36,810 nt of DNA from Planctomycetia bacterium (GTDB lineage: Bacteria > Planctomycetota > Phycisphaerae > FEN-1346): contig PMZT01000057.1 of assembly GCA_003170085.1 (NCBI GenBank), forward strand, positions 1 to 36,810, given 5' to 3'. The notes under the pieces are model-generated. The model was not told the DNA's origin. It searched no databases and was given only the letters and a program-made list of their open reading frames with translations. Position numbers and translations under genes: made by a program. Shown here in pieces: positions 1 through 36,810 of this stretch. Numbering within the stretch: position 1 is the first letter of the stretch; each line of letters begins with the position of its first letter.

Positions 1-50
1 TGCCAGAATTCGCAGTCACACCCTTTGCGTTTGGTGTTTGCGAAATTCTA

Positions 51-80
51 TTGACGCCGGGGGTGGGTTTGCGGTAAGTA
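51..80 (+). promoter_or_regulatory. Weak candidate promoter upstream of transketolase
   Basis: A TTGACG box (51-56) lies 18 bp before TAAGTA (75-80). The -35 is good but the -10 is poor. It is the best sigma70-like pair in the 186 bp before the transketolase start. Nothing else recognisable is seen in that stretch. Confidence 0.3.
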
Positions 81-186
81 GGATTACCGGCGAATTAATG
101 TCGTGGGCAAACCTCCGCAATCGCCGGGGTTTGCCCTGCGTGTTTTATGGGAACCCGCAGCTCGAGTCCGCCGGAAGGAGAAAGCA

Positions 187-2124
187 ATGGGTTTTGCTGA
201 TGCCGTCAACTACAAGGCCATTGAACTGTGCCGCATCGTCGTCCGTATGACCACCGAGGCCGAGTCGGGCCATCCGAGTTCCGGCTGCGCGCTGGCCCAC
301 ATCGTGTCGGTCCTCATGTACCACACGATGCGGTACGATGTCGCGAACCCGTGGAATCCGCTGAGCGACCGGCTGGTGCTTAGCGAGGGCCACGCGGTGC
401 CGATCATTTACGCGGCCTACGGCGACCTGGGCGGCGTGTTTGGGCCTGATCCGAAGAACGCCCGCAAGATGACGCTCGAGGATTGCTGGTCGCTCCGCCG
501 CATCGACAGCCTGATCGACGGCCATCCGAACCCGGCCATCGGGTTCCCGTTCTTCGACGCCGCCACGGGCTCGCTGGGGCAGGGCGTCAGCGTGGCCGCC
601 GGCCTGGCTCTGGCGGCGCGGATGGACGGGATCGACAAGACGATCTACTGCATCTGCGGCGATGCCGAGGTCCGCGAGGGCCAGGTGTGGGAAGCGATCG
701 ATTTTCTGGCCGATCACCAGTTGACGAACGTCCGCGTTATCATCAACTGCAACAAGATGGGGCAGAGCGATTACGTGAGCCATCAGCAGAGCGCCGAGGT
801 CCTGGCCAAGAAGGTCAAGGCGTACGGCCTGCATCCGATCACCATCGACGGCCACGATCCGGTGGCCATCCGGAAGGCCCTGGCCGCGAAGCCGCCGCAG
901 GGCAAGCCCGTGGTTGTCATCGCCAAGACCGTGAAGGGCTGGGGCGTGCCGGCGTCGCAGAAGGTGGGCTACCACGGCAAACCGTTGTCGCGCGAGGAAA
1001 TGGCAGTGGCGCTGGCCGAGCTGAAGCTGCCCGAGCAGAAGCCCGACATGGTTCTCTGCCCGCCGATGCCGAGGGGCGAAATCCCGGCGGCCGCGAAGGA
1101 ACCGATCACGTTGCCCCCGCCTGACCTCATGAAACTGGCCGAGGGCACGAAGTTCGTCAGCAACGTCCAGAAGGGCAAAGTGGCCACGCGGCAGGCGTAC
1201 GGCCTGGCGCTGCGGGCGCTCGGCCGGGTGTCGAAGCGGATCGTGGCCCTCGACGCCGACGTCTCGAATTCCACGTTCTCCGAGATTTTTGCGAAGGAGT
1301 TCCCCGAACGCTACGTGGAGTGCCGCATTGCCGAGCAGAACATGGTCTCGGTGGCGTCGGGCCTGGCGGCGGCCGGCAAGATTCCGTTCGTCAGCACCTT
1401 CGCCAAGTTCCTCGTGCGGGCGTATGACCAGGTGGAGATGGCCGCCAACTCGTGCGCGAACGTGAAGCTCGTGGGCAGCCATTCCGGCATCAGCCTGGGC
1501 GCCGACGGCCCCAGCCAGATGGGCGTGGTCGATACGGCGTTCTTCGGGGCACTGGCGAGCGTCCGTACGCCCAAGGGGCACCCGGGCGCCATCGCGCTGA
1601 ACCCGTGCGACGCCATCAGCACGATCAAGCTGGCGGCACTCATGGCCGAGTACGACGGCCTGGTTTACATGCGGACCTTGCGGCCGGAAACGGTCCTCCT
1701 GTACAAGCCCGAGGAGCCGTTCACGCTCGTCGGCCAGAAGACCCTGGCCCAGGGCAAGGACCTGACGCTGGTGTCGTGGGGCTACATGATTCACGAGTGC
1801 CGGAAGGCCCTCGAGGCGCTCAAGGCCCAGGGCATCGAGTGCGGCCTGGTGGACGCCTACAGTCTGCCGCTGGCCGACAACTTTCTGGACGCCATTGGCG
1901 CCCGCGACGGCGCGAAGCTGCTGGTGGTCGAGGACAACTACGCCGGCGGCATCGGCAGCGCGGTGGCGGTGGCGGCGGCGCGGCGCGGCAGAATCCGCGT
2001 GGATGCGATGACGTGCGAGCGCATGCCGAAGTCCGGCAAGAGCGCCGATGACGTGCTGAAGTTCGTGGCGATCGACCAGACGGCGATCGTTCGTCGGGCC
2101 AAGGCGATTCTCGGCAAGGCCTGA
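187..2124 (+). CDS. tkt: Transketolase
   Basis: This is a full-length transketolase (645 residues), a cytosolic thiamine-diphosphate enzyme that moves two-carbon ketol units in the non-oxidative pentose phosphate pathway. The N-terminal diphosphate-binding domain has SEGHA (66-70), the GSLGQG segment (128-133) and the TPP/metal motif starting GDAEVREG at 158, ending near Asn187. The pyrimidine-binding domain (about 330-500) carries the cofactor-activating glutamate in RIAEQN (Glu383). A C-terminal transketolase domain follows. I chose ATG 187 because GGAAGGAG lies just upstream and the protein then begins at the usual family position. The frame stays open upstream to 103, but that stretch is not conserved-looking. 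guaB follows 96 bp later on the same strand. The GDAE in place of the more common GDGE is the only oddity. Confidence 0.95.
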   Translation: MGFADAVNYKAIELCRIVVRMTTEAESGHPSSGCALAHIVSVLMYHTMRYDVANPWNPLSDRLVLSEGHAVPIIYAAYGDLGGVFGPDPKNARKMTLEDCWSLRRIDSLIDGHPNPAIGFPFFDAATGSLGQGVSVAAGLALAARMDGIDKTIYCICGDAEVREGQVWEAIDFLADHQLTNVRVIINCNKMGQSDYVSHQQSAEVLAKKVKAYGLHPITIDGHDPVAIRKALAAKPPQGKPVVVIAKTVKGWGVPASQKVGYHGKPLSREEMAVALAELKLPEQKPDMVLCPPMPRGEIPAAAKEPITLPPPDLMKLAEGTKFVSNVQKGKVATRQAYGLALRALGRVSKRIVALDADVSNSTFSEIFAKEFPERYVECRIAEQNMVSVASGLAAAGKIPFVSTFAKFLVRAYDQVEMAANSCANVKLVGSHSGISLGADGPSQMGVVDTAFFGALASVRTPKGHPGAIALNPCDAISTIKLAALMAEYDGLVYMRTLRPETVLLYKPEEPFTLVGQKTLAQGKDLTLVSWGYMIHECRKALEALKAQGIECGLVDAYSLPLADNFLDAIGARDGAKLLVVEDNYAGGIGSAVAVAAARRGRIRVDAMTCERMPKSGKSADDVLKFVAIDQTAIVRRAKAILGKA

Positions 2125-2220
2125 GCGGCCGGACCTACAGCCGGGGCGCTGCGGCGATGCGGGGCGACCGCGCCAATGCGGCGCCCCAAGGTAAGCGGTG
2201 GCCGCGGGAGGCCCGTGCCC

Positions 2221-3702
2221 ATGTCCATGAAGGACCGCATCGTCGGCGAAGGCATCACCTTCGACGATATCCTCCTGATCCCCGGCTACAGCGAGGTCGT
2301 TCCGCGCGACGTGGACACCTCGACGCGCCTGACGCGCGGCATCCGCATCAACATCCCGATCGTCTCGGCCGCGATGGACACCGTGACCGAGGCATCGCTG
2401 GCCATCGCCTTGGCGCAAGAGGGCGGCATCGGCATCATGCACAAGAACCTCTCGGTCGAGGACCAGTGCCGCGGGGTCGAGAAGGTCAAGCGCAGCGCCA
2501 ACGGCGTCATCACCGACCCCGTGACGCTCGGCCCCGACGAACGCGTTGCCACGGCCCAGAAGGTGATGGACGAGAACAACATCTCGGGCATCCCGATCAT
2601 CGAAGGCGGCCGCCTGGTGGGCATCCTCACGCGGCGTGACCTGAAGTTCCTGGAGGACATGCAGGTCGCGATCGCCGAGGTCATGACCCGTAAGAACCTC
2701 ATCACGGCCCCCGCCGGCACGAAGCTCGAGGACGCCGAGCGGATCCTCCTCAAGAACAAGGTTGAGAAGCTGCCCCTCGTTGACGACGCGGGCCGGCTGA
2801 TCGGCCTCATCACCATCAAGGATGTCGAGAAGTTGCACCGTTTTCCGCAGGCATGCCGCGATGGTCGCGGGCGGTTGCGTGTGGGGGCGGCCATCGGCGT
2901 GCACGATTATGAGCGGGCCCACAAGCTGATCGAGGAAGATGTGGACCTGCTCGTGGTTGACACCGCCCACGGCCACTCGGTCAACGTCATCGAGACGGTC
3001 AAACGCCTCCGCAAGGACTACGACATCCAGCTCGTCGCCGGCAACGTGGCCACGGCTGAGGCCGTCCGGGACCTCGTGAACGCCGGGGCCGATGCCGTCA
3101 AGGTGGGCATCGGGCCGGGCTCGATCTGCACCACGCGGGTGGTCAGCGGCGTGGGCGTGCCGCAGATCTCGGCCGTGGCGGCCTGTGCCGAAGAGGCCGA
3201 GAAGCTCGGCATCCCGATCATTTCCGACGGCGGCGTGCGACATAGCGGCGACCTCGTCAAGGCGCTGGCCGCGGGGGCGTCGAGCGTGATGCTGGGCAGC
3301 CTGCTGGCGGGCCTCGAGGAATCGCCCGGCGAGGTCATCATTTACAAGGGCCGCACGTTCAAGACCTACCGCGGCATGGGGTCGCTGGGGGCCATGGTGG
3401 CCGGTTCCGCCGACCGCTACAGCCAGGACGTCGAGCGGAAGCGCGGCGGCAAGCTCGTGCCCGAGGGCGTTGAGGGCCGCGTGCCTTACCGCGGGGTGCT
3501 GGCCGATTTCGTCTATCAACTGGTCGGCGGCGTGCGGGCCGGCATGGGTTACTGCGGGTGCCCGAATATCGAGGCGCTGCGCACCAAGCCGCGGTTTATG
3601 CGCGTTAGCCATGCGAGCGTCGTCGAGAGTCATCCGCACGACATCGCGATCACGCAGGAAGCGCCGAACTACAGCATCCCGAACTACGACCAGGGGTTCT
3701 AG
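2221..3702 (+). CDS. guaB: Inosine-5'-monophosphate dehydrogenase
   Basis: This protein oxidises IMP to XMP with NAD+, the committed step of GMP synthesis, in the cytosol. It has 493 residues, the normal length for the bacterial enzyme. An N-terminal barrel segment (1-90) is followed by two CBS regulatory domains (about 95-205). The rest of the TIM barrel holds the catalytic cysteine loop GPGSICTTR (Cys303), the SDGG phosphate-binding region and the flap with [13 protein letters not shown] 2221 was chosen because GGGAGG sits 9 bp upstream and the product starts like other IMPDHs. An in-frame ATG at 2176 lacks a ribosome site. Transcription probably ends at the terminator at 3727-3758. Confidence 0.96.
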
Positions 3703-3726
3703 GGCCGGCGCAGAGGGAAAAGCCAG

Positions 3727-3758
3727 GCAGCGAGGCTCATGGGGGCCGCGCTGCTTTT
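3727..3758 (+). terminator. Intrinsic terminator after guaB
   Basis: GCAGCG (3727-3732) pairs with CGCTGC (3749-3754). An inner GGC/GCC extension is present, and TTTT (3755-3758) follows. It is placed 24 bp after the guaB stop and before the convergent minus-strand gene. Confidence 0.6.
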
Positions 3759-3774
3759 CATTTCTTGCGAGGGA

Positions 3775-4899
3775 TTACCGCTGCCAGAGGGCGTCCGGGT
3801 AGCCGGGCGATGAGACCACGTCGGTCATGCCGCCGAGGTATCCTTCGGTGTTGTTGAGGAACTGGTCGCGCTGCTTGGTGCCCCAGTTACGGTCGGCGTC
3901 GGCCAGTGATTGAAGGATTTTGATCAGTTGCTGGAAGGTGGTCTGGGCCCGCTGGTAATCGTCGGTCTGGGCGATGAACTTGACGTACGCGTCGAAGGTC
4001 TGGCCCAGCCGTTCCTCATACGCCTGTTGGTTGGGCGGGTTGGCCCTGCCGGTCTGCATGGCCTCCTTCGCAAACCCTGCGACGGCGAGGATCCATTCCT
4101 TGTAGACGGGGTAAGAGCTCCTGAGCTTGGTCATCGCCTCGTCGTATTCCTGCTGGCTCTGCGGCTTCCAGTAGACGCTGTCGCGCACCTTCGGGTCTTG
4201 GACGAGATATTCCATGGCCTTCTTGCGGGCCTTGATCGTCTCGACCATCGTTTTGTCGGTGGCCTGGGGACTCTTGTTCAGGAATTCCTCGTACCGGAGG
4301 GACTCGTCGTACTTGTCATAGGCCTCCTGGAACTTGCCCAGGAGCTCGTTCTTTCGGCCCTGTTCCACGGCTTTCTGGGCCACGGAGCGCCCTTCCGTCA
4401 ACTGGCCGGCGGTCCAGTTAGTGTAGAGAAAGTAGATGAGGAAACCCACGACGATTACGAAGGCGAAGACGCCCGCGAGGACGCCCACCTTGCCGCCCGT
4501 GGACATGCCGCTCCACCAGGTGTCGTGCGAACCGCCGAGCCGGATTTCCGTGCCGGCGTCAACGATACCCGCGACCACCGGCGCCTTGCGGGCCGGCTGC
4601 GCAGGCCTCGCGACCGCGACCGCTGCGGCCGCCGGTGCCGCCGCGCCGGCCGCCGTCAGGACGGCCTTGCAGTACGGGCACGCCTGGGTATCGACGGGCA
4701 CCTCCTTGCGGCAGCGCGGGCAGCTTCGCGATGTGCGGGTCTTGGTGGCCGCGGGGGCCGAGGCGAGTTCCACGCCGCGGTCCTTGCCGCTCGGGACCTT
4801 CAGCGTCCGGCGGCAGTTCGGACAGGTGACCTGGGCGCCCGCGCGGTCCGATTCCACCACCATGCTGCGCCCACACGGACACCGAAATAGAATCGACAT
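3775..4899 (-). CDS. Zinc-ribbon, single-pass membrane protein of unknown function
   Basis: The function is unknown. The 374-residue protein begins with a CPCG...CPNC zinc ribbon (Cys7-Cys29). A second ribbon, CPRC...CPYC, spans residues 60-77. An Ala/Pro-rich linker leads to one transmembrane helix (about 138-160). The remaining roughly 210 residues are charged and probably helical, with many Gln, Lys and Glu, and the C terminus should lie outside the membrane. A start at 4899 is supported by GGAAGGAAGAGG immediately upstream. Similar ribbon-plus-membrane proteins are frequent in planctomycete genomes. The gene lies 51 bp after the histidine-kinase gene on the same strand, so cotranscription is likely. 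A signalling or scaffolding role is a guess. Confidence 0.8.
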   Translation of the reverse strand: MSILFRCPCGRSMVVESDRAGAQVTCPNCRRTLKVPSGKDRGVELASAPAATKTRTSRSCPRCRKEVPVDTQACPYCKAVLTAAGAAAPAAAAVAVARPAQPARKAPVVAGIVDAGTEIRLGGSHDTWWSGMSTGGKVGVLAGVFAFVIVVGFLIYFLYTNWTAGQLTEGRSVAQKAVEQGRKNELLGKFQEAYDKYDESLRYEEFLNKSPQATDKTMVETIKARKKAMEYLVQDPKVRDSVYWKPQSQQEYDEAMTKLRSSYPVYKEWILAVAGFAKEAMQTGRANPPNQQAYEERLGQTFDAYVKFIAQTDDYQRAQTTFQQLIKILQSLADADRNWGTKQRDQFLNNTEGYLGGMTDVVSSPGYPDALWQR

Positions 4900-4950
4900 G
4901 GCCTCTTCCTTCCCTGGCGGTGCGGCCGATGGCGTACCCTGTGCGGCGGC

Positions 4951-6573
4951 CTACGCTTGGTCCACCGGACCGCCGGCCTTCTCCGCAGAATGCTGCGAGG
5001 GGGCGGCGCTATCGGCTGCGCGACCCTCAAACGCACTTGAATCCACCGGCAAGACGACCGTGAACGTGGAACCGTGGCCGACTTCGCTTTCGACCGAGAC
5101 GGTGCCGCCGAGCAGCCCCGTCAGTTCTTTTACGATTGACAGCCCCAAACCGGTACCACGATACCGTCTTGTGTAGCTGGAGTCCAGTTGTGTGAATCGT
5201 TCAAAGATGCGCAGTTGTTCATCGCGGGCGATGCCGGGGCCGGTGTCGACGACCTCGAACGCCACGCGCCGGTCCTGCACGAGTCGGACCGACAGCCGCA
5301 CTTCGCCCTGCTCGGTGAACTTGATCGCATTCGACAGCAGATTATAGAGGATCTGCTGCACCTTTGTCGCGTCCGTTATCATGAGCGGCGCAGCAGGGTC
5401 GATCTCGCACGACAGTTTCAGCGACGTTTCGGCCAGCATCGGGCGGACCATGTTGCAGACGGCCTCGGCGACGTCGGCCGGCGAAACGTGGTCCAGGCGC
5501 ACCTGGAGGCGCCCGGCCTCGATCTTCGCGAGGTCCAGGAGGTCGTTGATCATGTCGAGCAGCATCCGCCCGCTCGTCAGGATGTTGCGGGCATAGCGGC
5601 TGAGCTTGGCGTCGGCGGCCACGACCGGGGCGTCGCTCAGGATCTGCGCGAAGCCGAGGATCGAGTTGAGCGGGGTGCGCAGCTCGTGGCTCATCGTCGT
5701 CAGGAACTTGTTCTTGACCTGGTTCATCTCGAACAGGGCGACGTTGGCCTTCGCGAGTTCGTCGAGCTTGGCGTCGCGGGCGGCGGTGGCGGCGCGGAGG
5801 TCGGCCTGCGCCTTCGCCATCTCGTCGAGCATGTGGTTCATGGCGTCGGAGAGCGCCTCGAGCTCGTTGCCGGTGTCGATCTCGCTGCGGATCTGAAGGT
5901 CGCCTTCGCTCACGCGGTCGGTCACGTCCTTCAGGTGCTGGATGGGCCGGACCACCATGTACCGGAACAGGGCGTAGAAGACCGCCACCGAGAGGACGAC
6001 CACCAGCAGGGCCGCGATCACGAGGATCAACCGGTTTTCCAGCAGCGTGCGGTTGCGATCCTTCAGGCTGAGTTCGAGGCTCACGGCGCCGATGAGCTCG
6101 CCCGGCTTATACTCGCCGTGGCACGTGAGGCATTCGTTCTCGGCCCGCAGCGCCTGGATGTAGAAGAACGAGTCGCCCGCGGGCAGCCGCTGGCGGCCTT
6201 CCTCGGGGTGCTTCAGAAAGACGCGGACGGCCTCGTCCTCAAACGGCGGGAGGCCCGCCGGCACGACCTGCGGCTGGGTGGGCGTGGCAGACGCGATGCG
6301 GATGAGCTTCGGCTCCTTCTCGCTCTTGACCATGCCGAAGCGCCGGAGCTGCTCGGCGGCCTTGGGGTCGGCGGCAAACCGGATCGCGTGACGGTTCTGG
6401 ACGTAGGCCCGCACGAGGGCCTGCGCGCGCTCCTGGTCGCCGGAGCCGACGAGCCGTTCCATCTGCCACCACGGCCACCAGAGGCAGGCGGCGACCGTGA
6501 GGAGGATGAACAGCCCGAAGAAGAGCCGGCCCCTGCGTTCGAGCGTCGTCCTGGAAGTGCGGATTTTCGCCAT
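4951..6573 (-). CDS. Sensor histidine kinase with Tll0287-like heme-c sensor domain
   Basis: This is a membrane-bound hybrid of a heme-binding sensor and a kinase (540 residues). A first transmembrane helix (about 17-37) precedes an extracytoplasmic domain of the DUF3365/Tll0287 type that contains CLTCH (148-152), the signature for covalent heme c. A second helix (about 182-204), a HAMP linker (205-252), a coiled coil and a HisKA domain follow, with the phospho-acceptor His296 in MSHELRTPLN. A full HATPase_c domain ends the protein (NAIKF, DTGPGIA, GTGLGLS). No receiver domain or response-regulator gene is adjacent, so this is an orphan. ATG 6573 gives a clean membrane anchor. Upstream in-frame codons run into the palindromic repeat at 6591-6757 and are not real coding sequence. 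The signal is probably redox, oxygen or NO (inferred from the heme). Confidence 0.88.
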   Translation of the reverse strand: MAKIRTSRTTLERRGRLFFGLFILLTVAACLWWPWWQMERLVGSGDQERAQALVRAYVQNRHAIRFAADPKAAEQLRRFGMVKSEKEPKLIRIASATPTQPQVVPAGLPPFEDEAVRVFLKHPEEGRQRLPAGDSFFYIQALRAENECLTCHGEYKPGELIGAVSLELSLKDRNRTLLENRLILVIAALLVVVLSVAVFYALFRYMVVRPIQHLKDVTDRVSEGDLQIRSEIDTGNELEALSDAMNHMLDEMAKAQADLRAATAARDAKLDELAKANVALFEMNQVKNKFLTTMSHELRTPLNSILGFAQILSDAPVVAADAKLSRYARNILTSGRMLLDMINDLLDLAKIEAGRLQVRLDHVSPADVAEAVCNMVRPMLAETSLKLSCEIDPAAPLMITDATKVQQILYNLLSNAIKFTEQGEVRLSVRLVQDRRVAFEVVDTGPGIARDEQLRIFERFTQLDSSYTRRYRGTGLGLSIVKELTGLLGGTVSVESEVGHGSTFTVVLPVDSSAFEGRAADSAAPSQHSAEKAGGPVDQA

Positions 6574-6590
6574 GCTCGGAGCCCCGGGCC

Positions 6591-6757
6591 AGTACGACAG
6601 CGCAACTTGCGACTTTGCGCGGTGGGTCTCCCGACCCACCGCGCAAGAATGCCGCATGTTCGCGGAGCAATCGTCAGCCGGCCCGCCACGGCGGGTCTTC
6701 GACGCGGCGGGTCGGGAGACCCGCCGCGCAAAACCTAAGAAGCCGTGCTGTCGTACT
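6591..6757. repeat. Palindromic MITE-like element, copy 1 (longest)
   Basis: A perfect 11-bp terminal inverted repeat, AGTACGACAGC, lies at 6591-6601 and 6747-6757. Just inside are two hairpins. The left has a 14-bp stem (6615-6628 with 6633-6646, loop TCCC). The right has an 11-bp stem (6703-6713 with 6718-6728, loop GGGA). Left and right hairpins are inverted copies of each other. The dapA stop codon (6756-6758, read on minus) lies at the element end. There is no open frame for a transposase inside. Confidence 0.8.
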
Positions 6758-7625
6758 AGAGCAGGCCGTATTCCTTCATTGCCCGTTGAAGCGTGTCGGC
6801 GCTGGCGGGCGCGAGATCCGTCATCGGCAGACGTTTCTCGTCCGATTCCACCAGGCCCATCCACTTCATGGCCGTCTTGACGGGAATGGGGTTGGTCTCG
6901 ACGAACATCGCGCGGCAGAGCGGGTACAGCTTGCGGTGGACCGCCTGGGCCTCCGCCAGCCGCCCGGCCAGCATGGCATCGGTCAGGCGGCGCACGTCCT
7001 TCGGCACGACGTTTGCCACGACGCTGATCACGCCGCGCGCGCCAAGGGCCATCAGCGGCAGCGTCAGGCTGTCATCGCCCGACAGGACCGTGATGGAGCA
7101 CCGCGCGAGGATCTCGCTCGTCTGGTCCATCGAGCCGGTGGCCTCCTTGACCGCGACGACCTGCGGCAGCCGGGCCAGGCGCGCGATCGTCTCGGGCGTC
7201 ATGTTGACGACGCACCGCGGCGGAATGTTGTAGAGGATCATGGGCAGGTCCACCGCCTCGGCGATCGCGGCGAAGTGCCGGTACAGCCCTTCCTGCGTGG
7301 GCTTGTTGTAGTACGGGGAGACCTGGAGCGTCGCGTTGGCGCCCACGTCCTTGGAGAACTTCGTCAGTTCGATGGCCTCGGCGGTGGCGTTCGCGCCGGC
7401 GCCGGCGATGACCGGAACCCGGCCCGCGGCGCGCTTCACGACCACCTTGATGATCTTCTCGTGCTCTTCGACGTCAACGGTCGGGCTTTCGCCGGTCGTT
7501 CCCACGGGCACCAGGGCCTGCGTGCCCTGCTCGACGTGCCAGTCCACCAGCCGCTCGATGCCGGCGTAATCCACCTGGCCATTCTTGAACGGCGTAACGA
7601 GGGCTACCATGCTTCCGGAAAACAT
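6756..7625 (-). CDS. dapA: 4-hydroxy-tetrahydrodipicolinate synthase
   Basis: The enzyme condenses pyruvate with aspartate semialdehyde, opening the diaminopimelate/lysine branch. It is a TIM-barrel class I aldolase. The 289-residue length is typical. Visible motifs are GTTGE (42-46), the proton-relay Tyr132 in LYNIPPR and the Schiff-base Lys160 in VAVKEATGS. ATG 7625 has AGGAGA seven bases upstream. The stop codon TAG is formed by the outer bases of the repeat at 6591-6757, so the repeat abuts the gene exactly without interrupting it. The next gene downstream on this strand is the histidine kinase, and no functional link is obvious. Confidence 0.96.
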   Translation of the reverse strand: MFSGSMVALVTPFKNGQVDYAGIERLVDWHVEQGTQALVPVGTTGESPTVDVEEHEKIIKVVVKRAAGRVPVIAGAGANATAEAIELTKFSKDVGANATLQVSPYYNKPTQEGLYRHFAAIAEAVDLPMILYNIPPRCVVNMTPETIARLARLPQVVAVKEATGSMDQTSEILARCSITVLSGDDSLTLPLMALGARGVISVVANVVPKDVRRLTDAMLAGRLAEAQAVHRKLYPLCRAMFVETNPIPVKTAMKWMGLVESDEKRLPMTDLAPASADTLQRAMKEYGLL

Positions 7626-7721
7626 GGGTAATCTCCTGTAAGTGATGCCTTAACGTGGACATTCTAACCGCCCCGGCCGCACTGTCCAGCGTTAAGACGG
7701 GCAGGGGGTATTGCGCCACTT

Positions 7722-7770
7722 ACGGGGCGGGTGGCACGGCCTCCCGATGTTGGGTGGCCGTGCGCCCCGT
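7722..7770. repeat. Long imperfect palindrome between dapA and the CreD-like gene
   Basis: ACGGGGC (7722-7728) pairs with GCCCCGT (7764-7770), and GCACGGCC (7734-7741) pairs with GGCCGTGC (7756-7763). A GGGTG bulge and a 14-nt loop complete it. There is no T-run on either side, so a classical terminator is not supported. It could be a REP-like element or a factor-dependent stop for the CreD-like gene. Confidence 0.55.
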
Positions 7771-7792
7771 CAGAAAGAGGATTTTCGCCGGG

Positions 7793-9079
7793 TCAGCTTT
7801 TCGGAGGCGTCGGCGGCAGGGGCGATGGCGGCGCATTCGCCGGCGTCCGGGCGAAGGCCTCGTTCCAGTTCACGCGGCCCGTGGCCTGCATCAGCACGAA
7901 CAGCGTGACGATCGCGCCGATGACCACCGTGAGGCCCGTGTAGCCCTTCCACATGAATGCGTAGCTGAACCCGATGAGGTAGACCAGTTGCGCGGCCCCG
8001 ACGTAGACGACCGCAAAGCGAAGGCCCGCGACGAGTCGCATGTAACTGACCACGAGGAACACGCTGACGACCGCCGAAATCCAGAACGCGGCGTTTAACT
8101 GCACCAGATCCACGAGATACGCCAGCAGGATGTGGAACGCGAAGAACCCGGCCGAGATGAACAGGTAGTGCATCGGATGCAGCGGCGTCTTCTTCAGCAC
8201 CATGATCGTGAAGAGGACCGTGAAAAAGAAGAAGAGGCTGACGGGGGCGAAGAAGCTCATCCGCGACGCTACCGGGCCGGCGTTCAGCCGCGCGGGCATC
8301 TCCACGCCGATCTCTTGGCGCGTGCTGCGATTCTCGAAGTGCCAGGTGGCTTTCTTGCCGCCCTCGATGTCGACGGCGGGCTCGGGGGTCGGGCTCGCGC
8401 ACCCCTTCGGGTAATCGATGTCCCTGAAATTCGTTGTGGCGGTCAGCGTGAAGTCCTTCACCATGGCGGTATGGCCGGCCCCCACAAGGGCCTCGCTGTC
8501 TTCTCTGCCGCCGCGCGAGACGGTCGGCTTGTGCTCGCGGTCGCGGGCCAGGTCGTAAAGCCAGCGGTCCCGACCCTGGGTCCGGTACGACACCGTGACG
8601 ACGTGCGATTTCTCGTCGGCGGGAATCGCGACAACCAGCTTGTCTTCCTCCTTGACCGACGCGATGTCGCGGGCCTGGCCGTCCAGCGTGACGTTCAGGT
8701 TCTCCGTGGTGGTCGCGTTCTTCGGCAGTTCAAAGACGAAGTTGCTCGCGGCATTCTGCCCGGCGCGCTGCGTGGCCACCGTATAGGCGCCGCTGAACTC
8801 CACCGTGTACGTGCTGAACCACAGCAGCCCCATGTAGCGGTCGGCATGGTCGAAGTGGACCTTGATCTCGCTCTTTGCGGGATCGATGGCGGCGGCGCTA
8901 CCCGTCTGGTACGGCGCCGCCTGGACTAATCCCGACGGGCCCCACCGGCTATTGACCTCTTTTGTGAGCGACTCGCCCAGGTCGCTCGTGCGGTACTCGA
9001 GCGTGCCGCCGAGGACCATCCAGGCGATGGTCGCGGCGATGAAGATGAGAATGATGGCGAAAAAGCGCAGCGCGGACAC
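7793..9079 (-). CDS. CreD-like inner membrane protein
   Basis: This is a 428-residue membrane protein resembling the CreD family (inner membrane proteins linked in enterobacteria to the CreBC regulon and envelope stress). An N-terminal helix (about 5-25) is followed by a roughly 250-residue extracytoplasmic beta-rich region. At least five closely spaced helices come next (about 275-400), including the family-like segment PLHPMHYLFISAGFF. The tail is proline-rich. The start is GTG 9079, with AAGGAG six bases upstream. Family assignment rests on the layout and that segment, and the periplasmic part is divergent. No CreBC-type genes are adjacent. The molecular function of the family is not settled. 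Confidence 0.7.
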   Translation of the reverse strand: MSALRFFAIILIFIAATIAWMVLGGTLEYRTSDLGESLTKEVNSRWGPSGLVQAAPYQTGSAAAIDPAKSEIKVHFDHADRYMGLLWFSTYTVEFSGAYTVATQRAGQNAASNFVFELPKNATTTENLNVTLDGQARDIASVKEEDKLVVAIPADEKSHVVTVSYRTQGRDRWLYDLARDREHKPTVSRGGREDSEALVGAGHTAMVKDFTLTATTNFRDIDYPKGCASPTPEPAVDIEGGKKATWHFENRSTRQEIGVEMPARLNAGPVASRMSFFAPVSLFFFFTVLFTIMVLKKTPLHPMHYLFISAGFFAFHILLAYLVDLVQLNAAFWISAVVSVFLVVSYMRLVAGLRFAVVYVGAAQLVYLIGFSYAFMWKGYTGLTVVIGAIVTLFVLMQATGRVNWNEAFARTPANAPPSPLPPTPPKS

Positions 9080-9154
9080 AGGAGGCTCCTTAATCGGACA
9101 TTGGATTGCACCAAGCCGCTGAGCGGCGGACTTCCCGACCTGCCGCTGCTGGCA

Positions 9155-10282
9155 TCAGGGTGCTTCCCCACTGGACTTCACACCGAGGATATCTCTGGCT
9201 AGAGTCCTCTTCCATTCGCCTTGGTCGTCCATCATTATAAGCAATATGCCTTCAAAATCAGAGAAATCCTTCATAAGTTCTCTTCTGTCACCCTTGACTA
9301 GGAGAAAGACCCGGCGTTGCCTTAGCAACCCAACCATGAGCCCCATCTCAAATATGACGTTCTGGCGAGCGCGTGCTGAAAGCACCTTCTGAATTTCCTG
9401 AACTGACATGCAAGGGGCGATGTCTGAATGGCTCGCACCAGCGTCGTCAGGAGTCATTATCACCACCGCGAGGTTGGCCTGCAAACCAAAGTGCATAACC
9501 TTATCAAACAGCGCCTTTAGACCTTCGTTGGGCAAGTCCTGAAGCACTATAGGCTTCAAAGGCAGTTTCTTAATAACTTCCACGACTTGGTTCTTGGCTT
9601 CCAGGTCTCGCCCGTGAACCACAAAAACACTGCCTGAGCCTGGGGCGGGGGCGTCATCATCTTGGCGGCCGGGCGTCTCTGCTAATTCCCGTCTTGTCAG
9701 AAGCTCCCGCAGCCATGCTGAAGAGACTGCGGCGGCTTCGCGTAGTGTTTTGAGTTTCATGCCCTGTTGTATGCCGTGTCCTGGCAGCGAGTACCGAGCT
9801 ACGGTGTCAAAGCCCAGGGACGGCCAGTTCTCTATGAAGAGATTTGACAGTAGTTTCTGGGTATCGTCCACCCACTCCCAACATTGAGCTATTTGGCCGT
9901 CCACGTCATCCCAGGAGGTGCAATTAGCAAATGCCTCTCCCTGCGTGGCAGCCTCAGAGACCTTTTGGCTGGCGATTTTCTTGGGCACAACAAGGTTCAG
10001 CGAACCATGCCAAATGATCTGGTTCGCGCGATGGCACATGGAACGTTCAACTTTCCTCTTGCCAATGTCAGTAATGCGGGCCACACCAGACGAGACCGTG
10101 GCCAAACCAAGCTCCCGAAGACCTTGGGCTGCGGCTGTAACCAAGGGTTCCGGCATGTCTTTTTTGGTAGCGATTGCGCTCAGGTTTACGTAAGGGTCAG
10201 ACTCCGCATGGGCAAAAAGGCAAGATAAAACTTCAAGCCACTGTTGTGGGAGTTCGTCAAAGAGGTTGCCTTCGGATTTCAT
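9155..10282 (-). CDS. TIR-like nucleotide-binding/NADase-type protein (PF10137-like), orphan
   Basis: The 375-residue protein ends in a TIR-like domain (about 218-365) of the type called predicted nucleotide-binding protein. It contains FVVHGRD (220-226), TPDD (277-280), ARQNVIFEMG (305-314) and a DFEG-to-MDDQGEWK strand region. Relatives of this domain act as NAD+-cleaving effectors in anti-phage systems such as CBASS, and Glu312 is the likely catalytic residue (inference). The N-terminal 80 residues look like a winged helix. The middle is helical. Base composition is visibly more AT-rich than all neighbours and codon choice differs, which suggests horizontal transfer. No cyclase, SAVED, STING or other defence partner is adjacent. 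No convincing ribosome site precedes ATG 10282. Confidence 0.8.
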   Translation of the reverse strand: MKSEGNLFDELPQQWLEVLSCLFAHAESDPYVNLSAIATKKDMPEPLVTAAAQGLRELGLATVSSGVARITDIGKRKVERSMCHRANQIIWHGSLNLVVPKKIASQKVSEAATQGEAFANCTSWDDVDGQIAQCWEWVDDTQKLLSNLFIENWPSLGFDTVARYSLPGHGIQQGMKLKTLREAAAVSSAWLRELLTRRELAETPGRQDDDAPAPGSGSVFVVHGRDLEAKNQVVEVIKKLPLKPIVLQDLPNEGLKALFDKVMHFGLQANLAVVIMTPDDAGASHSDIAPCMSVQEIQKVLSARARQNVIFEMGLMVGLLRQRRVFLLVKGDRRELMKDFSDFEGILLIMMDDQGEWKRTLARDILGVKSSGEAP

Positions 10283-10316
10283 CTGAGCACCAATCGATAG
10301 GCCATAAGGTGTCGAG

Positions 10317-11042
10317 TTAAAGAACGGGCGACTCGATCAGCCGGATCATCTCTCGCACGGCCTTGCGAAGGCCGACGAAGACGGCCCGGCTGACGATGCT
10401 GTGGCCGATATTCAACTCCGTCATGCCCGGAATCTGGGCGATGCGGCAGACGTTCACGTAATTCAGTCCGTGCCCGGCGTGCACCACCAGGCCCAGCGCC
10501 TGCGCCTGCTTGGCGGCATCGGCCACGCGCACGAGCTGGTGGTCGCGGTCAGGGCCTTCGGCGGCGTTGGCGAACTCGCCGGTGTGGAACTCGACGGCGT
10601 CGGCGCCCACGCGGGCAGAGGCCTCGACTTCGGCCGGTGTGGGGTCGATGAAGAGGCTCACCACGATGCCCGCGGCCTGGAGCCGCTGCACGGCGGCCAG
10701 CACCTTCTCTTCCTGGCCGGCAACGGGCAGGCCGCCCTCGGTCGTGAGTTCCTGGCGGCCTTCGGGCACCAGAGTGGCCTGGTCGGGCTTGACGCGGCAG
10801 GCGGTGTCGACCATCGCGTCGGTCACGGCCATCTCGAGATTCAGCTTCACGTGGACCGTCTGGCGGAGGATCGCCAGGTCGCGATCCTGGATGTGGCGGC
10901 GGTCTTCGCGCAGGTGCAGCGTAATGCCCACGGCCCCGCCAAGCTCGGCCTCAGCCGCGGCCCACACGGGGTCCGGTTCCACGCCGCCGCGTGCCTGGCG
11001 GAGCGTAGCCACGTGATCGATATTGACGCCGAGGTGAGGCAT
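10317..11042 (-). CDS. pdxJ: Pyridoxine 5'-phosphate synthase
   Basis: PdxJ closes the pyridine ring from 3-amino-1-hydroxyacetone phosphate and deoxyxylulose phosphate in the DXP-dependent vitamin B6 pathway. The TIM-barrel protein shows the family N-terminal signature [15 protein letters not shown], then [14 protein letters not shown], the VSLFIDP strand and the C-terminal [15 protein letters not shown] place the start at ATG 11042 because relatives begin three to five residues before GVNIDH. An alternative ATG at 11078 overlaps the stop of the upstream small gene as TGATG and would add 12 residues. That geometry suggests translational coupling and cannot be excluded. Confidence 0.93.
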
Positions 11043-11077
11043 AAGGGGTTGTCCGGATTTCGAGCGTGCCCCGAACA

Positions 11078-11332
11078 TCAGGCCTGCCGGTAGCCCATCT
11101 CCTGAAGGACCTTCACGAGCTCCGCGGCGGAAATCCGCGCCAGGCCGTGATCCTGCTTGTAGGCGTCAACGGCCGCCTGCAGATTCTGGGCAGTGGCCGA
11201 AAGGGCGGCGGGGTCCTCGGGCAGGGGGAACTGGCGGCGATCCGCGGCGCGGCGCTCCGCGTCTTTAGACGCCGTGTGCCGGGAGGCGCGACGGTCCTTG
11301 CCGCTGCGTCGCTCCTTGAACGACCCGGCCAC
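11078..11332 (-). CDS. Small basic hypothetical protein coupled to pdxJ
   Basis: The 84-residue protein is not recognised. The N-terminal third is strongly basic with the repeated-looking pattern ERRSGKDRR ... AERRAADRR. The C-terminal half is an acidic/neutral helical segment ending in a predicted helix pair ([16 protein letters not shown]). The start is GTG 11332 with AAAGGAGG upstream, one of the best ribosome sites in the window, which argues that it is real. Its stop touches a pdxJ start candidate. The basic tract could bind RNA or DNA. No catalytic motif is present. Confidence 0.7.
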
Positions 11333-11379
11333 GTCCGCCTCCTTTCGCCCCTGGAAAACGCTTCCCAGCGGCCCTTACG

Positions 11380-11460
11380 CTACTGCTTGTGATGACGCCG
11401 TTTCCAGCGCATGTGCCGCTTTTTGCTGCCGACCTTGCGGCGACGTCGGGGTTTACCCAC
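11380..11460 (-). CDS. Tiny highly basic protein (26 residues), ribosome-associated candidate
   Basis: Reading the minus strand from GTG 11460 gives a 26-residue peptide beginning MGKPRRRRKVGSKKRH and ending at TAG 11380. Nineteen of the 26 residues are Arg, Lys, His or Gln. GGGAGGTGA lies five to seven bases before the GTG, a strong ribosome site that marks it as a gene rather than chance. The composition and length resemble the minute bTHX or COX24/AURKAIP1-type mitochondrial/bacterial ribosomal proteins, but I cannot assign it to one. It sits 47 bp upstream of the 84-residue gene on the same strand. Confidence 0.6.
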   Translation of the reverse strand: MGKPRRRRKVGSKKRHMRWKRRHHKQ

Positions 11461-11561
11461 GCTTTCACCTCCCTGAGAATGAAGTTAGAGTGACGCTCAA
11501 GCCCCCCTTAAACCATAATTCGGGCCGGCTGTCAATCTTCTTGGCTTATCGACGCGCGTTT

Positions 11562-12680
11562 CTATGCCCTCCGGCGGGCAAACCGGCCCCCGGGCAAGGC
11601 GCGGATGAAACCCTTGAGTTCCAGCAGCGTCAGCGCGCCGCTCACGCGGTGTGTCTCCAGCCCCGCCCGCGAAGCCAGGATGTCCAGCCCCAGCGGCTCG
11701 CCGTCCATGACCTCCAGCAGACGCGATTCCTCGGGCGAAAGCACCGCCTTGAGGCCCAGCGTGGCCTGGCGCCCGGCATCCTCGTTCGCGGGGGCCGCGA
11801 TGCCGAGGTCGGGGAACTCGTCGAGCACGTCGGCCACCGATTCGACCAGCTTCGCCCCGTCGCGGATAAGCGCATGAACGCCGGCCGCGCCGGGGGCGTC
11901 CACGCGGTTCGGAACCGCAAAGACTTCCTTGCCGAGCTCGGCCGCAAGGCGCGCGGTGATGAGCGACCCGCTTTGCCGGCCCGCTTCGGCCACGATCACG
12001 CCGAGCGACAGGGCGGCGATGATGCGGTTGCGGCGCGGAAAGTTTTCGACCGCCGGCCCGATGTCCATCGCGAACTCGCTCACGAGGGCGCCGCGTTCGA
12101 TGACCGCATCGGCCAGGCGCTTGTTCTCCGGCGGATAGACCCGCGAGAGGCCGTTGCCGAGGACGGCGATCGTCCGCCCGCCCGCCGTCAGCGCCGCCCG
12201 GTGGGCCGCTGAGTCCACGCCGCGCGCCAGGCCCGAGACTACCGTGAACCCGGCCCGCACCAGGCCGCCGGCCAGTCGCTCGGCCTGCTCCTGTCCGTAG
12301 AGGCTGCACTTGCGCATGCCGACGATGGCGATGGCCCGGGCATCTTCCTCAACGAGCGTGCCCTTGACGTAAAGGACCGGCGGCGCGTCGGTCAGATAGC
12401 TGAGCGCGATCGGGTAGTCCGGCTGGCCGCGCAAGAGCAGGCGGACGCCGGCGGCCTGGGCCTTCGCAAGTTCCGCCTCGGGGTCAACCTCGGCCATGGC
12501 CTCGCGGAACTTGGCGGCGGAGTCCGGGCCGATGCCGCGAACCTGCACGAGCGCCGCGGCAGGGGCCTCGACTGCGGCGCAGGCCGAGCCGAAGTGCTCC
12601 GTCAGCGACGTGAACGTGCGCGGCCCGATCCCGGGGGTCAGGTTCAGGCGAAGCGTCGCCAGGCGTTCCTCGTTGTCCAT
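11562..12680 (-). CDS. dprA: DNA-processing protein DprA
   Basis: DprA binds incoming single-stranded DNA and loads RecA during natural transformation. It also has roles in DNA uptake-linked recombination. The 372-residue protein has an N-terminal helix-hairpin-helix-like region (about 10-65), the Rossmann-type DprA core (about 90-300) with AIVGMRKCS, SGLARGVDSAAH, FPRRNRIIAALS and SGSLITARLA, and a C-terminal winged helix (about 310-370). All core motifs are intact. It is followed by the tiny basic gene on the same strand. The start is ATG 12680, with a G-rich stretch upstream. Confidence 0.95.
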   Translation of the reverse strand: MDNEERLATLRLNLTPGIGPRTFTSLTEHFGSACAAVEAPAAALVQVRGIGPDSAAKFREAMAEVDPEAELAKAQAAGVRLLLRGQPDYPIALSYLTDAPPVLYVKGTLVEEDARAIAIVGMRKCSLYGQEQAERLAGGLVRAGFTVVSGLARGVDSAAHRAALTAGGRTIAVLGNGLSRVYPPENKRLADAVIERGALVSEFAMDIGPAVENFPRRNRIIAALSLGVIVAEAGRQSGSLITARLAAELGKEVFAVPNRVDAPGAAGVHALIRDGAKLVESVADVLDEFPDLGIAAPANEDAGRQATLGLKAVLSPEESRLLEVMDGEPLGLDILASRAGLETHRVSGALTLLELKGFIRALPGGRFARRRA

Positions 12681-12791
12681 TCGATGTTGTCCCCCGCCAT
12701 GCCGCCGTCCGTGAAAATGGCAATGGGATGATATGTCGAGTGACGGAAGTAGTCAAACAATCTTTGTGGCACAACAAGCTTCGCGGCAACC

Positions 12792-13904
12792 TCACGCCCC
12801 GGCGACGGCCTGGAGGGCCTCGCCGATCTCGCCGTCCGACACGTCGTTCACGTCGCGGACGCTGCCGATCGCCTCGGGCAGCACGAACCGCATGTGGCCG
12901 GCCTCGGCCTTCTTGTCGTGCCGCATGACGGCGAGGCACTGCTTGAGGTCCAGCGCCGGGTCGGGCCGTACGGGCAGGCCGAATCGTTCGAGCAGCCGCC
13001 GCTGGCGTTCCGCCACCGCACGGCCCACGAGGCCGCGGCGCACGGCGATCTCGGCTTCAACCATCATGCCGATGGCGACCGCGCAGCCATGAGACATGGG
13101 TAGGCCGCCCGCCGGGCCGGACGACGCCATCGCCAGGCTTTCGATGGCGTGGCCGATCGTATGGCCGTAGTTGAGAATCCGCCGCAGGCCCGACTCACGC
13201 TCGTCGGCCATGACGACCTCGGCCTTGATGCGGACGTTGCGGGTGACCACGTCTTCGAGCACCTCGGCGTCGCGGGCCAGGAGGCGCGCGGCCTGGGCCT
13301 CGAGGAGGGCAAAGAGATCGGCGTCGCGGATGACCGCGTGCTTCACGACTTCGGCCAGGCCGGTCCGCAGTTCTTCCTCGGGCAGCGTGGCAAGGGTGTC
13401 CACGTCGGCCAGGACGGCCGACGGCTGGTGAAACGCGCCGATGAGGTTCTTGCACTGCGGATGATCGACCGCGGTCTTCCCGCCGACGCTGGCGTCCACC
13501 TGCCCCAGCAGCGTGGTCGAGACGACGATCCACGGGATCCCGCGCATGTACGTGGCCGCCACGAAACCGGCGAGGTCGGAGACGACGCCGCCGCCGAGGG
13601 CCACGACCACCGAGCCGCGGTCGATGCCGGCCCGGAGCATCGTGTCGAAAAGTTCGCCGGCCTGGGCGAGGGTCTTGGAGGACTCGCCGGGCGGCACGAT
13701 GATCGCTTCGGCCGCCAGGCCCGCCTCGCGCAGGCTGGCCAGGGCCTTGTCCTTGTAGAGTGCCGCCACGTGGGCGTCGGTGATGAGGGCGGCCTTAGGG
13801 CTTCGGGCTGCCGCCTTCGCCTCCAGGCCCATCGACGTCAGGAGGCTGCGACCCACGGTGACGCCGTAGTCGAAACTTGAACATCTCACGCGCACGGTCT
13901 TCAT
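12792..13904 (-). CDS. aroB: 3-dehydroquinate synthase
   Basis: AroB cyclises DAHP to 3-dehydroquinate, step two of the shikimate pathway, using NAD+ and a divalent metal. The 370-residue protein shows the NAD-binding ALGGGVVSDLAGF, the hallmark DASVGGKTAVDHPQCKNLIGAF, and metal ligands around AEVVKHAVI and NYGHTIGHAIE. The start is ATG 13904 (MKTVRVRC) with GAGGAAAAAA upstream. This start lies inside the end of the preceding gene, giving an unusually long 110-bp same-strand overlap. The aroB N-terminal strand is needed for the fold, so a later start is unlikely. Confidence 0.95.
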   Translation of the reverse strand: MKTVRVRCSSFDYGVTVGRSLLTSMGLEAKAAARSPKAALITDAHVAALYKDKALASLREAGLAAEAIIVPPGESSKTLAQAGELFDTMLRAGIDRGSVVVALGGGVVSDLAGFVAATYMRGIPWIVVSTTLLGQVDASVGGKTAVDHPQCKNLIGAFHQPSAVLADVDTLATLPEEELRTGLAEVVKHAVIRDADLFALLEAQAARLLARDAEVLEDVVTRNVRIKAEVVMADERESGLRRILNYGHTIGHAIESLAMASSGPAGGLPMSHGCAVAIGMMVEAEIAVRRGLVGRAVAERQRRLLERFGLPVRPDPALDLKQCLAVMRHDKKAEAGHMRFVLPEAIGSVRDVNDVSDGEIGEALQAVAGA

Positions 13905-14841
13905 GAGGTTTTTTCCTCGAGAACTGCCGGGCCATGAAGTAAGCGACGAAGGCCAGCACCAGGATGCCAAGGACGATGACCGTCAGCCACCTGTTTTCAA
14001 GCGAGCCGAGCTTCTCCGACGAATCGGGTGCGGGGGCCTCCTGATCCAACTCCAGCCGACGGGCCACCAGCATCGGGGCCGTGCCGACGCCCCGTTCCCC
14101 CTCGTACTTGCGGATCTTGTAGAAGTAACCTTTGACGATCACCTCGTCGAACTGCCGGATGTACGGCACCGGATCATCTATCACGATTACGGTGGCATAG
14201 GTGGGTTCGGGACCCCGCTCGTGCTCGGCGATGGTGAGCTCGTACAGGAACTGTACGTCCTTCTGGAGCGCCATGCTCGGCACCTTGAACTTGCCCACCC
14301 TGAGGTAGATGCCGCGCAGGGTCACCGCCTCGCCGCGATAGCCCGACGGCATGGCGAAGAGGGCCTTGAAGGGCAGGGCCTCGGCGTCGGGCTTCAGCAG
14401 GTCGGGAGGCAGGCTGTTGACGGTATGGACGAGCCAGTAGAACGCCTCTTCGTCGTAGCCGAAGGTGTTGTCCTTGACGTCGCTGAGGAGCGCGCGGCCC
14501 TTTTCCATGATCTTCTGCCACGAGGCGTCGTCGTACCGCTTGAAGACCGGCAACTCCTTGATCTCTTCGAGGGTCAGCTTCTTCTTGGCGGGCGCGGGCT
14601 TCTTTTCTTCGCCTGGGGCGGGCGATTCCTTGCCCGCTTTCTCCTGATCCGGATTGGCGGTCGCAGCCGGGGCAACGGGTGTTTTCGTTTCTTCCGGCTT
14701 GGCGGCAGGCGCGACAGCCGCTTGGCCTGGCGCGGCCGCCGGTGCAACTTCCTCGGCCCGCGCCGCCTGAGCGATAACCGCCAGCGACGCCACGGCAAGG
14801 ATCAGGCCCCAGCAGATCGTGCCACAGGTTCTTGGGATCAT
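13795..14841 (-). CDS. Secreted, C-terminally membrane-anchored protein of unknown function
   Basis: The function is not recognised. From ATG 14841 the 348-residue protein has a signal peptide (about 1-29, ending AQAARA). An Ala/Pro/Lys-rich low-complexity linker (about 30-95) follows, then a globular domain (about 100-275) with strand-rich segments such as GEAVTLRGIYLRVG and FDEVIVKGYFYKI. A transmembrane helix (about 291-310) and a basic tail end it. The domain has an OB-like appearance (inference). The last 36 codons overlap the start of aroB in another frame. The frame is also open upstream to 15066 through the structured RNA region, but the signal peptide and GGAG upstream support 14841. 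Confidence 0.75.
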   Translation of the reverse strand: MIPRTCGTICWGLILAVASLAVIAQAARAEEVAPAAAPGQAAVAPAAKPEETKTPVAPAATANPDQEKAGKESPAPGEEKKPAPAKKKLTLEEIKELPVFKRYDDASWQKIMEKGRALLSDVKDNTFGYDEEAFYWLVHTVNSLPPDLLKPDAEALPFKALFAMPSGYRGEAVTLRGIYLRVGKFKVPSMALQKDVQFLYELTIAEHERGPEPTYATVIVIDDPVPYIRQFDEVIVKGYFYKIRKYEGERGVGTAPMLVARRLELDQEAPAPDSSEKLGSLENRWLTVIVLGILVLAFVAYFMARQFSRKKPHEDRAREMFKFRLRRHRGSQPPDVDGPGGEGGSPKP

Positions 14842-14951
14842 CCCGGTGTCTCCAGCGGTTATTCTAGGTTGCGGCGCGGGAGCGGTCAAAGGAAACCCCC
14901 GCTGCCCAGAGATAAAGACGTATGCGGCGCCGGATGCTCTCGCACAACCCG

Positions 14952-14991
14952 AAAAAAGGGCGTCTCCGAAACCGTTCTGGCTCGGAGACGC
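14952..14991 (-). terminator. Strong intrinsic terminator (minus strand)
   Basis: A perfect 10-bp stem is formed by TCGGAGACGC (14982-14991) and GCGTCTCCGA (14960-14969). On the minus strand it is followed by CC and six T (14957-14952). It lies 111 bp upstream of the next gene start (14841) and not after any minus-strand gene. It must therefore end a short RNA or act as an attenuator. Confidence 0.85.
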
Positions 14992-15092
14992 TCGACCGCC
15001 CTTCGGCCCGACAGTCAGACCCCTCTTAACTGTCCGTGCCCAGACGGCACAGGCCCAACCCATCATCCCGGGCGAAAGTCATCGCACATCGC
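14952..15092 (-). ncRNA. Candidate structured small RNA or riboswitch-like leader
   Basis: The transcript from the promoter at 15099-15128 to the terminator would be about 140 nt. Read on minus it can fold as follows. Stem P1 pairs 15070-15074 with 14997-15001 (CGCCC/GGGCG). Stem P2 pairs GGCC 15052-15055 with GGCC 15005-15008. P2 encloses two hairpins: GTGCC/GGCAC (15046-15050 with 15036-15040) and GACAGT/ACTGTC (15029-15034 with 15010-15015). The terminator hairpin follows. I recognise no known class (not SRP, tmRNA, glycine, ZTP, fluoride or c-di-GMP by sequence). It could be a free small RNA or a leader controlling the secreted-protein/aroB genes. Confidence 0.6.
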
Positions 15093-15098
15093 TGATTT

Positions 15099-15128
15099 AT
15101 TATTCGCAGCCGCTGGGCGATCCGGCAA
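15099..15128 (-). promoter_or_regulatory. Promoter of the structured RNA
   Basis: Read on the minus strand, TTGCCG (15128-15123) is followed after 18 bp by AATAAT (15104-15099), matching five of six -10 positions. Transcription would begin near 15092, just before the folded region. Confidence 0.55.
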
Positions 15129-15175
15129 GCCCTGAACCGCGCTTTTTCGCGTCCACGGGCGCCGGGCCTCTCTGC

Positions 15176-15181
15176 TATAAT
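15176..15181 (+). promoter_or_regulatory. Consensus -10 box upstream of folC
   Basis: A perfect TATAAT stands 79 bp before the folC start. No good -35 is found at the right spacing. The site is divergent from the structured-RNA promoter. Confidence 0.4.
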
Positions 15182-15189
15182 CGGCGGCG

Positions 15190-15240
15190 CGTCGGTCGGC
15201 GCGGCAGGTGCGCAGACCCGCCGCGCAAACTGCTGTTGCG
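15190..15240. repeat. Degenerate palindromic element, copy 2
   Basis: The segment keeps the right-arm pattern GACCCGCCGCGCAAA (15209-15223) of the repeat family, preceded by a decayed GGCAGGTGCGCA stem. The outer inverted repeat is not clear. It lies in the 5' untranslated region of folC. Confidence 0.45.
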
Positions 15241-15259
15241 GGAGTGGGCGGTATATCGC

Positions 15260-16633
15260 ATGGAACTCGATACCTACGAAGCGGCGCTCCAGTATCTCTT
15301 CTCGGCCACCGATTACGAGAAGATGCGCCACGTCCGCTACAACGCCGACACGTTCAGTCTGGACCGCATGAGGCGGCTGCTCGAGCGGATGGGCTCGCCC
15401 GAGCGGCGGCTGCGGAGCGTCCACGTGGCCGGGACCAAGGGAAAGGGCTCCACCGCGGCCATGGTGCACGCGATGGCCCTCGACGCGGGCCTGCGGGTGG
15501 GGCTTTACACGTCGCCGCACCTCGTCGATATCCGCGAGCGGATTCGCGTGGGTGCCGACGAGATCCCGCCGGAGTCGCTGCGCCGCCTGATCGCCGGCGC
15601 GCAGCCGATCCTCGACCGGATGCGGGCCGAAGACGATCCGCCGACGTTCTTCGAGATCTTTACGGCGCTCGCCTTCCGCCATTTCGCCGACGCCGCCGTT
15701 GACCTCGCCGTGGTCGAGGTCGGCATGGGCGGGCGGCTCGACGCCACCAACGTGCTCGTGCCCGACGTCTCGGTCATCACGGCCCTCAGCCTTGACCACA
15801 CGCAGCAACTCGGGAGCACCCTGGCGGCGATCGCCGGCGAGAAGGCGGGCATCGTGAAGCCCGGCGTGCCCGTGGTCTCGCAACCGCAGCCGGCGGAGGC
15901 GCTGGCGGTCATCGAGGCCGCGTGCCGCGAGGCCGCCGCGCCGCTCGTCCTCGTGGGCCGCCACGTGACCTACGAGTGGCAACCGGCGGAGGAGGCGGGG
16001 CGGCGCGGCGGACGGCTGACGGTCCGCACGCCCGCCGCCGTATACGAGGACCTCTTCGTGCCGCTCATGGGCGAGCACCAGGCCCTGAACGCCTGTGCTG
16101 CCATCGCCGCCGCCGAACGGGCCGGGCCCCTGGCGGCGCGATTGACGCCCGAGCGGGTCCGTGCGGCGTTCGGACGCGTCGAGTGGCCGGGCCGCATGGA
16201 GTTTGTAACCGGCGGCGTAGCGAGGGCATGCGGGTGGGCCGGCAGCACCGGGCCGGACCTTGTGCTCGACGGTGCCCACAACCGGGCGAGCGTCGAACGA
16301 CTGGTCGAGGCGCTATTGCGGCACTTTTACGGACGGCGGATGGCCGTCGTTTTCGCCGCCGCCGCCGACAAGGACCTCGACGGCATGGTGGCGGCGCTGG
16401 CCGAGAAGATGCCCGGCGTCGCAGTGGTGTTCACGCGCAGCGCGAACCCGCGCGCCGCCGAGCCGGACGACCTGGCGGCACGTTTTGCCCGCGCCGGCGG
16501 GCGCGGCGGCGAAACGGCCGCCGATGCGCGGTCGGCGATCGAGGACGCCGCGGCGCACGTCGGCCCGGAAGGACTGGTGGTGGTCTGCGGGAGCCTGTAC
16601 CTGGTGGGAGAAGTAAAGAAGTATGTCACCTAG
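15260..16633 (+). CDS. folC: Folylpolyglutamate synthase / dihydrofolate synthase
   Basis: FolC adds glutamate to dihydropteroate and/or to folates in an ATP-dependent reaction in the cytosol. The 457-residue protein belongs to the Mur-ligase superfamily. It has P-loop GTKGKGST near residue 57, VEVGMGGRLDATN, the folate-type loop SLDHTQQLGSTLAAIAGEKAGI, then MGEHQALNA and the C-terminal LDGAHN motif. ATG 15260 starts at the family position, and an upstream open frame to 14819 lacks similarity. The gene ends six bases before the stop of the convergent amrA. It shares the folate pathway with folP at 30657-31886, but the two genes are far apart. Confidence 0.94.
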   Translation: MELDTYEAALQYLFSATDYEKMRHVRYNADTFSLDRMRRLLERMGSPERRLRSVHVAGTKGKGSTAAMVHAMALDAGLRVGLYTSPHLVDIRERIRVGADEIPPESLRRLIAGAQPILDRMRAEDDPPTFFEIFTALAFRHFADAAVDLAVVEVGMGGRLDATNVLVPDVSVITALSLDHTQQLGSTLAAIAGEKAGIVKPGVPVVSQPQPAEALAVIEAACREAAAPLVLVGRHVTYEWQPAEEAGRRGGRLTVRTPAAVYEDLFVPLMGEHQALNACAAIAAAERAGPLAARLTPERVRAAFGRVEWPGRMEFVTGGVARACGWAGSTGPDLVLDGAHNRASVERLVEALLRHFYGRRMAVVFAAAADKDLDGMVAALAEKMPGVAVVFTRSANPRAAEPDDLAARFARAGGRGGETAADARSAIEDAAAHVGPEGLVVVCGSLYLVGEVKKYVT

Positions 16634-16639
16634 AAGATG

Positions 16640-17218
16640 TCATGTTCCCGATTCCGCGTCCCTGGAATCGTGTTCGCCAAACACCTCCGCCTCGAAGCGG
16701 TAGACCGTGACTTCCGGCCACGTCCAGGCGTCAGGGGGCATGCCGGCCTTGCCGCCGGCGCAGTGCGAGAGGAACTCCTCTTTCGTCCAGCCGGTCTCGG
16801 TGGCGACCTGCGGCAGGAAACACCCCGATCCCATCGGGCCCTCGATGCAGATGCCGTGCCTGCCGAGCTCGATCTCCTTGAGCGGGTCCTTCGTCTTTTC
16901 GAGCGGCGAGAGGACCGAGATCTCGATGTCGAGTTCAGGCAACTCGCCGGCCGTCACCGGCTCGCCCTGGAATCGCGGGTCGCGGAGGACCGCCGAGGCC
17001 ATCTGCCGCACCGTCTGGACCAGCGGCGTGCGGGCGCTGAAGGTGCCGATGCAGCCGCGCAGGTCGCCGGCGTTGTGGAGCGAGACGAAGCAGCCGCACG
17101 GCGCCTGGAGCGCGGCGCTCTCCACCTGGGGCGGGGCCGTGGGCTTGCCGGTGACCAGCCCCGCGATCGTGTCGCGGGCGATGCGAAGCAGCAACTTTTT
17201 GTCGGCGACGCTTAGCAT
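16640..17218 (-). CDS. amrA: AMMECR1-domain protein (AmmeMemoRadiSam system protein A)
   Basis: The 192-residue protein is a single AMMECR1 domain. It shows CGCFVSLHNAGDLRGCIGTF (about 40-59), with the family hallmark LRGCIG. The mid-domain DPRF and the C-terminal ELDIEISVLSPLE and GRHGICIE strands follow. In many prokaryotes the gene sits with a Memo-like and a radical SAM gene, but neither partner is here. The biochemical role is not established. ATG 17218 overlaps the stop of the upstream membrane-protein gene by 7 bp (ATGCTAA), implying translational coupling. It converges with folC, six bases apart. Confidence 0.92.
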   Translation of the reverse strand: MLSVADKKLLLRIARDTIAGLVTGKPTAPPQVESAALQAPCGCFVSLHNAGDLRGCIGTFSARTPLVQTVRQMASAVLRDPRFQGEPVTAGELPELDIEISVLSPLEKTKDPLKEIELGRHGICIEGPMGSGCFLPQVATETGWTKEEFLSHCAGGKAGMPPDAWTWPEVTVYRFEAEVFGEHDSRDAESGT

Positions 17219-17916
17219 GGCGGTCGGCCCCCGATCACTTGGGTCAGGCACTTGGCGCCCAGAAGGGCCAGCACGAGCAGAAGGCCCACGCCCAGGACCA
17301 CCCAGTTGAAGTACTTGTCGATGAACGCCTTGGCCCGAATGCCGTACATGTAGATGAGAAATCCGATGAGCATGTACCGGAGTTTGCGGAAGATGACCGT
17401 GGCCGCCAGGAACGTCAGCCAGTGAACCCCGGCGAAGCCGGCGATCCACGCGAACACCTTGTACGGAATCGGGAAGACGGCCCCGAAGGCGACGGCCCAG
17501 AATCCGTACTCGCGAAACAGGTCCAGCGCCCACCGGGCCTCTTCCTGCAAGTGGAACCAGGCCATGACGCTCAGCACCCGCTCCTCGCCCACCCACGTGC
17601 CCGCGAGCATGGCGAACATGGCGCCGAACGTGCTCCAGAACGTGCAGTTGAGGGCGTACCAGAAACTGCGCTTCGGCTTGCCCAGGCACAGGGCCACCAG
17701 CAGCGGATCGACGGGAATGGGGAACCAGACGGCCTCAGAGAACGCCGTCACCGCCAGGGCGGTGCCCGCGTACTTCGTTTCGGCCCAGTGCAGCACCCAC
17801 TCGTACATCCACCGGACGGGGCGCATCACGCGCGCGGTCCAGTGGAGCTGGATCTCCGACTCGATAATCTCGTCGGTGACGCCCGTTGGCGCCTTCGGTT
17901 CAACCGGAGTTGACAA
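17212..17916 (-). CDS. YqaA/DedA-family (VTT domain) membrane protein
   Basis: This is a roughly 234-residue polytopic protein of the SNARE-associated/VTT (DedA, YqaA) type. Members help flip or traffic lipids or maintain membrane potential. The core shows FPIPVDPLLVALCLG, a small-residue-rich re-entrant segment, AVFPIPYKVFAWIAG and final hydrophobic helices. I propose a TTG start at 17916, since AAGGA lies seven bases before it and the frame then reads STPVEPKAP. The frame remains open to 18231 but would run into the divergent ispE gene, so that start is rejected. A short overlap couples it to amrA. Confidence 0.82.
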   Translation of the reverse strand: MSTPVEPKAPTGVTDEIIESEIQLHWTARVMRPVRWMYEWVLHWAETKYAGTALAVTAFSEAVWFPIPVDPLLVALCLGKPKRSFWYALNCTFWSTFGAMFAMLAGTWVGEERVLSVMAWFHLQEEARWALDLFREYGFWAVAFGAVFPIPYKVFAWIAGFAGVHWLTFLAATVIFRKLRYMLIGFLIYMYGIRAKAFIDKYFNWVVLGVGLLLVLALLGAKCLTQVIGGRPPC

Positions 17917-18040
17917 TCCCGAATCCTTTCTGGCCGGCTGTCCCCCTTTGGCAATGGCGCGGGGCCGCCGGCGTTGGACCACGAAGACGCCCAAGTCTAC
18001 GCCCAGGCGCAGGTGTCGGCAAGGCAAAATGAGAGGTCGG

Positions 18041-18070
18041 TTGACTTTGGGGCGCGTTTGACGTGACAAT
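18041..18070 (+). promoter_or_regulatory. ispE: Candidate promoter for ispE-spoVG
   Basis: TTGACT (18041-18046) is followed after 18 bp by GACAAT (18065-18070). The same -35 and spacer are seen at the ilvB promoter. Transcription would start near 18077, about 70 bp before the ispE start. Confidence 0.45.
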
Positions 18071-18148
18071 TGATGATAGATGGCCGCCGTGGTCGGCATT
18101 CGGTGGCGGATGTCTGCTACAGCGTGGTTCTCCGACGAGGGTGGTCGC

Positions 18149-19075
18149 ATGATGAACATCGAGATAACGGGTCGGACCGTCGTGGTGGAAACGCCGGCGA
18201 AGATCAACCTGACCTTACGCGTTCTGGGCAAGCGGCCGGATGGTTACCACGACCTCGAGAGCGTCGTGGCCGCGGTGGGGCTGCGAGACCGGCTGACCTT
18301 CCGGCCCGCGACGGAGTTGTCGCTGACGTGCGACAGCGAGATCGTCCCGCTTGGCAACGACAACCTGATCATCAAGGCGGCGCGCGTGCTGGCCGAGGCA
18401 TGGGGGCGCACGGGCGGGGCGGCGATCCACCTGGAGAAGCGGATTCCCCCGGGCCGCGGTTTCGGCGGCGGGTCGAGCGATGCCGCGGCGGCCCTGGCGG
18501 GCCTGGCGCTCCTCTGGAAGACCGGCCACCGCCCCGATGAGTTGGCCTGCCTGGGCGCCCGTATCGGCAGCGACGTGCCGCTGTTCTTTGGCTCGGTGGT
18601 ATCGGTGATGCGAGGCAGGGGAGAACGCATCGAGCGCCTCACGGCGCGGCCGTCGTGGTGGACGGTGCTGGCCTGGCCGGACTACGGTCTTCCGACGGTG
18701 GACGTCTACAAGGCGTACGATGCGCTGCCGCCCCAGGACGGTCAGCGGCCTGCCGCCACCGAGATTCTGCGGCATCTGAAGGAATCGGCGAAGCAGGCCG
18801 GCCCCTTTCTGATCAACGATCTGGAGCCTGCAGCGGAAAGCATCCGGCCGGACGGGCCGGAGTTGCGGGCGATTCTGGAGCAAGCAGGTGCACCGGCCGT
18901 CGGGATGACGGGAAGTGGTTCGGCCTATTTTGCCCTGACCGACACCGAGACCGAGGCACAGCATCTGGCGCAGGCAGCGCGCGGCAAGGGAGCCGAAGCG
19001 GTGATTGCGCCCATCCTGGCTGAGGGCAAGACGCAACAGGAGGCATCCCATGAAAGTTACCAATGTCAGCATTAA
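18149..19075 (+). CDS. ispE: 4-diphosphocytidyl-2-C-methyl-D-erythritol kinase
   Basis: IspE phosphorylates CDP-methylerythritol in the MEP isoprenoid pathway. The 308-residue GHMP kinase has the substrate-binding [20 protein letters not shown] (about 16-35), the ATP loop [17 protein letters not shown] (about 99-115) and the C-terminal [12 protein letters not shown] motif. ATG 18149 has GAGG eight bases upstream, and a second ATG follows immediately. The gene overlaps spoVG by 26 bp. The ispE-spoVG pairing echoes the arrangement in Firmicutes, where both genes lie in the same neighbourhood. Confidence 0.95.
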
Positions 19076-19550
19076 ACTGTCACCTCAGAGCGGCGACCGG
19101 CTCAAGGCCTTCTGCACGATGACCCTGGACGGCGAGTTCGTTGTCCGCGACCTGAAGATCATCGAAGGCACCAACGGCCTGTTCGTCGCGATGCCCTCGA
19201 GGAAACTGACCGACCATTGCCCCAAGTGCAACGGGAAGAATCATCTGCGGGCCAAGTTCTGCAACGATTGCGGCGGACATCTGCCCGAGAAGCGCGTTTC
19301 GGACGAGGATGTCCAGGGCAAGCTTCACGCCGATATCGCACATCCGATCAACTCCGAGTGCCGCGCGCGGCTGCAGGAGGTCATTCTGCATGCCTACCGC
19401 GATGAACTCCGCCGCGCGGGGCGGGGCGAGGAGGCCGCGGCCGCGGTGGCCCAGCCGGAGCCCGATGCGTACCAGGAAGGTGATTCCGGCGTAAGCCCGG
19501 TGCATCCCGAGGCGTCGGCGGCTAAGCCCGGCGTCAAAAACGGCGGCTGA
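19050..19550 (+). CDS. spoVG: SpoVG-family protein with inserted zinc ribbon
   Basis: The protein has the complete SpoVG fold sequence, a small nucleic-acid-binding regulator known in Bacillus and Staphylococcus. [28 protein letters not shown] is split from [15 protein letters not shown] by about 37 extra residues. The insert contains CPKC (57-60) and CNDC (71-74), a four-cysteine zinc ribbon. The tail after residue 125 is low-complexity. Total length is 166 residues against about 85-100 for the Bacillus protein. ATG 19050 has AGGAGG upstream. It overlaps ispE by 26 bp, so translation is probably coupled. Nucleic-acid binding is likely; the regulatory targets are unknown. Confidence 0.93.
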
Positions 19551-19601
19551 GGGGGCCGGTTCGGGCAGGGTGTTTTAGAGCGCCGAGGCGGCCATGTTCG
19601 C

Positions 19602-19631
19602 TTGACTTATCAGCCAGGCGAAGCTATATTC
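19602..19631 (+). promoter_or_regulatory. ilvB: Strong promoter upstream of ilvB
   Basis: TTGACT (19602-19607), an 18-bp spacer and TATATT (19626-19631) predict a start near 19638. This is just before the first leader hairpin and leaves a leader of about 214 nt. Confidence 0.65.
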
Positions 19632-19643
19632 GTGTACCTATCC

Positions 19644-19822
19644 CGCCCCGCCATTGCCGGGGCGGTCGTCTTCCCATAAGGTTTCCCCTTACGGGCGGCC
19701 GATAGAAGTACGGCGAGCACCTGCGTAAGGTGCCCGTCGGGTTGCGGAACCACGCCGGTTCCGCGGTCGTTGAACCGGGGCTGGGTCCCGGTTCTCGGGG
19801 TCCGGAGAGCCGTCTCACCGGC
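19644..19822 (+). promoter_or_regulatory. Six-hairpin structured leader of ilvB
   Basis: Six consecutive short hairpins are seen. H1 pairs 19644-19651 with 19659-19666. H2 pairs 19678-19682 with 19688-19692, with an outer CCC/GGG extension. H3 pairs GCACCT 19718-19723 with 19729-19734. H4 pairs GCGGAACC 19745-19752 with 19758-19765. H5 pairs GAACCGGG 19773-19780 with 19788-19795. H6 pairs 19803-19809 with 19814-19822, with one bulged A. All but H6 have loops of five to seven bases. None is followed by a T-run. No T-box or leader peptide is convincing. It fills the 300 bp between spoVG and ilvB. Confidence 0.6.
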
Positions 19823-19851
19823 GGCTGTCCATAGAAGGAAGGAGCCGTTCC

Positions 19852-21525
19852 ATGCGCGAGCGAGATGGTGCGCACATCCTCATGGAAGTCCTGAAGTCCG
19901 AAGGGGTCGAGGTCGTTTTCGGCATTCCCGGCGGCGTGGTCTTGCCCATTCTCGATGCGTTTTACGATCCCGGCATGCCGCGCTTCCTCCTGACGCGGCA
20001 CGAGCAGGGCGCCGGCCATGCGGCCGATGGCTACGCCCGCGCCACCGGCAAGGTAGGCGTGTGCCTGGCCACCTCCGGTCCCGGGGCGACGAACCTCGTG
20101 ACCGCCCTGGCCACCGCCAACTTCGACTCCATTCCCATCGTCGCCATCACCGGCCAGGTCAAGACGTTTCTGATCGGCAACGACGCTTTCCAGGAGGCCG
20201 ACATCACGGGCATCACGCGCCCGATCACCAAGCATAGCTACCTGGTGAAGGACGTGACGAAGCTGGGCGAGTGCCTGCGCGCGGCCTTCCACATTGCCCG
20301 CACGGGGCGGCCGGGGCCGGTGCTCGTCGATATCCCGGCCGATGTCGCCAGCGCGAAGACCGACGTCGAGATTCCCGACAGCGTCGATCTGCCCGGCTAC
20401 AAGCCCGTGATCAAGGGCAACCGGCGCCAGATCAAGCGCGCTGCCGAGGCGATCAACGCGGCCGAGCGGCCGCTTCTGTACGTCGGTGGCGGGGTCATCA
20501 TCTCCGGTGCGTCGGAACTGCTGCGCCAACTGGCCTTCAAGACCCACATCCCGGTCACGACCACGCTCATGGCGCTTGGGTCGTTCCCCGAGGATCATCC
20601 GCTTGCCCTCAAGATGCTGGGCATGCACGGCACGGCGTACGCGAATTACGCGGTCCAGGAATCGGACCTGCTGATCGCGGTCGGTGCGCGTTTCGACGAC
20701 CGGATCACCGGCGACGTCAAGCGGTTCGCCCCGCACGCGAAGGTCATCCACATTGACATCGACCCGTCGAGCATCTCGAAGAACATCCGGGTCGACATTC
20801 CGGTCGTCGGCGACGCCTCCGATATTCTCGAAGGGCTGCTCGAACTCTGCGAGCCGCGCGAGCACGAAGAGTGGCTGGCCAAGATCGCTGCGTGGAAGGC
20901 CAAGCATCCGCTCGCCTACAAGCCGGACGGCCTGAAGCCGCAGTACGTGATCGAGCAGATCTGCGAGATATCGCAGGGCAAGGCGGTCATTTGCACCGAG
21001 GTCGGCCAGAACCAGATGTGGTCGGCCCAGTGGTACACGCACCGCTACCCGCGGCACTTCATCTCGTCGGGCGGCCTGGGGACGATGGGCTACGGGTTCC
21101 CGGCGGCCATCGGGGCGCAGGTGGGCCGGCCCGATGCGCTCGTGGTCGATATCGCCGGCGACGGGTCGATCCAGATGAACATCCAGGAACTGGCCACGGC
21201 GGTCTACAACAAGCTGCCCGTCAAGATATGCATTCTCAATAATGGCCACCTCGGGATGGTCCGCCAGTGGCAGGAGCTTTTCTACAAGCGCCGCTACAGC
21301 GGATCGACCCTGAACGGAAACCCCGATTTTGTCCGCCTGGCCGAGGCCTACGGCGCCCGCGGGGCACGCATAACGAAGGCCGAAGACGTGCGGCCGGCCT
21401 TGGCGAAGGCGTTTGCCGACCCGTCGGTCTGGGTCCTCGACTTCGTGGTCGAACCGGAAGAGAACGTCTTTCCGATGGTGCCCGCCGGCGAAGCCATCGA
21501 CCGGATGATCGGCGGCATGGCGTAA
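19852..21525 (+). CDS. ilvB: Acetolactate synthase, large (catalytic) subunit
   Basis: IlvB joins two pyruvates, or pyruvate and 2-oxobutyrate, in the first common step of valine, leucine and isoleucine synthesis. The 557-residue TPP/FAD enzyme has the catalytic glutamate Glu51 in LTRHEQGAGHAADGYAR, the SGPGATN loop, a central FAD-type domain with GARFDDRITG, and the TPP motif from GDGSIQMN to LNNGHLGMVRQWQ. ATG 19852 has AAGGAAGGAG upstream. The start follows a long structured leader with a good promoter. ilvN lies 132 bp downstream with its own apparent promoter. Confidence 0.97.
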   Translation: MRERDGAHILMEVLKSEGVEVVFGIPGGVVLPILDAFYDPGMPRFLLTRHEQGAGHAADGYARATGKVGVCLATSGPGATNLVTALATANFDSIPIVAITGQVKTFLIGNDAFQEADITGITRPITKHSYLVKDVTKLGECLRAAFHIARTGRPGPVLVDIPADVASAKTDVEIPDSVDLPGYKPVIKGNRRQIKRAAEAINAAERPLLYVGGGVIISGASELLRQLAFKTHIPVTTTLMALGSFPEDHPLALKMLGMHGTAYANYAVQESDLLIAVGARFDDRITGDVKRFAPHAKVIHIDIDPSSISKNIRVDIPVVGDASDILEGLLELCEPREHEEWLAKIAAWKAKHPLAYKPDGLKPQYVIEQICEISQGKAVICTEVGQNQMWSAQWYTHRYPRHFISSGGLGTMGYGFPAAIGAQVGRPDALVVDIAGDGSIQMNIQELATAVYNKLPVKICILNNGHLGMVRQWQELFYKRRYSGSTLNGNPDFVRLAEAYGARGARITKAEDVRPALAKAFADPSVWVLDFVVEPEENVFPMVPAGEAIDRMIGGMA

Positions 21526-21601
21526 CCGAACGGCGGCTTGCGGAGGGGCGCCGGTGCGCCCGCGGCACGATCCGACGTTCGTCGCGCCGTTACTTCGTCA
21601 C

Positions 21602-21630
21602 TTGAACTAGGGATAGCCCGGCGATAGAAT
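21602..21630 (+). promoter_or_regulatory. ilvN: Internal promoter for ilvN
   Basis: TTGAAC (21602-21607), a 17-bp spacer and TAGAAT (21625-21630) form a good sigma70-like pair between ilvB and ilvN. The -10 is inside the palindrome at 21618-21636. Confidence 0.55.
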
Positions 21631-21636
21631 CGCCGG
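21618..21636. promoter_or_regulatory. Perfect 8-bp-arm palindrome over the ilvN -10
   Basis: CCGGCGAT and ATCGCCGG are separated by AGA and cover the -10 box. This is consistent with an operator for a dimeric repressor. If transcribed from ilvB, it would be a hairpin. Confidence 0.5.
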
Positions 21637-21657
21637 TTCTGAAAAAGGATGGGCGTT

Positions 21658-22134
21658 ATGCGTCACATAATCAGCACCATCGTCGAGAACAAGCCCGGCG
21701 TTCTGGCCCACATTGCGGGGCTGTTTGCCGGGCGGGGCTTCAATATCGATTCGCTGGCGGTCGGCGAGACCGAGGACCCCGCGCGCAGCCGCATGACGGT
21801 CGTCGTCCGCGGCGATGACTCCGTGCTCGAGCAGGTGCGCAAGCAACTCGGTAAGATCATCGACGTGATCAAGGTCACCGATTTCTCGGACGTCGAGTTT
21901 GTTGAACGCGACCTGGCGCTGGTGAAGGTGGCGGTCAAGCCCGAGAGGCGGCGCGAGATCTTCGAGTTGTGCGAGGTGTTCCGTGGCAAGGTCGTTGACA
22001 TCGGGGCCAAGCAGATCACGATCGAGATCTCCGGTCCCGAGAAGAAGGTCGAGGCGTTTATCGAACTTCTGAAGCCGTACGGCATCCGCGAGGTCGTGCG
22101 CACCGGGCGCATCGCCATTGCGCGGGGCGATTAA
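21658..22134 (+). CDS. ilvN: Acetolactate synthase, small (regulatory) subunit
   Basis: IlvN activates the catalytic subunit and confers feedback inhibition by valine. The 158-residue protein has an N-terminal ACT domain (ENKPGVLAHIAGLFAGRGFNIDSLAVG) and the typical C-terminal domain with EVFRGKVVDIG. ATG 21658 is preferred because AGGA lies eight bases before it. An in-frame ATG at 21649 lies within that ribosome site. Its TAA stop is the first triplet of a palindromic repeat. The separation of ilvB and ilvN by a promoter is unusual for genes of one enzyme. Confidence 0.95.
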   Translation: MRHIISTIVENKPGVLAHIAGLFAGRGFNIDSLAVGETEDPARSRMTVVVRGDDSVLEQVRKQLGKIIDVIKVTDFSDVEFVERDLALVKVAVKPERRREIFELCEVFRGKVVDIGAKQITIEISGPEKKVEAFIELLKPYGIREVVRTGRIAIARGD

Positions 22135-22268
22135 TACTACAATGCCACTTTAGCTTTTGCGCGGTGGGTCTCCGTACCCACCGCGCATGAAATGGCATTC
22201 ATGGTTACTTCAAGGGCAACGGCGCGGCGGGTGCGGAGACCCGCCGCGCAAAGTAGTGTTGACTATTG
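22132..22268. repeat. Palindromic MITE-like element, copy 3
   Basis: The element starts at the ilvN stop with TAATACTACAATGCCACTTT. It ends with the imperfect inverse near 22267. The left hairpin GCGCGGTGGGT/ACCCACCGCGC has the loop CTCCGT. The right hairpin GCGCGGCGGGT/ACCCGCCGCGC has the loop GCGGAG. The two arms differ only by paired changes that keep the stems intact. Confidence 0.75.
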
Positions 22269-22277
22269 CACTCACCG

Positions 22278-22300
22278 GCCGGGCCTGCCCGGCGCGTTTT
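22278..22300 (+). terminator. Possible terminator between ilvN and ilvC
   Basis: GCCGGG (22278-22283), loop CCTG and CCCGGC (22288-22293) are followed by GCG and TTTT (22297-22300). The spacer before the T-run is slightly long. It would separate ilvN from ilvC transcription. Confidence 0.35.
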
Positions 22301-22344
22301 CACGATACGCTTACTTCAAGCGAACCTGATCTAAGGAGGCAGTC

Positions 22345-23343
<999 letters not shown>

Positions 23344-23346
<3 letters not shown>

Positions 23347-23431
23347 AGCAATTCACGCGTGCCCGTAGCCCTATGCGCGGCGGGTGCGGAGACCCGCCGC
23401 GCAGAACCTTGAGAGTTGCGCTGTCGAATTA
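23344..23431. repeat. Palindromic MITE-like element, copy 4, between two stop codons
   Basis: The element runs exactly from the ilvC stop (TAG, 23344-23346) to the STAS-gene stop on the other strand (23429-23431). The right end, read inward, is TAATTCGACAGCGCAACT, close to copy 1. It has one central hairpin, GCGCGGCGGGT/ACCCGCCGCGC, with loop GCGGAG. It probably also serves as a bidirectional transcription stop. Confidence 0.75.
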
Positions 23432-23767
23432 CGCGCGGCCGCCTTGCATTCGCGCCAGGGCCTCGGCCACGCTGGGGGTGAACTCGAAAAGCGAGTCCAG
23501 GCCGGTGGCCAGAAATACGCCCCAGACCTTGTTCTTGGGCGTGCAGAGCACCAGGCGGCGGCCGCCTTCGATCATGCGTTTGCGCAGCCTGAGCAGCTTC
23601 GAAAGGCCGCTCGACGCGAGCAGGTCCAGCCCCGAGAGGTCCACCACGATGTCGCAGCAACAGGCGCTCTGGAGCCGCCCGAAGACTTCGTTCAGGTCTT
23701 CCGAAAGCTGCGGGTCGTCGGCCAGTTGAACGACCAGCGTCTCGTCATTCCACAGTTGGACCGTCAT
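23429..23767 (-). CDS. STAS-domain anti-sigma factor antagonist-like protein
   Basis: This is a 112-residue single STAS domain. It shows a beta strand VVQLADD, an acidic helix with LSEDLNEVF, the strand-loop DIVVDLSGLDLLASSGLSKLL holding the phosphorylatable Ser position, and the terminal FATGLDSLFEF-like strand. Such proteins switch anti-sigma factor kinases or act as partners of transporters or cyclases. No SpoIIAB-like kinase gene is adjacent. ATG 23767 has AAAGG upstream. It follows the RNase HII-like gene by 19 bp on the same strand, so the two are probably one transcript. The target sigma factor is unknown. Confidence 0.87.
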   Translation of the reverse strand: MTVQLWNDETLVVQLADDPQLSEDLNEVFGRLQSACCCDIVVDLSGLDLLASSGLSKLLRLRKRMIEGGRRLVLCTPKNKVWGVFLATGLDSLFEFTPSVAEALARMQGGRA

Positions 23768-23786
23768 CGAGGGACCTTTCCGGGGC

Positions 23787-24761
23787 TTACCGCGCGCGAA
23801 GCAGGGCCGGGCCGGCCAGGCCGTCCGCCGCCGTCGTCGCCGCGATATCATCTAGAAATCGCCATGCATCCAGACCGTAGCCGGCCGTGGGCTTCAGGCC
23901 CGGCACCCGCGCCTGGAAGTACGCGTTGAATTGGATCATGTGGAGTTCCCGCAGGTACTTGGCCGCCATCGAGGCCAGGGCCGTGGCCAGGCTCCACGTT
24001 TCGCACCGGTCGCGCACCGTTATGGTGACCGGCGGCCCGTCGGGGCGCAGGAGTCGGTAGCGGCTCAGGGCCGGCGATTCCTCGACCGTCTCGACCGGCA
24101 TCATCGGCAGCGCGCCGCTGAGGAGCTCCGCGTAGTATCGGCGCCCGCCGTGACGGTCCATCGTGATGTGGATGGCGGCCGCGGGGTAACGGCGGAGGAC
24201 CTCGGCCATGAGGTCCGCGGTCAGGGCGAACAGGGCATCGGCCTTGTTCCGGTCGCCGTCCATCAGCCGATTCAGCCGCGCCGCCGACGCCACGTTCGCC
24301 CACAGCCCGCCCGGCCGGCCGTCAAGCGTTCGCAGCCCTTTTTCAAAGAGTCCCGCTGCCAGGTCCACGTCGCCGGGCGCACTGGCCGCGGGCAACGCAT
24401 GGGCCTCCGGCTTTTCCCACGGCGAGGCCGTGTTGCTATCGGCTTGGGCACACGGCACGGTCAGCAGGCCGAGCAGGGCGGCGAGGTCCGGCGGTCGGTG
24501 ACCACCGGCGGCAAGGAACCCGAGCACCGCTCGCTCGAGCGTGGCCAAGCCGCGCGAATTGCGGTAAGCCAGCTTGGAATCGCAGACGACGACGCGCGAG
24601 TCGCGGGCCGAGGGTTGCTTCGAGAGATGCTCTTCGAGAGACGGCCAGAGGTCCGGGTCCGGCGGCTCGTCAGAGGCGAAGTCAAAAGCCGCCGCGGCCA
24701 CCACCAGTGGCCCCAGGTGGGGTCCGTATCCGGCTTCGTCGATGCCCACGAGAATCGCCAT
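23787..24761 (-). CDS. Divergent RNase HII-like (RNase H fold) protein
   Basis: The 324-residue protein begins GIDEAGYGPHLGPLVVAA, which matches the RNase HII active-site strand with Asp8 and Glu9. CDSKLAYR (about 60) resembles the family DSK segment. MDRHGGRRYY and ATALASMAAKYLRELHM (C-terminal half) match the later catalytic Asp and the AxxAKxxRD helix. It is about 120 residues longer than normal RNase HII and lacks the usual GRG start motif, with an insert around 90-180. It may be a specialised nuclease rather than the housekeeping enzyme. ATG 24761 is chosen because the product then starts at the active-site strand. No strong ribosome site is visible. Confidence 0.7.
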   Translation of the reverse strand: MAILVGIDEAGYGPHLGPLVVAAAAFDFASDEPPDPDLWPSLEEHLSKQPSARDSRVVVCDSKLAYRNSRGLATLERAVLGFLAAGGHRPPDLAALLGLLTVPCAQADSNTASPWEKPEAHALPAASAPGDVDLAAGLFEKGLRTLDGRPGGLWANVASAARLNRLMDGDRNKADALFALTADLMAEVLRRYPAAAIHITMDRHGGRRYYAELLSGALPMMPVETVEESPALSRYRLLRPDGPPVTITVRDRCETWSLATALASMAAKYLRELHMIQFNAYFQARVPGLKPTAGYGLDAWRFLDDIAATTAADGLAGPALLRAR

Positions 24762-24909
24762 GGGGATAATTCTAAACCGCGCGGCCGTTGTCCACAAGGG
24801 CAAGGTGGCAAGGTTGTCGCGATACGCCGTTACGCTGCGTGTGGCCGTCTCACGAAGGCTTGCTCGAATCGAGTTTCTTGGTATTCTTATGCGGACGGCG
24901 GGTGCCGCT

Positions 24910-25003
24910 TAGTACCACAACGCCACTTGGCCTTTGCGCGGTCGAATACACGGTCTGCGCGGCGGGTGCGGAGACCCGCCGCGCAAAGTGGCGCTATAGT
25001 ATT
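24910..25003. repeat. Palindromic MITE-like element, copy 5
   Basis: The left end TAGTACCACAACGCCACTT (24910-24928) and the right end, read inward, TAATACTATAGCGCCACTT match at 15 of 19 positions. The central hairpin GCGCGGCGGGT/ACCCGCCGCGC has loop GCGGAG. It is not next to a gene stop. The rest of 24762-25085 holds no gene that I can see. Confidence 0.75.
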
Positions 25004-25085
25004 AGTCGGGCACCCATAAGGCCGAAATGTTAGGGTGGCGTTCGGCTCGTGGGTTGGCCGATCTACCCACCGGAATGATCAGGTC

Positions 25086-25172
25086 GCGGGAGTGGCGGAA
25101 CTGGCAGACGCGCAAGGCTTAGGACCTTGTGCCCGTAAGGGCCTGGGGGTTCGAGTCCCCCCTCCCGCACCA
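25086..25172 (+). tRNA. tRNA-Leu (anticodon UAG)
   Basis: A complete class II tRNA is present. The acceptor stem GCGGGAG (25086-25092) pairs with CTCCCGC (25162-25168). The anticodon stem is CAAGG/CCTTG with loop CTTAGGA, and the anticodon TAG is at 25120-25122 (reads CUA and wobble). A long variable arm and the TTCGAGT T-loop follow. Discriminator A and CCA are encoded at 25169-25172. The long variable arm fits Leu. Confidence 0.97.
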
Positions 25173-25182
25173 GACAGGCCCC

Positions 25183-25210
25183 TTGCTGGACAGTTGGTGT
25201 GGTGTATAAT
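25183..25210 (+). promoter_or_regulatory. Promoter of the pseudopilin-like gene
   Basis: TTGCTG (25183-25188), a 16-bp spacer and a perfect TATAAT (25205-25210) begin right after the tRNA gene. They leave a leader of about 138 nt before the ATG at 25355. Confidence 0.6.
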
Positions 25211-25354
25211 GAAATTGAATGAGAGTGTTACTCTAGGAAGCTTGCGCCAAGGCCCTTAGCCCACGCGGAAGGTAAGGGGTTGCCAGGGGGGGCCGGTCTG
25301 CAAAGAGTGGGTTCCAGTTCGCAATCGAGCCAGGTATCGCAAGGAGGTTCGCCG

Positions 25355-26680
25355 ATGAAACGTGCCAGGAGCCGGGCGTTCACGCTGGTCGAGCTGCTGG
25401 TGGTGATAGTCATTATCGCCATCCTGGTGGCGCTCCTGATGCCGGCATTCAGTTCGGCTTGGGGCGTGCTGAACAACACCAACTGCCAGGCGGAACTCAA
25501 GTCGCTCTGGCGGATCCAGGGGGCGTGGGCGGCCGACCGGATGGCGGCCACCGGCGGGCGACTCGACCAGGCCTGGACAGGGTCGATCACACCGTACCTG
25601 GAGAAGACCCTCCTTGTGCCGTGCGATCAGGCCACCTACCTGCCGCAACTACCGCCGGTCGTCTCGGTGAATTCGCTTGCCCTGAGCGATGTGTCGATCG
25701 GCTTCTACAGGGATCCAAATAGCCCCACCCCGGATAAGCAGGTGCACCTGGGCGTCCCCGGTGAGTGGGACTGGTATCAGACGTGGACGAACCCCGACGG
25801 CTCTCTGCACATCGACTGCAATCTTGACGGGAACTACAATCAGAAGGCGTGGCCTAACGGCGTTCAGCCGCCGAACCTCGTGCAAATAGCAACCGGCAAC
25901 GGCAGCGGCACCAGATGGAATAATACCTCGTTCGTCCCGGCGAATGGCATGTTGAGCGATAACGACTTCACCTTCACGGTCACGTACGACAATGCGCACA
26001 ACCCGACGGCGGTGACCATCGGCGACTGTGACGGCAACGGCGACAGTATGTGGACCGACTTCGAGGTTAAGGACAAGCCGCAGTGGGGCGGCGAGAAGTT
26101 CAAGCTGCTGTTCGGCGCCGGCCACGTGGGCGACGTGGTGACCATGATCAGCACCGGCGTGCCCATTACCAGTTGGACCATCTGGTCGTCGGTGCCGGCC
26201 TACCTTGGGCAATTGGGATATGGCATCAGCCGCGGCTCTTACCTGGACGATTACGGTAACCTCAAGTCCACGCCCGATCCGAGGCTCTTCTTTATCCTGG
26301 ACTATGCGAAAGGTGTGGCGGATTTCACGAACATCGTCCCGACCGCCTCCAACCCCCAGGAGACGGACGTGAACTATTGGAGCAGCATCTTCATCACCCA
26401 GTTGCCCCCCTTGAACTGGACCGTGCCGGTATCGTTTCCACCGCCCGCCGACCCCAATCAGCCCTGGACCTGGCAGCAGGCCCAGGCGCTGCGTCATACG
26501 TCCCGCGGCCACACGGGCACGGGCGTTGCGGGCGGAACGGTCAACGTTCTCTTCTGCGACGGCCACGTCGAGAACCTGGCGGAGGAGGATTTCACCACGA
26601 CGACCAACGGCACGGTCGAAAGGGGTGCCAAGGATCGTCGCTGGCGCTATGGGGAATCGCGGCTCCCACCATCACCCTGA
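25355..26680 (+). CDS. Prepilin-type N-terminal cleavage/methylation protein
   Basis: This 441-residue surface protein has a class III (prepilin) signal. A basic leader MKRARSR is followed by AFTLVELLVVIVIIAILVALLMPAF (a hydrophobic helix with the +5 Glu), to be cut by a prepilin peptidase before Phe. The C-terminal NVLFCDGHVENL is the DGH motif found in planctomycete prepilin-like proteins, which are abundant there. The middle (about 60-400) is Asn/Asp/Trp-rich and beta-like, with DGNGDSMW-type acidic stretches that may bind calcium (inference). AAGGAGG lies seven bases before ATG 25355. An upstream in-frame ATG at 25280 would bury the signal and is rejected. The function may be in a type II secretion-like or surface fibre system. 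Confidence 0.85.
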   Translation: MKRARSRAFTLVELLVVIVIIAILVALLMPAFSSAWGVLNNTNCQAELKSLWRIQGAWAADRMAATGGRLDQAWTGSITPYLEKTLLVPCDQATYLPQLPPVVSVNSLALSDVSIGFYRDPNSPTPDKQVHLGVPGEWDWYQTWTNPDGSLHIDCNLDGNYNQKAWPNGVQPPNLVQIATGNGSGTRWNNTSFVPANGMLSDNDFTFTVTYDNAHNPTAVTIGDCDGNGDSMWTDFEVKDKPQWGGEKFKLLFGAGHVGDVVTMISTGVPITSWTIWSSVPAYLGQLGYGISRGSYLDDYGNLKSTPDPRLFFILDYAKGVADFTNIVPTASNPQETDVNYWSSIFITQLPPLNWTVPVSFPPPADPNQPWTWQQAQALRHTSRGHTGTGVAGGTVNVLFCDGHVENLAEEDFTTTTNGTVERGAKDRRWRYGESRLPPSP

Positions 26681-26711
26681 GCCGGGATACCGTGCGGCCG
26701 GACCGCGGCCC

Positions 26712-26742
26712 TTGAACCATTTCACGAGTCGACATCTATAGT
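26712..26742 (+). promoter_or_regulatory. Weak candidate promoter before the lipoprotein gene
   Basis: TTGAAC (26712-26717) is followed by TATAGT (26737-26742, 19-bp spacer) or TCTATA (17-bp spacer). The predicted start would leave a very short leader, so readthrough from the pseudopilin gene is also possible. Confidence 0.3.
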
Positions 26743-26762
26743 TTAGAGGAGAGGTCGGAGCA

Positions 26763-27458
26763 ATGCCTACCCGCGTGTTGTCCATGGTTTGCCTGGCGGC
26801 CCTGACGGCCCTGCTGTCGGCGGGGTGCTCGGATCCCACGAAAGATCTGACTTCTTCCGATCCGAAAGTGCAGCACCGGGCCGTGCTGGCGCTGGCCTAC
26901 CGGGGAGACGATGCGGCCCTCGACGCCCTGGCGCCGCTGGCGAAGGGCGAGAATGGCGACCTTGCGGCCGAAGTGCTCACGGCCTTGAGCAAGTCGCCGT
27001 CGGGCCGCGCGTGCGAGGTGCTGAGCGACGTCGTACTGACCGACAAGCGGGAGGGCCTGCGGCTGGTGGCGGCCGTGAGCCTGGGGCAGCGCAAGGAGCC
27101 GGAGGCGGCCGAGACGCTTCGCCGGGTGGTGGGCCGCGATCCGGCGCCCGGCGTGCGGGGCGAGGCCGCCAAGTCGCTGGGCGTGGTGGGCAAGATTGAA
27201 GACGCTACGCTCCTCGCGAACACGCTCGTCCGCGAGACCGATGCGCGGGCCGCGATGGGAGAGATCCTGGCGCTCCAGAAGCTTACGAGAGCAACGTACC
27301 CCCTGTACGATCCCAAGGCTTCGCCCGACGAGCAGCAGGCCCAATTGCAGCGGATACGGGAATCGGCCATTCACCAGATGGAAGTGAAAACGGGCAAGGT
27401 CCACCCGGACATCATCCGGATTCCGAAGGGGACACCCGATCCGCGGCTGAACCGATAA
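26763..27458 (+). CDS. HEAT-repeat-like lipoprotein
   Basis: The 231-residue protein has a lipoprotein signal peptide ending LLSAGC (lipid-modified Cys at 22). The mature part contains alpha-helical HEAT-like repeats (about 35-170), with the recurrent pattern ALA...DDAALDALAPLA and AVSLG...EAAETLRRVV. A basic, proline-containing tail follows. It is probably anchored in the outer or inner membrane as a protein-binding scaffold. No enzyme motif is present. AGAGGAGAGG upstream supports ATG 26763. It converges with proA, seven bases apart. Confidence 0.8.
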   Translation: MPTRVLSMVCLAALTALLSAGCSDPTKDLTSSDPKVQHRAVLALAYRGDDAALDALAPLAKGENGDLAAEVLTALSKSPSGRACEVLSDVVLTDKREGLRLVAAVSLGQRKEPEAAETLRRVVGRDPAPGVRGEAAKSLGVVGKIEDATLLANTLVRETDARAAMGEILALQKLTRATYPLYDPKASPDEQQAQLQRIRESAIHQMEVKTGKVHPDIIRIPKGTPDPRLNR

Positions 27459-27465
27459 GCCGGCC

Positions 27466-28758
27466 TCAGGTCCGCAACTGGCCGTTTCCGTAGACGACCC
27501 ACTTGTAGGTCGTGAGGTCGCGGACGCCCATCGGGCCGCGGGCGTGGAGCTTGTCGGTCGAGATGCCCACCTCGGCCCCGAGGCCGTACTCGCCGCCGTC
27601 GGAGAACCGCGTGGACGTGTTCACCATGACGCTCGACGAGTCGACGTCGCGGACGAACTGCTGGACGCGGCGGATATCCTCCGACACGATCGCGTCGGTG
27701 TGGCTCGAGCCGTAGCGGGCAATGTGGTCGATCGCCTGCTCGAGGTCGTCCACCACGCGGATGGCCAGCACGAGGTCAAGGTACTCGGCGTACCAGTCTT
27801 CCTCGGTGGCGGGCTTGGCGGCCGGAAAGATCCGCCGCGTCCGCTCGCAGCCGCGCAATTCCACGCCGGACTCGGTCAGCCGGCGGCAGATGCGCGGCAG
27901 GAACCGGACGGCCACATTCTTATGGACAAGCATCGTTTCCATGGCGTTGCAGGTGGCGGCGCGCTGGACCTTGGCGTTGAAGCAGATCGCCTCGGCCATG
28001 TCGAGGTCGCCCAGCTCGTCGATGTACACGTGGCAGACGCCCTTGTAATGCTTGATGACCGGGATCGTCGACTGCTCGGCGACCGCCCGGATGAGCGACT
28101 CGCCCCCGCGCGGAATGACGACGTCGATGGTCCGTTCCTGGCGCAGCAGGGCCGCCAGCAGATCGCGATCGGGGTTGTCGATCATCTGGACGGCGTCCGG
28201 CGGCAGCCCCTGGCCCTGCACGGCCTCGGCCAGCACGCGGTGAATCGCCAGGTTCGACCGGAGCGATTCCTTTCCGCCGCGCAGGATCGACGCGTTGCCG
28301 CTCTTGAGGCCGAGGGCCGCCACGTCGCTCGTGACGTTGGGCCGCGACTCGTAGATGGTCAGGACGACGCCCAGCGGCACGCGTACGCGCTGGATCGCGA
28401 GGCCGTTGGGGCGCACGTACCCCTCGATGATCTCGCCCACGGGGTCGCGCAGCTCAGCGATTTCCTCGATGCTGCGGGCCATCTTCTCGATGCGTTCGCG
28501 CGTGAGCGTGAGCCGGTCGATCATGGCCGCGGAGAGTTTTTCCTTCTTGGCGTCGGCGATGTCGGCGGCGTTTTCCTGCAGGAGGACCGCGGCCCCCGTG
28601 CGGAGGCCCTCGGCCATGGCCCGCAAGGCCGCGTTCTTGGTGTTGGTGTTGGCGGCGGTCAGGGCGCGCGCAGCGGTCCGGGCGCGCTCGCCGATCGCCT
28701 GGGCCTCGCCCATCCAGGCCTCACGTCCGCCGGCATCGCCCGGGGCGGCTGGTTCCAT
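27466..28758 (-). CDS. proA: Glutamate-5-semialdehyde dehydrogenase (gamma-glutamyl phosphate reductase)
   Basis: ProA reduces gamma-glutamyl phosphate to the semialdehyde with NADPH, the second step of proline synthesis from glutamate. The 430-residue aldehyde-dehydrogenase-fold protein has GVVLTIYESRPNVTSD, GLKSGNASILRGGKES, VIPRGGESLI and the catalytic cysteine region QRAATCNAMETMLVH. The C terminus has GLGAEVGISTDKLHARGPMG. ATG 28758 has TAAGGAGA upstream. It is the last gene of the seven-gene operon, 10 bp after cdaR. No proB is in the window. The first 15 residues are a poorly conserved extension. Confidence 0.96.
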   Translation of the reverse strand: MEPAAPGDAGGREAWMGEAQAIGERARTAARALTAANTNTKNAALRAMAEGLRTGAAVLLQENAADIADAKKEKLSAAMIDRLTLTRERIEKMARSIEEIAELRDPVGEIIEGYVRPNGLAIQRVRVPLGVVLTIYESRPNVTSDVAALGLKSGNASILRGGKESLRSNLAIHRVLAEAVQGQGLPPDAVQMIDNPDRDLLAALLRQERTIDVVIPRGGESLIRAVAEQSTIPVIKHYKGVCHVYIDELGDLDMAEAICFNAKVQRAATCNAMETMLVHKNVAVRFLPRICRRLTESGVELRGCERTRRIFPAAKPATEEDWYAEYLDLVLAIRVVDDLEQAIDHIARYGSSHTDAIVSEDIRRVQQFVRDVDSSSVMVNTSTRFSDGGEYGLGAEVGISTDKLHARGPMGVRDLTTYKWVVYGNGQLRT

Positions 28759-28768
28759 GAAAATCTCC

Positions 28769-29773
28769 TTAGGTTCCCGCGGGGCTTTTCTCGCTCTGCT
28801 TCTCGAGATTGAAGTTGATCGTCGGCAGCGGCTTCACGAGCTTGACGCTGGGCGGCAGGCCCAGCACCACCGGTTTGCCCGGCAGCCACGAGGCCGGGTC
28901 GGGCTTGTCGTCGGCCGTCAGCACGAGCTGGACGCGGACGTCCTGCGGGCTCAGGCGCTCGATGTCGGGCGCCGGGCCCTGGACCTCAAGTTCCACGTAC
29001 CGCTCGGCCTCGGGCTGGAACACGATGCGGTAGCGGTTCAGCATCTCGGGCGGGGCGGAGATGAAGATCGGGAATCGCCCCAGCGATTTCGTCAGCAGCG
29101 TCGATTCGACCCGCGCCGTGACCTTGACGATGGGCGGCTCGAACACCGCCTCGATGCCGTCGGGGCCGCCCAGCTTGCGCTCGAGCGAGACCTCGCGCTC
29201 CACCTGCGAGTTCCGCGGAACCGAGCTGACCGCCAGCGGCGCCACGGCGAATCGCCTGGCCTCCGCCAGCGCCCGGTACTCCGCCTCCGCCACGCGGGCC
29301 ATGACCTCCGGCGGCTGGGCCGTGGCGGCCACCGCGACCGCCCCGGTGACCTTCGGCTCGACGCGGACCTTGACCTTGATCAGGTGGTCCAGGCGGACGA
29401 CGACGTCGCTGTCGACGGTGCCGTCGTGCTCGCTCTTGACGTCGGTCACGACGATCCGCCGCGCGGACCATTGCCGGAACCCGTCGCGGGCGTGGAGGGT
29501 CATGCGTCCGGACTTGAGATCGGCGTCGGTCAGGTCGAGCCGGCACACCATTTCTTCCGGCGAGGTCTTGAGCGTCTGGATCTCGCCCTTCGGACCCTTG
29601 AACGTGACCGTGACCTGCTCGGGCAAGAGGCTCCGGACGACGTAGTCGGCCGGCACGACGACCTTGACCGGCACGGCCTCTTCGCCCTGGCCGGTCTGCT
29701 CGAGGTCGGCCCAGACCCAGATAGCCGCGGTCAGCACGGCGACGGCCATGAATGTTCGGATGCTTTCTCTCAT
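28769..29773 (-). CDS. cdaR: CdaA regulatory protein CdaR (YbbR repeats)
   Basis: The 334-residue protein has a single N-terminal membrane anchor (about 8-23), followed by extracytoplasmic YbbR-like beta repeats. The recurrent pattern includes VPVKVVVPADYVVRSLLPEQVTVTFKGP and later VELEVQGPAPDIERLSPQDVRVQL. CdaR binds and modulates the diadenylate cyclase CdaA. The gene overlaps the cdaA stop by four bases (ATGA), strong evidence for coupling. The number and exact borders of the repeats are uncertain. The identification rests on the context plus the YbbR-type pattern. Confidence 0.88.
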   Translation of the reverse strand: MRESIRTFMAVAVLTAAIWVWADLEQTGQGEEAVPVKVVVPADYVVRSLLPEQVTVTFKGPKGEIQTLKTSPEEMVCRLDLTDADLKSGRMTLHARDGFRQWSARRIVVTDVKSEHDGTVDSDVVVRLDHLIKVKVRVEPKVTGAVAVAATAQPPEVMARVAEAEYRALAEARRFAVAPLAVSSVPRNSQVEREVSLERKLGGPDGIEAVFEPPIVKVTARVESTLLTKSLGRFPIFISAPPEMLNRYRIVFQPEAERYVELEVQGPAPDIERLSPQDVRVQLVLTADDKPDPASWLPGKPVVLGLPPSVKLVKPLPTINFNLEKQSEKSPAGT

Positions 29774-30660
29774 GACGATTTCGCGCCCGCCTCGTCCGGG
29801 CCGGCCGGCGGCGGGGCCGGCGTTTCCTGTGTCTGCGGGGCCGAGAGCGAGTGCTCGGCCAGCGTCGACTCGGCGGCGCGCAGCAACTGCATCAGGCGCT
29901 GGCGCAACTGGTCGGGGGTCAGCGGGGTCTCGAGTTGGCCGCCGTCGGCCAGCGAGATCGTCCCGGTTTCCTCGCTGACGACGATGACGACGGCGTCGGA
30001 TTCTTCGGTCAGGCCGACGGCCGCGCGGTGGCGCGTCCCGTAGTGCGGGTCCATGATCGCCTGGTGCGACAGGGGGAACTCGCAGCCGGCGGCCGCGATA
30101 CGGCCCGCGCGGATGACCACGCCCATGTCGTGCAGCGGCGACCCGGGCCAGAAGAGGGTGGTGAGGAGTTCGGAGGTGAGCTCGGCATCGAGCACGACGC
30201 CGCTTTCGGCCAGCGTGGCGAGGCGGCTGTCGCGCTCGACGGCGATGATCGCCCCGACCTTGTTGCGGCTGAGTGTGGCGGCGGCCCGTACGATGCTGTC
30301 GACGAACGCCGATGCGCCCTGGCGCAGGAAGAGCCGCAGCAGCGGGTTCTCGCCCAGGCGCATCAGGCTGCGCCTCAGCTCCGGCTGGAACACGATGATC
30401 GCCAGCACCAACACGACCGGGACCACTTTCTCATACAGGTAATTCAGGCGCTCCATGTGCAGATAGTCGGTCAGGATGCGCAGGATGACGAAGCTCGTGA
30501 CCAGCACGAGGATGAATCCGCGGACGACGCGGGCGCCGCGCGTGCCCCGCAGGCTGCGGTACGCCAGGTACACGAGGACGGCGATGATCGCGATCTCCAG
30601 CAGGTCCTTCGGGCCGGAGGTCCGGTAAACGCGGTCGAGATAGCTCAGGATATCGTTCAT
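29770..30660 (-). CDS. cdaA: Diadenylate cyclase (c-di-AMP synthase)
   Basis: CdaA makes cyclic di-AMP from two ATP at the membrane. The 296-residue protein has three N-terminal transmembrane segments (about 18-37, 45-64, 78-93) and a DAC domain (about 110-250). The motif usually written DGA reads DMG here (178-180, in LHDMGVVI), with the aspartate kept. The second motif, GTRHRAA (208-214), is intact. The gene overlaps folP and cdaR by four bases each. The C-terminal 50 residues are Pro/Ala-rich. c-di-AMP normally controls potassium, osmolytes and cell wall; downstream targets are not visible here. Confidence 0.95.
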   Translation of the reverse strand: MNDILSYLDRVYRTSGPKDLLEIAIIAVLVYLAYRSLRGTRGARVVRGFILVLVTSFVILRILTDYLHMERLNYLYEKVVPVVLVLAIIVFQPELRRSLMRLGENPLLRLFLRQGASAFVDSIVRAAATLSRNKVGAIIAVERDSRLATLAESGVVLDAELTSELLTTLFWPGSPLHDMGVVIRAGRIAAAGCEFPLSHQAIMDPHYGTRHRAAVGLTEESDAVVIVVSEETGTISLADGGQLETPLTPDQLRQRLMQLLRAAESTLAEHSLSAPQTQETPAPPPAGPDEAGAKSS

Positions 30661-31886
30661 GAAACCTTCCCGGCCGATTCCGTAACCGCGGCCGCCACCG
30701 CGAGCGCCTGACGCATGGCGGCCACGTCGTGCACGCGCACCAGGAGCGCGCCCTGGGCGACGGCCAGGGCACAGGCCGCCGCCGTTCCGAAGAGCCGCTC
30801 CGACGGCACCTCGACGCCCGACAACTCGCCGATGAAACGCTTGCGGCTCGGCCCGACCAGGATCGGGCAGCCGAGGCTCCGCAACTGGCCCAGCCGCGCC
30901 AGCACCCCGAGGTTGTGCTCCAGCCGCTTGCCGAAGCCCAGGCCGGGGTCAACGAGGATCGCGTCTTCCGGCACGCCGGCCGCACGGGCCGCCTCGATGC
31001 CGCGCCGCAGGAACCGGCAGACGTCGGCCATCAGGTTATCATATTTCGGGTCGGTTTGCATCGTTTTCGGCTCGCCCAGCCTGTGCATGATGACGACGCC
31101 GGCCCCGGCCGCAGCCACGGTGCGGGCCATCTCGGGGTCGCCCTGGAGGCCGGTGACGTCGTTCACGAGGCATGCGCCCGCCGCCGTGGCCTCGCGGGCC
31201 ACGCGGGCGCGGCGCGTATCGATGCTCAGGGGTATGCCGGCGCGCCGCACGAGACCCTCAATGACGGGCATCACGCGCGCCAGTTCCACGTCCTCGCTGA
31301 CGGGGTCGCTGCCGGGCCGCGTGGACTCGCCGCCGATGTCGAGGACGTCGGCGCCTTCTTCCGCCAGGCGGACGCCGTGCGCCACCGCTTCGTCGGGCGA
31401 CCGGAACTGCCCGCCGTCGCTGAAGCTGTCGGGCGTGACGTTGACGATGCCCACGATCGCGGGGCGCGGCCCGACGGCCAGACGCCGCGTGCCCAGCCGG
31501 ATCGTGAAGTGCCGCCGCGCGTAGGCCTCGAGCGTGGCGCGCAGTTCTTCGCCCATCCGGGGAAGGTCAAACGGTTCCTGCGCGAGCCGTGCGAGGAGGT
31601 CGTTGAACTGCCGTCGCGAGCCGACGATGACGGCCGCCGTCCGCTCCACCGCTTCGGCCGAGATGCCGTGGCAGACGGCCACGTCGCCGCCGGCCGCCAG
31701 CATCTCCTGCTTCAGGAGGTTGGCCTGGCGGCGGTCGATGCCCTCCAGGGCCACGGCGAGCGCCTCGCCCTTGGTCATCATGCGGCGGATGCCGTAGTCG
31801 GTGGCGCCGGTGTGGCGCATTTCGTCGAGGAGAGGGGCGGCCTCGGTCGCCGCGATCACTCGGGCGTTAAAGCTGGACTGAAGCAC
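30657..31886 (-). CDS. folP: Dihydropteroate synthase with N-terminal extension
   Basis: FolP joins pterin pyrophosphate to p-aminobenzoate. The catalytic TIM barrel starts near residue 140 and is complete: GIVNVTPDSFSDGG, DIGGESTRPGSD, VNDVTG, LVDPGLGFGKRLEHN, GPSRKRFIGEL and the terminal RVHDV. The first roughly 140 residues form a separate domain seen in some other bacterial DHPS. It has basic/helical segments such as DYGIRRMMTKGEALAVALEG. The start is GTG 31886 with GGAGGGG upstream. It overlaps cdaA by four bases (ATGA) and follows ftsH by 18 bp. Standard folP is about 270-280 residues, so this form is long. Confidence 0.95.
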   Translation of the reverse strand: MLQSSFNARVIAATEAAPLLDEMRHTGATDYGIRRMMTKGEALAVALEGIDRRQANLLKQEMLAAGGDVAVCHGISAEAVERTAAVIVGSRRQFNDLLARLAQEPFDLPRMGEELRATLEAYARRHFTIRLGTRRLAVGPRPAIVGIVNVTPDSFSDGGQFRSPDEAVAHGVRLAEEGADVLDIGGESTRPGSDPVSEDVELARVMPVIEGLVRRAGIPLSIDTRRARVAREATAAGACLVNDVTGLQGDPEMARTVAAAGAGVVIMHRLGEPKTMQTDPKYDNLMADVCRFLRRGIEAARAAGVPEDAILVDPGLGFGKRLEHNLGVLARLGQLRSLGCPILVGPSRKRFIGELSGVEVPSERLFGTAAACALAVAQGALLVRVHDVAAMRQALAVAAAVTESAGKVS

Positions 31887-31904
31887 GTGTCGGTCCCCTC
31901 CGGT

Positions 31905-33875
<1,971 letters not shown>

Positions 33876-33885
33876 GAAACTACCT

Positions 33886-34389
33886 TTACCATTCTTTTTC
33901 CATGGCTTCGACGATCTTCACGGCCAGGCGCTCCATCGCCAGGTTGGTGGCCGACTCCTGGTTCTCGCTGATGGCCGGGGCGTACGAGGCCGAAGCCGAA
34001 ATGCGCTCGCGCCGGGCCAGAATGGCACCCGTCCGCAGGTCCTTCCACTCGAACCAGCAGGTGACCGTGACCTCGATGTCCTGCGGCCTGTCGCGCTGAA
34101 GGCTTTCCGTCAGGACCGGCGCCGAGAGCAGAATGATCTCGCCGCGCAGCTCCGTATCGGCCCGCTTGGGATCATGGATGACCTTGTAGGGCGTGTGCAA
34201 CTCGATGTTCTTGACGACGCGCTCCGAGAGGTTGAATTCCAGGTTGCGTCGGAATTCCTTGGAGCTGAAGATACTCACGGCCACCGAGTGCACGTCCGTC
34301 CGGTGCAGCGGCTCCATGGTGTAGCCGCAACCGGCCGCCGTCAGGGCCGACAGCGCCACCAGTGCGATCCAGCATCGAGTGTTCGTCAC
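33886..34389 (-). CDS. lptE: LptE-like lipoprotein (LPS assembly)
   Basis: The 167-residue lipoprotein has a signal ending LTAAGC and then GYTMEPLHRTDVHSVAVSIFSSKEFRRNLEFNLSERV. The GY after the cysteine and the FRR...LSERV segment fit the LptE (DUF of LPS outer-membrane assembly) pattern. LptE plugs the LptD translocon in the outer membrane. The start is GTG 34389, with AGGAG upstream and a four-base GTGA overlap with the TPR gene. No lptD is nearby. Assignment is by pattern and context, so moderate. Confidence 0.75.
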   Translation of the reverse strand: MTNTRCWIALVALSALTAAGCGYTMEPLHRTDVHSVAVSIFSSKEFRRNLEFNLSERVVKNIELHTPYKVIHDPKRADTELRGEIILLSAPVLTESLQRDRPQDIEVTVTCWFEWKDLRTGAILARRERISASASYAPAISENQESATNLAMERLAVKIVEAMEKEW

Positions 34390-35711
34390 GGCTCGTGCTC
34401 CTGTTTGAGAGAGGGCCCGGGCAGCAGTCGCCGGGCCTGCTCGGCCCACGGGGTATCCGGGAACCGCGCCTCAAGTGTCTCGACATAATGGGCCGCCGCC
34501 TCGGGCCGATTCGTCCTCATGTAATGGGCGGCCGCCTCGTACAACCCCATGGCCTGCGTGTCGCGGACCTGTTCGAGGAGGTGGGCCACGTTCTCCTGCT
34601 CGGCCTCCTGCGGGTACTTCTGCTGAAACTGCTTCAGCCGGTCGTACGCCAGTTGCAGGCACGTTGTATCATACCGCGAACCGCGGCATCTTTCGATAGC
34701 GCACTTTGCCCGAAGTAATTCCGCCCGCCTCACGTCCGGGCCGTTCGGGAACTCGCGGCAGTACTTGTCGTAGTAGTCCTCGGCATCGTTCCACGCACGT
34801 TGGCCCCAGTGATAGTCGGCGATCCGCGCCACGATCTTTGGGGCGAGGTCGCCGGTGGGCTGGTGCTCGTACACCTTCCGCAGGATCTCCAGGCCCTCGC
34901 TCTCGGCCGACACCAGGAGCGCCACGCCCCAGATCTTGCGGTGCGTTCCGGTGAGGAACTTCTCGGCCACTTCCATTTCCTTCATCAGCGCATCGAGGTA
35001 GTGCGGACTGCCGGCGTAGGTGATGATGAACTCCTCGTATTGCTCGTAGACCAGGTAGTGCTCTTCCATGGCCCACAGGGCGACGCCACGGAGCCACATC
35101 GCCTCTTCGCGGTACTGCGACGTGGGGAAATGTTGGATCAGGTCATCCAGCATCGAGGCGGCGTTCTTGTAGTCCTTGGCCTTCAGATGCGACATGCCCA
35201 TGTCGAGCAGGATCTTGTCGTCAACGGGGCCCCGCTTCATTTTCAGCCAGGCGGCCTTCCAGTCGACGCCTCCGGCGGCCGGCTTCTCGGCCTCCGACGA
35301 CGGCGGCGCTGCGGCCGGCGTGGCCGGGGCAGGGGACTCTTTCTTCGCGGGCGCCTCGACGCGGGTCTCCGGCACAAACAACGGCGGCGCTGCTGATGGC
35401 GCCACCGGTGTAGCGGGCACAACAGGTGCCGCAGGCGTTATGGAAGGCGCCGGAGGCGGTATCGGTTCCTCCTCCTTCGGCGCAGGCGAAGGCGCTATGG
35501 GAACGACCTTGGGGGCCTGGGGCGCGGTTTTCGGGGCCCCTGGCGCCGGCTTGGATGCAGGGGGCGTGGCCTTGGGTGCCTCGGGGGCCGGGGGCAGTGC
35601 CTCCTCCACGTAAAGCCAGTGGCCGTCACGCCAGACCCAACGGGCCCACGCCGGCGACGTACTGCCCAGCGCCAGGCCGCAGATAATCAACGCGATCACG
35701 AAACGACGCAC
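34386..35711 (-). CDS. Secreted TPR/BamD-like protein with Pro/Ala-rich linker
   Basis: The 441-residue protein has a signal peptide (about 1-23, ending PAWA) and a W/H-rich patch. A long Pro/Ala/Lys linker (about 40-150) follows, then a helical repeat domain with TPR/BamD-like units (LLDMGMSHLKAKDYKNAASMLDDLIQHFPTSQ, AEDYYDKYCREFPNGPDVRRAEL, AHYVETLEARFPDTPWAEQARR). This resembles BamD or a related outer-membrane assembly adaptor. There is no lipobox, unlike classical BamD. The start is GTG 35711 with AAGGGG eight bases upstream. It is the first gene of the operon and overlaps lptE by four bases. Confidence 0.78.
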   Translation of the reverse strand: MRRFVIALIICGLALGSTSPAWARWVWRDGHWLYVEEALPPAPEAPKATPPASKPAPGAPKTAPQAPKVVPIAPSPAPKEEEPIPPPAPSITPAAPVVPATPVAPSAAPPLFVPETRVEAPAKKESPAPATPAAAPPSSEAEKPAAGGVDWKAAWLKMKRGPVDDKILLDMGMSHLKAKDYKNAASMLDDLIQHFPTSQYREEAMWLRGVALWAMEEHYLVYEQYEEFIITYAGSPHYLDALMKEMEVAEKFLTGTHRKIWGVALLVSAESEGLEILRKVYEHQPTGDLAPKIVARIADYHWGQRAWNDAEDYYDKYCREFPNGPDVRRAELLRAKCAIERCRGSRYDTTCLQLAYDRLKQFQQKYPQEAEQENVAHLLEQVRDTQAMGLYEAAAHYMRTNRPEAAAHYVETLEARFPDTPWAEQARRLLPGPSLKQEHEP

Positions 35712-35744
35712 GATCCATCCCCTTGTCAGACAGAACGAACTCCG

Positions 35745-35800
35745 CGGCGGCACCCGCCCCGCCACGGCGGGTCTTCGACGCGGCGGGGGGCCGACCCACG
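35745..35800. repeat. Partial copy of the palindromic repeat family
   Basis: A 30-bp block at 35758-35787, starting CCCGCCACGGCGGG, is identical to 6682-6711 inside copy 1. The outer inverted repeats are not preserved. It lies in the operon leader, between the promoter -10 at 35833-35838 and the first gene. Confidence 0.6.
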
Positions 35801-35832
35801 GGCTACGGCTTCCGCTCTCCGAAAGTCGCCGC

Positions 35833-35838
35833 ATTATA
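35833..35838 (-). promoter_or_regulatory. Consensus -10 for the seven-gene operon
   Basis: ATTATA on plus is TATAAT on minus, 122 bp before the operon's first start. The -35 is not clear. Identical 8-mers CCGAAAGT at 35819-35826 and 35865-35872 flank it. Confidence 0.5.
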
Positions 35839-35911
35839 CATGAAAACAGGATGTTCTGAGTCTACCGAAAGTGCGCATTTAACGCAACGCAAACAATCGC
35901 GGCGCCGCATC

Positions 35912-36655
35912 TTAAACGTATCTCAGGGCCGAAAGTTTCCTGCCGGCCAGTTCCTCGATGCGGGCCGAAAGCAGGCCGCGGATCAGGTCGGCCGTGGCCT
36001 CGGTCAGACGCACGCGGCGGACCTCGTCCCAGCCGGCCGACAGGAGGAACGCGATGGCCTGCGCCGCCTTTGCCGTGAGGTGATGAATCCGGCCCGGCGG
36101 ATGGCAGTTACCGCACACCGGGCCGCCCAGGCCGCTGCTGAAATTGAGGGGACTCTCCAGCGAGATCGCCGCCCCGCATTCCGCACACTGGTCCAGGCGC
36201 GGCACGTAGCCCAGCAGGGCCAGCAGCCGCCATACCAGGGTCAGGGTGACGGCCCGGCAGGCCTCGACCTCGACCGCGGCCAGTAGTCGCAGGCCGTCGA
36301 CCACGAGGTCGAAGACCGCCGGCTGCGCCTCAAGGTCCGGCACGATCGTCAGGATGATCTCCGTGATGCACGAGGCGCCGTAGAAGGCGGGGAGCCTGCG
36401 GCGGATGCCGTCGAATCGCTCGGTCTCGTAAAGCTCCATGAGCGTGGCGAGGCGGTTCGGGTCGGCCTGGCTGAAGACCGCGTCGCCGAGCGTCCAGCGG
36501 TCGAGCGGCCCGCTGAACGGGTTCTGGCCGCGCTTCGAGCCTTTCGCGAGGCACCGCAGGCGGCCGATCTCGCGGGCCAGCACGTGAACGATCTGGCTGG
36601 TCTCGCTCCAGTCCTGGCATCGCAGAATCAGGATGGGGGATTTATAGACGGGCAC
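35912..36655 (-). CDS. recO: DNA repair protein RecO
   Basis: RecO helps RecA load in the RecFOR pathway by displacing SSB. The 247-residue protein has an N-terminal OB fold (about 1-80, SPILILRCQDWSETSQIVHVL), helical repeats and a four-cysteine zinc site, CAECG...CGNC (about 155-185). The C terminus is helical. The start is GTG 36655, with AGAAGG just before it. The gene is on the same strand as the operon but 200 bp upstream of it, and the operon promoter lies between. Confidence 0.92.
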   Translation of the reverse strand: MPVYKSPILILRCQDWSETSQIVHVLAREIGRLRCLAKGSKRGQNPFSGPLDRWTLGDAVFSQADPNRLATLMELYETERFDGIRRRLPAFYGASCITEIILTIVPDLEAQPAVFDLVVDGLRLLAAVEVEACRAVTLTLVWRLLALLGYVPRLDQCAECGAAISLESPLNFSSGLGGPVCGNCHPPGRIHHLTAKAAQAIAFLLSAGWDEVRRVRLTEATADLIRGLLSARIEELAGRKLSALRYV

Positions 36656-36744
36656 GCCTTCTTCTCTTTCGCTCTCTATCTTTTGCGGCGTCCTCTGGTA
36701 CGTGTTTGGCGTCAGTGCCTATGACGACGTTCTTGGCCGCTCCA

Positions 36745-36810
36745 GGGCACCCACATGGGGGTGCCCCTACGATTGCGTGCAGGACGACGAATGCGCCGTA
36801 GGGGCGGCCC
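36745..36810. repeat. Palindromic repeat of a second family, cut by the window end
   Basis: GGGCACCC (36745-36752) and GGGTGCCC (36759-36766) form a hairpin with loop ACATGG. CCCCTACG (36764-36771) is repeated in inverse as CGTAGGGG (36797-36804). The element continues past the window. The 90 bases between recO and it hold nothing recognisable. Confidence 0.6.

Follow-up and report, generated by a model that had tools for sequence, protein, structure and literature searches.

A probable stand-alone small RNA gene with a conserved GAGGGG loop beside folC in one family of Planctomycetota

The 36,810-nt stretch of planctomycete DNA analysed here (the window) carries, on the minus strand between folC and a gene for a secreted protein, a predicted transcription unit of about 140 nt with its own promoter and a terminator. 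The question raised by this locus is whether the unit encodes a small RNA that acts on its own or forms a leader through which the downstream genes are controlled, and an earlier note on the window had allowed for both. Our comparison of six genomes of the window's family favours a stand-alone small RNA gene, a reading that we hold, from conserved sequence signals, with a probability of roughly 0.8. Within this reading, the RNA is most likely a lineage-specific, trans-acting small RNA that uses a conserved GAGGGG loop for recognition.

Transcription signals and fold of the window's copy

The predicted small RNA spans 14952..15092 (minus strand, about 140 nt), with its start placed by promoter spacing and its end by the terminator. 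The promoter, TTGCCG-18-AATAAT, lies at 15128-15099 of the minus strand and comprises a -35 element, TTGCCG (15123..15128), and a -10 region, GCGAATAAT (15099..15107), in which AATAAT occupies 15104-15099. Judged by these elements the promoter is sigma-70-like and would direct transcription of the unit, and promoter-like sites occur here at 2 per 2 kb versus 0.2 expected in shuffled sequence. At the other end, the intrinsic terminator (14952..14991, minus strand) has a perfect 10-bp stem, in which GCGTCTCCGA (14991-14982) pairs with TCGGAGACGC (14969-14960) around a loop of 12 nt, followed by CC and then six T (14957-14952), with a folding energy of -22.2 kcal/mol and a z score of -5.05. This terminator was missing from a simple terminator scan because its loop exceeds the 8-nt limit of that scan. 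Both signals are present as the earlier note had described them.

The compact fold proposed in that note fared less evenly. The minimum-energy structure of 15092-14952 does contain nested stems enclosing two hairpins (z -2.32), the second of which is conserved among relatives; the multi-stem arrangement is not. The excess stability of the full fold comes mostly from the terminator, and the body alone is scarcely more stable than its shuffles (z -1.05), which makes the body fold unconvincing when the window is considered by itself. Promoter and terminator exceed what chance would give; the exact fold of the body, taken alone, does not. Within the body, a 5' hairpin, CCC-GGGATGAT-GGG (15059..15072, minus strand), has similar CCC-(G..TTGY)-GGG counterparts in three relatives, a weaker conservation that was judged by eye. 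The middle hairpin, GTGCC-GTCTG-GGCAC (15036..15050, minus strand), falls in a part of variable length and is not conserved, and the 5' half of the RNA is poorly conserved overall. The conserved element of the body is hairpin P3, GACAGTTA-AGAGGGGTC-TGACTGTC (15010..15034, minus strand), whose apical loop holds GAGGGG at 15020..15025 (minus strand), the proposed recognition element.

Conservation and covariation within one family

Orthologues of the downstream protein in the five other sampled genomes of the family share 43-48% identity with the window's protein. In the four relatives whose contig extends far enough (G001, G002, G004 and G005; the G004 copy lies on contig VGYT01000007.1, G004:C7), a promoter between folC and the downstream gene is followed by an RNA of 138-199 nt and by a strong terminator. 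A covariance model of P3 and the terminator (R1), built from five members and searched against 61 genomes, recovered all five together with a sixth in G003 (39.1 bits, E 2.5e-5), a blind match in that this copy was in no way used for the model. The G003 copy adjoins folC on another contig, with a promoter TTGCCG...GCGAACAAT and a loop UGAGGGGC, and the homologues in the five relatives measure about 138-199 nt. All six sampled family genomes carry the unit beside folC with its promoter, its terminator and its GAGGGG-loop hairpin, and share the promoter signature TTGYC-15/16-SCGAANAAT, in which both the TTGYC and the SCGAANAAT elements are kept in 6/6. We also considered this signature as the mark of a regulon; the N16-spaced pattern occurs 0-3 times per family genome, and its other sites either resemble coding sequence or show no RNA of this kind.

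This joint conservation bears directly on the simplest sceptical reading, in which a chance promoter and a stray intergenic terminator happen to flank nothing specific. Such a reading would account for a body that folds close to random and for a blastn search of the RNA against 198 relatives that returned short chance matches only, but it leaves promoter, loop and terminator conserved together at the same place in 6/6 genomes, in addition to the blind match, and we consider it barely credible.

The distribution of the RNA was examined with a second model, built from six members and searched against 397 genomes of the class, which gave family members scores of 55-87 bits and no other genome more than 40 bits. 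Of the outside matches (G015, G027, G006 and others; 24-40 bits), the 15 that were read are terminators, most of them directly after genes, and were rejected because they lack both a GAGGGG-loop hairpin and the promoter. On this basis the RNA is confined to one family, as far as sampled.

Within the family, P3 and the terminator are maintained by compensatory change. The alignment used for the pair statistics follows the structure of the model, which tilts them towards that structure, and the terminator contributes 13 of its 20 pairs. In this alignment 93.3% of cells are paired and 14/20 pairs show two-sided changes. The covariation score of 0.650 compares with 0.293 in shuffles, none of which (0/500) did as well; sliding the partners by one column reduced pairing to about 35%, and slid controls overall gave 35-51%. 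These comparisons rest on six sequences, all from one family. The GAGGGG motif is unpaired in the P3 loop in 6/6 genomes, 34-42 nt before the terminator, and a hairpin presenting it arises in 1.5-4.5% of shuffled bodies (0.015-0.045 for each member), which gives a product of about 1e-10 when relatedness is ignored.

Beyond P3, G001, G003, G004 and G005 share an elongated hairpin in which P1 (8-10 bp), an internal loop, P2 (2-4 bp) and a small purine-rich internal loop or bulge lead up to P3 as the cap, with P1-P2-P3 stem sequences that differ among the four. P1 and P2 were compared by hand, without statistics, and MAFFT alignment of the whole RNA or of P1-P3 misplaced the variable parts. The two shortest copies, those of the window's genome (G000) and G002, have a different outer pairing from the other four, which is why the outer stems drawn in the earlier note are not a family feature; of the stems on whose conservation that note had staked its proposal, the second hairpin (15034-15010) and the terminator are retained with covariation in 6/6.

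A coding function is addressed by the same data. The window's copy contains an 18-codon frame (MTFARDDGLGLCRLGTDS), which could make the locus part of a short peptide gene, either its coding region or its 5' UTR. However, no open reading frame is conserved in the RNA among the six members, none of the other five has a similar frame, and G005 lacks any frame of at least 8 codons before the terminator. The covariation, moreover, marks structure rather than codons, and a peptide gene is accordingly very improbable.

The downstream gene and control by readthrough

The gene downstream of the RNA (P0001, 13795..14841, minus strand) encodes a secreted or membrane protein without a Pfam family and is followed by aroB, and the folC-like gene (15260..16633, plus strand), which owes its name to the earlier note and to sequence resemblance, is divergent from the small RNA. 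The second option of the earlier note was a transcriptional riboswitch; under this rival reading the RNA, as riboswitch or leader, would terminate transcription and so control the secreted-protein and aroB genes. In its favour, the RNA and the downstream gene share a strand and a conserved synteny, with the RNA upstream and a terminator at its end. A riboswitch of this kind implies that no promoter stands between RNA and gene, but a conserved TTGACC-17-TAGAAT-type promoter intervenes: in the window it is found at 14861..14889 (minus strand), after the RNA terminator and about 20 nt before the downstream ATG, it is kept upstream of the orthologous genes, and it follows the terminator in all five genomes that have both on one contig. 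Across genomes the RNA terminator and the downstream start codon are separated by anything between about 90 and about 410 nt, and no mutually exclusive antiterminator was seen that the members have in common. The downstream gene of G006, from the sister family, retains the same kind of promoter, and no such RNA is present there. Because the downstream promoter is kept after the terminator, the gap varies and the G006 gene occurs without the RNA, we regard the RNA as an independent unit rather than a leader. The riboswitch option is thus unlikely, and of the two alternatives in the earlier note it is the small RNA gene, with promoter and terminator conserved together in 6/6 family genomes, that stands.

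Two further observations concern this region. Beyond its own family, where clear orthologues of the downstream protein (E < 1e-50) were seen, the order and class yielded only weak ones (E 1e-25 and worse). In G005 (contig C130), the stretch that separates the downstream gene from the RNA terminator contains two sub-threshold matches to the Acido-Lenti-1 RNA (RF01687), of 30 and 20.4 bits against a threshold of 37, at L034:1168-1212 (+) and 1094-1139 (-); both lie in an apparent repeat insertion that lengthens the G005 intergenic region.

Known RNA classes, partner proteins and a proposed mode of action

The earlier note could not match the RNA to a known class, and at the level of Rfam this holds. 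No family in Rfam 15 reaches the gathering threshold for the window's RNA, and the RNAs of four relatives returned weak, mutually inconsistent matches only. The weak matches in the window, sR60 and ceN40, were set aside as below threshold and inconsistent between members.

Partner proteins were sought in the same genomes. The six family genomes, whose assemblies are 74-95% complete, yielded no CsrA, and the protein is present in the sister family and in another family of the class (G000 to G008 were searched), which suggests that it was lost in the window's lineage. Hfq and ProQ were not found in the nine genomes searched. Incomplete assemblies limit each single absence, although gaps would hardly account for the same absence in six or in nine genomes. 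Since these three proteins are the ones commonly associated with trans-acting RNAs, their absence weighs against the pairing mechanism proposed below.

In the mechanism that we propose, the sigma-70-like promoter would give rise to a transcript of about 140 nt that ends at the strong intrinsic terminator. The 5' part of this RNA varies; its 3' part forms a hairpin, conserved as the covariation shows, that exposes GAGGGG in its loop directly ahead of the terminator hairpin. The RNA would act in trans with no help from Hfq, ProQ or CsrA, and its G-rich loop, presented by the stem, could pair with C-rich (CCCCUC-like) stretches of one or more mRNAs and thereby alter their translation or stability. 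Pairing with such stretches is the simplest reading because the six loop bases are fixed while the stem sequence drifts; given a stand-alone small RNA gene, we put it at about even odds. No conserved CCCCTC-like site was found in the start regions of folC or the secreted-protein gene, and the target, if the loop does pair, would therefore lie elsewhere.

Small RNAs with a loop seed, known from Gram-positive and GC-rich bacteria, offer a parallel to this proposed mode of action. RsaE and RNAIII of Staphylococcus aureus are loop-seed RNAs with low Hfq dependence, whose C-rich (UCCC) loops match the Shine-Dalgarno sequence. The new RNA resembles them as a stand-alone intergenic gene in the range of 100-500 nt, with an intrinsic terminator, a short conserved unpaired loop motif and no need for Hfq; in contrast, its loop is G-rich and would require C-rich partners, and there is no sequence relation.

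The main rival to mRNA pairing is that the conserved loop binds a protein, with the RNA serving as a sponge or scaffold for an RNA-binding protein in the manner of CsrB/RsmZ or 6S but with another partner. An invariant loop on freely changing stems is equally expected of a protein site, GAGGGG is present twice in G001 and G002, and neither Hfq nor ProQ was found to serve a classical pairing RNA. Most members, however, contain a single GAGGGG, unlike multi-site sponges, and the two precedents fit poorly. Like CsrB, CsrC, RsmY and RsmZ, it is a small RNA that stands alone, presents G-rich loops and ends at an intrinsic terminator, but the GGA motifs that CsrA needs are not at conserved places, there is one conserved loop in most members, and the absence of CsrA from the six genomes makes a CsrA sponge unlikely. 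The likeness to 6S RNA is that of a stand-alone structured RNA of similar size; the new RNA, however, shows no central bubble and no match to the 6S model (RF00013) at the locus, and a true 6S RNA is encoded on another contig of the same genome (G000:C90). We therefore treat binding of a protein as a possibility, though a doubtful one, beside the pairing of the loop with mRNA.

A regulatory RNA that is conserved within one lineage of Planctomycetota and operates without Hfq, ProQ or CsrA, its GAGGGG loop read by an RNA-binding protein or by C-rich mRNAs, is offered here as a tentative model. If true, it would open a way into the study of riboregulation in a phylum for which we found next to none described. 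Small RNAs are barely described in Planctomycetota, and in one survey the whole Planctomycetes-Verrucomicrobia-Chlamydiae group accounts for only 8 of them (PMC9029176). The Rhodopirellula-1 motif, listed for Planctomycetes and Proteobacteria without an Rfam accession (PMC2864571), is likewise a candidate structured RNA in Planctomycetes and is known here from its listing alone. With that reservation, the RNA appears to represent a new family of conventional bacterial regulatory RNA, without an Rfam family. It does not alter how small RNAs are understood in general; it is kept in genomes where searches for all three customary partner proteins of small RNAs came back empty, and the locus is a concrete place to ask how such bacteria use regulatory RNA.

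Other structured RNAs were located in the same searches. The bacterial small SRP RNA (RF00169), which the P1-P2-P3 arrangement of four members recalls in its elongated hairpin, internal loops and conserved apex, was rejected for this locus, where its model has no match and the apex is GAGGGG rather than a GNRA tetraloop; the SRP RNA itself lies at G000:C280. The 6S RNA passes the Rfam threshold in two of the six family genomes (G000:C90 and G001:C1), and the others may hold divergent 6S RNAs or have assembly gaps. Across the whole window, the sole Rfam match is a tRNA at 25086-25169 (+).
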